Assembly (NCBI RefSeq): GCF_900107375.1
Contig: NZ_FNPT01000002.1
Coordinates: forward strand, 182,690-246,689
Direction: 5' to 3'
DNA length: 64,000 bases
DNA from: Lysobacter sp. yr284
GTDB lineage: Bacteria; Pseudomonadota; Gammaproteobacteria; Xanthomonadales; Xanthomonadaceae
Shown in pieces: positions 1 through 64,000 of the stretch; position 1 is the first letter of the stretch, and each line of letters opens with the position of its first letter. The notes under the pieces are model-generated. The model was given only the letters and a program-made list of their open reading frames with translations. It did no database searches and was not told the origin of the DNA. The position numbers and the translations under genes were made by a program.

Positions 1-2
1 TT

Positions 3-90
3 GTGGGAGGGCCTTCAGGCCCGACGCTGTTCGTTCCGGTCGCTGCGCTACATCGGAAACAAAAGCATCGGGGCTCAAGCGCCTCCCTCG
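3..90. repeat. REP-like inverted pair, GGGAGGGC family
   Basis: The left arm (about 3-32) reads gtgggagggccttcaggccc and the right arm (about 65-90) is a degenerate reverse complement around agcatcggggct. The same family recurs at 41905-42010 and 61019-61124. It is intergenic, and each pair could fold into a long hairpin. Confidence 0.7.
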
Positions 91-599
91 CTCGCCCCGG
101 ACGCCTGCGTACGGGCGTCGCGTCGAAACATCGAAACGTTGAAGCGTGTGCGCGCAAGATCGCATCCGTTCTCGTCGATCCCTGCGCCTCGCCGCGAGCG
201 CGCTCGGCCGCCTCATACGCACGCAGATCGCTCCGGCGGCGAAAGCTGAGCGGCAGTTATCCGTTGCGGACGAAAAACCGGGCGGCCGGTCTCGCGGTTA
301 CAAGTCGCGCACACTTTGACGCATCGCATCGGGTATTCCGTGAGCGCGGTCGCGTCCGGACTCGATGCCGGCGCCCGAGCGCAATGCAAATCGCACGATT
401 GCATCCGTACAGTTCCATCCGCATCGTCCGTCGTTCGCCGCCGCCGCCCCCGGGCGCGCGCGCCGCGCGCGCCGCGCCGCTGCGGAACGGTTTAAACAAC
501 TCTTAAAACCCCGAAGTCAGCATCGCGGCGGCGAGCGCTCGTCCGCTGCGGCGCCCGGCTGTCCCGATTCCTTCCCCACCCAATCAGGAACCCTTGTTC
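91..599. other. Intergenic region, no gene supported
   Basis: Several open frames cross this stretch, but none has family similarity I recognise or a ribosome binding site. It holds an AT-rich patch at about 488-508 with a perfect 8-bp palindrome (gtttaaac, 490-497). That patch lies about 100 bp before the next gene and is the most likely promoter region. Confidence 0.5.
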
Positions 600-1403
600 A
601 TGCGCATCGTCCGCATCGTTCCCTTGTTGTTGCTCTCGCTCCCGCTCGCGCTATCGGCCCAAGTCCGCAAACAAGGCGAGGAGCGCGCCGACATGGCGCC
701 GACGAGCTGGAGCGTCGGCATCGCCGCCGGCAGCCGCAACGAGCTCTACGCCGGCGAGGGCAACCACACCCGCGTGATTCCGTTCTTCGGCTACGAGGGC
801 GAGCGTTTCTACTTGCGCGGCATCACCGCCGGCTATTACCTGGTCAAGAGCGACGAATTCGCCTTCGACGTGTTCCTGGGCGGGCGGCTGGACGCGATGG
901 ACCGCAAGGACTTCGGCCGGCGCGAGCTGGCCAAGCGCGGCATCGACCGCGACTTGCTGTCCAACCGCGACGACAGCGTCGACGCCGGCGCCTCGGTGAG
1001 CTGGCGCGGCAGCGCCGGCGAAGTGCAGCTGGAGGTCAAGGCCGACATCCTCGACGTCAGCGGCGGCTACGAGGCCGACCTCAGCTACCGCTACCCGATG
1101 CAGGCCGGCGAGTGGCTGCTGACGCCGGCGGTGGGGGTGAGCTGGATGTCCAAGGACCTGGCCAACTACTACTACGGCACCCTGGACAAGGAAGTGCGGC
1201 GCGGCGTGGTGAGCTATCGCCCCGGCAGCGTCACGATTCCGTCGGTGAGCCTGACCGTGGCGCGGCCGTTCGCGGAGAAGTGGCGCTTCATGGCCAACGT
1301 CGGCTACCAGGTGCTGCCGGACGAGATCAGCGACAGCCCGTTGATCGCCGAGGATACCGACGGCGTGGCGCAGGTGTTCTTCGGAGTGGTGCGCAGCTTC
1401 TGA
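600..1403 (+). CDS. MipA/OmpV family outer membrane protein
   Basis: This 267-residue protein has a Sec signal peptide (hydrophobic residues 7-20, ending LALSA). The rest is a succession of short alternating aromatic/polar strands typical of a transmembrane beta-barrel, and it ends in Phe (VVRSF), the usual outer-membrane assembly signal. Length and pattern fit the MipA/OmpV (MltA-interacting) family, whose members sit in the outer membrane and are linked to murein-hydrolase scaffolding or small-molecule permeability. The ATG at 600 is preferred over the TTG six bases earlier because AGGAA ends nine bases before it. It stands alone and converges with the next gene. Confidence 0.75.
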   Translation: MRIVRIVPLLLLSLPLALSAQVRKQGEERADMAPTSWSVGIAAGSRNELYAGEGNHTRVIPFFGYEGERFYLRGITAGYYLVKSDEFAFDVFLGGRLDAMDRKDFGRRELAKRGIDRDLLSNRDDSVDAGASVSWRGSAGEVQLEVKADILDVSGGYEADLSYRYPMQAGEWLLTPAVGVSWMSKDLANYYYGTLDKEVRRGVVSYRPGSVTIPSVSLTVARPFAEKWRFMANVGYQVLPDEISDSPLIAEDTDGVAQVFFGVVRSF

Positions 1404-1428
1404 TCGCTGCGCGGCGCCCTCGCCGCAA

Positions 1429-1454
1429 CCCCTCTCCCGCATGCGGGAGAGGGG
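1429..1454. terminator. Bidirectional palindromic terminator candidate
   Basis: A perfect 26-base palindrome (arm cccctctcccgca) lies between two convergent genes ending at 1403 and 1495. There is no T-tract. The placement suggests it ends both transcripts; similar GC palindromes occur at other convergent junctions in the window. Confidence 0.5.
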
Positions 1455-1494
1455 GCTTCAGCGTCTTTGCGTCTGCTGCCGGCGCGAGCGCCGC

Positions 1495-2865
1495 TCAGTA
1501 CAGCGGCGTCCCGGCCTCGTACGCTTCCACGAACGCCTGCCAATCCAGCTCCACCTGCTGCGCATACGCGAACGCGAACGCGCGGATCTCCGTCTTCAGC
1601 CCGCTCTTGCTCGTCACCGCCTCGCTGACCTGCTTGTCGATGCTGTAGCTCACCACCGAGCTGTCGTAGTCCTGGTCGGCCAGCGCGTGCGCGCTCGCCA
1701 GGGCCTGGCCGAGATAACCCGCGGCGGTGTCGAGCTTGCCGGCGCTGTCGAGCTTGGCCGGGTCGAAGTCTTCCTGGAACGGCGATTTCTCGTGCACGTA
1801 GAACGGCACCCCGGCGACGCTGGCATGGCCGATCAACACCTCGGCGTTGCTCACCTGGGCCTTGGCCGTGCGCGCCACGCGCAGGCCTTCGTGGCTGTCG
1901 TAGGCGGCGGCCGGCAGGCGCCCCGGCGCGGCCGCGGCGACCGCGCTGGCGGCTTCCTGCTTGAACTCCAGGATCACATCGTCGGAGGTCGCCGACGTCG
2001 CGCCTTCGAGCAAGGCGTAGTAGCGCGCGCGGCCGAGGCTGCCGACGCCGGAGCCGAGCTTCTGGCGCACGTCCTTGAGCGTGTAGAACGCGGCCGGATA
2101 GCGCTTGGACGCGGCGATCGAGGACACGTAGCCGGCCATCGCCGTATTGACCGCGCTGTAGGTCGCCGCCGGCACCGCGACCAGGTTCGGCAGCGCCTGG
2201 AAGCGGCGCGCGCCGCCGCTGACCGCGGTGTACTTCGACAACAGACTGGCGCGGGTCTTGCCGTCGGCCTTGCCGATGGTGTCGTCGACCGCGCCGGTGG
2301 TGCTGTCCTTGTCCAGGCGGAAGCCGCTTTCGCCGTTGTTGCCCTTGAACTCGCCCATCTGGTCGACGTACTTGCCGACCAGGGTGTCGATGGCGGTGCC
2401 GATGGCGGCATCGCTCAAGCCGTTGTCGTGGCCGGCCAGGACCAGGCTGGCCGCGAGCCGGCGCAGGTCCCACACGTACTGGCCGAGGTAGCCCTCGTCG
2501 AAGTCGGCGACCTTGAACACCGCCTTGCCGCTGCTGTCGCGCGCGGCGTCGAAGTTGCCCAGGTGCATGTCGCCGCCGATCCAGGTGTAGCCGGTCTGCG
2601 CGCTGGCGTAGGCCGAGCCGGGCAGGGTGGTCATGTCCTGGAAGAACAGGTGCGCGGTGCCGCGATAGAAGGCGAACGGGCCGTCGGCCATGGTCGCCAG
2701 CTTGGTGTCGAGCTCGCCGCTGGCGGTGGCGGCGTAGGGATGGTTATGGTCGCGGATCTGCTGCACGACCCAACTCTTGCGCGCGCTGGCGGCGTCGGCG
2801 GGGACCTGCGCGCAGGCGGCGCTGACCAGGGCGAGGGCGAGCAACGAGGTACGGATCGACGGCAT
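1495..2865 (-). CDS. DUF2252 family protein, exported
   Basis: This 456-residue protein has an N-terminal signal peptide (hydrophobic 7-18, AACAQ near 16-20). The core carries the DUF2252 hallmarks: GGDMHLGNF at about 98-105, like the catalytic loop of aminoglycoside-phosphotransferase-like kinases, then ADFDEG at 120-125 and WDLRRLAAS at 132-140. DUF2252 is distantly kinase-like and has no established substrate. Export to the periplasm is unusual for an ATP-dependent kinase, so a non-kinase role is possible. The ATG at 2865 was chosen over an in-frame upstream codon because the signal peptide starts there. Confidence 0.75.
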   Translation of the reverse strand: MPSIRTSLLALALVSAACAQVPADAASARKSWVVQQIRDHNHPYAATASGELDTKLATMADGPFAFYRGTAHLFFQDMTTLPGSAYASAQTGYTWIGGDMHLGNFDAARDSSGKAVFKVADFDEGYLGQYVWDLRRLAASLVLAGHDNGLSDAAIGTAIDTLVGKYVDQMGEFKGNNGESGFRLDKDSTTGAVDDTIGKADGKTRASLLSKYTAVSGGARRFQALPNLVAVPAATYSAVNTAMAGYVSSIAASKRYPAAFYTLKDVRQKLGSGVGSLGRARYYALLEGATSATSDDVILEFKQEAASAVAAAAPGRLPAAAYDSHEGLRVARTAKAQVSNAEVLIGHASVAGVPFYVHEKSPFQEDFDPAKLDSAGKLDTAAGYLGQALASAHALADQDYDSSVVSYSIDKQVSEAVTSKSGLKTEIRAFAFAYAQQVELDWQAFVEAYEAGTPLY

Positions 2866-3059
2866 GCGGGCAGTCCTTGGAAGAGCGCCGCGCGGGCACG
2901 GCGGCGCGGCCGAGTCGACCACCGGCATGTGTCAGTGGCGTGAATCGGAGCGCTACGGCGGGCGGGCGCGGCGGCCGCGCGACTGGCGCGGCGGCGCGAA
3001 ATCGGGTTGCATGGGGCCCGCAACCCCCTGCGGCGAAAGCCCGAACAAGGACGCTCTGG

Positions 3060-4076
3060 ATGAAATGGCTGCGCCGATTGTCGTTGCTCCTGGCCGTGGT
3101 CGCTGCGGCGGCCGCGGCGCTGCTGTTCGCCGTGGTCCAGCCCGGCGTGGGCCCGCGCACCTCGTCGCCGCCGGCCGCCGACGCGCAGCGCCTGCGCGAC
3201 GACGTCAAGCGATTGTCGGTGGACTTCTATCCGCGCAGCTACGACCGGCCCGGCCAGCTCGACCAGGTCTCGGCCTGGCTGCATGAGGAGTTCGAGCGCG
3301 CCGGCGCGCGGGTGAGCTACCAGCCGGTGACCGTGGAGGGGCAGGCCTATCGCAACGTGGTCGCGCGCTTCGGTCCCCAGGACGGGCCGCTGCGGGTGAT
3401 CGGCGCGCACTACGATTCCTTCGCCGAAACCGGGGTCGACAGCGGCGACGAACGCGGCTACTCGCCGCGCACCCACACCCCCGGCGCCGACGACAACGCC
3501 AGCGGCGTCGCCGGCCTGCTGGAACTGGCGCGCATGCTCGGCCGCGCGCCGCCGTCGCGGCCGATCGAACTGGTGGCCTACACCCTGGAAGAGCCGCCGC
3601 ACTTCCGCAGCGAGCACATGGGCAGCGCCTGGCATGCGCGCGCGCTGCGCGCGTCCGGGCGCGAGGTCGAGTACATGCTGTCGTTGGAGATGATCGGCCG
3701 CTTCAGCGACCGTCCCGGCAGCCAGACCTATCCCGTGCGCGGCATGCACCGGTTGTATTCGGACCGCGGCGATTTCGTGGTCGTGGTCGGCCGCATGGGC
3801 GACTTCGGCCTGACCCGCAAGGTCAAGGCGGCGATGGCCGGGGCCACGCCGCTGCCGGTGCATTCGATCAACGCGCCGCCGCTGCTGGTGCAGGGCGTGG
3901 ATTTCTCCGATCACCTCTCGTACTGGCGCGAAGGCTTCCCGGCGCTGATGGTCGGCGACACCGCGTTCCTGCGCAGCCACCGCTATCACCAGGCCGACGA
4001 TACCTACCAGACCCTGGACTACGCGCGCATGGCGCAGGTGGTGCAGGGCGCGTACGCGGCGGCGACGGGGCCGTAG
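3060..4076 (+). CDS. M28 family zinc metallopeptidase
   Basis: This 338-residue peptidase begins with a membrane anchor or uncleaved signal (hydrophobic 7-26 after KWLRR). Zinc-site motifs of M28 aminopeptidases appear in order: GAHYDS (H117, D119), GADDNASG (D144) and TLEEPPHF (E177-E178, general base and ligand). The His late in the protein within LRSHRYHQADD likely supplies another ligand. It probably trims peptides from their N-terminus at the periplasmic face. The ATG at 3060 is chosen because it opens directly onto the positively charged signal; the longer open frame has no signal. Upstream it is divergent from the DUF2252 gene. Confidence 0.85.
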   Translation: MKWLRRLSLLLAVVAAAAAALLFAVVQPGVGPRTSSPPAADAQRLRDDVKRLSVDFYPRSYDRPGQLDQVSAWLHEEFERAGARVSYQPVTVEGQAYRNVVARFGPQDGPLRVIGAHYDSFAETGVDSGDERGYSPRTHTPGADDNASGVAGLLELARMLGRAPPSRPIELVAYTLEEPPHFRSEHMGSAWHARALRASGREVEYMLSLEMIGRFSDRPGSQTYPVRGMHRLYSDRGDFVVVVGRMGDFGLTRKVKAAMAGATPLPVHSINAPPLLVQGVDFSDHLSYWREGFPALMVGDTAFLRSHRYHQADDTYQTLDYARMAQVVQGAYAAATGP

Positions 4077-4131
4077 CGCGGCGCCGCCATCGGCTAACAT
4101 TCGCCGAGACGACCCACGCCCGGCAGGCGCG

Positions 4132-4569
4132 ATGAGCGAGAGCGACGCAAGCGCGAATGCGGAACCGGCGGTCACCCGGATGGAAGCGACGCCGGATCCC
4201 GCGCACGGCTGGGTCTTCGACCGCCGCCGGCGGTTTTTCCGCGCGACGGTGCGGATCGTGTTTCTCGAGCGCGTCGTCGCCTACCGCTCGCCGTTGCGCT
4301 GGAGCCGGTTGAACATCGAGGGCGGGGAAGAAGGCTGGAGCCTGGGCTTCGCCGAATTCGTCATGCGGCGGCTGGACGGCGAGGAAATCTTCGAGGCCGG
4401 ACAGGTGGTGGAACTGGCGCTGGACCTCTACGAAAAGCTCGCCGACGACCCCGAACTGGACGAGTTCCCGGCGGGGCCGGCGACATTGTCCATCGGCTTC
4501 GACCTGTACGCGCGCGACCGCCGGAGCGACACGGGGTTGTACGTCGAGATCCCGATCGAAGTGATCTGA
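4132..4569 (+). CDS. Hypothetical protein, 145 aa, cytoplasmic
   Basis: I do not recognise this protein. It has no signal peptide or membrane segment. The first 25 residues are polar and probably disordered, followed by a compact alpha/beta region rich in acidic and aromatic residues (GWVFDRRRRFFRATVRIVFL, about 26-45). An acidic helix, LYEKLADDPELDEFP, and a beta-rich end follow. It lies 55 bp after the M28 peptidase and ends 22 bp from a convergent gene. Codon use matches its neighbours, so it is probably native. Confidence 0.6.
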   Translation: MSESDASANAEPAVTRMEATPDPAHGWVFDRRRRFFRATVRIVFLERVVAYRSPLRWSRLNIEGGEEGWSLGFAEFVMRRLDGEEIFEAGQVVELALDLYEKLADDPELDEFPAGPATLSIGFDLYARDRRSDTGLYVEIPIEVI

Positions 4570-4591
4570 GCGCGCCGGCCGGTCGATCCGA

Positions 4592-5128
4592 TCAATCGAT
4601 CCGGTACACCCGCGCCTTCGGCATGTCCTCGTCGACCTGCAGGAACCAGCGCCCGGCCACGCCCGGCACCACCACGATCTCGGGCTTGAGCATCGGCTTC
4701 TTCAGGCTCATGCGGCCCTTGAGCACCTTCCACTGCTGGCCGTTCTCCAGCTCGAACACGGTGCCCGGCTCCCAGCCGCTGACGTCGTGCTTGAGCCGGC
4801 TCTTGATCGGCTCGTCGTTGAGGCCGATGAACTGGCCCGCGCCGGGGCTGCGTTCGCGCGGCGCGCCGGCGCCGACCTGCGGGCCGGCGTCCTCGGCGTT
4901 GGCCTGCGCGTCGGCCGGGGCGGCGGCCGCGGCGGTGCGCGCGGCGCCTTCGTCGGCGTCGCGCAGCATGCGGTTGAGCTTGGCCAGTTGCTCCTCGCTC
5001 AGGCCGACCTCCTGCAACTGCTGCGGGGTCAGCCGCCGTTCGATCTCGACATAGGGTTTGCGCGCCTGCGCGGCGAAGGACAGCAGGAACAGGGCCAGCA
5101 GCACGGACGCGAGCTTGAACGGACGCAT
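4592..5128 (-). CDS. Hypothetical periplasmic protein, 178 aa
   Basis: A Sec signal peptide (hydrophobic 7-20, ending FAAQA) precedes a helical segment with LTPQQLQEVGLSEEQL (about 30-47). A low-complexity Ala/Pro linker (about 60-95) follows, then a beta-rich C-terminal domain containing WEPGTVFELENGQQW and a closing FLQVDEDMPKARVYRID. This build suggests a small periplasmic binding or inhibitor-like module, but no family is recognised. The ATG at 5128 is used because it directly precedes the signal; 17 further in-frame codons upstream have no signal character. Confidence 0.65.
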   Translation of the reverse strand: MRPFKLASVLLALFLLSFAAQARKPYVEIERRLTPQQLQEVGLSEEQLAKLNRMLRDADEGAARTAAAAAPADAQANAEDAGPQVGAGAPRERSPGAGQFIGLNDEPIKSRLKHDVSGWEPGTVFELENGQQWKVLKGRMSLKKPMLKPEIVVVPGVAGRWFLQVDEDMPKARVYRID

Positions 5129-5535
5129 GGGGGATCGCCTGGGAATCGCTTGGAGGGAGGGGCGGGTGGACAGGTCCAATGCCGGGACCGCGGCCGCGCC
5201 GCTGAGCGCAATTTATGGCTGTTTCGTGACAGTGCGGCGACAGCGCCCCGGCCGCGCGGGTACGCCGGCGTTCCGCGCAGTCCGCGGCGGTCGCACGGGC
5301 CGGCGGTATCGGCCGTGACCGCGGCCGGCAAGTGCGGGTGATCGAGCCGGCGGCGCGGCCGCGACGCCCGCGCCGCCGGTTCAGCGCGGCGGTCACGAAG
5401 CGCGGCGGCGATTGCTACGCCGGTCGCGGAACCGGAAAACGCCTCGCCGCGCGTGCGCGCGGTCAAGCTTCGCCGGATCGCCGCCTGGCTAGCGTGTGCC
5501 GCCGCCGATCCGGCGGTGTCAGGAGGACAGCCCCC
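5129..5535. other. Divergent intergenic region
   Basis: There is no gene here. An AT-richer patch at about 5208-5230 sits roughly 80-100 bp before the minus-strand gene start and is its likely promoter. On the other side, tagcgt at about 5490 may serve as a -10 element for the plus-strand gene at 5536. No long repeat was found. Confidence 0.4.
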
Positions 5536-5811
5536 ATGAAGCACCTTTCCAAGCGTTCCGCGCTCGCCCCGCTGCTGCTCGCCGCCGCCCTGTTCGCGCC
5601 CGCCGCCTCGGCCGAACCGCACACCAACCTCGTCTACGGCAGCGGCGCCTGGGGCGACGAGACCACCGCCACCGTCATCGCCATCAACCAGGCGATCACC
5701 GTGTGCCAGCAGTCCGGCGGCAGCGTCCTGTTCGGCTACACCGTGGTCTCGCGCCAGTTCATCCATCCGAACTGGGGCATCACCGTGGCGATCCGCTGCC
5801 AGTACCCCTGA
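5536..5811 (+). CDS. Small exported protein, 91 aa
   Basis: A signal peptide (residues 1-26, KHLSKRS then hydrophobic, ending AASA) leads to a mature protein of about 65 residues rich in Gly, Thr, Val and aromatics. It has two Cys (in TVCQQSG and IRCQYP) that could form one disulfide. An excellent Shine-Dalgarno, AGGAGG at 5521-5526, lies nine bases before the ATG, so the start is secure. No family is recognised. Small disulfide-bonded secreted proteins of this size are often inhibitors or surface factors, but nothing here proves a function. Confidence 0.7.
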   Translation: MKHLSKRSALAPLLLAAALFAPAASAEPHTNLVYGSGAWGDETTATVIAINQAITVCQQSGGSVLFGYTVVSRQFIHPNWGITVAIRCQYP

Positions 5812-5918
5812 GCGCAGCGGCGCATCGCACCGCCGCGACGGCGGCGCGATGCGCGCCGGCGTTGGGCGTGGATGAGCAACACGCACGCGCATGCCGGCGC
5901 GCGCTCGGCGCGGACACG

Positions 5919-5944
5919 ACGAGGGCCCCGCGCGGGGCCCTCGT
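5919..5944. terminator. Perfect GC palindrome between convergent genes
   Basis: A 26-base perfect palindrome (arm acgagggccccgc) sits between genes ending at 5811 (+) and 5975 (-). It probably terminates both. There is no U-tract on either strand. Confidence 0.55.
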
Positions 5945-5974
5945 GGCGCTTCGAGCCTGAGGCGGGGCGAGCGG

Positions 5975-7957
5975 TTATAAGCGCCAGCCCAGCACGTTCC
6001 AATGCCAGGCCGCCCACGCGGCCAGCGCGAAGGCCAGCACCGCGGCGACATGGCGCAGCTTGCGCCAGCGGCCGAACTCGCGCGTGCGCAGCGCCGGCCA
6101 CAGCAGGGCGACATCGGCCAGGGTCAGCGCCAGCGGCAGCGTGCCCAGCCACAGCGCCGCGCGCAGCAATCCGCCCGGATAGCTGAAGACCGCGGCGTTG
6201 CCGGCGGAGACCAACTGCACCAGGGCGACGGCGAAGGCGAGCGCGAACGCGATCCAGGCCGCGGCGGTGAACGCGAGCCAGCGCGCGCTGCGGTCCGCCG
6301 CCGCGTCCGCGCGCGGCTGGCGCCGGCGCAGCCATTGCCCGGCCAACACGCCCAGCGCGGCCAGCACCGCCAACGCCAGCGACGCATACAAGGTGTTGGC
6401 GCTGTCCAGCGCGCCGGCGCGGTCGAACACGTCGTGGCCGTAGGGCGAGACGAAACCGGTCACGCGGCCGTTCTCGCGCAGGAACACCAGCCGGTCCGGG
6501 CCTTCCACGGCGCGGAACACGTCGGGTTTCTCGGCCGCCCAGCGCGAGGTTTCCTCGCCGGCGGACAAGGTCAGGTAGCCGTCGGCGGTGACGCCGATTT
6601 CGGCGTTGGTCGCGGTCAGCAGCTTCTCGAAGCGGCGGTAGTTGCGGCGCTCGCCGAGGTAGCGGCCCAGGTAGGGCTGGGCCGCGGCGGCCGCGCCCGG
6701 CGCCGGCAGCGCGGCCGGGCGCGCGCGGGCGAAGTAGCGTTGCAGCAACAGCCCGGGCAGTTCCGCGGCCAGGCGCCGACCGCTGTCGGTGTTGGTGGAG
6801 ACGAACACGCCGAAGCCCAGTTCCGGCACCGCCACCAGGTTGGAGTGGAAATACAGGGTGGCGCCGCCGTGCTCCAGGCTCAGCACCTGGCCGTAGCGGT
6901 GGCGGAAGAAGCCGTAGGCCAGGCCGGTGGCGTCGGGCGCGTTGGCGAACAGCGGCGCGCCTTCGAGCCGGGCGAACGCCGTCGCCGGCACGATCCGGCG
7001 GCCGTCGAGTTCGCCGCGGCCCAGCAGCATGCGCAGGTAGCGGGCCATGTCGGCGGCGTCGCTGGACACCGAGCCGGCCGGCGCGAGTTGCGCGATGTAT
7101 TCGAAGTCGCGTTTTTCGAAGCCGCCGTGCTTGCGCTCGTAGCCGTCCGACCACAGCCCGGCGAAGGCCGCGCCGCTGTCGCGCGGGTCGTGCTTGCCCA
7201 GCGGCTCGCGGAAGGTGGTGCGGCGCATGCCCATCGGCTGGAACAGGTCGCGTTCGATCAGCGCCTCGAACGGCACGCCCGCGGTTTGCGCCAGCACCGC
7301 GCCGAGCAGGGCCACGCTGTAGTTCGAGTACACCGCGTGGGTCCCGGGCTCGCGCACGCGCGCGGGGCGGTGGCGCTGCAGGTAGTCGGCCAGGGTCAGC
7401 GCGTGCTGCGGGTTCTGGGCGAACAGGTGGCCGAAGGCGGAATCCTCGTAGCCGGCGGTGTGGGTCAGCAGGTGGCGCAGCCGCACCGGTTTGTAGCCGT
7501 CGTCGGGCAGCTTCAGCGCCGGCGGCAGGTAGTCGTTGACCGGCGCGTCCAGCGACAGTTTGCCGGCATCGATCAGCGTGAGCGCTTCCAGGTAGGTGAA
7601 GGTCTTGGACACCGAGCCGATCCGGAACAAGGTCGCCTCCGGCGTCACTGCGCGCGCCGGTTTCTGCCCGGCCGTGCCGTAGCCGCGCAGCAGCAGCGGG
7701 CCTTGCGCATCGACCACGGCGACGGTGGCGCCGGCGATGCCGTAGCGGCGGCGGTAGGCCTCGACCACGCCGTCGACGTAGGCGCCCAGTTCGGCCGGGT
7801 CCAGGCGCGCGGCGGCGGCCGGCGTCGAAGGCGCAGCGCTTGCGGGCGCGACGGTCGATGGCGCCGCGGGCGTTTGCGCCAGCGGCTGCGCGCCGGCGGA
7901 AGCGGCGAGCGTCAGTGCTGCGAACAGCAGGTAAGAGCGAAGGCGGGACAGGCGCAT
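5975..7957 (-). CDS. Serine hydrolase (beta-lactamase/DD-peptidase fold) with C-terminal membrane domain
   Basis: This 660-residue protein has a signal peptide (to about 23) and an Ala/Pro linker. A class C/PBP-like serine hydrolase domain follows, with SxxK as S115-V-S-K118, the tyrosine motif YSN near residue 210 and HGGATLYF downstream. An insertion domain comes next, and the last roughly 140 residues hold three to four membrane helices. The family includes D-aminopeptidases, DD-peptidases and esterases that cut peptides in the periplasm. It is the last gene of the dgc run, 14 bp after the transporter, so cleavage of D-amino-acid-containing peptides is a reasonable inference. The membrane domain would tether the catalytic domain. 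Confidence 0.85.
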   Translation of the reverse strand: MRLSRLRSYLLFAALTLAASAGAQPLAQTPAAPSTVAPASAAPSTPAAAARLDPAELGAYVDGVVEAYRRRYGIAGATVAVVDAQGPLLLRGYGTAGQKPARAVTPEATLFRIGSVSKTFTYLEALTLIDAGKLSLDAPVNDYLPPALKLPDDGYKPVRLRHLLTHTAGYEDSAFGHLFAQNPQHALTLADYLQRHRPARVREPGTHAVYSNYSVALLGAVLAQTAGVPFEALIERDLFQPMGMRRTTFREPLGKHDPRDSGAAFAGLWSDGYERKHGGFEKRDFEYIAQLAPAGSVSSDAADMARYLRMLLGRGELDGRRIVPATAFARLEGAPLFANAPDATGLAYGFFRHRYGQVLSLEHGGATLYFHSNLVAVPELGFGVFVSTNTDSGRRLAAELPGLLLQRYFARARPAALPAPGAAAAAQPYLGRYLGERRNYRRFEKLLTATNAEIGVTADGYLTLSAGEETSRWAAEKPDVFRAVEGPDRLVFLRENGRVTGFVSPYGHDVFDRAGALDSANTLYASLALAVLAALGVLAGQWLRRRQPRADAAADRSARWLAFTAAAWIAFALAFAVALVQLVSAGNAAVFSYPGGLLRAALWLGTLPLALTLADVALLWPALRTREFGRWRKLRHVAAVLAFALAAWAAWHWNVLGWRL

Positions 7958-7971
7958 GGCGTCCTCGACGG

Positions 7972-9120
7972 TCAATGGTGGGAGGGGAGAATCGGCGCGA
8001 GAGGGGCCGGCGCCGGATCGCGGCGCCACAGCAGCCACACGCCGCGGGTCAGCAGCGGCAGCACGTACACCGCCAGCAACAGATAGGACAGGCCGCGATA
8101 ACCGCTGGCGATCAATGCGACCAGGCCGACGCGGTCGGCCAGGAACACCGAGCCCAGCAACAGCGCCGCGGCCAGCGCCAGCCGCGCGCGCGGCGGCCAC
8201 GGCCGGCCGCGGCGCGCGCGCCAGGCCGCGGCGGCGCGTTCGTTGATCGCGTGCACCGCGCCGGCGCCGCTTTCGAGCAATGCGGCGAACACCATCAGCT
8301 GGAACAGCGCATGGAACCACGGCCGACCGAGCCGTTGCAGCAGGTAGTCCGACGGCAGCGCCGCGTCGGCGACCTGGGCCTGGAAGCCGATCATGCACAC
8401 GAAGAACGCCAGCGCCGGCAGCATCGCCAGCGGCCCGGCGATGAGGCCGGCGACGGCGGCGTCGCGGCGGCCGGCGAAGTGCCGCGCTACCGGCAGGATC
8501 ACCACCGCGCCGACCAAGTTGTAGCCGGCGTAGGTCAGGCCGTCGCCGAGCCAGCCGGCGGCCGGCGCGGCCGGCGCGGCGAACGCGGCCTGGATGCGGT
8601 CGCCGAACGCCGACAGCGCCAGCGCCGCGAACAGCGCATAGACGCCGTAGAGGAACACCGACACCCACTTGAACACGCGTTCCACCGATTCGTTGCCGAA
8701 GCTCACCACCGCCGCGATCGCCGCGACCAGGCAGGCGGCGCCGGCCAGCGGCGGCCAGCCGAACAAGGCCTGGCCGATCGCGCCGGCGGCGGCGCCGAAC
8801 ACCGCCAGCAGCACGATCAGCAGCGCCAGGTAGGCCAGCTCGAACGTCCACCACAGCGGCCCGAGCAGGCGCTGGAAGAAACTGCGGTAGTCGAAACTGC
8901 GCAGCGCCTGGGCCAGGACGAAGGTGAGCATGCACACCAGGCTCCACAGCGCGGTCGCCGCGGCCATCGCGTACACGCCGCCCCACGGGCCGGCGGGCAG
9001 GAAGAACTCGACCAGTTCGCGTCCGGTCGCATAGCCGCCGCCGATCACCACCGCCTTGAACGCGAAGCCCGGCAGCAGATAGCGCTGGAACCACGAGCCC
9101 GGCGCCGCGCCTGCGCTCAC
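7972..9120 (-). CDS. YkvI-like membrane transporter
   Basis: This 382-residue integral membrane protein has about ten hydrophobic helices. It begins with the glycine-rich GGGYATGRELVEFF, an unwound-helix feature seen in LeuT/APC-fold carriers and in the YkvI family. The start is a GTG whose GTGA overlaps the stop of dgcN (9117-9120), meaning tight translational coupling. In this operon it is the obvious inner-membrane carrier for the amino acid or peptide that DgcN/DgcA process. The substrate is not known for this family, so that is inference. Confidence 0.75.
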   Translation of the reverse strand: MSAGAAPGSWFQRYLLPGFAFKAVVIGGGYATGRELVEFFLPAGPWGGVYAMAAATALWSLVCMLTFVLAQALRSFDYRSFFQRLLGPLWWTFELAYLALLIVLLAVFGAAAGAIGQALFGWPPLAGAACLVAAIAAVVSFGNESVERVFKWVSVFLYGVYALFAALALSAFGDRIQAAFAAPAAPAAGWLGDGLTYAGYNLVGAVVILPVARHFAGRRDAAVAGLIAGPLAMLPALAFFVCMIGFQAQVADAALPSDYLLQRLGRPWFHALFQLMVFAALLESGAGAVHAINERAAAAWRARRGRPWPPRARLALAAALLLGSVFLADRVGLVALIASGYRGLSYLLLAVYVLPLLTRGVWLLWRRDPAPAPLAPILPSHH

Positions 9121-10178
9121 GCCGGCGACTCCACGCAGGCGCGCACCAGCGCGCGCAGCGCTTCGCCGCCGCGGATCGGGTCGGCCACCGGCAGGCCCAG
9201 GCGCCGGCTTTCGCTGCGCATCAGCGCCTGCGCCTGGTCCGGCGGCAGGTGCGCGGTGTTGAAGCTGATCCCGGCGCAGCGGATCGCCGGATTGGTCAGG
9301 CGGCCCAGGCGCAGGTTCAAGTCGATGGTTTCCTCGATCGAGGGCACGGCGTGGCCGGGATAACCCAGCAGTTCGCGCCGGCCGGGCGCGTGGCAGACCA
9401 CGATCGCATCGGGCTGGCTGCCGTGCAGCAGCGCCAGCGACACGCCGGCATAGGCCGGGTGCGACAGCGAGCCCTGGCCTTCGATCACGTCCCAGTGCGC
9501 CGGATCGGCGTCGGGGCTGAGCCATTCGGCCGCGCCGGCGGCGAAATCGGCGACCACCGCGTCCAGCGGCAGGCCGCGCCCGGCGATCAGCAATCCGGTC
9601 TGGCCGCTGGCGCGGAACTCGGCGTCGATGCCGGCCTCGCGCATCGCCCGGGCCAGGCTCAGCGCGGTGTATTTCTTGCCGAGCGCGCAATCGGTGCCGA
9701 CGGTGAGCAGGCGCTTGCCGGAGCGCTTGCGCCCGCTCGCCGTGGGCAGCGCACTGGGCGGTTCGCGCACGTCGATCAGGCGGCGGCCGTGGCGCGCGGC
9801 CGCATCGCGCAACGCCGGCACCTCGGCCAGGCGGGTATGCATGCCGCCGATCAGGTCCAGGCCCTCGGCCAGCGCCTGCGCCAGCGGCGCCAGCCATGAT
9901 TCGGGAATGACGCCGCCGACGTTGGCCACGCCGATCACCAGCGCGCGCGCGCCTGCCTCGCGCGCCTGTCGCGGCGTCAGCGCCGGCAAGCCCAGGCCGA
10001 CCTTCGCTTCGGGCAAGGCGTACTCGCCGACGCAGCGCTCGCGCGCCCAGTCGCGCAGGCCGAACGCGGTCTTGGCGAAGGCCGGATGTGCGACGTCGCC
10101 GAGGAACAACAGATAGGGCTGGGGCAGGTCGAGCGACGGCAGCGGAACGGGCGCGGAGGTTGCGGCGGGAGTGGACAT
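9117..10178 (-). CDS. dgcN: DUF1611 family D-glutamate N-acetyltransferase DgcN
   Basis: This 353-residue cytoplasmic protein of the DUF1611 family has an N-terminal Rossmann-like part and a P-loop-like segment (VGTDCALGKKYTA, about 158-170). EGQGSLSHPAY and VVCHAPGR follow in the second half, then a C-terminal ISFNTAHL segment. In marine proteobacteria DgcN acetylates D-glutamate and works with the epimerase-like DgcA. Here dgcA heads the same operon. It follows the TonB receptor by 150 bp and overlaps the transporter by 4 bp. Assignment rests on the family plus the dgcA partner; the exact acyl acceptor could differ. Confidence 0.8.
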   Translation of the reverse strand: MSTPAATSAPVPLPSLDLPQPYLLFLGDVAHPAFAKTAFGLRDWARERCVGEYALPEAKVGLGLPALTPRQAREAGARALVIGVANVGGVIPESWLAPLAQALAEGLDLIGGMHTRLAEVPALRDAAARHGRRLIDVREPPSALPTASGRKRSGKRLLTVGTDCALGKKYTALSLARAMREAGIDAEFRASGQTGLLIAGRGLPLDAVVADFAAGAAEWLSPDADPAHWDVIEGQGSLSHPAYAGVSLALLHGSQPDAIVVCHAPGRRELLGYPGHAVPSIEETIDLNLRLGRLTNPAIRCAGISFNTAHLPPDQAQALMRSESRRLGLPVADPIRGGEALRALVRACVESPA

Positions 10179-10328
10179 GCGGACATTCCGTTGTAGGCCG
10201 GGCCGGTGCGGCGGCTGCGGCCGGTGAGTCGTGGGGGCGGCGGTGGTCGGGCGGTGCGATGGATGCCGGGGCGCGCGGTTGGGCGGAGCGTCGCCGGCTG
10301 CGTCGCCGGCGCCGCGCGCGCGCCCGGC

Positions 10329-12563
10329 TCAGAAGCGCAGGTCGAACTCCAGGCCGATCGTGCGCGGCTGCACGCGGTTGGCCCGCCATTCGACGATCTC
10401 GCCGGTGGCCGCGCTCTTGACCGGCGACAGCGCGCTGATCTCGCGCGCATCGGTCAGGTTGCGCACGTAGGCGCGCACTGTCCAGTCGTTGCGCGACACG
10501 TCGGCGTTGAGGTTGAGCTGGCCGCTGGCGGGCAGCGGCGCGGCATCGGGATTGCTGTCGACGTTGGTCTTGCGCTTGCCGATCCATTGGTAGCTCGCGC
10601 CGAGATGGCCGTTGTAGCCCGCGCTCCATTCGAAGAAATAGTCGGCGGTCGCGGCGAAGGTCCAGCGCGGGATGCCCGGCAGGGCGTCGCCCGGCAGGCC
10701 GCGCAGCGAGGGCGCCGCGTCGACCAGATAGGCGTCGGTGTACGAGCCGTTGACGCCGACCCGCAGGTCCGGCGTCAGCTTGAACATCGAGGTGAGTTCC
10801 ACGCCGCGGCTGCGCGCCTTGCCGCCGTTGGCCGCGTAGCTGATGCCGTCGCGGGTGGAGGCCGACAGCTGGATGTCCTTCCAGTCGATCACGAACGCGG
10901 CCAGGTCGATCGATGCGCGCTGGCCGAAAAACAGCGATTTCCAGCCGATCTCGTAGTTCACCAGGCGGTCGGAATCGACCGACGGCGGCACCCCGGGCAC
11001 GGCGAAGTTGGGGCCGCCGGGACGGTAGCCGCTGGCGATGCGCGCATACGCCATGCTGTCGCGGTCGAAATGCCAGCGCGAGCCGAACAAGTACGTGGTG
11101 ACGTTCTCCGAGGAGCGGCCGGGCGAGGCGCCCAGCGGCAGCAGGATGCCGTCGGTGACGATCTGCTCGAAGTTCTGTCGGTTGCGTGCGTGGCGCAGGC
11201 CGGCGGTGATGTCGAAGCGTTCGCTGAACTTGTAGGTCGCGTTGGCGAACAGCGCGCGCTCGGTGTAGTCCGAGGGAATCTCGGCGATGGCCAGCGGGGT
11301 CACGCCGGGAATCGATTCGCCGGCCACGGTGGTGGCGCCGACCACCTGGCGGTTGTCGGAGGTCTCGCGGGTGTAGAAGCCGCCGATCATCCATTCGAAG
11401 CGGTCGTCGGGCTTGGAGACCAGGCGCAGCTCCTGGGTCCACTTCTCCAGCTCCAGCGCCAGCGAGAACCGGGAGATGCCCGGCGCCGCGCCAAACAGCG
11501 GGAACACCGGGCCGTAGATGCGGCTCTCGTCGGTGGCCTGGTCGGTGGAGGTCTTGGAGTAGCCGGTGGCGGACACGAAATCGGCCCAGCGCAGGTTCCA
11601 GTCCAAGGTCGCGGCGAAGAAATCGATCGTCTTCTCGAAGGTTTCCGGGACTTGCTTGTCGGTGCCGTCGCGGCCGAGCGCGGGACGGCGCGCCGCGTCG
11701 AGGTTGCTCAGGCTGTTGTCGTCGGAATCCACGCTCTGGTGCAGGCCGGTCAGCTTCAAACCGACGTCGTCGTTGGGCTGCCACAGCAGCGACACATGGC
11801 CGCTGCGCTGGCGGGTGTCGTTGATGTCCTTGCGGCCGCTGGCGCGGTTGTCGTTCCAGCCGGGCGTGGATTCGTCGGCGAACGACGCGCGCAGCGCCAG
11901 CCGGCCCTCGACCAGCGGCGCGTTGAGGCCGGCGCGGGCGCTCCAGCCCAGGTCGCCGGCGCCGGCGATGCTCGACAGCCCGGCGCCGACGCGGCCTTCG
12001 AAGCCGTGCAGGTCCGGGTCCTTGAGCACGTACTTGAGCAAGCCGCCCATCGCGCCGGCGCCGTACAGCGTGCCTTGCGGGCCGCGCAGCACTTCCACCC
12101 GCTGGATGTCGTAGGGCAGCAGGTCGAGCACGAAGCGGCTGGAGCGGGCGAAGTTGCTGCTCGAACCCAGCGGCGTGTCGTCCAGATAGGTGCCGACCAC
12201 CGCGCCCGCGCCGATGGTCGGGATGCCGCGCAGCGACACCGAGGCCTGGCCCGGCGAACCGCCGTTGCTGATGGTCATCGCCGGCAGGTAGCCGTTGAGG
12301 TCGGACAACTGGGTGACGTGCTGGTTCTCCAGTTGCTGTTCGCCGACCACGCTGATCGAGGACGGCACCTTGCGCGCGTTCTCGGTCCGCTTCTGCGCGG
12401 TCACGGTGACCGCTTCCAGGGTCGCCGAAGGCGCGGTGTCGGGCGCGTCGCGCGCGGCGCCGTCGGCGGCTTGCTGCGCGGCGGCATCGCAAGCGGCCAG
12501 GGCCAGGCCGACGGCCAGGCCCAGGGCAAGGCGGGAGCGGCGAGGGCGGACGAGGTGCGGCAT
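10329..12563 (-). CDS. TonB-dependent outer membrane receptor
   Basis: This 744-residue receptor has a signal peptide (to about 30). A TonB-box-like stretch around VTVTAQKR (about 52-59) comes next, then a plug domain with LRGIPTIG, GTYLDDTPL and the conserved RGPQGTLYGAGAMGG. A 22-strand barrel ends in FDLRF with the terminal Phe. It lacks siderophore-specific features. Its location between an exported dipeptidase and dgcN suggests uptake of peptidoglycan fragments or D-amino-acid peptides. It follows the M19 gene by 107 bp and is followed by dgcN after 150 bp, so a separate promoter inside the run is possible. Confidence 0.9.
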   Translation of the reverse strand: MPHLVRPRRSRLALGLAVGLALAACDAAAQQAADGAARDAPDTAPSATLEAVTVTAQKRTENARKVPSSISVVGEQQLENQHVTQLSDLNGYLPAMTISNGGSPGQASVSLRGIPTIGAGAVVGTYLDDTPLGSSSNFARSSRFVLDLLPYDIQRVEVLRGPQGTLYGAGAMGGLLKYVLKDPDLHGFEGRVGAGLSSIAGAGDLGWSARAGLNAPLVEGRLALRASFADESTPGWNDNRASGRKDINDTRQRSGHVSLLWQPNDDVGLKLTGLHQSVDSDDNSLSNLDAARRPALGRDGTDKQVPETFEKTIDFFAATLDWNLRWADFVSATGYSKTSTDQATDESRIYGPVFPLFGAAPGISRFSLALELEKWTQELRLVSKPDDRFEWMIGGFYTRETSDNRQVVGATTVAGESIPGVTPLAIAEIPSDYTERALFANATYKFSERFDITAGLRHARNRQNFEQIVTDGILLPLGASPGRSSENVTTYLFGSRWHFDRDSMAYARIASGYRPGGPNFAVPGVPPSVDSDRLVNYEIGWKSLFFGQRASIDLAAFVIDWKDIQLSASTRDGISYAANGGKARSRGVELTSMFKLTPDLRVGVNGSYTDAYLVDAAPSLRGLPGDALPGIPRWTFAATADYFFEWSAGYNGHLGASYQWIGKRKTNVDSNPDAAPLPASGQLNLNADVSRNDWTVRAYVRNLTDAREISALSPVKSAATGEIVEWRANRVQPRTIGLEFDLRF

Positions 12564-12670
12564 GGCGGTTTCCCCGGATGGCGAAGTGCGTGAGTGGATT
12601 CGGCGTGCGGGTCGCCGGCGCGCAAGGCGCGGGCGGGCGCGGCAACGCGGCGCAGCGGCAGGGTCGCGGC

Positions 12671-13828
12671 TCAGCGCCAGACCTGGCCGAGCAGGCGGCG
12701 GAAGTTGCCGCCGAGCACGGCTTCGATGTCGGCCTCGCCGTAGCCGCGGCGCAGCAGCGCCTGGGTCAGTTCGTAGATCTTGGTCGGGCGGTCGAAGCCC
12801 TCGATGTCGATGCGTTCGCGAAAGCCGTAGCTGGCCTTGTAGGACGCCTTGAGCGCCTTGAGCTGCTCGGCCGGCATCGCGTCGTAGCCGTACAGGTCGG
12901 CGTCCGAACCGATGCCGACGTGCTCGATGCCGACCAGCCGGGCGACGTGGTCGATGTGGTCGATCATGCTGTCGAGCGTGGTCGGCTCTTTCGCGCCGAC
13001 GAACATGCGCACGCCGGTGATGCCCATGACCCCGCCCTTGGCCGCGAGCTTGCGGATCGCCTCGTCGCTCTTGAGCCGCGGGTGGTCGTTGAGCGCGCGG
13101 CAGTTGGAATGGGTGATCGCGATCGGGCCCTTGGCCAGTTCGATCGCGTCGAGCGTGGTGCGGTCGCCGCAGTGCGAGACATCGACCAGCATGCCGACCT
13201 TCTCCATCTCGGCCACGATCGCCACGCCGTAGTCGCTGAGCCCGCCGTCCTCGCGCTCGGTGCTGCCCGAGCCGATCGTGGTCTGGCTGTTGTAGGTCAG
13301 CTGCGCACAGCGCAGGCCCAGGCCGTGGAAGAAGGCCACGTCCTCGGTCTTGCGGAAGTGCTCGGCGTTCTGCACGCCGGAGATCACCGCGATCTTGCCC
13401 TCGCGCTTGGCCCGGTCCAGGTCGGCGGCGCGGCCGACCAGCGCGAACAGGTCGCTGTGGCGCGCGAGCAGCCCGTGCCAGCCGGCGAGGTACTCGGCCA
13501 CGCGTTCGCGCGCGTCGGCGCCGGTCAGGCCCCAGGAGTTGTGGAAGACGTCGATGCCGCTGAGGCGGAAATCGGCGATGCGGCGCTCGTCGAGTTGCTG
13601 CGCGTAGACGTCTTCGCGAAGATCCAGCCGCAGCGGCGCGAGCATGTCGATCACCAGCGCGCGCTCGACGAGGGCGCGCACGCGCGGGGAATAGCGCTTG
13701 AGTCGTTCGTGCGTGGGTTGCGGCGTCGCCGCGCTGGCGGCGGCATGCAAGGGCAGGGCGAGCGCGGCGACGGCGGCGGAGGCTTGCAGCAGGCGGCGAC
13801 GGCTGAGGCGGACGGGCGCGGGCGTCAT
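12671..13828 (-). CDS. M19 (renal dipeptidase-like) peptidase, Tat-exported
   Basis: This 385-residue protein starts with a twin-arginine signal (SRRRLLQ at 9-15, then Ala-rich hydrophobic stretch to about 33). M19 signatures are VDVSHCGD (H219), AITHSNCRAL (H240) and HVGIGSDADLYG. The usual N-terminal metal pair HxD is absent: the matching stretch reads VIDMLAPL (59-66). The usual metal-bridging Glu region reads SGVQNAEH. It may therefore bind one metal or belong to a divergent subgroup. Canonical members cleave dipeptides, including those with a D-residue at the C-terminus. The start overlaps the dgcA stop as ATGA (13825-13828). Confidence 0.8.
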   Translation of the reverse strand: MTPAPVRLSRRRLLQASAAVAALALPLHAAASAATPQPTHERLKRYSPRVRALVERALVIDMLAPLRLDLREDVYAQQLDERRIADFRLSGIDVFHNSWGLTGADARERVAEYLAGWHGLLARHSDLFALVGRAADLDRAKREGKIAVISGVQNAEHFRKTEDVAFFHGLGLRCAQLTYNSQTTIGSGSTEREDGGLSDYGVAIVAEMEKVGMLVDVSHCGDRTTLDAIELAKGPIAITHSNCRALNDHPRLKSDEAIRKLAAKGGVMGITGVRMFVGAKEPTTLDSMIDHIDHVARLVGIEHVGIGSDADLYGYDAMPAEQLKALKASYKASYGFRERIDIEGFDRPTKIYELTQALLRRGYGEADIEAVLGGNFRRLLGQVWR

Positions 13829-14895
13829 GGGCGTGGGACCTGGGTCGATGGCACGGAAGCCGCGGCGTCGGCCGCGGAACGGGGCGCGACGGCGCCGCCC
13901 CAGACCTCGTCGGGGCAGTGGATGAATCCGTCGCGATAGACCACCGCCGGTGCGCGGTCGGCCTGGATGAAAGTGGGGCCGTCGAGATCGACCAGTTCGC
14001 AGACCTGGCCGAGCGCGAACGCCGGCGCGGCCGCCCAGCTGGTGCCGAGCATGTTGCCGACCATGCAGCGCAGGCCCAGCGCGCGCGCGCGCGCGACCAT
14101 CGCCAGCGCCTCGGTGAGGCCGCCGCACTTGTCCAGCTTGAGGTTGACGACGTCGCAGCGGCCGGCCAGCGCGTCGAGTTCGTCCAACCCTTGCACGCTT
14201 TCGTCGGCGGCCACCGCGACTGCGCAGTCCAGCGCGTCGAGGTCGGCTTCGCGGCCGCGCGGGAAAGGCTGCTCCAGCAATTCGACCCGGTGGTCCGACA
14301 GCGTCGCGATCAGCGGCTCGATGCGCTGCAGCGTGTAGGCCTGGTTGGCATCGACCAGCAGCCGCACGTCGGGCCGCGCCGCGCGCGCGGCGGCGACGCG
14401 GGCGATGTCGAGCGCGGCGTCGCCGTCGAGCTTGAGCTTGAGCAGGCGCGCCTGCGCCAGCGCGCGCGCGCCGGCGGCGACCTGCGCCGGCGCGTCCGCG
14501 CCGAGGGTGAAGGCGGTCGGCAACGGCCGCGGCGGCGCCAGCCCGGCCAGCGCCCACACCGGCCGGCGCTCGCGCTGCGCCTGCAGTTCCCACAGCGCGC
14601 AGTCCAGCGCGTTGCGCGCGCCGCCGGGCGGCAGCAGGGCCTGCAGCGCGGCGCGGTCGATGCCGGCCTCGATCGCCTCGCGCTGCGCGTCCAGCGTCGC
14701 GTGCATCGAGGCCGGACGGTCGTCGAGGTAGTACACGCCGCAGGCTTCGCCGCGGCCGCGGTGGCCGTCGCCGTCGGTCAGCGTCGCCACCAGCGCCGGC
14801 ATCGCTTCGAAGCGGTGGCCGGCGATGGCGAACGGCGCCTTCAACGGCAGCGGTTCGATCGCGAGCGACATCTGCAGGCGGGGGCGGCTGGGCAT
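13825..14895 (-). CDS. dgcA: Enolase-superfamily epimerase DgcA
   Basis: This 356-residue member of the enolase superfamily belongs to the dipeptide epimerase branch. An N-terminal capping domain is followed by a TIM barrel with KLK (K153, K155), metal ligands D182 (VDANQAY), E208 (LLEQPF) and D231 (ADES), and the second catalytic lysine in NLKLDKCGG (K256). In the DgcN-DgcA pathway this type of enzyme inverts N-acetyl-D-glutamate to the L form; close relatives epimerise L-Ala-D/L-Glu. Presence of dgcN in the operon favours the first. Start 14895 is used, but ATG at 14871 is equally possible because neither has a clear Shine-Dalgarno. Confidence 0.82.
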   Translation of the reverse strand: MPSRPRLQMSLAIEPLPLKAPFAIAGHRFEAMPALVATLTDGDGHRGRGEACGVYYLDDRPASMHATLDAQREAIEAGIDRAALQALLPPGGARNALDCALWELQAQRERRPVWALAGLAPPRPLPTAFTLGADAPAQVAAGARALAQARLLKLKLDGDAALDIARVAAARAARPDVRLLVDANQAYTLQRIEPLIATLSDHRVELLEQPFPRGREADLDALDCAVAVAADESVQGLDELDALAGRCDVVNLKLDKCGGLTEALAMVARARALGLRCMVGNMLGTSWAAAPAFALGQVCELVDLDGPTFIQADRAPAVVYRDGFIHCPDEVWGGAVAPRSAADAAASVPSTQVPRP

Positions 14896-14910
14896 GGTCG
14901 GTGGGCGGCT

Positions 14911-14956
14911 GAAATTGAATTTTCAGAATCAGAAAATTAATTTTCTTCAGAGTCAA
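14911..14956 (-). promoter_or_regulatory. Promoter of the dgc operon with two operator-like palindromes
   Basis: An AT island stands out in GC-rich sequence. Read on the minus strand, TTGACT (14956-14951), a 17-base spacer and TCTGAT (14933-14928) make a sigma-70-like promoter about 30 bases before the dgcA ATG. A perfect 14-bp palindrome (gaaaattaattttc, 14932-14945) fills the spacer. A second, imperfect copy (14911-14924) lies just past the -10. Their centres are 21 bp apart, two helical turns, so a dimeric repressor could bind both on one face. No regulator gene is adjacent. Confidence 0.65.
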
Positions 14957-15186
14957 GTTCGGGCGACGAACGGAGCGGCGGTGGCGCCGAAGCGGGGTAA
15001 TTCGCGGGATTCGTCTGCTGCGGCGCAGCAGGCGGCGGCGGGCGATTGCGCGAAAAGGCGGCCGGCCGGGGCGCCGGCGAGCCTGGCCCGTGCCCGTCGG
15101 CGTGCGACCATCGCCGGCCGCGACCGCACCTGCGGTGGCGGCGTCCGCGCCGCCGCGCCGCTGCCCGCCAGGAACCCGCCCCAGGC

Positions 15187-16044
15187 ATGAGCCCGACCCT
15201 GCGAACCCTGCTCGATCAGTTCGAAACCGACCCGTCGTGGCCGCCGCCGCCGCGCTGGCGCGAGCGCGCGCAATGGCAGGAGCGGATCGAGCGCGCGGGC
15301 CTGGGCGCGGCGGCGGACGCGGCGGATCTGCGCGCGCGCGCCGACGCCGCCCAGGCGCGGCTGGACGCCGCCGACGCGCGTTGGTCCGCGGCGCTGCGCG
15401 CGCGCATCGTCGCCGGCGACGGCGCGCAGTTGCTGCGCGAATGGCGGCGCGAATCGCCGCCGCACGCGGACGGCGAGGGCTACGATCCGCTCGACGCCCT
15501 GCTCGGCGCGGTGCTGGACCTGGCCGAACCGCAGGGCGAGGTCGCCGCGCCGGCGCCGCAGACGGTGTTCTACCAACCCACGCCGGCGCGGCACCTGATC
15601 GAGTTGCTGGCGCGGCTGGAACTGGGCGCGGACGATGTGTTGATCGACCTGGGTTCGGGCCTGGGCCACGTGCCGCTGCTGGTCGCCGCGTGCACGCCGG
15701 CGCGCGCGCTGGGAATCGAACACGAGGCGGCCTATGTCGACAGCGCGCGCGAGTGTGCGCGTCGCCTGGGCCTGCAGCGCGCCGGCTTCGTCCACGCCGA
15801 TGCGCGCGTCGCCGACCTGTCGGCGGGCACGGTGTTCTACCTGTACACGCCGTTCACTGGCGACTTGCTGGCGCAGGTGCTCGAACGCCTGCGCGCGCTG
15901 GCCGCGCAACGCGCGATCCGCGTCGCCGGCCTGGGGCCGTGCACCCGGGCGCTGGCGGCGCAGGCGTGGCTGCGTCCGCTGCAGGCGTCGTGGGCGACGG
16001 ACCGGATCGCGTTGTTCGCGGCCGGGCCGTCGCCGCCGGGCTAG
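15187..16044 (+). CDS. SAM-dependent methyltransferase-like protein
   Basis: This 285-residue cytoplasmic protein has a helical Ala/Arg-rich N-terminal half. The C-terminal Rossmann methyltransferase core carries motif I as IDLGSGLGHV (about 156-165), an acidic post-I residue in LGIEHEAAYV and FVHADARVADL. FYQPTPARHLIELL just before motif I resembles the lead-in of DOT1-like and protein methyltransferases. The substrate is unknown. The gene is divergent from the dgc operon and ends 9 bp from a convergent small gene. Confidence 0.7.
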   Translation: MSPTLRTLLDQFETDPSWPPPPRWRERAQWQERIERAGLGAAADAADLRARADAAQARLDAADARWSAALRARIVAGDGAQLLREWRRESPPHADGEGYDPLDALLGAVLDLAEPQGEVAAPAPQTVFYQPTPARHLIELLARLELGADDVLIDLGSGLGHVPLLVAACTPARALGIEHEAAYVDSARECARRLGLQRAGFVHADARVADLSAGTVFYLYTPFTGDLLAQVLERLRALAAQRAIRVAGLGPCTRALAAQAWLRPLQASWATDRIALFAAGPSPPG

Positions 16045-16053
16045 CGCCGGCGC

Positions 16054-16377
16054 TCAGCCGATCGCGAGGGCGCCGGCCGCGGCCGGCGTCGCCGCGCGCA
16101 CCGGCGAGGCCAGCGCCGCGGCCAGCAGCAAGCCCAGCGCGAACCAGCACGCCAGCTCGTGCAAGGACCGCCGGCGGCGGCGCCGGCGCTCCGGGTCGCG
16201 CCCGGCCAGTTTCAACCGATACAGGCGATCCAGCCGGCTGGCGTCGCGGGCGCGCGGACGCGGCCATGCAGCCGCCTCGCCCGGCCCCTGCGCCCAGGCG
16301 CGCGCGTCCGCGCCGTCCGCCCGCGCCTGCAGTCCTTGCGCCGCGCCGCTGCGATATCCGTCGCTGGAAGCGTCCAT
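16054..16377 (-). CDS. Small membrane protein, 107 aa, hypothetical
   Basis: The polar N-terminal half is rich in Arg/Ala (SRLDRLYRLKL, then a run of Arg around 68-74). One hydrophobic helix (about 75-96) with an Ala-rich tail follows. The Arg run before the helix predicts a cytoplasmic N-terminus. A strong Shine-Dalgarno (GGGAGGAC on the minus strand) precedes the ATG by three to four bases, which supports it as a real gene. No family was recognised. Confidence 0.55.
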   Translation of the reverse strand: MDASSDGYRSGAAQGLQARADGADARAWAQGPGEAAAWPRPRARDASRLDRLYRLKLAGRDPERRRRRRRSLHELACWFALGLLLAAALASPVRAATPAAAGALAIG

Positions 16378-16566
16378 GTCGTCCTCCCTGCCGTGGTGTC
16401 GGCCGGTCCTTGCACGCTGTGATCAACGCGCTCGCCGCGGCGGGGCGGACATCGCCGCGATGCCCCTCGGCGCGACGCGCGCGGCGGGTTCAACGCGGTG
16501 CGACGCGGGCATCGGCCAGCGCTGCCGCCGCGGAGTAAGCTGGCCGCCCCCAGCGAGGACTTCGCC

Positions 16567-16995
16567 ATGCGCATCGACGGCGCCTGCCACTGCGGCAACA
16601 TCCGTTTCGTCCTGGATTGGCGCAGCGAACCCGACGTCATCGCCGCGCGCGCTTGCGACTGCACGTTCTGCGTCAAGCACGGCGGGGTCTGGACCGCCCA
16701 GCCGCAGGCCGGGCTGCGCCTGAGCCTGCGCGATCCGCAGCGGGTCTCGCGCTACGCCTTCGGCACCGGCACCGCCGATTTCCTGGTCTGCGCGCACTGC
16801 GGCGCGGTGCCGGCCGTGGTCAGCCGGATCGAGGGGCGGCTGTATGCGGTGGTCAACGTCAACACGTTCGAAGGTTTCGACCCGGCGCGGATCCAGCGCG
16901 CGCCGGCCTCGCTGGACGGCGAAACCGAGTCGGCGCGGCTGGCGCGGCGGCAGCGCAACTGGATCGGCGAGGTCGAGATCGTCGAAGGCGCCTGA
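16567..16995 (+). CDS. GFA family zinc protein (CENP-V/GFA fold)
   Basis: This 142-residue protein has the glutathione-dependent formaldehyde-activating enzyme/CENP-V fold. Zinc ligands are visible as ACHCGN (near residue 7), CDCTFC (about 31-36) and CAHCGA (about 78-83), the standard GFA spacing. Members bind two zincs and occasionally thiol adducts, and most have no proven enzymatic role. The ATG at 16567 begins directly at MRIDGACHCG, as in the family. The next gene starts 35 bp downstream and may be co-transcribed. Confidence 0.85.
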   Translation: MRIDGACHCGNIRFVLDWRSEPDVIAARACDCTFCVKHGGVWTAQPQAGLRLSLRDPQRVSRYAFGTGTADFLVCAHCGAVPAVVSRIEGRLYAVVNVNTFEGFDPARIQRAPASLDGETESARLARRQRNWIGEVEIVEGA

Positions 16996-17030
16996 GCGCG
17001 CTCCGACGCCGTCTGCAAGGAACCGCGATC

Positions 17031-17570
17031 ATGCCGCCGCCGCGCTCGTTGTACTTCCACGAAGACGACCACAGCCAGATCGAACTGCTGCCGATGGCGG
17101 CCTGGGCGCATTGCCAGGGCACGCTGGCGAGCCTGCACGACTTCGCCCAGGCCCGCTTCGACGGCGCCGGCTACAGCGACATGATGGTGCGCCCGGATGC
17201 GCCGCAGCGGCTGGCCGAACTGCGGCTGGCGCCCGCCGCGGTCGCCGCGGCGGCGGCCGCGCAGTTCCCGGCGTACGAGGAAGTCTGGACCGGTTATTCG
17301 TCCTCGCGCACGCGCTGCCGCGGGTTGCGCGCCTGGGGCGAGGAAGGCTTCGCCCTGTTCGCCGATGGCGACGAGGCCCGCGTCGAAGGCCTGTGGCTGT
17401 TGGCCGATCGCTGGTGGCCGCGGCACGCGCCGCGGATCGCCGCGTTGCTGCGATCCTTGCCGCAGGCGGGCGAGCTGTTGCTGGTGGATTGGCCGTGGGG
17501 CCATTTGTTCGCGTTGAGCGATGCGCCGGCGCTGGAGCGGTGGCTGGCGGAGCGGACGGCGGAGTCGTAA
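17031..17570 (+). CDS. Hypothetical protein, 179 aa
   Basis: This is a cytoplasmic protein with no signal or membrane segment. It opens with SLYFHEDDHSQIELLP, followed by an alpha-helical region, a Trp-rich middle (GLWLLADRWWPRH) and a C-terminal ELLLVDWPWGHLFAL segment. AAGGA lies about 10 bases before the ATG. It follows the GFA gene at 35 bp on the same strand. I do not recognise the family. Confidence 0.6.
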   Translation: MPPPRSLYFHEDDHSQIELLPMAAWAHCQGTLASLHDFAQARFDGAGYSDMMVRPDAPQRLAELRLAPAAVAAAAAAQFPAYEEVWTGYSSSRTRCRGLRAWGEEGFALFADGDEARVEGLWLLADRWWPRHAPRIAALLRSLPQAGELLLVDWPWGHLFALSDAPALERWLAERTAES

Positions 17571-17890
17571 GCGGCGCGAGGGCGGTCTCGAACTTCGTCT
17601 GCGGGGCGCCGGGAGCGCGCTGCGAACGCGCAGGTTCCGTCTCGATGGCGCCGGCATCATAACCCGGGCCGCTGCGACCGGCGCTGAAGCGTCGACGCGG
17701 GGCGATGCGCCATCGGGCGTGCGTCGGCGTACCATGCCGCCTCGTTTCGCGACGGCGGCCAGGGGAGGCCGCCGGCTTCCGGTCCGCACCGCTTCGCAAC
17801 GACTTTCATTCGTCCACGCCGATGCCGGCGCCGTTTCGCGGCGCGGGCGGCATCGCGTCGGTTCCGGTTTTCCACGACACAGGAGCGACG
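17571..17890. other. Intergenic region, nothing recognised
   Basis: No repeat, hairpin or convincing gene is seen. An open frame from 17705 reads into the next gene but lacks a ribosome binding site and family character upstream of 17891. Confidence 0.45.
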
Positions 17891-18325
17891 ATGGCAACGA
17901 TTCGCGCACCGTACTGCGTTTCTTCCGACCCCGCCGCGCGCCGCTGGTGGAGCGAACTGTCCGAAGACAGCAAGCGCGCCTTGCTGCGCAGTTGGGACGA
18001 CGACGAGCGCGCAGACCCGATCGCCGCGACCGCGCAGCGCGCGGCGCAGCTGTTGAAGCACTGCTTGCGCGAGCAGGCGCATGCGAACCGGCACTGGCAG
18101 CCCGACGACGGCCTGCAGCCGCTGCAAGAGCATATGGCGGCGCAGGGGATCGCGCCGACCCAGTTGCACGGCGGGCCCGATCCGCCGATCACGCGTCACT
18201 CGGAGATCTACGACAACGGCATGATCTGGAAAATCAAGTACGCGCAGGGGCGTTGGGACCTCGATACCGAAGCGTGTTCCCAAGACGCCCGCGCCCTGGC
18301 CGAGCGCTGGGCCGCCAGCGGCTGA
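17891..18325 (+). CDS. Hypothetical protein, 144 aa
   Basis: A soluble, mainly helical protein with RWWSELSEDSKRALLRSWDDDE near the N-terminus and IYDNGMIWKIKYAQGRWDLD near the C-terminus. AGGAGCG precedes the ATG at 17891 by a few bases, which decides the start. No family recognised. The stop forms one half of a 14-bp palindrome (18322-18335) shared with the convergent gene. Confidence 0.6.
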   Translation: MATIRAPYCVSSDPAARRWWSELSEDSKRALLRSWDDDERADPIAATAQRAAQLLKHCLREQAHANRHWQPDDGLQPLQEHMAAQGIAPTQLHGGPDPPITRHSEIYDNGMIWKIKYAQGRWDLDTEACSQDARALAERWAASG

Positions 18326-18331
18326 GCCGGC

Positions 18332-18712
18332 TCAGTTCGGCTGCGGCTTGCAGTCCGCGTCCATCGCGGTGGTTGTCTCGCTCGCGCAGACCTTGAATCC
18401 CTCGGCGATGCCGACGATCTCGCGCGTCGTGCCCGCGGCCAGCGCGAAACGCTCGGTTGGCTGCGCGCACTGCGGATCCGTTGCGGCGCCCGCCGCCGTC
18501 GTCGCCGGACAGCCGCTGCGGAACAGGCTGTAGTGGCACTGCCCGCTGCGGCTGGCCTTGCAATCGAAACGGGCGATGCGTTCGGTGATGCGCACCCGGC
18601 TGTCGAGGATGTCGACGCCGTCGATCACGTTGTGGTGCTCGATGGTGGTGCCGCCGACGCTGCAGCCGAACAGGGCGCAGAGGTAGTACAGCAGGGCCAT
18701 CAGGTTACGCAT
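18332..18712 (-). CDS. Hypothetical exported protein or lipoprotein, 126 aa
   Basis: The N-terminal hydrophobic segment (RNLMALLYYLCALFGCSVGG) ends in a lipobox-like ALFGC, so the mature protein may be lipid-anchored. The remainder has several Cys (FDCKAS, GQCHYS, RSGCPA, PQCAQP, KVCASE, DADCKP) in a small beta-rich domain, suggesting disulfides and an extracytoplasmic location. Unknown function. The nearest neighbour on the same strand, the LytTR regulator, lies 245 bp upstream. Confidence 0.55.
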   Translation of the reverse strand: MRNLMALLYYLCALFGCSVGGTTIEHHNVIDGVDILDSRVRITERIARFDCKASRSGQCHYSLFRSGCPATTAAGAATDPQCAQPTERFALAAGTTREIVGIAEGFKVCASETTTAMDADCKPQPN

Positions 18713-18957
18713 GTCCGACTCCTTGGTGCGTGGCGCGCGGGCGGCGCGGATGAGGCCGCGCGCCGGGCGGGCGCGCGCGGCCGCTCGCGCCGGTGGGCGG
18801 CGCGGGCGGGGCGTTGGCGGTGAGTGCGCTTGCGGGTGGTGCGGTAGCGGCGGCGCGGGCGGCGCGTTGGCTGTTTCGGGCGTTGCGGGTGAGGCTTGGG
18901 GCGCGCAGTTGCTCTTTCGGGCGGTGCGGTTCGCGCGGGCGGCGATTGCCGTCCCGG

Positions 18958-19764
18958 CTACATGCTCTTGAACAAGGCCATGAACGTCTGGCTCACGCTC
19001 AGCGTCTCCGGACGCCCGCGCAAGCGCACGGTGCCCTTGCCGCTGTCGTCGCGGACGATGCCGGCGATGGCCTTGAGGTTGACGATGGTGGAGCGGTGGA
19101 TCTGCTTGAAGCGTTCGCCGTCGAGGCGGTCGAGCAGGTCGCGGATCGGCGTGCGCAGCAACGCTTCGCCTTCGGCGGTGACCACGGTGGTGTACTTGTT
19201 GTCGGCGCGGAAATAGACCACGTCGTCGACCAGGATCAGCCGGGTCTCGCGGCCGGCGCTGGCGGTGATCCAGGTCAGCGCGGGCTTGTCGTCCTGGGCC
19301 GGGCGGCGCGCGGCCAGTTGCCGGGCGATCTCGCGCAGCGCGGCGTGGCGGTCGTCGCCGGGGCCGCGGCGCGCGCGCAGGCGGCGCACCGTCACCGCCA
19401 GGCGGTCGACGGTGACGGGCTTGAGCAGGTAATCGACCGCGCCGTGCTCGAAGGCGTCGATGGCGTGCTGGTCGTAGGCGGTGACGAACACGACCTGGGT
19501 CGCGGGGCTGACGTCGGTCGCGGCCGCGGCGAGGTCCAGGCCGGTGAGGCCGGGCATGCGGATGTCGAGGAAGGCCACATCGGGGCGATGCTCGGCCAGC
19601 GCTTCCAGCGCCTGCGCGCCGTCCTCGCATTCGGCCAGGATGCGCAGCTCCGGCCAGGCCTCGCGCAGCGCTTCGACCAGGGCCTGGCGCAGCAGGGTTT
19701 CGTCTTCGGCGATCAGCGCGGTGGGGGCGCTGGCGGCGCTCTCGGCGGTGTGCGGCTCAGACAC
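18958..19764 (-). CDS. LytTR-type response regulator
   Basis: This 268-residue protein has an N-terminal receiver domain with acidic pair E20-D21, phospho-acceptor D67 (FLDIRMPG), T95 and K115 (LLKPV). A C-terminal LytTR DNA-binding domain follows (about 160-268), containing YFRADNKYT and FKQIHRSTIVNL. It overlaps its sensor kinase gene by 8 bp, so the pair is co-translated. This class (AlgR/LytR-like) commonly controls surface structures and secreted factors; the targets here are unknown. Confidence 0.92.
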   Translation of the reverse strand: MSEPHTAESAASAPTALIAEDETLLRQALVEALREAWPELRILAECEDGAQALEALAEHRPDVAFLDIRMPGLTGLDLAAAATDVSPATQVVFVTAYDQHAIDAFEHGAVDYLLKPVTVDRLAVTVRRLRARRGPGDDRHAALREIARQLAARRPAQDDKPALTWITASAGRETRLILVDDVVYFRADNKYTTVVTAEGEALLRTPIRDLLDRLDGERFKQIHRSTIVNLKAIAGIVRDDSGKGTVRLRGRPETLSVSQTFMALFKSM

Positions 19765-21016
19765 GGGCCTGCTCCTCGCCGGACGGCGCCGGCACGACGA
19801 TGGTGGCGGCGACGCCGCTGGGGAAGTTGGCGACGATCGACAACTGCGCGCGATCGCCGTAGACCAGCCGCAAGCGCTCGCGCACGTTGTTCAGGCCGAT
19901 GCCGCTGCCGGAATTGAGCGAGTTCAGGCCCATGCCGTCGTCGGCGACGGTGATCGACACGCCGGACTCGCCGCTGCGCGCGCGGATCCACACGGTGCCG
20001 CCGCCGGGCTTGGGTTCCAGGCCGTGCTTGATCGCGTTCTCGGCCAGGGTCTGCAGGATCATCGGCGGCAGCGGCATGGTGCGCAGTTCCTCGGGCACGT
20101 CGATCTGGGTTTGCAGGCGCTGGCCCATGCGCAGCTTGAGGATTTCCAGGTATGCGCGCGAGCGTTCGAGTTCGTCGCCGAGGGTGGACAGCGCGTCTTC
20201 GGTGCGCGGCAGCGAACGGCGCAGGAATTCGATCAGGTGGCCGAGCATTTCGTCGGCGCGCGGCGGATCGTGGCGGGTCAGGTACTGGGCGCTGGCCAGG
20301 GTGTTGTAGAGGAAGTGCGGCTCGACCTGGGCGTGCAGCAGGCTCAGCTTGGCCACCGCCAGTTCCTTCTCGGTGGCGGTGCGCGCGGCCTGGCTGCGCT
20401 CGCCGCGGTGGCGCTCGGCCACGCGCCGGGCGATGGCGCGCGACAGCGCTTCGGCGTTCTCCAGGTTGGTGCCCTGGTCGACGCAGAACCAGTCGATCCA
20501 GGGGCCGACCTCGGGCTCGCAGATCAGGGTGATGCGGCTGCCGCCGGGGCCGGAATCGATCGTGGCCAGGATCTGGTTGCGCGCCAGGCCGTATTTCCAC
20601 GACTGCGGATCGGCGCCGTGCAGGTCGAGCATGCGGGCCTGGTCGGCGCGCTGGACCTTGGCGCGCACTTGCAGGCTGTCGCGCACGCTTTCGATGTCCT
20701 CGACCCGCGGCAGGTCGCGGATGGCGGCTTCGAGCAGTTCGAAGGTCTCCTCGACCTCCAGCGGCACGTCGATCTGGCGGCGCTGGCGGTTGGCGCGCGT
20801 GGTCGCATCGACCCGCTCGGCGATCAGGCGCACCCGGCGCAGATGCGAGAACGCCTTGATCGAGACGTAGATCACCACCAGCAGCGCGATCACGAACAAC
20901 GGATTGTTGTCCATGCGGTTCATCAGCGGCACGGCCGAGACGATCATCGCCAGCAGCACGAACAGGCCGAACCAGGCGGCGGCGATTCGGGCGACGAAGA
21001 ACAGGTTGCGGATCAC
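19757..21016 (-). CDS. LytS/AlgZ-type sensor histidine kinase
   Basis: This 419-residue kinase has two membrane helices (about 8-30 and 38-55) and a linker domain. The His-kinase module holds the phospho-acceptor H234 in QVEPHFLYNTL. The ATPase domain shows the N-box LAENAIKHGLEPK, G1 VADDGMGLN and GIGLNNVRERL. No periplasmic sensor domain is present, so sensing may occur in the membrane or in the 60-220 linker. It precedes and overlaps the LytTR regulator, forming a standard pair. Confidence 0.92.
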   Translation of the reverse strand: MIRNLFFVARIAAAWFGLFVLLAMIVSAVPLMNRMDNNPLFVIALLVVIYVSIKAFSHLRRVRLIAERVDATTRANRQRRQIDVPLEVEETFELLEAAIRDLPRVEDIESVRDSLQVRAKVQRADQARMLDLHGADPQSWKYGLARNQILATIDSGPGGSRITLICEPEVGPWIDWFCVDQGTNLENAEALSRAIARRVAERHRGERSQAARTATEKELAVAKLSLLHAQVEPHFLYNTLASAQYLTRHDPPRADEMLGHLIEFLRRSLPRTEDALSTLGDELERSRAYLEILKLRMGQRLQTQIDVPEELRTMPLPPMILQTLAENAIKHGLEPKPGGGTVWIRARSGESGVSITVADDGMGLNSLNSGSGIGLNNVRERLRLVYGDRAQLSIVANFPSGVAATIVVPAPSGEEQARV

Positions 21017-21658
21017 GGGGCGCGTCCATCGGGAGGGCTGGGCGCAGGATAGTGTCCTGGCGCCACAAAGAAAGCGCAGGGCGACGAAACCCCGGGGATG
21101 GCGACCGAAACCCGGTCTTGGGGCGGCGAAGCTGGATGGCGGTGCGGCTGGCGATGCGGCTGGGTGGCGATGCTGCCGGACGGCGGTTGGGCGGCGCAGG
21201 GGCGAAGAGGCGTGGGCGCGCAGGGGCGGGGCCTGATTGCGCTGGACGCTCTGGGGGCGTGGGACGCAGGGGGCATGGCGGCTCGCGCTTGCTGGTGGCG
21301 GGGCGCAGCAGGGTGCGGCGTAGTAGGGCGAGATGCCGTGGTACGCGACGCAGCTGGGCGAGACGTAGCCGGGCGAGACGTAAGTCGGGCGAGACGTAAG
21401 TCGGGCGAGACGTAAGTCGGGCGAGACGTAAGTCGGGCGAGATGCGGGAGGACCGTTCGACCGGCGCGTGCGGCGCTCAGATCGGAATGCAGGAGCCGGA
21501 GTGAAGGAGGGCGCTGTGCAGGAGCGCGTGGTACAGGAAGGCGCGCTCCGGGAGGGCTGCAGGCGCGGCCGCTGCGACCGACGTCGATCCGTGGGCGACT
21601 GTATTGCCGGGCGGGTTGTCGTCGCGTTTCGCCTGCGGCCCGAGCGCGCCGGAGCCGG
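21017..21658. other. Intergenic region with tandem repeat
   Basis: Open frames exist on both strands but are low-complexity products of the repeat at 21356-21443 and of GC bias. No family, ribosome binding site or signal peptide supports a gene. Confidence 0.5.
21356..21443. repeat. Tandem 16-bp repeat, four perfect units
   Basis: The unit gggcgagacgtaagtc occurs perfectly four times at 21371-21434. It is preceded by a 15-base variant (21356-21370) and followed by a partial unit. The period is not a multiple of three, so the array is not a coding repeat. No spacers separate the units. Confidence 0.9.
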
Positions 21659-22213
21659 TCAGGCCGCCACGATGTCCCGCCGCGCGAGGCTGCGGACGTG
21701 CTCGCCGATCTCCCGCAGCAGCCGGCGGTCGACCGTCGCCATGTGCTGGAGGCGGGCCGCGGACAGGACCAGCACGACGGCATGGACCCGCAACGCCACC
21801 GGCACTTCGAAGGTCAGCCCGATCGGAACCACCAGCAGCGCCACCATCGCGGCGAGCATCCAGGCGACGATCGCGGTACGCAGGCGACGACGGCCCAGGC
21901 GCAGCAGCTCGGCCAGCCCGGGCAGCGGCGAGGCATTCCAATGCTCGCTCAGGTAGCGGCGCGCCCCCAGCGCGAACCGGGTTTCCAAGGCGGCAGCGCG
22001 GCAGTGGACCAGCGTCGCGAGGAAGACCACGGCCCCGGCGATGTAGGTCAGCAATCGACTGTCGGCCTTGGGCGCGAGGAACGCGATGCAGATGCCCAGC
22101 ACCAGCCACAGCACGCCGGTCCGCGCGCATTCGAAAGCGCGCACGGCCTGGCCGCGCAGCGCCGACAACTCTGGCATGCGCGCCGGCGTGCCGCCCACCG
22201 CATCGCCCGTCAC
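21659..22213 (-). CDS. Hypothetical membrane protein, 184 aa
   Basis: The protein has two hydrophobic hairpins: the first pair begins at VLWLVLGICIAFL, and the second lies within IVAWMLAAMVALLVVPIGL and the following hydrophobic stretch. A soluble linker separates them and a basic C-terminal helix follows. The GTG start overlaps the upstream stop as GTGA (22210-22213), so it is coupled to the small exported protein before it. An ATG 13 codons later (ARMPEL) is an alternative start. Family unknown. Confidence 0.55.
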   Translation of the reverse strand: MTGDAVGGTPARMPELSALRGQAVRAFECARTGVLWLVLGICIAFLAPKADSRLLTYIAGAVVFLATLVHCRAAALETRFALGARRYLSEHWNASPLPGLAELLRLGRRRLRTAIVAWMLAAMVALLVVPIGLTFEVPVALRVHAVVLVLSAARLQHMATVDRRLLREIGEHVRSLARRDIVAA

Positions 22214-22524
22214 GACGTCGCCGCCCGATCGGTCGGCCGATACGGCTGCCCCCCGCCGGCCGGCTTCGCGGCCGCGGGACAGATGCGCCTGTAGGTAGGA
22301 ACCCAGCGCAGGTTCGGATACTGCGTGATCGGCTTCCACTTGCCGATGCGCCAGTTGACCGCGATCCAGCCGTCTTGCGGCATGCCGAGCGTGCAGAACA
22401 GGAACGGGTTGTTGTTGTAGGGAACCTCGGCGTAGACGCCGGATGGGATATTGTGGGCGGCAGCAGGGGCGACGAACGCAAGAAGGACGATAAAAGCAGC
22501 GATCAGGAGATTGTATGTGCGCAT
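22210..22524 (-). CDS. Small exported protein, 104 aa, hypothetical
   Basis: A clear signal peptide (residues 1-23, ending APAAA) precedes a short mature domain rich in aromatic and Pro residues (PYNNNPFLFC, DGWIAVNWRIGKW), with two Cys. It sits between a DUF4189 gene 39 bp upstream and a coupled membrane protein gene. No family recognised. Confidence 0.6.
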   Translation of the reverse strand: MRTYNLLIAAFIVLLAFVAPAAAHNIPSGVYAEVPYNNNPFLFCTLGMPQDGWIAVNWRIGKWKPITQYPNLRWVPTYRRICPAAAKPAGGGQPYRPTDRAATS

Positions 22525-22563
22525 GAAGTGTTCCCAAGGCCGTTGGGGAGCAGGCGGTAGCGG

Positions 22564-23067
22564 CTATCGGATTCGCTCGGGAAGGCTGCAGTCGGAAAAG
22601 TATAGGTGGCAGTTCTTGTCGCCTTGGTTCTTGCACCAATCGATTCCGATTCGGCTGGCTTCTTCAACTGAGATCGCGCTGGTGGTGCTGAATACTTTGT
22701 CGCCGGTGACTACTGCCGCGCATTGGTCACGATATGTAAGTCTTACCGAGCACTGTGTTCCGCCTTTTTTCTTGCAGGCTTGTAAGGCGCTTTTTGATGC
22801 TTGCCGCTCTTTCTGCATTCCCGAAACGGCGCTAACGCCTGTGCCACCGACAGCCAGGTCAACTACGATGGCTCCCCATCGCGACGCCCATGCGGGAGCC
22901 GTGGTCGAGGAAGGAGTCGGCTGAGTGTTGTTTCCCGACATGCCGGGGACCGGTACGCACGTCTCCCAGCCTACGCCCCGCTGGATAACTGATCCCGGAG
23001 GGCAGGCGCTCCCAGTTGTAGAAAACAGCCATAACAGCGCAAATAAAAACGATCTCGCGGATTTCAT
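22564..23067 (-). CDS. DUF4189 domain protein, exported
   Basis: This 167-residue protein has a signal peptide (1-21, ending GSA before CPPG) and a Ser/Thr/Pro-rich linker. A DUF4189-like domain follows with repeated Cys (QACKKKG, TQCSV, DQCAAVV, DWCKN, KNCHL, SDCSL), so several disulfides are likely. DUF4189 proteins are frequent in Xanthomonadaceae and occur near type IV secretion genes; function not established. Its base composition is clearly lower in GC than the window, as is the intergenic stretch up to 23194, suggesting recent acquisition. Confidence 0.7.
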   Translation of the reverse strand: MKSARSFLFALLWLFSTTGSACPPGSVIQRGVGWETCVPVPGMSGNNTQPTPSSTTAPAWASRWGAIVVDLAVGGTGVSAVSGMQKERQASKSALQACKKKGGTQCSVRLTYRDQCAAVVTGDKVFSTTSAISVEEASRIGIDWCKNQGDKNCHLYFSDCSLPERIR

Positions 23068-23194
23068 TGTCCTATCCTCAATTCAGGTCAGGCTTTTTTG
23101 CATGGGTTGCTGTCCGATGGGGAGATGGAACTTGAGGGGACTGCTTGGGTGTCTGCGGAATTTTTTCAGGTGTGTGATACGGCCGCGATAGGCA

Positions 23195-24397
23195 TCATTT
23201 TTTCTGTTCTATTTCGGAAATTTTCTTGATGGTATCTGGCGTGGGGCTGAGGCTCCTGGCAGCGCCGTCCGCATGGATGTTGGCGAGAGGGCTGGTTTTT
23301 CCTCCTCCTCCATTAATCTTTTCCTCGGGGTTCCGAGGTGGCTGAGGAGATGCATGGCCGGCATTGCCCGGAGAGCCTTGCCCTGACGAATAGCCCGAGT
23401 TTTGTGGGCTTCCGGGTGCAGCCGATGAGCTGGATGCGGAGTTCGACCCAAACGCCGAGTAATGCGTAAAGTTCCCCAACACCCCCTGGAAGAAACTCGA
23501 AGCCATCGGCGGCACCGAGAGGATCAACACCGTCAGGAAGATCCCCAGCCCGCCCTGCTGCAGCGCCATGGTGTTCACGCCCGGCGAGTCGCCCGCGCCC
23601 AGGGCCATCATCGTCATGTACTGCGCGGCGAAGTTCGCGGCCACCGCGCCGACCATCTTCATCGCCACGGTCACGGTGAAGCTCAGCACCGCCAGCGAGA
23701 ACATCGTGCCGATGCCGTACTGCAGCCAGCGGGCGAACATCGATTTGGTCTGGTCGAACATCAGCGCGAGGATGAACAACGGGCCCAGGCCGACGAACAG
23801 GGCGAGGGCGAACTTGTACATGACCAGCAAGGCGCCGCCGACCACGGCCGGGCCGGCTACGCCGATGCCGGTCAGCATCAGGGCGCGGTCCTTGTCGTCC
23901 TTGATGCCGGGGTTGTCGAGCGCGGGCAGCGCTTCGATGGCGGCCATCGCCAGTTGCATGTTGGTCAGGCCGCGGTCGATGGTCTGGGCCGGGTCCTGGT
24001 CGCGGCCGGTCACGCTTTCGGCGATGGCGCGTGGCAAGTCGTCGGTGAGCGTGGCGTAGAGGCTGCTGGTGCCCACCGTCAGCGACGTGGCGACCATCAC
24101 GATCAGCACGTTGCGCATCGAGCCGACCACCAGTTCCATCATCGAGTTGCGCGACTGGCCGGTCATGACCTTGTAGCCCTGCATGAAGATCCACAGCGCC
24201 ATCAGCGTGGCGGCCAGCGCGCCGACCCAGTCGGCCATGCCGCGGACCATGGTCTCGCGGAAGGCCAGCACTTCGTTGTCGAGGAAGTCGAAGATGATCT
24301 TGAAGAACACCCATTGCCCGAGGCTCTCGAACTGCGCAAGCGGACTGCGCAGCAGGTCCGGCAACAGGGAAAGGGCGGGCGTCCATTGCTCGAACAT
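23195..24397 (-). CDS. VirB6/TrbL-like type IV secretion inner-membrane protein
   Basis: This 400-residue protein has five to six membrane helices (including WVGALAATLMALWIFMQGY, NVLIVMVATSLTVG, ALALFVGLGPLFILALMFDQ and a long one near ILSVPPMASSFF). The phrase GLGPLFILALMFDQTKSMFARW is characteristic of VirB6, which forms part of the inner-membrane channel. The last roughly 85 residues are disordered Ser/Pro/Gly-rich and are encoded in visibly lower-GC DNA than the membrane part. It lies 44 bp after the VirB5-like gene. No other vir genes are in the window. Confidence 0.8.
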   Translation of the reverse strand: MFEQWTPALSLLPDLLRSPLAQFESLGQWVFFKIIFDFLDNEVLAFRETMVRGMADWVGALAATLMALWIFMQGYKVMTGQSRNSMMELVVGSMRNVLIVMVATSLTVGTSSLYATLTDDLPRAIAESVTGRDQDPAQTIDRGLTNMQLAMAAIEALPALDNPGIKDDKDRALMLTGIGVAGPAVVGGALLVMYKFALALFVGLGPLFILALMFDQTKSMFARWLQYGIGTMFSLAVLSFTVTVAMKMVGAVAANFAAQYMTMMALGAGDSPGVNTMALQQGGLGIFLTVLILSVPPMASSFFQGVLGNFTHYSAFGSNSASSSSAAPGSPQNSGYSSGQGSPGNAGHASPQPPRNPEEKINGGGGKTSPLANIHADGAARSLSPTPDTIKKISEIEQKK

Positions 24398-24441
24398 GCG
24401 ATTCGTCCTTGGCGGGGCAGGGGGGCGGCGATCGGCGGCGC

Positions 24442-25278
24442 TTAGCGTGGCCAGCCCTTGCGCTTGGATTTGACCGCGTCCAGCGCGGCCTTCATCGTGG
24501 CGATGCCGACCACGCCCGCGGCGACGCGACCGGCCGAACCGCCGCCGCTGCCGCCACCGTCCTTGCCGCGCAGCACTTCGTTGCTGAGCATGTCGCGCAC
24601 CGCGCGCAGGTAGGCCAGGCGCGCGGTGTAGGCGTCCATGTAGGCGCGGCCCTGCTGGCGATCGGCTTCCATGCGCGAGAGCAGCGCCAGCAGCTTGTTG
24701 GTGTTGTCCTGCAGCTTGCCTTGCTCGTCGGCGCCGAGGTCGCCGCGTTCGCGCTCGATCTCCTGCAGCCGCTGCTGGCGGGTGCGGGCGAGTTGGTACA
24801 TCGTCATCGAGTACTTGTATTGGGCCAGTTCGGTCTTGACGATTTCCTGGCACAGCTGCCATTGCTGCTGCGCCGCGCCCGCGGCGGCGCCGGGGCTGGG
24901 GCAACGGTCGTTCACGGTCTTGTTGACCTGGTCGCTGGGCTGGGCGGGGTTGAGCTTTTCTTCCGGCTCCTTGGCGTCGTCGCCGCTCTTGCCCGAGCCG
25001 CCGATCTTGGCGAGTTTCTTCAGGTTGCCGTTGACGGTGCCGTCGTCGCCGATGCGCTTCTCGATCTCGGCCAGATGGTCGTTGGCGTGCTTGTCGTGCA
25101 CTTCCCAGGCGCTCTGGGCGAGCGCGGGGCCGCACGCCAGGGCGCCGGCAAAGACGAGGGCGACGAATCGGCAGGGGCGAGCCCGGCATCGCGCCGGACG
25201 CAATGGCGTGCGCGCGGGCGTGGGCGAGAATGCGAGGGGCGTGTGCAGCGCGGCTGCGGCGAGATCGATGCGAGACAT
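24442..25278 (-). CDS. VirB5/TrbJ-like exported protein
   Basis: This 278-residue protein has an unusually long basic N-terminal region before the hydrophobic signal (FVALVFAGALACGPALAQS, about 39-57). A predominantly helical, coiled-coil-rich mature domain follows (MYQLARTRQQRLQEIERERGDL). A Gly-rich segment and a hydrophobic/basic tail close it. Helical length and position directly before the VirB6 gene fit a VirB5-type minor pilus subunit. An alternative start inside the long N-region would give a normal signal length. Assignment is by build and neighbourhood, not a strong motif. Confidence 0.55.
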   Translation of the reverse strand: MSRIDLAAAALHTPLAFSPTPARTPLRPARCRARPCRFVALVFAGALACGPALAQSAWEVHDKHANDHLAEIEKRIGDDGTVNGNLKKLAKIGGSGKSGDDAKEPEEKLNPAQPSDQVNKTVNDRCPSPGAAAGAAQQQWQLCQEIVKTELAQYKYSMTMYQLARTRQQRLQEIERERGDLGADEQGKLQDNTNKLLALLSRMEADRQQGRAYMDAYTARLAYLRAVRDMLSNEVLRGKDGGGSGGGSAGRVAAGVVGIATMKAALDAVKSKRKGWPR

Positions 25279-25696
25279 GCAGAACGTCCTGTTCCTGGTC
25301 CTGGCCTGTAGCGGCGCCGTCGTTCGGCGGCTACGTCGTTGTATGCGCGGGCCCGGCGGATCGCTACGCCGGCGCGGCGAGCGAGCGTCCGGAATCGCGG
25401 CGCCGCAATGCGGTCGCGCACGAACAAATGCTAAGCACCGGGCCCGGGGCGCGATAGGCCCAAGCGATATGAATTTTCTAGGTAGGCGAACGCGTATGCG
25501 GTGCATACGCATCGAAGAGTGCGTGCACTGGAGAAGTATTTTTTGCGCATCAATCCGCTTGCGCCGCCGGCTCCACAAGGCCGCATCGGCGCCGAGCTAC
25601 GAGCGAACGCACGCCCGTCCGGGCAACGCGCAAGACTAGGTTTCGGTATCCGCGCTCGGCGTCGCCGGCGACCCCGCGCGAGCGCGCATCGGCGAC
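25279..25696. other. Intergenic region with small inverted repeat
   Basis: There is no supported gene. An 8-bp inverted repeat with a 3-base gap (gcgtatgc/gcatacgc, 25492-25510) lies in an AT-richer patch (25465-25560). This could be the regulatory region of the VirB5/VirB6 genes, though it is more than 180 bp from them. Confidence 0.4.
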
Positions 25697-26713
25697 TCAG
25701 TCGCGCGGATGCTTCTTCAGCCGCTTGACGTCGTACATCGCCTGGTCCGCCTTCTCCAGCAGTTCGCCCAGGTCTTCGCCATCGTCGGGATAGACCGCGC
25801 AGCCGATGCTGGCGTCGAGCGCGATCGGCCGCTGCTCGAATTCGAAACCGAAGCGCAGCGCCTGCGCCAGCCGCTGCACCTGGGCGATGGCGCCTTCGCG
25901 GTGCTCGATGCGCGGCAGGATCACCGCGAACTCGTCGCCGCCGACCCGCGCCACCGTGTCGCCGGCGCGCGCGCTGAGCTTCATGCGCTCGGCGAACTCG
26001 CGGATGGCGGCGTCGCCGGCGCGGTGGCCGAGGTTGTCGTTGACCGGCTTGAGCCCGTCCATGTCGAGATTGAGGATGCCCACGCGGCGCGACTCGCGAT
26101 GGGCCTGGGCCAGGTTGTGGCGCAGGCGGTCGTAGAACAGCGCGCGGTTGGGCAGGCCGGTCAGCGCGTCGTGGGTGGCCTGGTAGAACAGCTCGTTGGT
26201 CTCGTACTTGGCGGCGTGGTACATCGCCGCGGCGATCAGGCCCGACATCATGTCGAGCACGCGCAGGTCGTCGTCGTCGAACGCGGTCGGTTCGCGCGAC
26301 ATCACCTTGAGCACGCCGACCACGGTGTCGTGGTGCTTGAGCGGCACCACGATCATCGAACGCAACCCGACCGCGCGGCAGGCGGCGCGATCGACGCGGT
26401 CGTCGGTCTCGGAATCCTCGCAATTCAACGGCCGGCCTTCGGCCACGCAATGGCCCGACAGGCTCGCGGCGCGGCGCAGGCGCATGCCCAGGCTGGGTTC
26501 GGCGATGCCGGCGGCGGCGCGGTAGACCATCTCTTCGCCTTCGGCCAATTCGACCACGGCGCCGACCGCGCCGGTGAGGCCCTGCGCGCGATGCGCGACC
26601 AGCGCCATCACCCCGCCCAGGTCCAGGCCCAGGCGGGCGATCTCGGTCTGCGTTTCGATCACTTTCAACAGGCGCTCGGAGAACGCCTGCAGCTTCGGTT
26701 CCTGCATGTTCAT
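25697..26713 (-). CDS. GAF-GGDEF diguanylate cyclase
   Basis: This 338-residue cytoplasmic protein has an N-terminal GAF domain (about 25-165; GHCVAEGRPLNC and MIVVPLKHHDTVVGVLKV are typical). The GGDEF domain has an intact active motif G258-G-D-E-F262. An I-site RxxD (R249-D252) five residues before it predicts feedback inhibition by c-di-GMP. It should make c-di-GMP from GTP in response to a ligand or redox signal in the GAF pocket. Monocistronic; divergent from the next gene. Confidence 0.93.
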   Translation of the reverse strand: MNMQEPKLQAFSERLLKVIETQTEIARLGLDLGGVMALVAHRAQGLTGAVGAVVELAEGEEMVYRAAAGIAEPSLGMRLRRAASLSGHCVAEGRPLNCEDSETDDRVDRAACRAVGLRSMIVVPLKHHDTVVGVLKVMSREPTAFDDDDLRVLDMMSGLIAAAMYHAAKYETNELFYQATHDALTGLPNRALFYDRLRHNLAQAHRESRRVGILNLDMDGLKPVNDNLGHRAGDAAIREFAERMKLSARAGDTVARVGGDEFAVILPRIEHREGAIAQVQRLAQALRFGFEFEQRPIALDASIGCAVYPDDGEDLGELLEKADQAMYDVKRLKKHPRD

Positions 26714-26947
26714 GGCATACGCCCCCCGGCGGTGGGGCGCAGTATATCGCTGGGGTGCGGCGGTCTGGGGTCCGCGTTCAGGCGTCGCCCTTGCATGCGA
26801 ACGGTGCGGCGTGCGCGTAGCGGATTTCGTATACCGCTAAGGGCGTTCGCCATCGAAATGTTCTGCGGCCGCATTCGGCACAGTGGCGCTGGCGCGCGGT
26901 TGCGATCATGAAGATCGAGTACGCGACGGACCACAGGGCGCGTCGGA

Positions 26948-27379
26948 ATGTCGGAACGCAGCAGCGCCGACGGCGCGCAATGGCAGGTGCGGCGGTCGTT
27001 GGACGCGATCCGCGCCCGGCCGGATTTGCATCTGCCCGACGACGAATCCCTGGCCTCGGCGATCGTGTCGTCGTTGTTGGAAACCGCCCTGCGCCAGGGC
27101 GTGGTGCCGCTGGCGCTGCGCGCCGGCGCCGGCTGGCGGGCGATCGGCGCCGACGGCGACGGCGAGCCGTATGTCTTCGAATACCTGGTGCCGCTGCCGG
27201 GCGCGATCCAAAACTCCTTCCGCGGCGAGATTCTACTGACGGCATTCGCGCCGTTCTGGGCCGCGGTGGAGCGCGGGCAGGTGGTGCACCGCTCGTCGCG
27301 GCGTTTCGACGACGCCAGCCTGATCGACGCGGCGGCGGGTCTCGGTGCATTCGTGGTGCTGGTAGCCGAATCGCCCTGA
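26948..27379 (+). CDS. Hypothetical protein, 143 aa
   Basis: A soluble protein with a helical N-terminal half (WQVRRSLDAIRARPDLHLPDD) and a hydrophobic C-terminal part (GEILLTAFAPFWAAVERG, LGAFVVLVAESP). There is no signal peptide. Codon positions show the expected GC3 bias in this frame rather than in the overlapping frame at 26908. Unknown family. Confidence 0.5.
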   Translation: MSERSSADGAQWQVRRSLDAIRARPDLHLPDDESLASAIVSSLLETALRQGVVPLALRAGAGWRAIGADGDGEPYVFEYLVPLPGAIQNSFRGEILLTAFAPFWAAVERGQVVHRSSRRFDDASLIDAAAGLGAFVVLVAESP

Positions 27380-27516
27380 GCGGCGCGGCCTTCCGCGGCG
27401 GCTCGTCGACGGCAATCGCGAATCCGGACTGAGCGCGTGCACCGCTATGTCGGCTGGTGCCGGCGTTCAGCCTGGCCGGGAGGTGTTTGGGTTACGACCC
27501 AAAAATTGCGACCCAC

Positions 27517-27545
27517 TTGGCAAAAATCGAGGTTTTGGCTAGCGT
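27517..27545 (+). promoter_or_regulatory. Sigma-70-like promoter candidate
   Basis: TTGGCA (27517-27522), a 17-base spacer and TAGCGT (27540-27545) lie 33 bases before the ATG of the exported-protein gene. A hairpin (tttgggt/acccaaa, 27486-27503) lies just upstream and may end the preceding transcript or bind a regulator. Confidence 0.45.
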
Positions 27546-27578
27546 GTCGCACACCACGGACGGGCAGGGGAGTCGGGT

Positions 27579-28310
27579 ATGCAGGTGATAACGCGCGCAT
27601 CGCTGGCGGTTTTGGCGGCGGCGCTGGCGTGTGCGCCGGGTCCTGCGCCTGCCGATGAACCGCCAGCCCGCGCGACGGCTTCCGTGGCCGCTGCCGCGGT
27701 CGAGGCGCCCGCTGTGCAGGCGACGTCGGAAGCGGCGAACGCCGGGCCGGGCGAATCCGCGATCGATACCGCGGCCCCAGCACCCGTCGCGGGCGCCACC
27801 GGCGCGATTCCCGCCGACACCGCGATCTGGCTGGAAACCGTGCAACCGCTGAGTTCGGCCACGCTCAAGCGAGGCGAGGCGTTCGCCTTGCGTGTCGCCG
27901 AGCCAGTGGTGGTGGATGGGGTGGTCGTAGTGCCGGCCGGGGCTGCCTGCCACGGCGAGGTTATCCATGCCGACCGCTCGCGCGGCGGCGGTCGTGCGGG
28001 CGAGTTGTTGTTGGCGGCGCGCTACATCGAACTCGACGGGCGCCGGATCGGTCTGCGCGGTTTCCGCATCGCAGCGACCGGTCAGCAGAAGATGGGCGCG
28101 ACCATGAGCGTGGCGCTGGTCGGCGGGCCGCTCGCGTTCTTCGTTCGTGGTACGGAGATCGAGATTCCGGCCGGAACCCGCGCCCAGGCGCGCGTGGCCG
28201 GCCCCGCGGCCACGACGCCCGCGGGTTCGTCTGCGCCGGCGTCCGCACAAAACATTTCGCAACCGCCCGCATCCGCGGAGTGGTCAATCTCAGGGGAAGT
28301 AGTGCAATGA
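27579..28310 (+). CDS. Exported hypothetical protein, 243 aa
   Basis: A signal peptide (1-26, ending APADE) and a long Ala/Pro/Thr-rich linker (about 27-80) precede a beta-rich domain. That domain contains LKRGEAFALRVAEPVVVDGVVVVPAGA and ELLLAARYIELDGRRIGLRGF, the pattern of a small beta-barrel or jelly-roll. Its stop overlaps the next start (ATGA, 28307-28310), so both are made together and likely share a process at the cell envelope. No enzyme motif is seen. Confidence 0.65.
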   Translation: MQVITRASLAVLAAALACAPGPAPADEPPARATASVAAAAVEAPAVQATSEAANAGPGESAIDTAAPAPVAGATGAIPADTAIWLETVQPLSSATLKRGEAFALRVAEPVVVDGVVVVPAGAACHGEVIHADRSRGGGRAGELLLAARYIELDGRRIGLRGFRIAATGQQKMGATMSVALVGGPLAFFVRGTEIEIPAGTRAQARVAGPAATTPAGSSAPASAQNISQPPASAEWSISGEVVQ

Positions 28311-28801
28311 AGTCGAATGCCAGTGTGTTGTTGTTGTCCTTGGCGTTGCTCGCGCCGTGCTCGGCTTGGGCCGCGCAGCAGGCCGAAGCGGCCGCGCCGG
28401 CCGCAGCGGCCGAGGAAGGCACCGCGGACAAGGGCAAGAAGGCCAAGGCCAAGGGCGTGGAAATTTCGCCGCCGCAGGCGGGCAAGGGCAAGATCGTGTT
28501 CTTCCGCGCGCCGAAGCTGATCGGCGGCGCGATCGGCTACAAGGTGCGCGAAGGCGAAACCGTCATGGGCAACCTGTTCGCCGGCAAGTACTTCGCGGTC
28601 GAAGTCGAGCCGGGCGCGCACGAGTACGCCGTGCACGCCGAGACCAAGGACGTGCTGGCGCTGGAAGTCGAAGCCGGCGAAACCTATTACGTGCAGGGCG
28701 GCGTCAGCATGGGCGTGCTGGCCGGGCGACCGAACCTGTCGCCGGCCACGAAGGTGGATTTCGATGCGATTTCGGCCAAGTTGAAGGAACGCTCGAAGTA
28801 A
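28307..28801 (+). CDS. DUF2846 domain protein, exported
   Basis: This 164-residue protein has a signal peptide (1-22, ending AWA) and an Ala/Lys linker. A DUF2846 domain follows: KGKIVFFRAPKLIGGAIGY, FAGKYFAVEVEPGAHEY and VEAGETYYVQGG are its recognisable strands. DUF2846 proteins are periplasmic or lipoprotein beta-sandwiches of unknown role. A good Shine-Dalgarno (AGGGGAAG) lies inside the end of the previous gene. It is followed by a clear terminator. Confidence 0.8.
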   Translation: MKSNASVLLLSLALLAPCSAWAAQQAEAAAPAAAAEEGTADKGKKAKAKGVEISPPQAGKGKIVFFRAPKLIGGAIGYKVREGETVMGNLFAGKYFAVEVEPGAHEYAVHAETKDVLALEVEAGETYYVQGGVSMGVLAGRPNLSPATKVDFDAISAKLKERSK

Positions 28802-28827
28802 GCGGCTGCGTTGTGGTTTGAGGAACG

Positions 28828-28855
28828 AAAAAGCCCCGCGGATGCGGGGCTTTTT
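28828..28855 (+). terminator. Rho-independent terminator
   Basis: The stem aagccccgc/gcggggctt with a four-base loop is flanked by A and T runs (ttttt at 28851-28855), 27 bases after the DUF2846 stop. Confidence 0.9.
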
Positions 28856-28918
28856 CGTCGCGCGTGCGATCGGTTCGGAGCGTTGCTTCGGGCGTTCGCA
28901 GTGGCGTCGTAGATCGAT

Positions 28919-29003
28919 TGTCGCGGTCGCGGCTCGCGCCGCTCCTACAGTTGGGCGATGCCGCAACGCAGCTCCCCTGTAGGAGCGGCGCAAGCCGCGA
29001 CCA
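28919..29003. repeat. REP-like inverted pair, GTAGGAGCGGCGC family
   Basis: The arms ggctcgcgccgctcctacag (within 28919-28950) and ctgtaggagcggcgcaagcc (within 28977-29003) face each other. The family recurs at 32322-32415, 34287-34375 and 49984-50061, and inside both large elements. Confidence 0.8.
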
Positions 29004-29041
29004 CGCAACCACGGGTACCTCGCAAGCCGATTCCTGGACGC

Positions 29042-29072
29042 AAAAAAAGCCCCGCGAATGCGGGGCTTTTTT
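29042..29072 (-). terminator. Rho-independent terminator for gcvP
   Basis: The stem aagccccgc/gcggggctt is flanked by A7 on one side and T6 on the other, 20 bases past the gcvP stop on the minus strand. It would work in both directions, but gcvP is the adjacent transcript. Confidence 0.9.
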
Positions 29073-29092
29073 CTCGCACGATCCGCCGAAAA

Positions 29093-31951
<2,859 letters not shown>

Positions 31952-31994
31952 GGGCAGGGGCGTCCTAAGGCAGCGTGCGGTGCCGCACGCGAGG

Positions 31995-32160
31995 CGCCCC
32001 TCTGTCCTTTTGCCTGAGAGTTTAAAAGCGTGCTGCGGCGCAGGCCGCTTGGGGGAGGGGTGGGCCGCTGGGGCCGCTCCTGTCCGCGCTCGCTTCGTGC
32101 CCCTTCGGCGCCGGTTCCGTCCGCGATGCCGCTGCGGCCGGGCGGTCTCTCCAGAGTTTT
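31995..32160 (-). promoter_or_regulatory. Glycine riboswitch, single aptamer, upstream of gcvP
   Basis: On the minus strand the leader runs from actctggagagacc (about 32158-32145), through gcgccgaaggggcacgaagc (about 32112-32093), to ctctcaggcaaaaggacaga (about 32021-32002). These are the conserved P1, J and P3 blocks of the glycine riboswitch. The AUG follows about 50 bases later. Only one aptamer is visible. Glycine binding is expected to turn gcvP on. Confidence 0.9.
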
Positions 32161-32321
32161 GTACACGCGGCGGTCTGGGGCCTGAGCGATTACGGGCGTT
32201 GCGCCTTCGGCAGCGGCCGGCCGGGAGGCCCGGGTGGCCGCTTCTCCCACCGCGTGGTCGAAGCGGGGATTATAGCGGCTGGCGGGCGGGGCGGGGCGGG
32301 TGGCCGGTAGGTCCCGGTAGC

Positions 32322-32415
32322 CCCCTGCAGGAGCGGCGCGAGCCGCGGCCGCGGGGTAGCCGGTCGCGTCGTAAGCGCGGTTTCGCGGTCGCGGCTCGCG
32401 CCGCTCCTGCAGGGG
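32322..32415. repeat. REP-like inverted pair, GTAGGAGCGGCGC family
   Basis: The arms ctgcaggagcggcgcgagcc (from 32325) and ggctcgcgccgctcctgcag (to 32412) lie between the riboswitch start and the VOC gene. Confidence 0.8.
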
Positions 32416-32505
32416 CTGCGGACAGATCGGAACAAGTCCGCCGCCCGTCCACCGCGCCGCACGGGAGTATGCTGACGCCCCCCATTCATGCGATGAGGCC
32501 CGGCC

Positions 32506-32937
32506 ATGCCCGCGCGACCGTTCCGCCTGCTGCAACTCGACCACGTGGTGCTGCGGGTGCGCGACACCGCGGCGATGGTGGCCTTCTATTGCGAGGTGCT
32601 CGGTTGCAGCATCGAGCGGCGCCAGGACGAGATCGGCCTGGTCCAACTGCGCGCCGGCGACTCGCTGATCGACCTGGTCGACGTCGAGGGCAAGATCGGC
32701 CGCCTCGGCGGCGCCGCGCCGGGCGAGCAGGGCCGCAACATGGACCACCTGTGCCTGCGCGCCGAGCCGTTCGACCGCGCGGCCATCGCCGCGCACCTGG
32801 CCGCCCACGGCGCGCGCATCGGCGAGTTCGGCTCGCGCTACGGCGCCCAGGGCGAGGGCCCCTCGCAGTACCTGTACGACCCGGAAGGCAACATGGTCGA
32901 GCTCAAGGGCCCGCCCGACGCCCCGGCCGCGGCCTGA
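32506..32937 (+). CDS. VOC (glyoxalase/dioxygenase) family protein
   Basis: This 143-residue protein has the paired beta-alpha-beta-beta-beta fold. Metal-site positions appear as LDHVVLRVRD (His near residue 13), NMDHLCLRA (His near 84) and the closing DPEGNMVELKGP with a Glu ligand near 132. GPSQYLYDPEGN is typical of VOC fosfomycin/glyoxalase-like proteins. The substrate is unknown. The MFS exporter gene follows at 54 bp on the same strand and may be co-transcribed. Confidence 0.85.
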   Translation: MPARPFRLLQLDHVVLRVRDTAAMVAFYCEVLGCSIERRQDEIGLVQLRAGDSLIDLVDVEGKIGRLGGAAPGEQGRNMDHLCLRAEPFDRAAIAAHLAAHGARIGEFGSRYGAQGEGPSQYLYDPEGNMVELKGPPDAPAAA

Positions 32938-32991
32938 GCGCGGGCCGATGAGCGCAGCCCCGATGAACCCGACCTGCCCGAGCGCGGCCGC

Positions 32992-34254
32992 ATGAGCGCG
33001 GACGCAGCCAAACCGCCGATCCCGATCCGCCGCCTGGCCCTGCTGCTGGGCGGGCTGGCGATGTTCGGGCCGTTCTCGATCGACACCATCTTCCCGGCGT
33101 TCCCGGCGATGGGCGCGCAGCTGGGCGCGGACAAGCTGCAGATGCAGCAGACCATCAGCGTGTACCTGGTGGCCTATGCCTTGATGAGCGTCGTGCACGG
33201 GCCGCTGTCGGACGCGATCGGGCGGCGCAAGGTGATCCTCGGCGGGCTGGCGGTGTTCACCCTGGCCTCGGCCGCGTGCGCCTTGGCCACCGACCTGACC
33301 GCGCTGCTGTGCTTCCGCGCGGTCCAGGGCTTGTCGGCGGGGGTGGGGCTGATCGTCGGCCGCGCGGTAATCCGCGACCTGCTGCACGGCGACGACGCGC
33401 AGCGGTTGATGAGCCAGGTGATGATGATCTTCGGCATCGCCCCGGCGATCGCGCCGGTGATCGGCGGCTGGATCCTGGGCTGGTCGCACTGGCCGGCGAT
33501 CTTCTGGTTCCTGGTCGCGTTCTCGGTGGCGCTGTGGGCCGCGGTGGCGCTGCTGCTGCCGGAAACCCACCCGCCGCAGGCGCGGCTGGCGCTCAAGCCC
33601 AGGCGGTTGATGCGCGACTACGTGGCGATCTTCCTCAACCCGCGCTTCCAGCGCCTGACCGCGGTCGGCGCGTTCAACTTCGGCGCGCTGTTCCTGTACA
33701 TCGCCTCGGCGCCGGCGTTCGTGCTCGACATCCTCGGCCTCGGCGAACGCGATTTCGCGTGGTTCTTCGTGCCGACCATCGGCGGCATGGTCGCCGGTTC
33801 GTTCGTGTCCGGGCGCGCCGCCGGCAAGGTCAGCGGCGACCGCCTCGTCGACATCGGCTTCGCCTGCTGCGCGCTCGCGATCGCCGCGAACCTGGGCTAC
33901 AACTTCTGGACCGATGCGCCGAAGGTGCCGTGGGCGGTCGTCCCGATGTGCATCGGCGCGTTCGGCATCGCCCTGGTGTTCCCGATCGTGACCTTGTCGA
34001 TCCTCGACATGTACCCGCACCAGCGCGGCTCGGCGTCCTCGCTGCAGGCCTTCGCCGGGCTGGTGGTCAACGCGCTGCTGGCCGGGGTGATCTCGCCGCT
34101 GCTGAGCGACAGTGCGCTGCACCTGGCGGTGGCGGCCTCGGGCCTGACCGCGGTGGCGTGGCTGTTCTGGCGCTGGGAAGGCTGGGTGTCGCGCAACCGC
34201 GTGGCGCGGGTGCCGGAGAACGCGGTGGTGATCGAGCCGCAGGATTCGTTGTAG
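32992..34254 (+). CDS. Bcr/CflA family MFS drug exporter
   Basis: This 420-residue transporter has twelve predicted membrane helices. The N-terminal FSIDTIFPAFPAM and the loop motif HGPLSDAIGRRKVILGG (MFS motif A) are present, followed by FRAVQGLSAGVGLIVGRAVIRDL, which is diagnostic for the Bcr/CflA drug:proton antiporters. It likely exports hydrophobic drugs or antibiotics. It follows the VOC gene, which could be a resistance-type partner, though that link is inference. Confidence 0.9.
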   Translation: MSADAAKPPIPIRRLALLLGGLAMFGPFSIDTIFPAFPAMGAQLGADKLQMQQTISVYLVAYALMSVVHGPLSDAIGRRKVILGGLAVFTLASAACALATDLTALLCFRAVQGLSAGVGLIVGRAVIRDLLHGDDAQRLMSQVMMIFGIAPAIAPVIGGWILGWSHWPAIFWFLVAFSVALWAAVALLLPETHPPQARLALKPRRLMRDYVAIFLNPRFQRLTAVGAFNFGALFLYIASAPAFVLDILGLGERDFAWFFVPTIGGMVAGSFVSGRAAGKVSGDRLVDIGFACCALAIAANLGYNFWTDAPKVPWAVVPMCIGAFGIALVFPIVTLSILDMYPHQRGSASSLQAFAGLVVNALLAGVISPLLSDSALHLAVAASGLTAVAWLFWRWEGWVSRNRVARVPENAVVIEPQDSL

Positions 34255-34286
34255 TCGTCGGGTCGCGCCGTCGTGGCGGCCGCCCG

Positions 34287-34375
34287 CTGTAGGAGCGGCG
34301 CGAGCCGCGACCGCGAACCGTGGCTTACGGCGCAAACGGGCAACCCCGCAGTCGCGGCTCGCGCCGCTCCTACAT
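34287..34375. repeat. REP-like inverted pair, GTAGGAGCGGCGC family
   Basis: The arms ctgtaggagcggcgcgagcc (from 34287) and ggctcgcgccgctcctac (to 34373) lie between two genes on the same strand. Confidence 0.8.
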
Positions 34376-34527
34376 TCGGATGCCCGCCATCGGCCAAGCC
34401 CGGCAAGCCCAGGCCTGGCATCGGCGACTAAGCTGTAGCCACCGCGGCGCGCACGGCGCCGCACCGGCAGCCAGGCCGCGCCACGCGCTCCCAGCCATGT
34501 GCATACGCTCATGCAGGAGCAACCGCC

Positions 34528-35436
34528 ATGGCCCAACGCGTTCCCTTCCATCTGTTCGACGTCTCGGTGCGCGAGCGCATCGAGCTGAGTCCGTCGATGC
34601 TGCGCTTCGTCTTCGCCGGCCCGTCGCTGGCGCAGGCGCGCAGTTTCGGCCCGGACCAGCGCATCAAGATCTTCTTCCCCAACGCCGCTGGCGAGCTCAG
34701 CGTGCCGCGCGGCGAGGACTGGTACGCGCGCTATCGCGACCAGCACGAAGCGCAGCGCGCGCCGATGCGCACCTACACTATCCGCGCGCTGCGGCCGGGC
34801 GCGACCGAATTGGACGTGGACTTCGCCGCCCACGGCGACAGCGGCCCGGCCTCGAGCTGGGCGCTGCGCGCGCGCCCCGGCGACCGGGTGCTGCTGCTGG
34901 CGCCGCACGCCAGCCAGGACGACAGCGGCGGGGTCGAATGGCGCCCGCCGGCCGACGTACGCGAGGTGCTGCTGATCGCCGACGAGACCGCGCTGCCGGC
35001 GGTGGCCGGCATCCTCGAATCGCTGGCCGCGCAGCCGCGCCCGCCGAAAGTGCGCGCCTACATCGAAGTGCCGCTGCGCGCCGACGTGGTCGATCTGGTC
35101 GGCCCGGGCGACATGCGTATCCATTGGCTGCCGCGCGCCGAACGGCGCGACGAACCGCCGGCCGACTACGGCACGCGCCTGGTCGAAGCGATCCGCGCGG
35201 CGCAGTTGACGCCGGCGCAGGCGGACGAGGGCGGCGAGGCGTTGGCGGAGGTGGATGTGGACCGCGAGATCCTGTGGGAACAGGCGGCGGCGACCGCTTC
35301 GGGCTTCTACGCCTGGATCGCCGGCGAGGCGGGGGCGGTGATGGCGATCCGGCGGCACTTGGTCGGCGAGCGCGGGTTCGCGAAGTCGGCGATCAGTTTC
35401 ATGGGGTATTGGCGCAAGGGGCGGGTGTTGGATTGA
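34528..35436 (+). CDS. Siderophore-interacting protein (flavin ferric-siderophore reductase)
   Basis: This 302-residue protein of the SIP family has an N-terminal FAD-binding barrel with the flavin motif RTYTIRAL (about 86-93). A C-terminal NAD(P)H-like domain starts at LLIADETALPAVAGIL and ends in FMGYWRKGR, a family signature. It should reduce ferric siderophores in the cytoplasm to release iron. AGGAG precedes the ATG by about nine bases. No siderophore transporter is adjacent. Confidence 0.92.
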   Translation: MAQRVPFHLFDVSVRERIELSPSMLRFVFAGPSLAQARSFGPDQRIKIFFPNAAGELSVPRGEDWYARYRDQHEAQRAPMRTYTIRALRPGATELDVDFAAHGDSGPASSWALRARPGDRVLLLAPHASQDDSGGVEWRPPADVREVLLIADETALPAVAGILESLAAQPRPPKVRAYIEVPLRADVVDLVGPGDMRIHWLPRAERRDEPPADYGTRLVEAIRAAQLTPAQADEGGEALAEVDVDREILWEQAAATASGFYAWIAGEAGAVMAIRRHLVGERGFAKSAISFMGYWRKGRVLD

Positions 35437-36246
35437 CGCTGCGGGAAGCGATGGACGGGTGGTGCTTTTGCCATTGCTGTCGTTGCTGCTGTTGCTGTTG
35501 CCATTCGCTCTGACGCACCCCCGCCCGAGGCCCATGTTCCGCAGACCCGGAGGGCGCGCGCATGGATGCGCGCGTGCGCCGTAGGGGCAGGATGCCCCTT
35601 ACGGCGCATCCCGGCGCCCGGTGCTGGACCTGGTGGCTAGTGACCTTAGAAAAGCGTTTTTCTTTGGTTACTTTCTTTTGGCGCGCTGCCAAAAGAAAGT
35701 AACTCGGCCGCTTGCGGACGAAAGCTCTTGATTGTCGCTTGCCGTCACTCGTCAACGACGGAAGCAGAGTTGCGTATCCGACTGTAGGAGCGGCGCGAGC
35801 CGCGACCGCGACAACGCAACTACGACGAAACCTTCGCAATCGCTGCGATGGCGCGGTCGCGGCTTGCGCCGCTCCTACAGGGGGCGTGCCGCGGCGGGTT
35901 CGGTCTTTGCGTGTTCGTGCGTTTGACGACAAGCCACCATCCAAAGCTTCCGTCCGCAAGCGGCCGGGTCACTTTCTTTGTCCAAAGCCACAAAGAAAGT
36001 AACCAAAGAAAAGGCATTGCTGTTTCGAATCAAGAGCCACCAGGTCCAGCACCGGGCGCGGGGCCGCGCCATAAGGGGCATCCTGCCCCATGGCGCGCGT
36101 GCGCATCCATGCGCACGCCCTCCGGGGCTGCGAAGCGTGTCCTTCGCGTGGGGTTTCGTCCAAGCGAAAGGCAACAACAACGGCAGCAACAGCAACAGCA
36201 ACAGCAAAATTCGGCGCACGGCACTCGCAGCCAAATCAACGAAAAC
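35437..36246. repeat. Large nested palindromic element, copy 1 (core 35466-36210)
   Basis: The core is symmetric about 35830. From the outside in, each arm holds a degenerate hexamer array (gttgct type, 35475-35502; caacag type, 36170-36207), a GC-rich block around ccggagggcg and a 37-base hairpin. The left hairpin is perfect (gttactttcttttgg arms, 35667-35703); the right one (35968-36003) has one mismatch. Inside these lie the block cttgcggac and, centrally, a GTAGGAGCGGCGC REP pair. A second copy lies inverted at 52091-52852. Small open frames inside have no independent support as genes. It separates two convergent genes. Confidence 0.85.
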
Positions 36247-38337
36247 TCAAAGCAAGCCCGGGTCGGTGATCCCGTGCTCGCCGGTCTCCACCCGCCCGGC
36301 GATGCGCCGGTAATACTCCGGATCGTTCGCGTCGGTCAGCACGAAGTCGTACCACTGGCAGCTTTCGTCGAGCCGCACCGGCCGGTAGCGCAGCGAGCCT
36401 GCGCCCAGCCGCTCCAGGCGCCGGTCGTACAGGCCGTATTGGTCGACCAGTTCCAGCCGCAGCGGCTTGCGCCCGGGGTTGCGCAAGGCCAGCACCAGCT
36501 TGCGGTGGCGCACGCGCAGGTCGGGGATCGTGGTCGCGCTGGGGTTGGCGCCGTGCAGCGAACCGCGGAATTCGCGGTAGAAGCCGTTCGGCCCGAACAC
36601 TTGCAGCGCGTAGGCGCGCTCGCCGCCGCTGCGCAGGGGCCAGTCGCCGTTGAGCGAGCGGCCGGGTTCGACGGTGTAGCGGCGGGGCACCGCGTCCGGG
36701 TCGAGCAGGTCGTAGACGTGGAATACCGCGGCGGCGCGGCCGCTGTTGCCGAAACTCAGGCGCAGCGCGCGCGCGTCGCGGTCGAAGCGTTCGCCCACGT
36801 GCAGGTCGTACGGCAACGCGCGCGAAGGCTTGATGCCGGCGTCCTGCCGCGCCGCGCTCGGCGTCGCCGGCGGCTTGGGCGCGGGCAGCTTGCTCTGCTC
36901 GGCGACGATGCGGTCGGCGTCGCCGGTGTAGGGCAGGGTCGGGATCGGCTCGCGGTTGGGGTTCTCGAAATTGAACGCGGTGGTGAGGTCGCCGCACACC
37001 GCGCGCCGCCACGGACTGATGTTCGGCTCGATCACGCCGAAGCGCTTTTCCAGGAAGCGGATCACCGAGGTGTGGTCGAACACCTGCGAGTTGATCCAGC
37101 CGCCGCGGCTCCACGGCGAGATCACGTACATCGGCACGCGCGGGCCCAGGCCGTAGGGACGGTCGTAGTAGGCCGCCGGGTCGGCCGAGGTGCCGTGCGA
37201 GGGGCCGGTGCGGGCGAAGTGGTGCTCGCCGCGCAGCTCGACGGTGGAGCCGCCGATCGGCTTGCGCTGCGCGTCCAGCGCCGGCGGCGCCGGCGGCGGG
37301 ACGTGGTCGAAGAAGCCGTCGTTCTCGTCGAAATTGACGATCAGCACGGTGCGCGCCCAGACATCGGGATCGGCGGTGAGCGCATCGAGCACGCGCGCGG
37401 TGTAGTCGGCGCCCCAGATCGGCGCCGACGGGCCGGGGTGTTCGGAATACTTGGCCGGCGCGACCAGCCACGATACCTGCGGCAGCTTGCCGCTGCGCAC
37501 GTCCGCGGCCAAGTCGTCCAGCGTCCAGGTCTTGAGCGCCCTTGAAGCCAGCGCCGAACCCGGCGCCGCCGCGCGGTACTGGCGGAAGCCCTCCAGCGGG
37601 TTGTCGGAGAAGTTGTCGTCCATGTCCTGGTACAGCTTCCAGCTCACCCCGGCGCGTTCCAGCCGCTCGGGGTAGGTGGTCCAGAAATAGCCTTCGCCGG
37701 CCGGGCCGGAATCGTCGAAGGTGTTGACGATGGCCGGGCCGCCGCGGTCGGCGGCCGGGTTGTTGGTGCCGGTCCACAGGAACAGGCGGTTGGGGTTGGT
37801 GCCGGTGAGCTGCGAGCAGTGGTAGGCGTCGCACAGGGTGAAGGCGTTGGCGAGCGCGTACTGGAACGGGATGTCGGCTTCCACGTAGTGGCCCATCGAG
37901 CGCTCGGTCTTGGCCGGCAGCCACTGGTCCATCTTGCCGTTGTTCCAGGCCGCCTGGGCGTCGGGCCAGGTGTGCGGGGTGCCGCCGATGCGCTGCGCGC
38001 TGGTGGTCTTCGTATCGATGTGCCAGGGCTGGATTTCGCGGCCGTTGGCGTCGCTCTGGCGCCACACCGGCTTGCCGCCGGGCAGCGGGATCGGGAAGCG
38101 GTCGCCGAAGCCGCGCACGCCGCGCATCGCGCCGAAGTAATGGTCGAAGGAGCGGTTCTCCTGCATCAGGACCACCACGTGCTGGACGTCGTGCAGGGTG
38201 CCGGTGACGCGCGCGGCGGGGATCGCCAGCGCTTTGCGGATCGAGGGCGGGAACAGGTTGAGGGCGAGGCCGGCGGCGCTCGCGCCGGCGGCGCCGCGCA
38301 GGAAGCCGCGGCGCGAGGTGTCGTGTTGGTCGGTCAT
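36247..38337 (-). CDS. Phosphocholine-preferring phospholipase C, Tat-exported
   Basis: This 696-residue protein begins with a twin-arginine signal (TSRRGFLRG, 8-16). The catalytic domain has VVLMQENRSFDHYFG (near 55), GTNPNRLFLWTG, NFDENDGFFDHVPPP and GPSHGTSADPA, the hallmark set of the non-haemolytic/haemolytic PlcN/PlcH family that hydrolyses phosphatidylcholine. The last roughly 220 residues contain two beta-rich C-terminal domains of this family (LRLSFGNSGRAAAVFHVYD). It acts outside the cytoplasm and would supply phosphate and choline or attack eukaryotic membranes. It converges with the SIP gene across the palindromic element. Confidence 0.93.
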   Translation of the reverse strand: MTDQHDTSRRGFLRGAAGASAAGLALNLFPPSIRKALAIPAARVTGTLHDVQHVVVLMQENRSFDHYFGAMRGVRGFGDRFPIPLPGGKPVWRQSDANGREIQPWHIDTKTTSAQRIGGTPHTWPDAQAAWNNGKMDQWLPAKTERSMGHYVEADIPFQYALANAFTLCDAYHCSQLTGTNPNRLFLWTGTNNPAADRGGPAIVNTFDDSGPAGEGYFWTTYPERLERAGVSWKLYQDMDDNFSDNPLEGFRQYRAAAPGSALASRALKTWTLDDLAADVRSGKLPQVSWLVAPAKYSEHPGPSAPIWGADYTARVLDALTADPDVWARTVLIVNFDENDGFFDHVPPPAPPALDAQRKPIGGSTVELRGEHHFARTGPSHGTSADPAAYYDRPYGLGPRVPMYVISPWSRGGWINSQVFDHTSVIRFLEKRFGVIEPNISPWRRAVCGDLTTAFNFENPNREPIPTLPYTGDADRIVAEQSKLPAPKPPATPSAARQDAGIKPSRALPYDLHVGERFDRDARALRLSFGNSGRAAAVFHVYDLLDPDAVPRRYTVEPGRSLNGDWPLRSGGERAYALQVFGPNGFYREFRGSLHGANPSATTIPDLRVRHRKLVLALRNPGRKPLRLELVDQYGLYDRRLERLGAGSLRYRPVRLDESCQWYDFVLTDANDPEYYRRIAGRVETGEHGITDPGLL

Positions 38338-38516
38338 GGCGATCCGGGCGAAGGTCCGCAGGGGAGCGGAGGCTGGGGGATGCGGTGGGCAGTACCGCTT
38401 CGGCAGCGTGCTGCGGGCGTATGGCAGTGCGGTGACGGTTCGCCGACCGCGGCGCCGACCTGTGGCGGCGTTCGCGCCGCGGTTGTGCGCGATGGCCCGT
38501 CCGGCCCCGCGCTGGC

Positions 38517-38522
38517 TATACT
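38517..38522 (+). promoter_or_regulatory. -10 element of the TerY-P cluster
   Basis: TATACT lies 28 bases before the vWA gene ATG. No convincing -35 is seen at 16-18 bases, so it may need an activator. Confidence 0.35.
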
Positions 38523-38550
38523 CCCGGTTCAGTCAAAGCAAGGGAATGTC

Positions 38551-39231
38551 ATGAACGAGACCGCCATCCCCGACGTCGCCCTGGTCGACAACACCGAGCA
38601 GCGCACTCCGCTGGTGCTGGTGCTCGACTGCTCCGGCAGCATGACCGGCCCGCCGATGCAGCAGTTGAACGAAGGCCTGAAGCTGCTCGAGGACGAACTC
38701 AAGAGCGACGTGATCGCGGCCAAGCGGGTGCGCGTGCTGGTGGTGCGCTACGGCGGCTTCGACCAGGCCGAGCCGGCCGGCGACTGGTGCGACGCGATGG
38801 ACTTCACCGCGCCGGTGCTGGAAGCGGCGGGCACCACCCCGACCGGGCGCGCGATCGACCTGGCCCTGAGCGAGATCGAGAGCGAGAAGCAGCGCTTCAA
38901 GGCGGCCGGCGTGGCCTACACCCGTCCGTGGCTGTTCCTGATGTCCGACGGCGCCCCCACCGACGCGTGGGAGGCTTCGGCGCAGCGCGCGCGCGATGCG
39001 GAAACCGCCAACAAGGTGGCGATCTTCCCGATCGCGGTCGGGCAGGGCGACGAGCGCATCATGAGCCAGTTCAGCAGCAAGGGGCCGGGCGGGGTCAAGC
39101 GCCTGCAGGGGCTGCAGTTCCGCGAGCTGTTCCTGTGGCTGAGCGCGAGCATGCAGGTGGTCTCGCAGTCGCGTCCGGGCGGCGCTGCGCAGCTGCCTTC
39201 GACCGACACCTGGTCCTCGGTCCCGACCTGA
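38551..39231 (+). CDS. TerY-like vWA domain protein
   Basis: This 226-residue single-domain von Willebrand A protein has a complete MIDAS: DCSGS near residue 27-31, the threonine in GTTPTGRA and the aspartate in MSDGAPTDAW. It lacks signal and membrane segments. In the TerY-P triad a vWA protein, a PP2C phosphatase and a Ser/Thr kinase are co-encoded; all three occur here in that order within 3 kb. It likely provides a metal-dependent scaffold regulated by phosphorylation. AAGGGA precedes the ATG. First gene of the cluster. Confidence 0.88.
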   Translation: MNETAIPDVALVDNTEQRTPLVLVLDCSGSMTGPPMQQLNEGLKLLEDELKSDVIAAKRVRVLVVRYGGFDQAEPAGDWCDAMDFTAPVLEAAGTTPTGRAIDLALSEIESEKQRFKAAGVAYTRPWLFLMSDGAPTDAWEASAQRARDAETANKVAIFPIAVGQGDERIMSQFSSKGPGGVKRLQGLQFRELFLWLSASMQVVSQSRPGGAAQLPSTDTWSSVPT

Positions 39232-39242
39232 GCGGGGCGCGC

Positions 39243-39998
39243 ATGGGCTGGCGGATCTATGCCGCATCGGCGGTCGGCACCTCGCACCTGGACAAGGGCA
39301 TTCCCTGCCAGGACGCGTGCGCGTTCCACGTCGAGGGCGAATTGTTGGCCGCGGTGGTCTGCGACGGCGCCGGCTCGGCCGCGCGCAGCGACATCGGCGC
39401 GCGGCTGATCGCCGACGCGCTGGCGCGCGCGCTGGGCGAGCGGCTGGCGCGACAACCCGAACTGCTGGCGGGGCCGCGCGAGCGCTTCGCCGAGGCCGCG
39501 ATCGAGGCCGTCGCGCAGGCGCGCGCGGCGCTGGTCGAGCGCGCCGACGCCGACGGCCGCGCGCTCGGCGACTACGCCGCGACCGTGGTCGGCTACGCCG
39601 GCGACGCGCAGCGCGGCTGGTTCCTGCACATCGGCGACGGCATCGGCGTGGCCGAGGCCGCCGACGCCGCGGCGCCGGTGGTGTCGCTGCCGGCCAACGG
39701 CGAGTACGCCAACGAGACCTGGTTCGTCACCGGCGAAGGCTGGCGCGAGCAGTTGCGCCTGCTCGAAGTGCCGGCGCCGACCGCGCGCCTGGCGTTGATG
39801 TCCGACGGCGCGATGCCGTTCGCGATGGCGCGCGGCAACGCCGCGCTGTATGCGCCGTTCATCGATCCGGTGTCGCGCTACCTGGCCTCGGTGGACGAGG
39901 ACACCGGCAGCCGCGCGCTGCACGGCACCCTGGCCGATCCGCGCACGCACGGCATCACTTCCGACGACAAGACCCTGCTGATCGCGCTGCGGGGCTGA
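39243..39998 (+). CDS. PP2C-family serine/threonine phosphatase
   Basis: This 251-residue PP2C-like phosphatase has metal-ligand motifs CQDACAF, VCDGAGS, GDYAATVVGY, HIGDGIGV and LMSDGA, with the closing SDDKTLLIAL. All acid residues expected for the binuclear metal site are in place. It is cytoplasmic. It starts 11 bp after the vWA stop and ends 11 bp before the kinase start, a tight operon. It should reverse the kinase in the next gene. Confidence 0.88.
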   Translation: MGWRIYAASAVGTSHLDKGIPCQDACAFHVEGELLAAVVCDGAGSAARSDIGARLIADALARALGERLARQPELLAGPRERFAEAAIEAVAQARAALVERADADGRALGDYAATVVGYAGDAQRGWFLHIGDGIGVAEAADAAAPVVSLPANGEYANETWFVTGEGWREQLRLLEVPAPTARLALMSDGAMPFAMARGNAALYAPFIDPVSRYLASVDEDTGSRALHGTLADPRTHGITSDDKTLLIALRG

Positions 39999-40009
39999 GA
40001 ACGCCGGCG

Positions 40010-41512
40010 ATGAGCAGCCTCACCACCGGCAGTCCCATCCTCATCGGCTCGCGCGCCACGCGCCTGGGGCCGCTGATCAAGAGCGGCGGCGCCGGCAGCG
40101 TCTACCTGCTCGGCGACGATCCGCGCAGCGTGGCCAAGATCTACCACGCGCGGGTCGATCCGCCGAGCTACACCGACCGCATCGAGGCGATGCTGCAGCT
40201 GCGGCCGAAGCTGCCCGACCAGTACGAGGACGGCAAGCGCTACGTGCAGATCGCCTGGCCCGACGCGACCGTGCGCGATGCGCAGGGCCGCTTCGTCGGC
40301 TTCGCCATGCCGGCGCTGGACGTGGATGCCACCTCCGAGCTGGAGCAGATCCTGCAGGAGCGCCAGGCGCGCGCGGCCGGGCTGCCGGTCGGGCTCGGCC
40401 ACAAGGTCACCCTGGCGGCGAACCTGGCCTCGGTGCTGGCGGCGCTGCACGCGCAGCATCACTACGTGGTCGACCTCAAGCCGGTCAACCTGCGTTTCTA
40501 CCGCGCCTCGCTGTACATCGCGCTGCTGGATTGCGACGGTTTCAGCATCCAGGGCCGCGGCCGCCGCTTCCACGCGCCGCAGTACACGCCCGATTACCTG
40601 GCGCCGGAATACCAGGTGCGCCCGCTCGACGAGGCCGGCGAGGAAACCCAGGACCGCTTCGCCCTGGCGGTGGTGATCTTCCAGTTGCTCAACTTCGGCA
40701 TCCATCCCTACAGCGGCCGGCCCGCCTACGACCGGGTGCCGACCGACGTGCCCGGACGCATCCGCGAGCGCTGCTACGCCTATTCCCAGCGCGGCAACCC
40801 GATGATGGCGCCGAACCCGGTCAGCGGCCATGCGCTGATGCCGCGCGAGCTGCGCGACCTGTTCGACCGCGCCTTCGGCGAGGATCCTTCGCAGCGGCCG
40901 AGTTCGTCGCAGTGGAGCGAATGCCTGCGCGCCTACGCCCAGCCTTCGCGCGGGCTGATCGTGATCTGCGCCAACAACCGCGAGCACCAGCACTACCCCG
41001 GCCAGCCCTGCGCGGCCTGCGTGCGCCACGACCTGCTCAACGCCACCGCGCGCACCGCCGCGACGCGGCCGCGGCCGGGGCCGCACGCGCACGCGCCGCG
41101 GCCGCAGCCGCAGGCGCGCAGCTGGTGGCGCACCGCGCGTCCGGCCGCGCCGGCGCAAGCGGCGACGACCGCGGCGCCGCGGCTGCGGGTGGCGCGGCCG
41201 CAACCGCCGATGCAATGGAATCCCTACTACGCGCCGCCGGCCGGCCCGCCGGGCGCGCCGGCGCCGTCGCGCAGCGGTTGGCGCGCGCGCCTGGCCGGAC
41301 GCCTGCGCGCGCTGGCCGCGCTGGTCGCGCCGCTGGCGTTCGGCTATGGCGCCAGCCACGTGCAGCGCTTCTACGAGTCGCTGCGCACGGCCACGCGCAC
41401 GCCGCTGGACGGCTGGATGAACCTGATCCTGCTGACCTTCCTCGGCGCCGGCTTCGTCGCGCTGTGCTACGTGTTCGTGATCGCGATCCCGCGCCGGCTG
41501 GTGCGCGCATGA
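40010..41512 (+). CDS. Protein-kinase-like protein with zinc-binding and membrane C-terminus
   Basis: This 500-residue protein has a kinase-like domain with a Gly-rich loop (KSGGAGSVYL, 24-33) and K43 in VAKIYH. The catalytic loop is VVDLKPVNL (D155, K157, N160), the DFG position reads DCDGF (174-178), and an APE-like PDYLAPE follows (about 194-200). It ends near 320. A segment with H-x2-H-Y-x4-C-x2-C (REHQHYPGQPCAAC) may bind zinc. A Pro/Ala linker and two membrane helices follow. It is the kinase of the TerY-P triad, here anchored to the membrane. The next start overlaps its stop as ATGA. Confidence 0.82.
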   Translation: MSSLTTGSPILIGSRATRLGPLIKSGGAGSVYLLGDDPRSVAKIYHARVDPPSYTDRIEAMLQLRPKLPDQYEDGKRYVQIAWPDATVRDAQGRFVGFAMPALDVDATSELEQILQERQARAAGLPVGLGHKVTLAANLASVLAALHAQHHYVVDLKPVNLRFYRASLYIALLDCDGFSIQGRGRRFHAPQYTPDYLAPEYQVRPLDEAGEETQDRFALAVVIFQLLNFGIHPYSGRPAYDRVPTDVPGRIRERCYAYSQRGNPMMAPNPVSGHALMPRELRDLFDRAFGEDPSQRPSSSQWSECLRAYAQPSRGLIVICANNREHQHYPGQPCAACVRHDLLNATARTAATRPRPGPHAHAPRPQPQARSWWRTARPAAPAQAATTAAPRLRVARPQPPMQWNPYYAPPAGPPGAPAPSRSGWRARLAGRLRALAALVAPLAFGYGASHVQRFYESLRTATRTPLDGWMNLILLTFLGAGFVALCYVFVIAIPRRLVRA

Positions 41513-41853
41513 GCTGGCGCCGGCCCAACTACCGCTGGCACATGCGCGCGCCGACCCGCTTCCCGCTGGTCAAGTCGCTGGTGCTGGCGTTCTTCACCGT
41601 GCTGGTGCTGGCGCCGGCCACCGCCTGGGTGATGTCGCTGCCGATGTGGGCGATGGACACGCTGGGCTATCTGCTGGCCTCGTCGGTGCCGCCGCGCACG
41701 CGCTGGTTCGGCGCGGCGATGGTGCTGGCGGGGGTGCCGTCGCTGGCCGCGGTGGGCTGGCGGGCGTGGCGCGACCGCGACCTCGATGCCGGCGTGATGG
41801 CCGGGATCGCCGCGGCGATCTGGCTGGTGCTGACGACGATGATCCTGCGCTGA
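41509..41853 (+). CDS. Small membrane protein of the TerY-P cluster, 114 aa
   Basis: Three hydrophobic helices (starting near LVLAFFTVLVLAPATAW, MVLAGVPSLAAVGW and VMAGIAAAIWLVLTTMIL) with basic loops. It overlaps the kinase stop by four bases and so is translationally coupled. No family known. It may pair with the membrane segment of the kinase. Confidence 0.65.
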   Translation: MSWRRPNYRWHMRAPTRFPLVKSLVLAFFTVLVLAPATAWVMSLPMWAMDTLGYLLASSVPPRTRWFGAAMVLAGVPSLAAVGWRAWRDRDLDAGVMAGIAAAIWLVLTTMILR

Positions 41854-41904
41854 CGGCGCCGGCCGAAACGCGCCGGCGCCGCGTCGGGGCGCGACGATCG
41901 AACC

Positions 41905-42010
41905 GAAGCACCGGGCCTGAAAGCCCTCCCACAACCGCTGGGGAGGTCCGGTCAGCGGCGGCGCGCGTAGCGCGCACGTCCTTGTGGGAGGGCCTTCAGG
42001 CCCGGTGCTT
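41905..42010. repeat. REP-like inverted pair, GGGAGGGC family
   Basis: The arms gaagcaccgggcctgaaagc (from 41905) and ggccttcaggcccggtgctt (to 42010) can form a long hairpin. Same family as 3-90 and 61019-61124. Confidence 0.8.
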
Positions 42011-42112
42011 GCTGCGGATTCGGCGTGTTCGTTCGCGTTGCACACCTGGCCCTGCTGCGGCGCCAACGTCGCGCCGCTGTTCGCCTCGCTCATCCCCTGC
42101 ATCGTGCAAGCT

Positions 42113-42188
42113 CCGGCCGGTGCGCGTCGGCCCCCTGACTGACGCGCACCGGCCGGATCGCCGGGACCGGCTCCTGCAAGCCGGTCCC
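42113..42188. terminator. Two strong hairpins between convergent genes
   Basis: The first is a perfect 16-bp inverted repeat (ccggccggtgcgcgtc, 42113-42128, with 42141-42156; 12-base loop). The second is a perfect 10-bp one (gggaccggct, 42163-42172, with 42179-42188). They lie between the TerY-P cluster and a convergent gene and are the likely terminators. The rest of 41854-42325 holds only the REP pair. Confidence 0.6.
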
Positions 42189-42325
42189 CCATCGGCCCGG
42201 GGCGCGCCGCCCGTTGCAGGCGGAGGCGCCGGATGCGTTGCCTGGACCGCCCTGGGGTGGCGGTCGAAGCGGGCCGATGCTTGCTCCTTGCGGCCGGTCG
42301 CGACCGGCCGCGCTGTAGTTCGCCG

Positions 42326-43756
42326 TCAGCCTCCCGCGTTGGGCAGTTCGGCCACGGTCGCGCCGACGATGCTCGGCTTGCGCGAGGTGGTGGCGCCGGA
42401 AAACGTCTGCGTCGCCGGGTCCGCGCTCCAGCCGGCGGCGAGGCTGCCGCCTTCGGCCTCGAACACGAACGGCCCGATCCGCAGCCCGGTCGCGGCCTTG
42501 AACGGGTCGGCGAAGCGGCGGAAGGTCGAGGTGCTGGTGCGGATCGCGAACGAGGGCCGGTAGCCCACGCACACCCCGTTCTTCATCAAGCCGAAGAAGC
42601 CGCGCTCGCCGAACACCGGCTGGCCGCGGGTTTCCACGGTGTCGCCGCCGAAGGCGCTGTAGCCGGGCATGAACGGCCCGTCGATCATCGAGCGGGCGAA
42701 CTCGCCGTCGAACCACTCGCCCGGACGGATGGCGATGGTGTCCACCGCCTGGAAGTCCAGCGACAGCTCCAGCTTGTTGTCGAATTCGAATTCGTCGATG
42801 CGCTCCCAGCGGCCGTTGATGCGCACCTGCCAGAACAACTGGCGGATGCGGCCGCGGCGGCCGGCCCAGGTCTGGGCGAAGTCGTAGGGCGCCTCGCGGT
42901 TGCTGAAGCCCAGGGTGACCCCGGCCGGGCCGCGGCCGGATTCGACCTGCGCGACCCATTCGTCGCAACTGCGCGCCAGCCGCCAGTCCGGGACCTTGGG
43001 CATGCGGATCAGGTTGAGGTCGGACAGGCGCACGTGGAAGCGCTCGTCGCCGCAGCGGCGCTGGGCCTGGCCGAGCCCGGGCGACTGGCACTGCGCGGCC
43101 AGCGCGGCGTAGTGGGCCTGGGCCCGGTTCATCCCGGCCTGGGCGGCGACGATGCGCGCCTGATGGCCGCGCCCGCGCTCGCTGCCGAGCCACTGGGTGA
43201 AGCTGGGCTGGTTGTCCTCGACCTGGGCGGCGTAGGCCGAGGCGGCCGAGGCGCTGGCCAGGGTGTACTGGTTGGTGGCGGTGGTCAGCGCGTCGTCGGC
43301 GTCGTTGAGGTGCTGGCGCAGGCTGCGGTAGTCGGTCTGCGCCAGCGCGGTGTTGAGGAACTGCTGGTAGGCCTGGTGCACGGTGTCGCCGCTGGAGACG
43401 TAGGCGCCGATCGCGCTCCACTGCGGCGCGGTGGCGCAGAAGTCGTACTGGGCGGCGTGGACGAAGCCGGCCTGCGGGCACGGCCAGTCCCAGGGCACGC
43501 TGGGATAGATCAGCTGGAAGTCGTCCGGCGACAGGCCCATCGAATCGACCAGGGCGCGGTACAGCAGGCCCCAGGGTTTGTCGTCGAAGTCGGCGTTGGC
43601 GGCCAGGCCGGCGTCGAGCCGGGCGAGTTCCAGCAGGCGCCGGTCCTGGGCGCCGTGGCGGAACTGCGACAACGGGCCGGTCTCCTCGTCCTGCGCCTCC
43701 AGCGCCGGCGGCGACGCTTCGCCGACGTGGGAGTAAGGGGGCTCGAATTCGGACAT
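42326..43756 (-). CDS. Hypothetical protein, 476 aa
   Basis: A soluble protein without signal peptide. The N-terminal third is helical (LYRALVDSMGLSPDDFQLIYPS), and the middle has a long coiled-coil-like helix rich in Ala and Gln (LRQHLNDADDALTTATNQY). The C-terminal half is beta-rich with Trp/Phe/Gly (QLFWQVRINGRWERIDEFEF, GEWFDGEFARSMIDGPFMPG). I know no family for it. The sequence style recalls proteins that assemble on or sense lipid or protein surfaces, but no function is claimed. It is divergent from the RNase pair. Confidence 0.6.
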   Translation of the reverse strand: MSEFEPPYSHVGEASPPALEAQDEETGPLSQFRHGAQDRRLLELARLDAGLAANADFDDKPWGLLYRALVDSMGLSPDDFQLIYPSVPWDWPCPQAGFVHAAQYDFCATAPQWSAIGAYVSSGDTVHQAYQQFLNTALAQTDYRSLRQHLNDADDALTTATNQYTLASASAASAYAAQVEDNQPSFTQWLGSERGRGHQARIVAAQAGMNRAQAHYAALAAQCQSPGLGQAQRRCGDERFHVRLSDLNLIRMPKVPDWRLARSCDEWVAQVESGRGPAGVTLGFSNREAPYDFAQTWAGRRGRIRQLFWQVRINGRWERIDEFEFDNKLELSLDFQAVDTIAIRPGEWFDGEFARSMIDGPFMPGYSAFGGDTVETRGQPVFGERGFFGLMKNGVCVGYRPSFAIRTSTSTFRRFADPFKAATGLRIGPFVFEAEGGSLAAGWSADPATQTFSGATTSRKPSIVGATVAELPNAGG

Positions 43757-44257
43757 GGTGCGCTCCTGCCTGGCCTTGCGCGCCGCGGGCCGCGGGCCCG
43801 GTAGGGCGTCGAGGCGGCGGATCGCGGCGTGCGGCGATCCGTTGCCGCGCAGGCTGCGCGCCGGCCGGCAGGCGCGCCTTACGGCAACCTTACGGAGCGC
43901 GAAGCGCTTTTATTTCAATGGCTTGCGAATGCGTCGGCAGCGCCTTCGCGCGGCGGCCGGCAGCCCGCAGGCGGCCGCCGCGCGGCCCGCGGCCCAGGCT
44001 CACGGCTGCTTACCGCGCGCTCACCGCCGCCCTACCGGGCCTCACCGGCATCTGCGACCGGGGTCGCGAAGGGGCGCGACCGTAAGGTTGCCGGAAGGTG
44101 CCGGCGCGGCCGCGCGGCCAAGGTGGGGTCGCGGCCGTTGCCGCAGCTTCGCGCCGGCCGCCCCGCCTGGACGGGTCGGATCCGTCGGTCCGATCCGCGG
44201 GCCGGGCCGGCGCAGGCCCACCGTCTTGCGCACCTTTACTCCCGGAGAGAGAAACCC
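43757..44257. other. Divergent regulatory region with a distant inverted repeat
   Basis: A 13-bp perfect inverted repeat, ggcaaccttacgg (43883-43895) and ccgtaaggttgcc (44080-44092), is separated by 184 bp. A short hairpin agcgcgaagcgct followed by tttattt (43898-43917) resembles a terminator or attenuator on the plus strand. These suggest regulation of the RNase genes downstream. No gene is supported here. Confidence 0.45.
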
Positions 44258-44650
44258 ATGAACGCCACCCTCGTGAAGTGGTCGCTGACCGCCGCCCTCG
44301 CGCTCGCCGCCGTCCCGGCCCTGGCGGCCGAGCCGCTGCCGGCCTGCAAGGACCTGCCCAAGAACGTGCAGACCATGATCCGCGACTTCGACGTCTGCGC
44401 CCGCACCGCCGACCCGGCCAAGGCCTGCCTCAAGTCCAAGCTCAACGCCCGCGTCTACGACAACGCCCAGGGCCTGCTGCCGCCGCTGGGCGGGATCGGC
44501 GCGCAGTACTGGCGCGCCTCGCCGGCGCTGCTGGGTTCGCCGCAGGGCCTGGTCTACAACCTCGCCGTCGGCGCCAAGGGCAAGCCGATCAGCAAGCGCT
44601 ACTACACCGGCGACAACTTCAAGGCGTTCTGCGAGATCGCCGCCAAGTGA
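44258..44650 (+). CDS. Exported barnase-fold protein lacking catalytic residues
   Basis: This 130-residue protein has a signal peptide (1-24, ending ALAAE). The mature part aligns by eye with the barnase-like next gene: both have ACxxLPxx, VYDNAQGLLPP in place of VFSNNEGKLPN, YYTGDNFKAF in place of YYTPDHYANF, and four Cys in the same places (C30, C47, C57, C125). The barnase catalytic Glu, Arg and His positions hold R86, G97 and N120, so it should not cleave RNA. It could be a decoy, RNA binder or partner of the active copy. GGAGAGA precedes the ATG at 44258. Confidence 0.7.
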   Translation: MNATLVKWSLTAALALAAVPALAAEPLPACKDLPKNVQTMIRDFDVCARTADPAKACLKSKLNARVYDNAQGLLPPLGGIGAQYWRASPALLGSPQGLVYNLAVGAKGKPISKRYYTGDNFKAFCEIAAK

Positions 44651-44721
44651 CCCCCGCGCGGGCGGCGGCGCAGGCGCGCCGCCGTACCGCCGCGGTCCCA
44701 CCTTGTTCGAGGAGAACCGCC

Positions 44722-45105
44722 ATGAACTACGTCGATCGCGCCGCGTTCGCGCTGGGCCTGTGCCTGCTCGCCGGCAGCGCCGCCGCGGCCGCGCCGAAGG
44801 CCTGCACCAGCCTGCCGCCGGACATCAAGGAAGCCATGCGCACCATGTCGTTCTGCATCACCGCCACCGACCCGGTGGCCGAATGCGGGCGCAACGGCAT
44901 GGACGTGCAGGTCTTTTCCAACAACGAGGGCAAGCTGCCCAACGCCGGCCGCGGCCAGGTGTACTGGGAAGGCAAGATCCGCCAGGACACCGGCGCCGCC
45001 GGCCAGCGCCGGCTGGTGTACCTGGTCAACGACGGGACCAAGAAGGTGGTCGCGGCGCGCTACTACACGCCGGACCACTACGCGAATTTCTGCACGATCA
45101 ACTGA
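44722..45105 (+). CDS. Secreted barnase-family ribonuclease
   Basis: This 127-residue protein has a signal peptide (1-24). The mature domain matches the guanyl-specific microbial RNase family: VFSNNEGKLPN (64-74) mirrors the barnase substrate loop. The catalytic base E83 (YWEGKI), R97 (QRRLVY) and H119 (TPDHY) are all present in family spacing. Four Cys (C28, C45, C55, C124) imply two disulfides not found in barnase itself. It would cut RNA 3' of G outside the cytoplasm. It lies 71 bp after its inactive paralogue. No barstar-like inhibitor gene is recognised nearby. Confidence 0.8.
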   Translation: MNYVDRAAFALGLCLLAGSAAAAAPKACTSLPPDIKEAMRTMSFCITATDPVAECGRNGMDVQVFSNNEGKLPNAGRGQVYWEGKIRQDTGAAGQRRLVYLVNDGTKKVVAARYYTPDHYANFCTIN

Positions 45106-45167
45106 CGCCGGCGCCGGCGCGAGCGGCGGGCCGCGGCGCACGGCGCGGCGGCGCGGGCTGCCGTCGC

Positions 45168-45193
45168 GGCGGGCGGCGCGCGCGCCGCCCGCC
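45168..45193. terminator. Perfect GC palindrome between convergent genes
   Basis: A 26-base perfect palindrome (arm ggcgggcggcgcg) between genes ending at 45105 (+) and 45214 (-). Same arrangement as at 1429-1454 and 5919-5944. Confidence 0.5.
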
Positions 45194-45213
45194 CCAAGGC
45201 GCGGACGCGGGGC

Positions 45214-45732
45214 TTACTTGCCCTTGCCCTTGTTCTTGTTCGGGGTGATCTGCGGGTCGTTGCCGACCTGCGGATCGCAGGAGATCAGTTCCACGTCGTT
45301 GTAGTTGCTCTGGCGGTCGCGCACCAGCACGGTGAAGAAGATCAGCGTGGACACCGAGTTCTTGTTGAACAAGAAGACCTTGCGCACGTCCTTGTTGCCT
45401 TCCTTGTCGTACTCGAACTCCGGCTCGCCGATCTGCTTGAAGGCGTCGGAGGTCAGCACGTTGACGATCTCGAAACGCTCCTGGACCTGCGCCTGGAACG
45501 CGTACTCGATCCAGACCGGGCCGCCCTGGAAGGTCACCACGTCCGGGGCGAAGCTGTAGAAGTAGTGGCCCCGCCCGGCGTTGCCGCCGAAGCCGACGTG
45601 GGCCACGGTCAGCTCGATGCGGTGGGTCGGGTACTTGCTGTCGGGCTTGTGCGCCTTGTGCTTGCGCGCGTACTTGTCGGCGATCGCCGGCGCCGCCGGC
45701 TTGGCGGACTTGGCGGAGTCTTTCTTGGCCAT
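45214..45732 (-). CDS. Hypothetical protein co-transcribed with the STAND gene, 172 aa
   Basis: The Lys/Ala-rich, likely disordered N-terminus (AKKDSAKSAKPA) and C-terminus (NKNKGKGK) flank a beta-rich core (HRIELTVAHVGFGG, GHYFYSFAPDVVTFQGGPVWIEYAFQ, KVFLFNKNSVSTLIFFTVLVRDR). There is no signal peptide. It starts 17 bp after the STAND gene stop with AGGAAA about seven bases before the ATG, so it belongs to the same operon and may be the output or partner. No family recognised. Confidence 0.65.
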   Translation of the reverse strand: MAKKDSAKSAKPAAPAIADKYARKHKAHKPDSKYPTHRIELTVAHVGFGGNAGRGHYFYSFAPDVVTFQGGPVWIEYAFQAQVQERFEIVNVLTSDAFKQIGEPEFEYDKEGNKDVRKVFLFNKNSVSTLIFFTVLVRDRQSNYNDVELISCDPQVGNDPQITPNKNKGKGK

Positions 45733-45749
45733 GATGGGGTTTCCTGTGG

Positions 45750-48700
45750 TCATGGTGGCTGCGGAGCGGTTTCGTAGAGGGCCACGAAACCGGGATTGCG
45801 GTAGCCGGCGCGCTGCAGCCAGGCGATCTGGCGCGCCGCGTCGGCGCGCTCGCCCAGGTGCACCTGGCAGCGCGACCAGGCGTCCAGGACGATGCGGTCG
45901 CGGGTGTCGGCGACGGCGTCGGCGAGCAGGCCCTCGACCTGGCGGAAGTCCGCGCGCGCGCGCGCAGCCTCGCCGGCGGCGGCATAGCGCTCGCCGCGCC
46001 AGGCCAGCGCGCGGGCGAGGCTGGACAGGTTGGGGATGTCGGCCGGCGCGTTGCGCTGCAGCGCCTGCAGATCGGCGATGGCGGCGTCGGCGGCGCCGAT
46101 GCCGGCGCGCGGATCGGCCTGGACCAGGCGCAGGCGCACCGTCGCATCGAGCAGGCGCCACTCCGGCGGCGGATCGGTCTCGCGCATGATCGGCGCCAGC
46201 GTGCGCTGCGCCGCGCGCAGCCGCTCCAGCGCGCGCTCGCGCGCGCCGGCCATCGAGGCGACCCAGCCGGCATGGGCGTAGGCGTGGCCGAGGTTGCGCC
46301 GCCACACCTTGTTGTCGGGTTGTTGCTCGACCAGCGAAGCGAGCATGCGCACGGCCTCGGCGCTCTCGCGTTCGGCCTGCTCCGCTTCGCCGCGGTCCAG
46401 CGCCAGCACCGAACTGCGCAGCAGCGAGGTGGCCAGCTTGCGCCGCCATTCGTCGGCGTCGGGCTCGCTGTCGACCAGTTCGCGCAGCATCTGCGTCTGC
46501 GCCGCGTAGCCCTGCGCGGCCTCAGCCAGCAGGCCGCGCGCGTCCTGCGCACTGCTCAGCCACGACAGGCTGTCGACCAGTTCGAAGCGCAGCGACTTGT
46601 CGTCGGGCTTGTCGGCCAGCAACTGGCGCTTGATCGCCACCGAGCGCGCGAACAGTTCGCCGGCCTCGTCGCTGCGCTGGCCGCTGAAGGCCAGGGTGCC
46701 GAGGTTGTTGAGCGCGTAGGACAGCTCCAGCCGCCAGCGCGGATCGGCCGGGGCGCGCTTGACCAGTTGCTCGGACGCATGCAGGTAGGCTTGCCAGTGG
46801 CTGCGCGCGCCGTCGAACTTCTTCTGCTGGTAGTCGTGATAGCCCAGCCAATAGGCGGTGGTGCCGGACTCGGCCAGCGCGTCCAGCGACTGCGGCGCGC
46901 CGGCGACCGCGAGCGCGGAGGCCTCCTGCGCGCGCTCGAACGCGGCGCGCGCCTCGGCGAAGCGGGCCTGGTTCATCAGCACCTCGCCGACCGTGCGCAA
47001 CGCGCGCGCGTGGCTGACCAGTTCGCGCGGCTGCATGTCGGCCTCGGGCATGCGCTCCAGGTAGGACAGCGCCTGGCTGCCGACGCTGTCGAGCAGCTTG
47101 AGGTTGCCGATCGGGCGCAACTGCTCGGCCAGGTCGCCGAGCATGAAGGCGACCAGGCGCTGGGCCTGGTCGCGGCGCTGCTCGGCCTCGCGCCGCGCCT
47201 GCCAGGCCTGCAGGCCCAGGCCGATCGCGACCACGGCGAGCAGGCACAAGGTCCCGATCGCGCCGACGCGCAACCATTGCTTGCGCCGCTGCTGGCGTTC
47301 GCAGGCGCGCAGGAACTGCAGGTCGTCGGCGTCCAGGTCGGCGGGCAGGCGGCGCGCGGCCTCGCGCGCTTCGGCCAGCGGCCGGCCGGGATTGAGCAGG
47401 TGGTCGGTGCGCCGGCCCTCGGCGGCCCAGCGCTTTGCCGCGCGCTGCAAGCGTTCGCGCGCCTGCAGCAGTTGCCGGTTCTCGCGCGTCCACTCGCGCG
47501 CGCGCGGCCACTGCCGCAGCAGCGCTTCGTGGGCGACGCCGAAGCCGGGTTCGCCGCCGCTGAGCTCGCCGACGAACAGGCGCGCGCGCACGAAGGCCTC
47601 GGCCAGCTCGCGCGCGGCCGCGTCCTCCAGGCTCGACCACGGCACCCGCCGGCCGGTGACCGCGTCGCTGTCGGGGCGGATCACGATCAGCGCCGCCAGC
47701 ACCCGCTCCAGCGCCGCCTGCGCCGGCGCCGGCAGTTCGGCGAAGGCCTGCTCGGCGCGGTGCGCCAGCGCGCCCTCCAGGCCGCCGAGTTCGCGGTAGG
47801 TCGACAGCCGCAGCACGCCGCCGTCGCCCTGGCGCTCGTACAGCGCCTGCAGGGTGTGCTGCAGCAGCGGCAGCGAATCGGGATGCTCGGCGGCGGCGTC
47901 GCGCAGCAGGTCGTCCAGGCGCAGCGAGCTGTCGGGGTCTTCCTCGAAACTCAGCCCGGCCAGCGCGGCCGGCGCGCGGATGATCTGGCCGATCTCGCCG
48001 ATGCGCGGGGTCAGCAGGTCGATGTGGCCGTCGCCGGCCTTGAGTTCGGCCAGGCCCGGCACTTTCTCCACCAGCGCCGGATAGAAATCGCTGCGGGTGA
48101 TCGCGATCGCCGCGACCCGCGCGCTCGCGCACAGCGCGTCGAGCGCGGCGCCGAAGTCGCGGCGGTCGGCATCGTCGATGCCCGGCGCGGCGACCGCGGC
48201 CTCGGCGTGGTCGACCACCAGCAACAGGTGGGCGCGCTCGGCCAGCGCCGCGGTGCGGCGGGCGAAGGCGTCGTCGATGCGCGCGCGCACCGCGTCGGGC
48301 GCGCTGCGCAGTTGTCGCTCCAGCCACGCCGCCTCGCCGTCGAGGAACACCGGGCGGCCGTCCAGCGACCACGCGCACAGCGCCTGCGCCAGCCGCGCCA
48401 GCAGGTCGCCGCCGCGGCAGGCGCCGAGGTCGAAATAAGCGCTGGCCAGCGCATGCAGGCCGTCGAAGCCGCCGTCCTGGCGCAACAGCGGCAGCACCCC
48501 GGCGCGCAGCAGCGAGGTCTTGCCGCAGCCGCTGGCGCCGGAGACCAGGACGAAGCGGCGCTGGTTGTCGATCTGCTCGCGCAGCGTCGCCAGCAGCTCG
48601 GCGGTGGCGCGGCTGCGGCCGAAGAACACCCCGGCGTGGCCCTGGTCGAACGAGCGCAGGCCGACGTAGGGACTGCCCTGGGTCCACGCCGCCGCGCGCG

Positions 48701-49073
48701 GCAGGCCGCTGCGGTAGTCGTCGGGAAAAGCCACCGGCGCGATCAGCCGATAGCCGCGCTTGCGGATGGTCTCGATGAACTCCGGCTCGCGGCTGCTGTC
48801 GCCCAGGCGCCGGCGCAACTGGGCGATGGTCTTGTGGACCGGGTTGTCGCCGTAGAAGGTGCCGCGCCAGATCTCGATCAACAGCTGCTCGGCGCTGACC
48901 ACCTCGCCGGCGCGCTCGGCCAGCGCGATCAGCACCTCCATCATGCGCGGTTCCAGCGCGGTGGACTGGCCGTCGCGGACGATGGTCAGGCGCTCGGGCT
49001 GCACCAGCAGCGCGCCGATGCGGAACTGCGAGACGCTGGCCAGGTTCTTGATCCGATCGATGCGTTGGGGCAT
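45750..49073 (-). CDS. OmpR-type DNA-binding / nSTAND1 ATPase / TPR sensor protein
   Basis: This 1107-residue multidomain protein has an N-terminal OmpR/PhoB winged helix (about 12-113; KTIAQLRRRLGD and TIRKRGYRLI mark the recognition helix and wing). The nSTAND1 lead-in PYVGLRSFDQGHAGVFFGR comes next, then an ATPase with Walker A GASGCGKTS (179-187) and a Walker-B-like LLLVVDHAEA (about 285). A membrane helix (GAIGTLCLLAVVAIGLGLQAW, about 606-626) precedes a long TPR-type helical array to the end. STAND proteins are switch ATPases that assemble on ligand binding. Here DNA binding faces the cytoplasm and the TPR array probably lies outside. The co-transcribed gene follows at 17 bp. Confidence 0.88.
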   Translation of the reverse strand: MPQRIDRIKNLASVSQFRIGALLVQPERLTIVRDGQSTALEPRMMEVLIALAERAGEVVSAEQLLIEIWRGTFYGDNPVHKTIAQLRRRLGDSSREPEFIETIRKRGYRLIAPVAFPDDYRSGLPRAAAWTQGSPYVGLRSFDQGHAGVFFGRSRATAELLATLREQIDNQRRFVLVSGASGCGKTSLLRAGVLPLLRQDGGFDGLHALASAYFDLGACRGGDLLARLAQALCAWSLDGRPVFLDGEAAWLERQLRSAPDAVRARIDDAFARRTAALAERAHLLLVVDHAEAAVAAPGIDDADRRDFGAALDALCASARVAAIAITRSDFYPALVEKVPGLAELKAGDGHIDLLTPRIGEIGQIIRAPAALAGLSFEEDPDSSLRLDDLLRDAAAEHPDSLPLLQHTLQALYERQGDGGVLRLSTYRELGGLEGALAHRAEQAFAELPAPAQAALERVLAALIVIRPDSDAVTGRRVPWSSLEDAAARELAEAFVRARLFVGELSGGEPGFGVAHEALLRQWPRAREWTRENRQLLQARERLQRAAKRWAAEGRRTDHLLNPGRPLAEAREAARRLPADLDADDLQFLRACERQQRRKQWLRVGAIGTLCLLAVVAIGLGLQAWQARREAEQRRDQAQRLVAFMLGDLAEQLRPIGNLKLLDSVGSQALSYLERMPEADMQPRELVSHARALRTVGEVLMNQARFAEARAAFERAQEASALAVAGAPQSLDALAESGTTAYWLGYHDYQQKKFDGARSHWQAYLHASEQLVKRAPADPRWRLELSYALNNLGTLAFSGQRSDEAGELFARSVAIKRQLLADKPDDKSLRFELVDSLSWLSSAQDARGLLAEAAQGYAAQTQMLRELVDSEPDADEWRRKLATSLLRSSVLALDRGEAEQAERESAEAVRMLASLVEQQPDNKVWRRNLGHAYAHAGWVASMAGARERALERLRAAQRTLAPIMRETDPPPEWRLLDATVRLRLVQADPRAGIGAADAAIADLQALQRNAPADIPNLSSLARALAWRGERYAAAGEAARARADFRQVEGLLADAVADTRDRIVLDAWSRCQVHLGERADAARQIAWLQRAGYRNPGFVALYETAPQPP

Positions 49074-49583
49074 CGCAGCGTGCGCTCGCGTGTCGTGCTT
49101 CAGGTCGTCGGGGCCGGTGCCGCGCGAAGCCTCAAGCGCGCCCCGGTTCCGCGGGCGCAGCCGGAGCCGGCGCGGCGGGCGAGGGGCCGCCGTGGACGCT
49201 GCGCCCCTTCGCAGCGTCGAGCGGAATGTGTTGCTGTGCGCAAACTAACAAACCTTGTCGCCTGCGTCTGTATCGAAAACGCAACTTCGGTGCGTCCGCG
49301 GCGCGTTCGCCGCGCGCCTGTGCAGTATCCGGCGCTTGCGTGCGCCCGGTGTCCGGTTGCGGTCGCAGTTTGCGTAACGCGCGCGCGAGCAAGCCGGCCG
49401 CCATCGCGGCGGCAGGGGCCTGAAGCGTGCGAGGCGGCGCGATGGGCCGGTGCCGCAGCCAGCGGACCGCGCGAGCGAGGCCGCAGGCACCGAAGGAAGC
49501 CAGCGCAGACGAAACGCCGCAGATAAAAAAAGCCGGCCGGGGGCCACCCCCCGCGGCCGGCACAGGCTTGCGGCCGAGGGGGA
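49074..49583. other. Intergenic region with minus-strand terminator (49525-49563)
   Basis: There is no supported gene in 49074-49520. At 49525-49563 a stem with arms gccggcc/ggccggc is followed on the minus strand by seven T residues: a good Rho-independent terminator for a minus-strand transcript arriving from the right. The upstream part is the promoter side of the STAND gene. Confidence 0.7.
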
Positions 49584-49820
49584 TCAGCCGCAGCAATCGC
49601 GCATCGGCATGTGTCCCGGCGGCGTGCGCCGGGGACGTTCGGCGAAAGCGGCATGGCCCGCGAGGTCGTCGGATCGACCGCGCGATCGCAAGGAACAGGA
49701 CGCAGCGCCGGCAAGCGCGGCGCGGGCAGCGCGGCGTCGCTGCGCGAACGTCAGCGCCGCCGGTGAGGGACGGCAGGGGCGGACGACGATGTGGGTCGGG
49801 CAGTCGGGTGGCGACGACAT
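49584..49820 (-). CDS. Possible small protein, 78 aa
   Basis: The frame stops 21 bases before a strong minus-strand terminator, which implies a transcript ends here. The product is Arg/Ala/Ser-rich with Cys near both ends (SPPDCPTHIVV and MPMRDCCG) and no signal peptide. No clear Shine-Dalgarno precedes the ATG at 49820. It may be a real small gene, or the terminator may simply belong to the EamA transcript or to a non-coding RNA. Confidence 0.3.
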   Translation of the reverse strand: MSSPPDCPTHIVVRPCRPSPAALTFAQRRRAARAALAGAASCSLRSRGRSDDLAGHAAFAERPRRTPPGHMPMRDCCG

Positions 49821-49983
49821 GGCTGCGACCGTAGCAGCGCGCGCCGGCGGCAAACTTGACGCGGCTCACAGCGCTGAGCCCGCGCGTTCGCCGGCGTATG
49901 GCCGCGCTCCGCATCGCCGCAATACTGTTGCATCGCGGCGTGCGCGCAGGCCGACTTTCGTCGCATTCGCGGCTTCGCGGCTT

Positions 49984-50061
49984 CGCGGTCGCGGCTCGCG
50001 TCGCTGCTACGAAGGCTGTGTCGCGGCGTCGCCGACTGCAGGAACGGCGCGAGCCGCGACT
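49984..50061. repeat. REP-like inverted pair, degenerate
   Basis: The arms around cgcggtcgcggctcgcgtcg (from 49984) and ggaacggcgcgagccgcgac (to 50060) are a worn copy of the GTAGGAGCGGCGC family. Confidence 0.65.
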
Positions 50062-50112
50062 GCGCCGGCCGGACTGCGTCGCACGCCGGAAACCGGGTCG
50101 CTGGTTCTCAAC

Positions 50113-51012
50113 TCAACCCGCGCACTCCTGCGTGCGCAGCGCCGGCGCCGGCTTCTGCCGCAGCAACTGCGCCAGCGCTACGCCGAGCAGGGTCAGCCCG
50201 CCGCCGATCCAGTGGTACGCGCGCAGCGGTTCGCCGAGCAGGCACACCGCCAGCAGCGCGGTGAACACCGGGGTCAGGTTCATCAGCACCGCGGTCTTGT
50301 CGGTGCCCAGCCGCAGCAGCCCGTGCATCCAGAACCACGGCGCCAGGGTCGAGGCGAGGATGCCGGCGTACAGCACCAGCGGCAGGTTGTGCGCGGTCAG
50401 CGCCACCGACGGCGCCAGCGCGAAGCCCGGCAGCAACAGCACCGAGCCGCACAGCACCTGCAGGTACAGCGACTCGCCGTTGGGGATCGGCAGCGCCCAG
50501 CGCTTGACCAGCACCCCGTACAGCGCATACGAGAACGCGGCCAGCAGCATCATCAGTTCGCCGCGGCCCAGGCCCTGCTGCAGCAACTGCGCCGGATGGC
50601 CGCCGCTGAGCAGCCAGGTCAGGCCGGCGAACGACACCGCCGCGCCGATCAACATGCCCGGCGACGGCCGGGTCTTGAGCAGGACCATGCCGATCAGCAT
50701 CGTCATCGGCGGGATCGCCGCCACCACCAGGCCCATGGTCATCGCGCTGACGCTGTGCGCGGCGAAGTAGGCCAGCGACTGGTACAGCACCATGCCCAGC
50801 GCGGCCAGCACCAGCAGCTTGCGCCAGTACGGCCGCACCTGCGCGCGCAGCGCCCACACCCGCGGCAGCATCACCGGGGTCAACACCAGCAGCGCGACCA
50901 GCCAGCGGTAGAACGAGATCGCCGCCGGCTCGATCGCGCCGGCCGAGAGCTTGCTGACGATCGTGTTTCCGGCCCAGATCAGGGTGGCCAGGATCGGCAG
51001 TAACAGGTGCAT
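50113..51012 (-). CDS. EamA/DMT family transporter
   Basis: This 299-residue protein has ten membrane helices in two EamA repeats (about 1-135 and 150-285). It opens with LLPILATLIWAGNTIVSKL, with the typical FYRWLVALLVL in helix 2 and LTPVFTALLAVCLLGEPL in the second repeat. DMT carriers export metabolites or amino acids. It is divergently transcribed from an AraC regulator across about 107 bp, a classic regulator/target layout. Confidence 0.9.
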   Translation of the reverse strand: MHLLLPILATLIWAGNTIVSKLSAGAIEPAAISFYRWLVALLVLTPVMLPRVWALRAQVRPYWRKLLVLAALGMVLYQSLAYFAAHSVSAMTMGLVVAAIPPMTMLIGMVLLKTRPSPGMLIGAAVSFAGLTWLLSGGHPAQLLQQGLGRGELMMLLAAFSYALYGVLVKRWALPIPNGESLYLQVLCGSVLLLPGFALAPSVALTAHNLPLVLYAGILASTLAPWFWMHGLLRLGTDKTAVLMNLTPVFTALLAVCLLGEPLRAYHWIGGGLTLLGVALAQLLRQKPAPALRTQECAG

Positions 51013-51053
51013 CGCAACATCCTTCCGTACAACGGCACAACGTGGGGGCAGGC

Positions 51054-51083
51054 TATTCTAGAATGTCGGCTAGACGGCATATG
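51054..51083. promoter_or_regulatory. Palindromes in the EamA/araC divergent region
   Basis: Two short palindromes, attctagaat (51054-51063) and ggcatatgcc (51077-51086 region), lie between the divergent starts and could be the operator through which the AraC-type protein controls the EamA gene. Confidence 0.35.
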
Positions 51084-51119
51084 CCGATAACCCGACACGC
51101 CGTAGCGAGGCCCGGACAA

Positions 51120-51902
51120 ATGCGCCGCAGCCGCCAGTTCCATTACCCCTACCGTTCATTGCCGGGCCCGCTGCTGCTGCGCTACGAGGCGCTGGCGGTG
51201 GACACCGAGAGCGCGCTGCACCGGCATCCCTGGGGCCAGCTGGCGTTCGTGGAGTCCGGCAGCATGGCCTTCGTGGTCGAGGGCGAGCCCTTGTTCGCGC
51301 CGCCGGGCTACGCCGCCTGGATCCCGGCCGGCATGGACCACACCTCGCACAACCGGCGCGAAGCGAAATGCCGCCTGATCAACATCGCCGAGCGCTACAC
51401 CCCGGCGCTGCCGGCCGCGCCCGGCATCGTCCGCCTGCACCCGTTGTTCCTGGCCGGGGTCGAGGACCTGTGCGACCGCGGCATCGAGATCCCCGACACC
51501 CCCGCCGACCGGCGCCTGGCGCGGGTGTTGATCGACAAGCTGCTGGCCACGCCGATGCTGCAGCGCTTCGTGCCGCACAGCGACGACCGCCTGCTCGGGC
51601 CGATCCTGGACGCCTTGCAGCATGCGCCGGGCGACAACACCACGCTGGAGCAATGGGCGCAGCGCGTGCACACCACCGAACGCACCCTGAGCCGGCGCTG
51701 CCGCGACGAACTGGGCATGTCGTTCAGCCAATGGCGGCAGCGGCTGCGTTTCCAGCAATCGATCCCGTTGCTGGAGCAGGGGCGCAGCGTGCAGCAGGTG
51801 GCGACGCAGATGGGTTACGCCAGCGCCTCGGCGTTCATCGCGATGTTCCAGCAGTTCAGCGGAACGACGCCGCAGAAGTTCCGGCAGGGCAAGCAGGGGT
51901 AG
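51120..51902 (+). CDS. AraC-family transcriptional regulator with cupin sensor domain
   Basis: This 260-residue protein has an N-terminal cupin-like domain (about 10-100; ALHRHPWGQLAFVESG carries possible metal-binding His). The C-terminal AraC domain has two helix-turn-helix units (TLEQWAQRVHTTERTLSRRC and SVQQVATQMGYASASAFIAMFQQFSG). It ends in the usual TPQKFRQ. The start at 51120 matches the family; upstream in-frame ATGs (51063, 51081) overlap the likely operator and are less probable. It probably regulates the divergent EamA transporter. Confidence 0.88.
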   Translation: MRRSRQFHYPYRSLPGPLLLRYEALAVDTESALHRHPWGQLAFVESGSMAFVVEGEPLFAPPGYAAWIPAGMDHTSHNRREAKCRLINIAERYTPALPAAPGIVRLHPLFLAGVEDLCDRGIEIPDTPADRRLARVLIDKLLATPMLQRFVPHSDDRLLGPILDALQHAPGDNTTLEQWAQRVHTTERTLSRRCRDELGMSFSQWRQRLRFQQSIPLLEQGRSVQQVATQMGYASASAFIAMFQQFSGTTPQKFRQGKQG

Positions 51903-52944
51903 GTGCAAGCGTAAGCGGGGGCGCAGTCGCAGCGGGATTGCCGGTACGCGTTCTCAGCTACGGCCTTCCGCGCGCTGTTGTCGTTCCGGGCCGGTGGAAG
52001 TCGCCCGAAGCGAACGTGCGTCGTGGGGCGATTCGAAGTGGATTGTTCCCGCGAATCGTCATTCCGGCGATAGCCGGAAGCCGCAGGATATTGCCGTTGC
52101 CGTTGCCGTTGCCGTTGTTGCCGTTGGCTTGGACGCAACCCCACGCGAAGGACACGTTCCGCAGCCCCGGAGGGCGTGCGCATGGATGCGCACGCGCGCC
52201 ATGGGGCAGGATGCCCCTTATGGCGCGGCCCCGCGCCTGGTGCTGGACCTAGTGGCTCTTGATTCGAAACAGTAATGCCTTTTCTTTGGTTACTTTCTTT
52301 GTGGCTTTGGACAAAGAAAGTGACCCGGCCGCTTGCGGACGGAAGCTTTGGATCATCGCTTGTCGTCACTCGCTGCTGCGATAAAGGCCGACCCCACCGC
52401 GGCACGCCCCCTGTAGGAGCGGCGCAAGCCGCGACCGCGCCACCACAGCGATTGCGAAAGTTTCGTCGTAGTTGCGTTGTCGCGGTCGCGGCTCGCGCCG
52501 CTCCTACAGACGGATACGCAACTCTGCTTCCGTCGTTGACGAGTGACGACAAGCGACAATCAACAGCTTTCGTCCGCAAGCGGCCGAGTTACTTTCTTTT
52601 GGCAGCGCGCCAAAAGAAAGTAACCAAAGAAAAACGCTTGTCTAAAGTCACCAGCCACCAAGTCCAGCACCGGGCGCCGGGATGCGCCGTAAGGGGCATC
52701 CTGCCCCTACGGCGCACGCGCGCATCCATGCGCGCGCCCTCCGGGTCTGCGGAACATGGGCCTCGGGCGGGGCCACGTCAGGGCGAACGGCAAGAGCAAC
52801 AGCAAGGCAACGGCAAGGCAAGGCAACGGCAAAGCAACGGCAAAGCAAAAAAATGGATTCAAGCTCCCGCCGGACCGACGCGCGAAAGCGGCGTGCGGGA
52901 TCGACGGGCCGCAGCATGCCGCCCGCCAAACCCGCACGCGAACC
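51903..52944. repeat. Large nested palindromic element, copy 2, inverted (core 52091-52852)
   Basis: This is the inverted partner of the element at 35466-36210. It opens with a near-perfect gccgtt hexamer array (52092-52126) and then the GC block found at the right end of copy 1. Hairpins follow at about 52286-52323 and 52588-52624 (the latter perfect, 15-bp arms). A REP pair sits in the middle (about 52411-52508), and a second hexamer array (caacgg/caaggc type, 52788-52848) closes it. As at copy 1, it separates convergent genes. 51903-52090 holds nothing recognisable except a short ccggc hairpin near 52070. Confidence 0.85.
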
Positions 52945-54426
52945 TCAGCGTTGCCCGCCCGTGCGCGGCGGCTGCGCCGCCGAAGCCGCCTGCGCCGCGC
53001 GCTGCTCGGCGACCTCCTCGCGCACCGCCGCCAACATCGCATCCAGCGCCGCGCGGTCGTGCACCTTGCCGCGCAGCACGAAGGTGTCGATCCGCCGCGT
53101 GGCGGCGATGTCGCGCAGCGGGTCGGCGTCGAGCAGGACGATGTCGGCGGCCTTGCCCGCCGCGAGCGAGCCGTGGCGCCGGTCCTGGCCGAGGAAACGC
53201 GCGCCGTTGATCGTCGCCGCCTGCAAGGTCTGCAACGGGGTCAGGCCGCTGTCGACGAAGCGCTGCATCTCGTCGTGCAGGCCGACGCCGGGATAGTTGA
53301 AGGAATTGAGGAAGCCCGCGTCGGTGCCGGCCAGGATGTTGACCCCGGCCTGCTGCAGCAGCGGCAGGATCGAGGCGTTGCGTTCATAACGCTCGTGTCG
53401 GCGCGCGATCGCCGCGGCGTCGTCCTTGGCCGCGCGCTCCACCCGCCAGGCGTACGTCGCCTGCAGGCCCGGGCCGATGTACTGCAGGTAGTCGTCGTGG
53501 GCGTGGTCGTCGCGATCGAGGTAGGTAGTGACGAAGCTGCCGTTGAGGGTCGGCGTCACCGCGGTGCCGCGCTGGGCCAGGCGGCGATACGCGGCCAGCG
53601 CGGTCTTGCGGTCGAACGTGGCCTGGATGCGGTTCCAGCCTTCGCGGCTGTCGATCTCGCCGCGGCGCACCATCGCGCTGATCTGCGCTTCCTGCGACGA
53701 GCCGGCCTTGTACGCGTACTCGATATGCTCGATCGAACTCAGGCCGGCGCGGCTGACCTCGTCGACCGGCAGCGCGAACGGCAGGTGCGCCGACACCCGC
53801 AGCCCGCGCGCGTGCGCCTGGCTCAGCGCGTCCATGAACAATTCCGGCGACAAGGTGTTGTCGGTGATCTTGACGAAGTCGACCTTCCAGCCCTGCAGCT
53901 GGTCCAGCGCCTTGGAAATCTCTTCGTGGCTGCCGACTTCGATGTCGCCGGGCCAGATCGACTTGTAGCCTTCCAGCTTCGGGCCGGACGTGAACACCGT
54001 CGGGCCGTCCAGGCGCCCGGCGGCGATCGCGTCGCGCCATTGGAACACGCTCGGGCTGAGGTCGCCGGCGGCGTCGCGCACCGCGGCGATGCCGTGGGCG
54101 ACGTACAGCGGCAGCAGGTTCTTGTTCTCCTCGATCAGCTTGTCGCCGCCGCCGAAGTGCACGTGCATGTCCCACAAGCCGGGGATCGCGTACTTGCCGG
54201 CGGCGTCGATGCTGCGCTGCGCCTGGTAGCGCGCGGCGCGGGCGTCGGGCTCGACCGCGACGATGCGGTCGCCGCGCACCGCGATCAGGCGGTCGGCGCG
54301 CAGCTTGCCGGCGACTACGTCGACGACGTTGGCGTGGCGGATCAGCAGGTCCACCGGCTCGGCGGCGACGGCGGCGAAGGGACTCAGCGCCAACAGCGCG
54401 ACATACGGACGGAACGGGGCGGGCAT
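52945..54426 (-). CDS. Exported amidohydrolase-family protein
   Basis: This 493-residue protein has a signal peptide (1-22, ending AVAAE). The metal-dependent amidohydrolase fold shows the HxH motif H88-x-H90 (LWDMHVHFGG). Downstream metal positions appear in VSAHLPFAL and SSIEHIEYAY, and the Asp in LAGTDAGFLN is followed by LTPLQTLQAATINGARFLG and GKAADIVLLDADPL. It resembles imidazolonepropionase/prolidase-like secreted amidohydrolases that act on cyclic or N-acyl substrates. AGGAG lies seven bases before the ATG. Confidence 0.87.
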   Translation of the reverse strand: MPAPFRPYVALLALSPFAAVAAEPVDLLIRHANVVDVVAGKLRADRLIAVRGDRIVAVEPDARAARYQAQRSIDAAGKYAIPGLWDMHVHFGGGDKLIEENKNLLPLYVAHGIAAVRDAAGDLSPSVFQWRDAIAAGRLDGPTVFTSGPKLEGYKSIWPGDIEVGSHEEISKALDQLQGWKVDFVKITDNTLSPELFMDALSQAHARGLRVSAHLPFALPVDEVSRAGLSSIEHIEYAYKAGSSQEAQISAMVRRGEIDSREGWNRIQATFDRKTALAAYRRLAQRGTAVTPTLNGSFVTTYLDRDDHAHDDYLQYIGPGLQATYAWRVERAAKDDAAAIARRHERYERNASILPLLQQAGVNILAGTDAGFLNSFNYPGVGLHDEMQRFVDSGLTPLQTLQAATINGARFLGQDRRHGSLAAGKAADIVLLDADPLRDIAATRRIDTFVLRGKVHDRAALDAMLAAVREEVAEQRAAQAASAAQPPRTGGQR

Positions 54427-54510
54427 GCGCAAACTCCTGGAAAGGCCGGCGGCGAAGGCCGCCGACGGCATTGTGCCCCAGCGCCGCGGCGCTATCGCCA
54501 AGGCGGTCGT

Positions 54511-54539
54511 ATTCCGCCACAGCCGGTCACGTCCATAAT
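54511..54539 (+). promoter_or_regulatory. Weak promoter candidate for the HNH/ATPase genes
   Basis: ATTCCG (54511-54516), 17 bases, then CATAAT (54534-54539), about 58 bases before the ATG at 54598. The -35 is poor. It is the only AT-richer segment in the 171-bp divergent gap. Confidence 0.3.
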
Positions 54540-54597
54540 GGCGGCCCGCGCGGCCGGAACGCCGCGCCAGCGTCGCAGCGCCCATGGGAGGGGCCGG

Positions 54598-56820
54598 ATG
54601 AGGAAGGTCAAACGCATTGCTGCGCCGCACTCGCTGCGGCGGCCGGAACTGCTGCATTGGGCGAGCGAGATGACCGCCTTCTACGCCAGGCCCGCGGACG
54701 TGCGCGCAGGCTTGCGGCCGCCGTTCGAACGCTACAACCGCCTGTTCCTGGACGAGGAGGTGATGCAGCGGCTGCGCGACCAGTTCGCCGGCAAGTGCGC
54801 CTACTGCGAGGCGCGGGTGGAACCGGACCAGGGCCTGATCGAGAACTTCCGCCCGGTCATGTCCGCCCTGGACCCGCGCAGCGGCCAGGAAAGCGCCGAT
54901 CACTACGCGTGGCTGGCCTACGAATGGCGCAACCTGATGCTGGCCTGCCGCGAGTGCGCCGCGTACAAGCGCAACGCCTTCCCGCTGGCGTCGCCGCGGG
55001 CGCGGGCGATGACCGCGTACCGCGAGACCGTGGCGATCGAACGCCCGCTGCTGATCGATCCCTGCCGCGACGACCCTTCGCGCCACCTGAGTTTCCTGCC
55101 CGACGGCTATCTGCTGGCGCGCGACGATCGCGGCTACGCCAGCATCGAGATACTGGCGCTCAATCGCGAACGGTTGGCGCGCCAGCGCAAGGACGCGATC
55201 GAGTTCGCCCTGGTCACCCTGGAGAACAAGATCGTCGGGCGCTATTCGACATCCGCCGGGTTCATGGAACAACTCGACACCCTGGCGCATTCCGGCGCGA
55301 TGCGCGCGGCGATCGATTGGGTGTTCGCCGAGGCGTTGGCGCGGGCCGGCGCGGCGTTTCCCGGCAAGCTGCGCAGCGACCGCGGCCTGGCGGCGCTCGA
55401 CGGCCGCGGCCAGGACTGGATCGACGCGGCTGCGGCCTATCGCGATTTCCAAGCGCGCGTGCTGGCGCAGGCGCGCGAGTCCACGGTCTGGCGTACGCGC
55501 GTGCATCCGCCGGCGGCATACATCGAATCGGTGCGGATTCGCGACTTCAAGGCCATCGACGACCTGAAACTCGACTTCGCCACGCGCAGCAGCCAGTCCG
55601 GGGCGACTTCCGGCGCGATGCTGCTGGGCGAGAACGCCGCCGGCAAGAGTACGGTGCTGCAGGCCTTGGCGCTTGCGCTCATGGATGGCCCCCAACGCCG
55701 CGCCGCGCGCGCCGACGGCGCCGAATTCCTGCCGCGCGAACGACGCTCCTGGGATCCGTCGCCGCAGCCGCCGCGGGTCGAGGTCCGCCTTTCCAACGGC
55801 GAGACCCGACGCCTGGGCGTGGACTCGATGGGCCGGTTCGTCGCGGACTTCGCCGACGACACCGACGCTTCTACCGACAGCGGAGTGCGCGCCAGCGCCG
55901 GCGCCGCGCCGATGCTGCTGGCCTACGGCGCACGCCGCTTCTTCCGCGCCCACGGCAAGGGCGCCGCCGGAGCCGTCGCCCGCAGCCTGTTCGACCCGTT
56001 CGCGGCGCTGCAGGACCCGGGCGCCTGGCTGCGCGATCCGGACAACCCGCACTTCGATCCGGTCGCGCGCGCGCTGCGCGAGATCTTCGCCCTGCACGGC
56101 GACGACCGCGTGTTCCGCGCCGAAGACGGCCACGTGCTGGTGCAGGCCCACGGCAGGGTCACCCCGGTGGAGCGGATGAGCGACGGCTACCGGGCGCTGT
56201 TCGCGATGGCGGTGGACATCATGCGGCGCATGGTCGAAACCTGGGGCAACCTGGAGTTCGCCCAGGGCGTGGTCCTGGTCGACGAGATCGACGTGCACCT
56301 GCATCCGCGCTGGAAGATCGAAGTGATCGCGGCGCTGCGCCGGGCCATGCCGAAGGTGCAGTTCATCGTCAGCGCGCACGATGCGCTGTGCCTGCGCGGC
56401 ATGCGCGACGGCGAGGTGCATGTGCTGTACCGCGACGAGGACGACCGCATCCGCGCGCGCGCGAACCTGCCCAACATCGAGCTGATGCGCACCGACCAGC
56501 TGCTCACCTCGGATTATTTCGGCCTGCCCAGCACCGCGCGGCCGCAGACCGAGGCCGCGTTGAACCGCTATGCCTACCTGCTCGGGGTGCCGGAACCGAC
56601 GCCTGCGCAGGCGCGCGAGCGCGAGCGGCTGGCGTTGGATCTGGAGGCGCTGCCGCGCGGCGACACGCCGGCCGAACAACTGATCGGCGAGGCGACCGAG
56701 CGCTACATCCGCACCCGGCGCAGCGCATCGCCGCCGCAGCGCGGCCGGCTGCGCGAGCAGGCGCTGGAGGAGATTGTGCGTCGGTTGGAACAGCGCCTGG
56801 GCAAGGAGATCGGCAAATGA
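54598..56820 (+). CDS. HNH-like domain fused to SMC/ABC-type AAA ATPase (Septu PtuA-like)
   Basis: This 740-residue protein has two parts. Residues about 60-190 form a module like the HNH domain of retron/Septu nucleases: C67-A-Y-C70, then IENFRP with N83 where relatives have His, then YAWLAYEWRNLMLAC and C117-x-x-C120. Residues about 308-690 form an ATPase: Walker A GENAAGKST (344-352), signature-like RMSDGYRALF (526-535), Walker B VVLVDEIDVHLHP (558-570) and a switch His in VSAHDALCL (594). PtuA-type ATPases sense phage infection and control a partner nuclease. The N-terminal HNH looks inactive and may serve for docking. The stop overlaps the next start as ATGA. Confidence 0.82.
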   Translation: MRKVKRIAAPHSLRRPELLHWASEMTAFYARPADVRAGLRPPFERYNRLFLDEEVMQRLRDQFAGKCAYCEARVEPDQGLIENFRPVMSALDPRSGQESADHYAWLAYEWRNLMLACRECAAYKRNAFPLASPRARAMTAYRETVAIERPLLIDPCRDDPSRHLSFLPDGYLLARDDRGYASIEILALNRERLARQRKDAIEFALVTLENKIVGRYSTSAGFMEQLDTLAHSGAMRAAIDWVFAEALARAGAAFPGKLRSDRGLAALDGRGQDWIDAAAAYRDFQARVLAQARESTVWRTRVHPPAAYIESVRIRDFKAIDDLKLDFATRSSQSGATSGAMLLGENAAGKSTVLQALALALMDGPQRRAARADGAEFLPRERRSWDPSPQPPRVEVRLSNGETRRLGVDSMGRFVADFADDTDASTDSGVRASAGAAPMLLAYGARRFFRAHGKGAAGAVARSLFDPFAALQDPGAWLRDPDNPHFDPVARALREIFALHGDDRVFRAEDGHVLVQAHGRVTPVERMSDGYRALFAMAVDIMRRMVETWGNLEFAQGVVLVDEIDVHLHPRWKIEVIAALRRAMPKVQFIVSAHDALCLRGMRDGEVHVLYRDEDDRIRARANLPNIELMRTDQLLTSDYFGLPSTARPQTEAALNRYAYLLGVPEPTPAQARERERLALDLEALPRGDTPAEQLIGEATERYIRTRRSASPPQRGRLREQALEEIVRRLEQRLGKEIGK

Positions 56821-57791
56821 GGCCGGTCAAGCGCGGCGACGTCGCCGCGCCGCGCTCGCTCACCCAGGCCGACGGCCCCGGCAAGTCGGAGGCGAAGCTG
56901 GCGCGCGCGCATTACCGCAGCGGCGCCGCGGGCAGCTTCCCGGGGTTCGGCGCCTACAAGGGCGACGACGTCGCCGAGGCCATGGCCAAGCTGTTCCACG
57001 GCAAGTGCGCGTACTGCGAAACCTTCCACAGCGCCGGCGCGCCGACCGACGTCGAGCATTACCGGCCCAAGGCCGGCGTCAGCGAAGATGCCAGGCATCG
57101 CGGCTACTGGTGGCTGGCCGCGGACTGGGACAACCTGCTGCCGAGCTGCATCCTGTGCAACCGCCGCAACGGCCTGCGCATCGCCAGCGCCGGCATGAGC
57201 CGCGCGCAGCTGGCGGCGACGGCGGAAACCACGGTGGGCAAGGGCAACCAGTTCCCGATCCGCGGCCGTCGCGCGCGCGGACCGCGCAGCGATCACAAAG
57301 CCGAGGACGCGTTGCTGATCGATCCGGCGCGCAGCGACCCGGCCCGGCACCTGTGCTGGCCGGAGGCCGGGCTGTCGCTGGTCGCGCCACGTTTCCACGG
57401 CCGCGCCGCCGATCCCTACGGCACCACCACCATCGAAGTGCTCGGGCTCAACCGCCAGCATCTGGTGGAAGCGCGCACCGACCATCTGACGATGGTGCAG
57501 GCTCGCCTGGCCGGGGTCGAGGCGCGCCTGGACGACGTGGCCTATCTGCCGCCCGACCGGGCGTTGGCCGCGTTGGCCCAGGTGGAGGCCGCGCTCGACG
57601 ACATTCAGGCGCTGGCGCAGCCGCAACGGCCGTATTCGGCGATGGTCGGCGCGTATCTGCAGGAGCGCCTGAAGACGCTGCTGGCGCGCAACCGCGCGCT
57701 GCTGGCGCAGGTGCGGCAGCAGCGCGAACGGCGCGACGCGAACAAACGCGCGGGCAAACGCAGCGCGAACAAACCCGGCGCGGCGCGATAG
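56817..57791 (+). CDS. HNH endonuclease (Septu PtuB-like)
   Basis: This 324-residue protein has an intact HNH module: C64-A-Y-C67, D78-V-E-H81-Y-R-P-K, YWWLAADWDNLLPSC (D105-N106) and C111-x-x-C114-N115. This is the TIGR02646/PtuB-type arrangement, with H81 as general base and Cys pairs binding structural zinc. The following region (DALLIDPARSDPARHL, TIEVLGLNRQHLVEAR) also resembles the matching part of the first gene, so both descend from one HNH gene. The C-terminus is a long basic helix. It is translationally coupled to the ATPase gene and should be its DNA- or RNA-cutting effector. Confidence 0.85.
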   Translation: MRPVKRGDVAAPRSLTQADGPGKSEAKLARAHYRSGAAGSFPGFGAYKGDDVAEAMAKLFHGKCAYCETFHSAGAPTDVEHYRPKAGVSEDARHRGYWWLAADWDNLLPSCILCNRRNGLRIASAGMSRAQLAATAETTVGKGNQFPIRGRRARGPRSDHKAEDALLIDPARSDPARHLCWPEAGLSLVAPRFHGRAADPYGTTTIEVLGLNRQHLVEARTDHLTMVQARLAGVEARLDDVAYLPPDRALAALAQVEAALDDIQALAQPQRPYSAMVGAYLQERLKTLLARNRALLAQVRQQRERRDANKRAGKRSANKPGAAR

Positions 57792-57828
57792 CGCGCGGCG
57801 GCCGCGCGCGGCGCGAAGGCCGCAGAAA

Positions 57829-57858
57829 AGAAAAATCGGCCGAAGCCGGTTTTTCTCT
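57829..57858. terminator. Bidirectional Rho-independent terminator
   Basis: The stem cggc/gccg with a GAA-type loop is extended by A5/T5 flanks (aaaaatcggccgaagccggtttttct region). It lies between the convergent genes ending at 57791 and 57879. Confidence 0.8.
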
Positions 57859-57878
57859 CCTGCGGACGCGGCCTGCGC

Positions 57879-59909
57879 TCAGCCCTTGGCGGGCTTGGCC
57901 GGCGCCTCGACCTTCGCCGCCGGCTTGGCCGGCGACGTCGGCGCGGGCGCGCCCGCCGCCGACGCCTGCCAGCCGCAGCTCCTGCCTTCGTTTTGCTGCT
58001 TGAGCCAGGTCTGCAGCGGCGCGAAGTATTCCAGCACCGCCGAGGCGTCCATCTTCTCGCCGCCGGTCAGTTCCTTCATCGTCTGCTGCCACGGCTGGCT
58101 CGCGCCCTTGCTCAGCATCGCCTCGAACTTGGCGCCGGCGGCCTTGTTGCCGTAGAAGCTGCACTCGTACAGCGGGCCCTTGTAGCCGGCCGCGTCGCAC
58201 AGCGACTTGTAGAACTGGAACTGCAGGATGTGCGAGAGGAAGTAGCGCGTGTACGGGGTGTTGCCCGGCACGTGGTACTTGGCGCCCGGGTCGAAGAAGT
58301 CCTCGCCGCGCGCCTCCACAGGCGCCACGCCCTGGTAGCGCGCCTTCAGCTCCCACCACGCCTTGTTGTACTGGTCGGGCTTGATCGAGCCGTCGAACAC
58401 GCCCCAGCGCCAGCGGTCGATCATCAGGCCGAACGGCAGGAACGAGACCTTGGCCAGGGCCATGCGCATCTGCGCGTTGATCAGCGCTTCCTGGCTCTGC
58501 TGCGGGTTGGCGACCATGCCGATCGAGGACAGGTACTTCGGCGTCATCGCCAGCACGATGGTGTCGCCGATGGCCTCGTGGAAGCCGTCGTGCGCGCCGG
58601 TCTGGAACAGCGGCGGCTGCTTGTTGTAGGCCAGGTAGTAATAGACGTGGCCGAGCTCGTGGTAGATCGTGGTGAAGTCTTCTTCGTTCGGCTTGATGCA
58701 CATCTTGGTGCGCACGTCGCCGGACATGTTCATGTCCCAGGCGCTGGCGTGGCAGACCACGTCGCGGTCGCGCGGCTTCACGAACTGGGTCTTGGCCCAG
58801 TAGCTGTCGGGCAGCTTGGGCATGCCCAGCGAGACGTAGAAGTCCTGCGCGCGCTCGGTCATGCGCTTGGCGTTGGCGAGCTGCGCGTCGACCTCCAGCT
58901 GCGCCTGCCCGGCCGCGTCGCGTTCGCCGCCGGCCTTGGCCTGCTGCGCGTCGAGGACCTGCTGGTACTGGCGCGCCAGCGCGGCGTTAATGTCCAGGCT
59001 GCCGGCCTGCTGCTCGCTGTACGGCGCCAGCACGTCCCACAGGTTGCCCCAGTCCTGCTGCCACATGTTGCCGAGCAGGTGCGCGGGCAGCAGGCCGCCG
59101 GCGACCTGGCCCTTGTCGTTGCCGTACTTGGCTTCCAGGCGCGAGCGGGTGTAGCAGTGCAGCTGCTCGTACAGCGGCTTGACCTGGCCCCACAGGCGGT
59201 CGGTCTCGGCCGACAGTTCGGCCGGGCTCATGTCGTAGCCCGAGCGCCACAGCTCGCCGGTGTCGGCGTAGCCGAGGTTGCGCGCGCCTTCGTTGACCAG
59301 TTCGACGAAGCGCGTGTAGTCCTTGCGCATCGGCTTGGAGATGGTGTGCCAGCCCTTCCAGGCGTCGAGCTGGGCGTCGTAGTCGCGGCTGTTGCGCAGC
59401 ACGTCTTCCAGGTCGCCGAGCTGGCGGCAATCGGTCTCGCCGGGGCCGCTGCAGTAGCTGCCGGCGCCGTACATGCCTTCCATGCGGGTGGCGATCTGGG
59501 TCAGCTCGGCGAGCCGGGCCGGATCCTTCGGCGCCGGCATCGCGGTGCCGATCTTGAGCAACTGGATCGCGCGCGCGGTGGCCGGCGACATCGGCTGGCC
59601 TTCGAACTTCCTGGACTGCTCGATCCAGCTGTTGAGCTGGCCGAGGTAGCGCTCGTTGGCCTTGGCCGACAGCAGCTGGCTGTCGTCGTTGATGTAGGTC
59701 GAGGACAGCCACTGCGCGGCGGTCATCTCCGGGTACATCTTCTTGTACTCGTCGTTGACCCGGGCGATGAACTGATCCGCGGTCTCGCCGGCCGGCGCGG
59801 CCGCCGGCGCCGCGGCGCTCGGGACGGAGGCGGGTTCCTTCTTGCAGCCGGCCAGGCCGATCACGGCCGCAGCGACGCCGAGCGCCAACAAGGCGCGGAC
59901 AGGTTTCAT
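57879..59909 (-). CDS. M2 family (ACE-like) peptidyl-dipeptidase, lipoprotein
   Basis: This 676-residue protein has a lipoprotein signal with lipobox LAGC22. The mature helical protein carries the gluzincin site HELGH (417-421) and the third ligand E445 in FHEAIGD, as in angiotensin-converting-enzyme homologues of bacteria. A family-typical [15 protein letters not shown] context confirms M2. It likely removes C-terminal dipeptides from peptides at the periplasmic side. A GGAGAGAG ribosome site precedes the ATG at 59909. The C-terminus carries an Ala/Pro/Lys-rich tail. Confidence 0.93.
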
Positions 59910-60424
59910 GTGTGCTCTCTCCGGAAATAGTGCTGCGCTTGGCGCGCGAACCGGAAGGCTAGAGGGCGGGTCGGCGAGGCGCAAGCCGCAGTGCGATGCG
60001 GACGCGTCGAGGCCGGCCGTGCGGCCGCTGTTGCAGAGAGTTTGCGCAAATCCGGCACAGTCGAGGCTGTGAAAACGGTTACCTGAAGCGTGCGGAGCGG
60101 CCGGTCTTGGCCGATTCGGGCCGTTGCCCCACGACGAACTGCGGACAAGTTCGCGGAAATTTGTAAATTTAAAGTTATGTGTAATCGTTTAGATTGTTAA
60201 ATATTCGGTATTAACGCGGCCTCCACGCAACACTCGCGACCTGGGCCGCGCTTTCGTTCAGTCAAGGAAACGGCGCGTGAGCGGGGTGGTCGGGCGCCTG
60301 TCACGAAAACAGATTTGATTTGTGACGCGAAAACGGAAAAAGTGACGTGCAAGGGCAGCCGCTCGTCGGCGGCCCGGCCAGGGTGGGGATCCTGGCATCG
60401 AGCATCGGCTGCATTGGATAAGGA
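59910..60424. other. Intergenic region with AT-rich island
   Basis: 60155-60215 is strikingly AT-rich (ttgtaaatttaaagttatg, then tttagattgttaaatattcg) in GC-rich surroundings. It lies 210-270 bases before the next gene. It probably holds a regulated promoter, with a long leader before 60425. No open frame with support was found here. Confidence 0.5.
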
Positions 60425-60808
60425 ATGAAACAGACCTTGGGCTCTTCCGCGCACAGCAAGTTGCACACGGCGACGCTGACGGCACTGCCGTTGCGCGGGG
60501 CCGATGGCGGGGTCCGGCTGTTCAGCGCGGACCTGAGCTGGGCCCAGGCGCCGCAGGCCCCGGTCCGCAGCCGCCTGCCTTACGCACGCCGCGCCATCCG
60601 CATCGCACTGTTCGCCTTGCTGGCGCTGGCGGCGGTGGGGGTGGTGGTGATCAACGGGCCGGCCGACGCCGGCCCCAACCGCAGCGCCGCCCGCGCCTTG
60701 CCCGATCCGGTCAGCGAGGCGGAGGTCGAGGTCGACCGCGCCGTGGCGCTGCCGGCGGCGCCGATGGCGGTCTCGCGCGAGCGGCACGAGCGGCTGGCCG
60801 CGCACTGA
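60425..60808 (+). CDS. Single-pass membrane protein, 127 aa, hypothetical
   Basis: A polar N-terminal segment of about 55 residues is followed by a membrane helix (IALFALLALAAVGVVVI, about 59-76) after an Arg-rich stop-transfer, and an acidic periplasmic tail. AAGGA lies directly before the ATG. No family recognised. The AT-rich promoter region and long leader suggest regulation. Confidence 0.55.
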   Translation: MKQTLGSSAHSKLHTATLTALPLRGADGGVRLFSADLSWAQAPQAPVRSRLPYARRAIRIALFALLALAAVGVVVINGPADAGPNRSAARALPDPVSEAEVEVDRAVALPAAPMAVSRERHERLAAH

Positions 60809-61018
60809 GCGCGCCGCCCGGGAACTCGGGGAGAGTGGCGCCTTGGATGGCGCTTCAGGGGAAGGGAAGCACCGTGGTACGCAAGACGGGGCCGGCGTTA
60901 TGGGGATAACCCGCTCCGCAAGGTTGGAATGGCGTCGGCGCCAGGGAGGGCGTCGGTGGCCGCTCGGCGAAGATCCGCGCTAACCGCGTGGCCCGCTTTT
61001 GCGGGACGGTCTGCTGTC

Positions 61019-61124
61019 GTGGGAGGGGCTTCAGCCCCGACGCTGTCCTGCCCGATCGTCTTGCGGTGGGGGCTGCCCCGCGACCTGAGCGAAGAGCATC
61101 GGGGCTGAAGCCCCTCCCACAAAA
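61019..61124. repeat. REP-like inverted pair, GGGAGGGC family
   Basis: The arms gtgggaggggcttcagcccc (from 61019) and ggggctgaagcccctcccac (to 61120) are perfect complements over 20 bases. This is the best-preserved copy of the family in the window. The rest of 60809-61160 has no gene. Confidence 0.85.
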
Positions 61125-61160
61125 GCTAAAGCGCAGCCGCTTGGCTGCGAGCGCCGCCGC

Positions 61161-61634
61161 CTAAGCCGCCAGCGTGCGCTGCGGCAGCTCGACCAGGCCG
61201 CGCTCGGCCAACCATTGCCACGAGGTCTGCGCGTCCTGCTCGACGTAGGCCTTGGCCGAGCCCAGGCGGAAGGTGTAGCCCCAGGCGTCCATGTCGGCGT
61301 ACATGCGTTCGCGCCCGACGCCGGGCAGGGCGTCGGCCAGCACGGTCTGCAGCACCAGCACCGCGTCCTCTTCCTCGACCGAGTCGGTGGCGTCGGTATG
61401 CACCGCCGCGCGCCGCTGCGGCGGCAGCACGATCAGGTGGCAGGCCTCGTGCAGCATCGAATGCACCGGGGTGTCCGCGCGCGCATAGACGGTGCTGGCG
61501 ATGATGCCGGCCTCGCTGTCGCCCCAGTAGCTGCCGGGAATCGCGTCGCCGTCGGCCACATGCACCAGCGCCAGCCCGTAGCGGGCGAGCAGGGCGGAGG
61601 CGTCGTCGAAGGCGATGTCGGCGAGGGTGAGCAT
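61161..61634 (-). CDS. Putative HExxH zinc protein, 157 aa
   Basis: A soluble protein with a zinc-protease-like motif H62-E63-A-C-H66 in SMLHEACHLIVLP, followed by an acidic stretch (DSVEEEDAVLVLQ) whose Glu could be a third ligand. It lacks a signal peptide. The ATG at 61634 was chosen because the domain starts there and the upstream frame is low-complexity. It lies 231 bp downstream of minE on the same strand. Family not recognised; a minimal metalloprotease (gluzincin-like) is likely. Confidence 0.6.
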   Translation of the reverse strand: MLTLADIAFDDASALLARYGLALVHVADGDAIPGSYWGDSEAGIIASTVYARADTPVHSMLHEACHLIVLPPQRRAAVHTDATDSVEEEDAVLVLQTVLADALPGVGRERMYADMDAWGYTFRLGSAKAYVEQDAQTSWQWLAERGLVELPQRTLAA

Positions 61635-61865
61635 GGCGGAGTCGGCGGAGTCGGCGTTGCGGATCGGTGCGCAGGATGCGCGGCGGCCGCGATCCTGCGA
61701 AGAAGCTCGGTGCCAGGCGCCGGCGGAAACCAACCCCCCGGCCGAAGCCATTCGATGGCGAGCCGCGCCTGCAGCGACGACCGCCCGGCCGCCGCCGATG
61801 CGCGGCGATGCGGATCGCGCAGCGGCGTAGCCGAAGCGGCCGGAATCCCGGCCGCTGCCCGGCGT

Positions 61866-62132
61866 TTACGCCGGCGTCGAGCCCGGCGCGTCCGGCAAGG
61901 CCACCGAGATGTCGAGCACGTCGTGCTGGCCTTCCTTGACCACGTCGACCTTGACCGCCTCGACGTCGACGTTGACGTACTTGCGGATCACTTCCAACAG
62001 TTCGCGCTGCAGCATCGGCAGGTAATCCGGGCCGCCGCGGCCGGCGCGTTCGTGCGCGACGATGATCCGCAGGCGGTCCTTGGCGACCGCGGCGGTTTGC
62101 TTCTTGGCCAGCAGGAAGTCGAACAGACCCAT
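61866..62132 (-). CDS. minE: Cell division topological specificity factor MinE
   Basis: This 88-residue protein begins with the membrane-binding [12 protein letters not shown] and the MinD-activating helix [13 protein letters not shown] (about 18-30). A beta-rich dimerisation domain ([25 protein letters not shown]) follows. It relieves MinCD inhibition at midcell by driving MinD ATP hydrolysis. It is four bases after the minD stop. Confidence 0.95.
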
Positions 62133-62136
62133 GAGT

Positions 62137-62946
62137 TCAGCCTCCGAAAATCTTGCTGAAGAAGCCCTTCTTTTCCACTTGGGTGAAGCGCATCGGACGG
62201 GTGTCGCCGAGCAGGCGGGCGACGGCGTCGTCGTAGGCCTGGGCGGCATCGGATTCGGTTTCCAGGATCACCGGCTCGCCCTTGTTGGAGGCGTTGAGCA
62301 CGTCGCCGGACTCCGGGATCACGCCGACGGTCTTGAGGCCGAGGATTTCCTCGACGTCGCCGATGCTGAGCATCTCGCCGGTTTCCACCCGCTTGGGGCT
62401 GTAGCGGGTCAGCAGCAGGTGTTCTTTGACGCGCTCGCCGTTCTCGGCGCGGCGGGTCTTGGACGAGAGCAGGCCCAGGATGCGGTCGGAGTCGCGCACC
62501 GAGGACACTTCCGGGTTCACCACCACCACCGCCTGGTCGGCGAAGTACATCGCCAGGAACGCGCCCTTCTCGATGCCGGCCGGCGAATCGCAGACGATGT
62601 AGTCGAAGCCTTCGGCGGTGAGGTCCTCGAGCACCTTCTGCACGCCTTCCTTGGTCAGCGCGTCCTTGTCGCGGGTCTGCGACGCGGCCAGGATGAACAA
62701 GGTGTCGAAGCGCTTGTCCTTGATCAGGGCTTGCTTGAGCGAGGCTTCGCCGTTGACGACGTTGACGAAGTCGTACACCACGCGGCGCTCGCAGCCCATG
62801 ATGAGGTCGAGGTTGCGCAGACCGACGTCGAAGTCGATGACCGCGACTTTGTGGCCGCGTCGGGCGAGACCGCAGGACAGGCTGGCGCTGGTCGTGGTCT
62901 TGCCGACGCCGCCCTTGCCCGAAGTGACAACAATAATCTCGGTCAA
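62137..62946 (-). CDS. minD: Septum site-determining ATPase MinD
   Basis: This 269-residue deviant Walker ATPase begins (L/M)[20 protein letters not shown] with the P-loop at about 9-17, followed by [12 protein letters not shown] and [11 protein letters not shown]. It ends in the amphipathic membrane-targeting helix [11 protein letters not shown]. The start is a TTG at 62946, seven bases after a strong GGAGGA; it gives exactly the length and N-terminus of other MinD proteins. The in-frame ATG 14 codons upstream would add a non-homologous extension. Confidence 0.97.
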
Positions 62947-62971
62947 AATTCGTTCCTCCGTTCGTGCGGCG

Positions 62972-63772
62972 TCAATCCAGCGCCGCAATCTTGATTTGTT
63001 CGTCTTCCAGCCAGACCTGCACGGGCTTGCCGCGCAGCTCCTTGGGGATTTCTTCGAGCACTTTGTAGCGGCCCGCGATGGCGACCAGTTCGGCGTAGAA
63101 CTCGCGGCAGAAGATGCGCGCTTTCGCGTTGCCCTGCGCGCCGGCCAGGGCGCGGCCGCGCAACGGGCCGTAGATGTGGACCGAGCCGTCGGCGATGACC
63201 TCGGCGCCGGCGCCGACCGTGGTCAGCACGGTCAGGTCGCGGTTGTCGGCGTAGATCTGCTGGCCCGAGCGCACCGGCGCGGATTGGATCATTCCTACCG
63301 ATGAAGCCTGCGCGACGGCCGGCGCGCCGGCCGGCGGGCGCGGCGTGCTGCGGGCCGGTTCGGCGGCCGGCGCGGGCGCCGGCGCTTCGCGTCGCGGCGC
63401 CGCGGCTTCGGCGACGGCGGCGCCGTCGGCGCGCTCGTAGGACGCGCGGAACTTGGCCAGCAGCGGCAGGCCCAGCGCCTGCGACAGTTTCTCGATCTCG
63501 CTGGTGCCGTAGGCCAGCGCCACCGGCAGCACGCCGGCCGCGCGCAGCCCGTCGAGCAGGGCCTGGGCGGAGGCGATGTCGGGCGCATGGCTGAGGCCGC
63601 CGAAGTCGATCACCACCGCGGCGCGGCCGAACATGTTCGGGGCGCGCTGCACGCGGCTGCGCATTTCCTCGACCAGGCGCGGCACGTCGAGGCTGCGGAT
63701 GCGCAGGTTGGCGATGCCGACCTGGCCGATCTTGAGTTCGCCGGCCTGTTCGTAATCCACGGCCACGCTCAC
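62972..63772 (-). CDS. minC: Septum site-determining protein MinC
   Basis: This 266-residue MinC has an N-terminal FtsZ-inhibiting domain (AGELKIGQVGIANLRIRS) and an Ala/Pro linker (about 122-158). The C-terminal beta-helix dimer domain shows GQQIYADNRDLTVL, IADGSVHIYGPLRGRALAG and FCREFYAELVAIAG. The GTG at 63772 overlaps the preceding GNAT stop as GTGA (63769-63772), so translation is coupled. minC-minD-minE follow one another closely in one operon. Confidence 0.93.
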   Translation of the reverse strand: MSVAVDYEQAGELKIGQVGIANLRIRSLDVPRLVEEMRSRVQRAPNMFGRAAVVIDFGGLSHAPDIASAQALLDGLRAAGVLPVALAYGTSEIEKLSQALGLPLLAKFRASYERADGAAVAEAAAPRREAPAPAPAAEPARSTPRPPAGAPAVAQASSVGMIQSAPVRSGQQIYADNRDLTVLTTVGAGAEVIADGSVHIYGPLRGRALAGAQGNAKARIFCREFYAELVAIAGRYKVLEEIPKELRGKPVQVWLEDEQIKIAALD

Positions 63773-64000
63773 GGGCAGGTCCCGGTGGGACGCGGCGCGT
63801 CGGCGTGGACGGGCGCCACCGGCACCCGCGGGCGGGCCAGCCAGCCGGCGTCGGGCAGGGCGTCGCCGTAGGTCTGGCGCACCCATTCGAAGCTGCACAG
63901 CGGCTTCATCAGCATCGCCGCGCGCACGCCGGCCTCTTCCATCACGTGCTGGCCGACCTCGCGGAAGCCGAAGCTGCCGTGGAACAGCAGGGCCGGGTCG
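63769..64000 (-). CDS. GNAT-like N-acetyltransferase, partial
   Basis: This is the C-terminal 76 or so residues of a gene that continues past the window edge. It shows LLFHGSFGFREVGQHVMEEAG, a typical GNAT end strand with GFREVG, then MLMKPL and a Pro-rich tail. The 5' part is missing only because the window ends. It is coupled to minC. Confidence 0.6.
   Translation of the reverse strand, partial: DPALLFHGSFGFREVGQHVMEEAGVRAAMLMKPLCSFEWVRQTYGDALPDAGWLARPRVPVAPVHADAPRPTGTCP

Follow-up and report, generated by a model that had tools for sequence, protein, structure and literature searches.

A pair of overlapping genes in Lysobacter sp. yr284 fairly probably represents a distinct and widespread subtype of the Septu family, in which a non-cutting copy of the PtuB nuclease has been built into the PtuA ATPase as a subunit that docks and restrains the active PtuB encoded next to it. 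The pair lies in a 64,000-nucleotide stretch of contig NZ_FNPT01000002.1 (here called the window), and its features are collected in Table 1. In what follows we describe the identity of the two genes, the decay of the fused nuclease copy, its evolutionary history and distribution, the role that it might play, and the genomic surroundings of the pair.

Table 1 Features of the A+B pair and its flanks, in window coordinates
Feature	Position	Strand	Basis
Segment containing the A+B pair	54371..57875	.	DNA match to G293 flanks ends at 54370 and restarts at 57876
Left neighbour, amidohydrolase family gene	52945..54426	-	PF01979
Gene A, PtuB-like pseudo-nuclease + PtuA ABC ATPase, 740 aa	54598..56820	+	PDLC00288 E 1.1e-248, residues 1-734
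Fused PtuB-like domain of gene A, residues 1-241	54598..55320	+	
Gene A zinc Cys pair 1: C67, C70	54796..54807	+	Invariant (15-sequence alignment); four Cys in 48/48
Gene A degraded first motif E82-N83-F84; Asn83 at catalytic His position	54841..54849	+	
Gene A zinc Cys pair 2: C117, C120; Ala121 replaces third-motif Asn	54946..54960	+	
PtuA-like ATPase part of gene A, about residues 276-714	55423..56739	+	
Gene A Walker A GENAAGKST, residues 344-352	55627..55653	+	
Gene A ABC signature SDGY, residues 528-531	56179..56190	+	
Gene A Walker B VVLVDEID, residues 557-564	56266..56289	+	
Gene B, stand-alone PtuB HNH nuclease, 324 aa	56817..57791	+	
Gene B intact first motif E80-H81-x-R83-P84	57054..57068	+	
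Gene B second-motif Asn106	57132..57134	+	
Gene B third-motif Asn115	57159..57161	+	
Right neighbour, M2 peptidase gene	57879..59909	-	PF01401; in 20/20 genus genomes

A Septu gene pair with a second PtuB-like domain

Genes A and B lie on the same strand, overlap at an ATGA and follow the ptuA-then-ptuB order of Septu type I. An earlier note on this DNA had described an ATPase with Walker A, Walker B and signature motifs, an HNH-like module at its N-terminus and a separate, overlapping HNH gene, and all of this is confirmed. The three ATPase motifs are accompanied by His594; across 15 aligned sequences, residues G344, K350, S528, G530, D562, E563 and H594 of gene A are invariant and D529 is variable. 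A promoter scan found none, and two terminator-like sites were found against 1.7 expected.

The Septu-like character that the note had proposed is upheld by PADLOC profiles and by the predicted fold. The PtuB model PDLC00328 matches residues 1-293 of B (E 5.1e-84), a second PtuB model, PDLC00339, matches the N-terminus of A (E 2.4e-41), and the PtuA1 models PDLC00288, PDLC00291 and PDLC00292 match A nearly end to end, including the fused domain. By predicted fold and profile together, residues 1-241 of A correspond to a whole PtuB, residues 276-714 or thereabouts to PtuA, and B to PtuB; the model of A has a pTM of 0.57 and informs only poorly on how the domains are arranged. TIGR02646, the profile that the note had named as a check, does match both A (E 8.1e-10) and B (E 1.1e-9), in each case under its curated cut-off of 52.15 bits. 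Pfam recovers the AAA part of A only and gives just weak matches to B (HNH E 0.14). Searching the solved structures with the B sequence alone returned no matches, and a profile built from 25 relatives matched PtuB. A and B are 31% identical over the HNH region (240-271 aligned columns) and, as both also match PtuB profiles, they are paralogous there. That the pair belongs to the Septu family is, in our view, virtually certain.

Among known systems the pair most resembles Septu type I in combining an ABC ATPase of PtuA fold with an adjacent HNH nuclease of PtuB fold that keeps an intact H-N-N motif, in the same gene order and with no reverse transcriptase (RT) seen. However, canonical PtuA is an ATPase only, whereas gene A has a degraded whole PtuB in front: the PtuA chains of E. 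coli Septu type I (8eea, 8ee4, 8sux) are 364-456 residues long and align to A from residue 307. Because of this second PtuB-like domain at residues 1-241, the pair is a variant rather than the canonical Septu form. The closest solved folds for both A and B are those of retron type I-A PtuA and PtuB (Ec78/Eco7, Ec83), in whose PtuA chains of up to 550 residues no fused PtuB copy was seen. The ptuXYZ operon, as described in part of PMC11980606, likewise joins a PtuA-like ATPase to extra conflict genes, but there the nuclease gene is a DUF262, the third gene is a PIN-YoeB, and PtuX is unlike PtuB.

The genes are not unknown to databases, since the fused form is covered by existing PADLOC models. 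All 25 fused proteins scanned are matched by the PtuA1 models, as they are by shorter PtuA models, and the PtuA1 models are described plainly as an AAA ATPase domain, leaving the fusion and the catalytic loss unmarked. The suggestion that the architecture is undescribed thus fails for the profile collections and holds for the open-licence PMC papers searched, a scope that excludes the main PtuAB structure paper and within which we found neither the fusion nor its lost catalysis described.

The fused copy has lost active-site residues and kept much of its scaffold

The fused domains were compared in a joint alignment of 48 fused domains, 47 partner PtuBs and 45 HNH partners of unfused ATPases. 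By this comparison of sequences the fused copies have lost active-site residues and retained much of the scaffold. All 48 keep the four zinc-binding Cys and the second-motif Asn, and the first-motif Arg (45/48) and Pro (47/48) are nearly always present. Only 17 of the 48 retain the catalytic His, 11 the third-motif Asn and 8 the first-motif Lys; the His is thus lost in 31 copies, 25 of which have lost the third Asn as well, and in 16 copies Arg takes the place of the His. Decay at the active site runs in many directions. In the partner PtuBs, by comparison, the Glu, His, Arg, Pro, Lys and both Asn are intact in 47 of 47.

The positions that are invariant in the partners and collapse in the fused copies are those of the active site plus a single Tyr that precedes the first Cys pair. 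Besides the Cys, 21 positions remain at least 90% conserved in the fused copies. Outside the active site, 14 positions that are 91-98% conserved in partners fall below 85%, so that the scaffold is held only in part; two of these 14 form a Gly-Lys insert, which is also missing from most partners of unfused ATPases. In 82% of protein pairs, divergence is higher in the fused domain than in the first 230 residues of its partner.

Not every replacement is equally telling. Gly stands at the third-Asn position in 5 of the 45 PtuBs that accompany unfused ATPases, and loss of this Asn alone is therefore no proof of death, which makes loss of the His the safer sign. The importance of the His is underlined by mutants: in Septu EcB88, changes of the H-N-H His or Asn of PtuB lose immunity (part of PMC13096335), and a change of PtuB His53 abolishes immunity in a Providencia Septu (part of PMC12935923). 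The B88 residues were equated with the first and second motifs via the 16-residue H-to-N spacing of Ec78 PtuB. In the window, with Asn83 at the His position and Ala121 at that of the third-motif Asn, it is very improbable that the fused module acts as another nuclease, and the copy is, with high probability, catalytically dead. Five fused copies (L022 of Ensifer, L025, L027, L029 and L035 of Flavobacterium) keep the His and both the second and third Asn and may retain cutting; the His also persists in 12 more.

One fused clade with a near-constant partner

The homologue set holds 48 distinct fused proteins, one from the window, 7 from family genomes, 9 from plasmids, 24 from genome contigs and 7 from phylum and order searches, with the duplicate rows L100, L105 and L106 left out. 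The contig scan used ATPase patterns only and the other searches whole proteins or their alignment. Of 101 genome-contig relatives 80 were used, the best two or three candidates per genome were scored, and 10 of 98 matching plasmid records were examined, picked mainly by coverage (9 fused; L019 unfused).

Whether the fused ATPase regularly sits with a separate HNH gene was the check proposed in the note, and it does: ptuB follows immediately downstream in 47 of the 48 fused loci, and with the chosen starts the distance from the end of one gene to the start of the next is -14 to +9 nt. Given this recurrence, the A-B arrangement is not due to chance, and the unlinked genes elsewhere that the note would have taken as a refutation are not what is seen. 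At the one exception, L104, the fused gene breaks off just past the signature motif and the surrounding 20 kb hold no PtuB match at E <0.1 outside the fused gene; on this evidence L104 is a decayed locus. By the same profiles, 45 of 55 unfused ATPases have an HNH partner.

All trees were built by a quick method and without bootstrap. The ATPase trees exclude the truncated L104, the fused-versus-unfused tree also excludes unfused ORFs below 390 aa, and the HNH tree additionally excludes L072, L087, L092, L093 and L095. In the ATPase-only tree a branch with an SH-aLRT of 100 separates 47 fused from 50 unfused proteins. The fused clade contains no unfused ATPase and spans Pseudomonadota, Bacteroidota, Bacillota and Actinomycetota. 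The HNH tree places 43 of 47 fused domains in one group and all 47 partners in another (unstarred support 89), together with the fused domain of L017 and three partners of unfused ATPases. These separate groups suggest that the HNH duplication is probably old. The fused domain of L033 sits among ordinary PtuBs and those of L022 and L036 stand apart, while the grouping of the L017 fused domain with partner PtuBs points to a possible domain exchange. ATPase and PtuB distances correlate (r 0.83, 0 of 2000 permutations in a Mantel test), a figure that takes no account of common descent and speaks only for joint inheritance.

The catalytic residues appear to have been lost repeatedly. If loss is irreversible, the His went at least 11 times (93 rootings of one quick tree), and the minimum rises to 14 when loss of either the His or the third Asn is scored (13 with Gly counted as intact; 93 rootings), counts that are approximate because of weak branches and the possible domain exchange in L017, and that are invalid under reversal or gene conversion. 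The five intact fused copies require five changes on the tree and cluster no more than shuffled labels do.

Presence and absence at one site in the genus

Within the genus, gene B occurs in 8 of 20 genomes, each time adjoining the same M2 peptidase gene, and gene A, or its end within the stretch examined, accompanies it in all eight. Among the 12 genomes that lack the pair, the amidohydrolase and peptidase matches are about 0.35-0.41 kb apart in four (G293, G273, G252 and G173) and 0.76 kb apart in G1308, and seven have no amidohydrolase match within the 1.5 kb examined. In the near relative G293, the flanks that match are separated by just some 0.34 kb, so the pair is present or absent at the same site. 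The genus carriers are 57-61% identical to the window in A and 48-62% in B, compared with 82-92% in the flanking genes; such fast divergence, together with presence and absence, is typical of defence genes. In G263 another fused pair lies at a different place in the genome, and its fused copy is degraded too.

At E 1e-60 the fused form was found in at least 8 of 297 genomes drawn from the family, 6 of 398 from the order, 1 of 369 from the class and 5 of 398 from the phylum, in draws that overlap and count the window's own genome. These occurrences are lower bounds, as the single-protein search overlooked fused pairs that other searches saw (G256; the second pair of G263).

A possible role for the fused copy, and alternatives

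How an ATPase restrains its nuclease seems to differ between Septu and retron Septu effectors, both of which have been studied through PtuA:PtuB complexes. In the E. coli PtuAB structure paper, ATP is reported to inhibit the nuclease. The clade described here is relevant to this question since it is a natural one in which a PtuB position is covalent and has been silenced repeatedly, which opens nuclease restraint to direct test, with the fused domain marking a PtuB site that evolution has fixed. The canonical Septu PtuAB forms a 6:2 complex, and msDNA of the Ec83 retron keeps PtuAB inactive until it is released (both from part of PMC12948488).

For the fused copy, we infer a docking or restraining role, which seems to us reasonably likely. 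An ancestral fused PtuB would have retained its zinc-stabilised fold while catalysis was lost repeatedly. Protein A would dimerise or oligomerise via its ABC ATPase, and the pseudo-PtuB would occupy a nuclease position on each ATPase, where it could pair with or dock, hold or aim the active PtuB. While ATP is plentiful, the active PtuB would be held in check. Infection, through nucleotide depletion, nicked DNA or some other trigger, would shift the state of the ATPase and free the single active site, and the freed PtuB would then cut DNA or tRNA and so halt the phage, probably through growth arrest. The trigger, the substrate and the anti-phage activity of the pair are here inferred.

A bolder version, which we advance tentatively and at slightly less than even confidence, is that of a separate Septu subtype in at least four phyla, with a pseudo-nuclease built into each ATPase. 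The system would need a constant proportion of one cutting to one or more non-cutting PtuBs, and for this reason selection would have removed the second active site again and again while keeping the fold; the dead copy would be an immune pseudoenzyme, a regulator that makes a lethal nuclease safe.

The fused domain could instead be a functionless relic of a ptuB-ptuA fusion in an otherwise ordinary Septu type I, with the pair acting as canonical PtuAB. PADLOC's classing of the fused proteins as PtuA1, the decay of catalytic residues in many ways and the greater divergence of the fused domain relative to its partner would all fit; nevertheless, we consider this unlikely, as four Cys in every copy and 21 further positions kept at 90% or more across at least four phyla are unexpected for a relic, and no unfused ATPase has arisen within the fused clade. 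About equally improbable is a sensor, in which the dead copy binds nucleic acid or a phage product and the ATPase feels the target and releases the active PtuB. The retained first-motif Arg and Pro speak for it, as does the frequent change from His to Arg, which suits binding over cutting, but maintenance of the fold explains the kept residues equally well.

Compared with the docking and restraining role, a reading in line with the earlier note's duplicated module, with two active nucleases, one per gene and serving two strands or two substrates, has very little probability: the shared PtuB fold and the five relatives with all three motif residues favour it, but the His is lost in most copies, its counterpart in Septu PtuBs is needed for immunity, and for the window itself it was rejected, as both His and third Asn are absent. 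Of the note's duplicated nuclease module, then, the extra fused PtuB-like module stands and the active second nuclease does not. For annotators this is a caution: a nuclease domain found in a defence ATPase may be inactive.

Genomic surroundings

As remote as two active nucleases is the idea that A and B are the effector pair of a type I-A retron whose RT lies elsewhere or has been lost. It draws on the best fold matches of B, which are to retron Ec78 PtuB, and on L015, a Priestia plasmid locus where a retron RT adjoins the pair on the opposite strand. However, the cut-offs of the NCBIfam retron equivalogs are missed (NF041760, 99.7 of 500 bits; NF041761, 42.7 of 150 bits), and the L015 RT used as a query found no RT in the 40 other loci searched or, at E <1, in the window (tblastn with one RT, a weak test). 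This agrees with the note, which had seen none, and the genes next to the pair belong to other families. Rfam yielded nothing at gathering score across 52000-58500, using a library that need not contain every retron RNA. With neither RT nor RNA found, retron identity was rejected, the RT part of this resting on a weak single-query test. Phage-borne origin was also rejected: among 50,697 phage records there were 7 with a match, which covered 14-23% of the query and lay within ATPase residues 484-652.

The note had also taken a nearby repeat element as a sign of a defence locus, and this did not hold up. The element (52010-52920) is about 1.7 kb from the pair with another gene between, and it occurs in at least 40 places in the genome (the best 40 of 561 first-look candidates were scored), so its nearness means little and a link to the pair was rejected.

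The expected association with defence genes is seen beside some relatives and not beside the pair in the window. There, nine neighbouring proteins searched against PADLOC included no clear defence gene and gave two weak matches, mad8 (E 1.7e-6) to a 1107-aa STAND regulator and PDC-M28B (E 1.9e-8) to a MinD-like ATPase. For other genomes, seven neighbourhoods of 20 kb (88 predicted proteins, with A, B and, in L143, a small ORF that overlaps A removed) were set beside seven control stretches of equal length taken from those contigs (119 proteins); 25 of 118 families were listed for the former and 25 of 59 for the latter, with proteins counted per family, so that no ratio is given. Among the families listed, the case neighbourhoods have cyclase, HORMA, TRIP13, NucC, E1-E2, type IIG restriction, MkoC, RmrA, RmrT and Tmn, with mad2 in four proteins, and the controls have PD-T4-6, IetA, MzaA and a 2TM effector, with mad2 in two. 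Finally, the annotations of the plasmids carrying L010 and L012-L014 name no such defence set, while those of two others show L011 next to Shedu and L016 next to SAVED-domain, nucleotidyltransferase and ThiF genes.

Variation among related loci

The N-terminal domain of the fused ptuA from Rhizobium (L017) resembles partner PtuB proteins, groups among them and scores higher as PtuB than as the fused domain, and domain replacement at the N-terminus is therefore possible. Despite this resemblance, Gln occupies the position of the catalytic His. The corresponding residue is Arg in the second fused pair of G263, a genome of the same genus as the window. Among unfused systems, the HNH partners of five loci (L055, L056, L057, L059 and L067) carry Gly in place of Asn in the third motif (CCTECGR), which is a conserved variant of the active site. 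In L015, the fused ptuA-ptuB pair and an annotated retron reverse transcriptase gene are convergent; the fused form may have been recruited by a retron here.

Other features of the window

The repeat element is mostly an imperfect palindrome, with a 75% match to its own reverse in self-comparison. Genome-wide it occurs at at least 40 places after merging, at least 11 of which are at contig ends. The nSTAND1 protein has a weak mad8 defence match (E 1.7e-6). A tandem array at 21356-21442 comprises 5.5 copies of a 16-base unit with 97% matches.

Features of the window and of related loci
Feature	Location	Strand	Remarks
Repeat element, 0.7-0.9 kb	window 52010-52920		no assigned gene
Gene for 1107-aa protein	window 45753-49073	-	nSTAND1 NTPase fused to response-regulator-type DNA-binding domain
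Reverse transcriptase, annotated retron St85-family	L015 8979-9992	-	Priestia megaterium plasmid
Fused ptuA	L017 5899-8166		Rhizobium
Second fused pair of G263	L153 8399-11666		away from the M2 peptidase gene site
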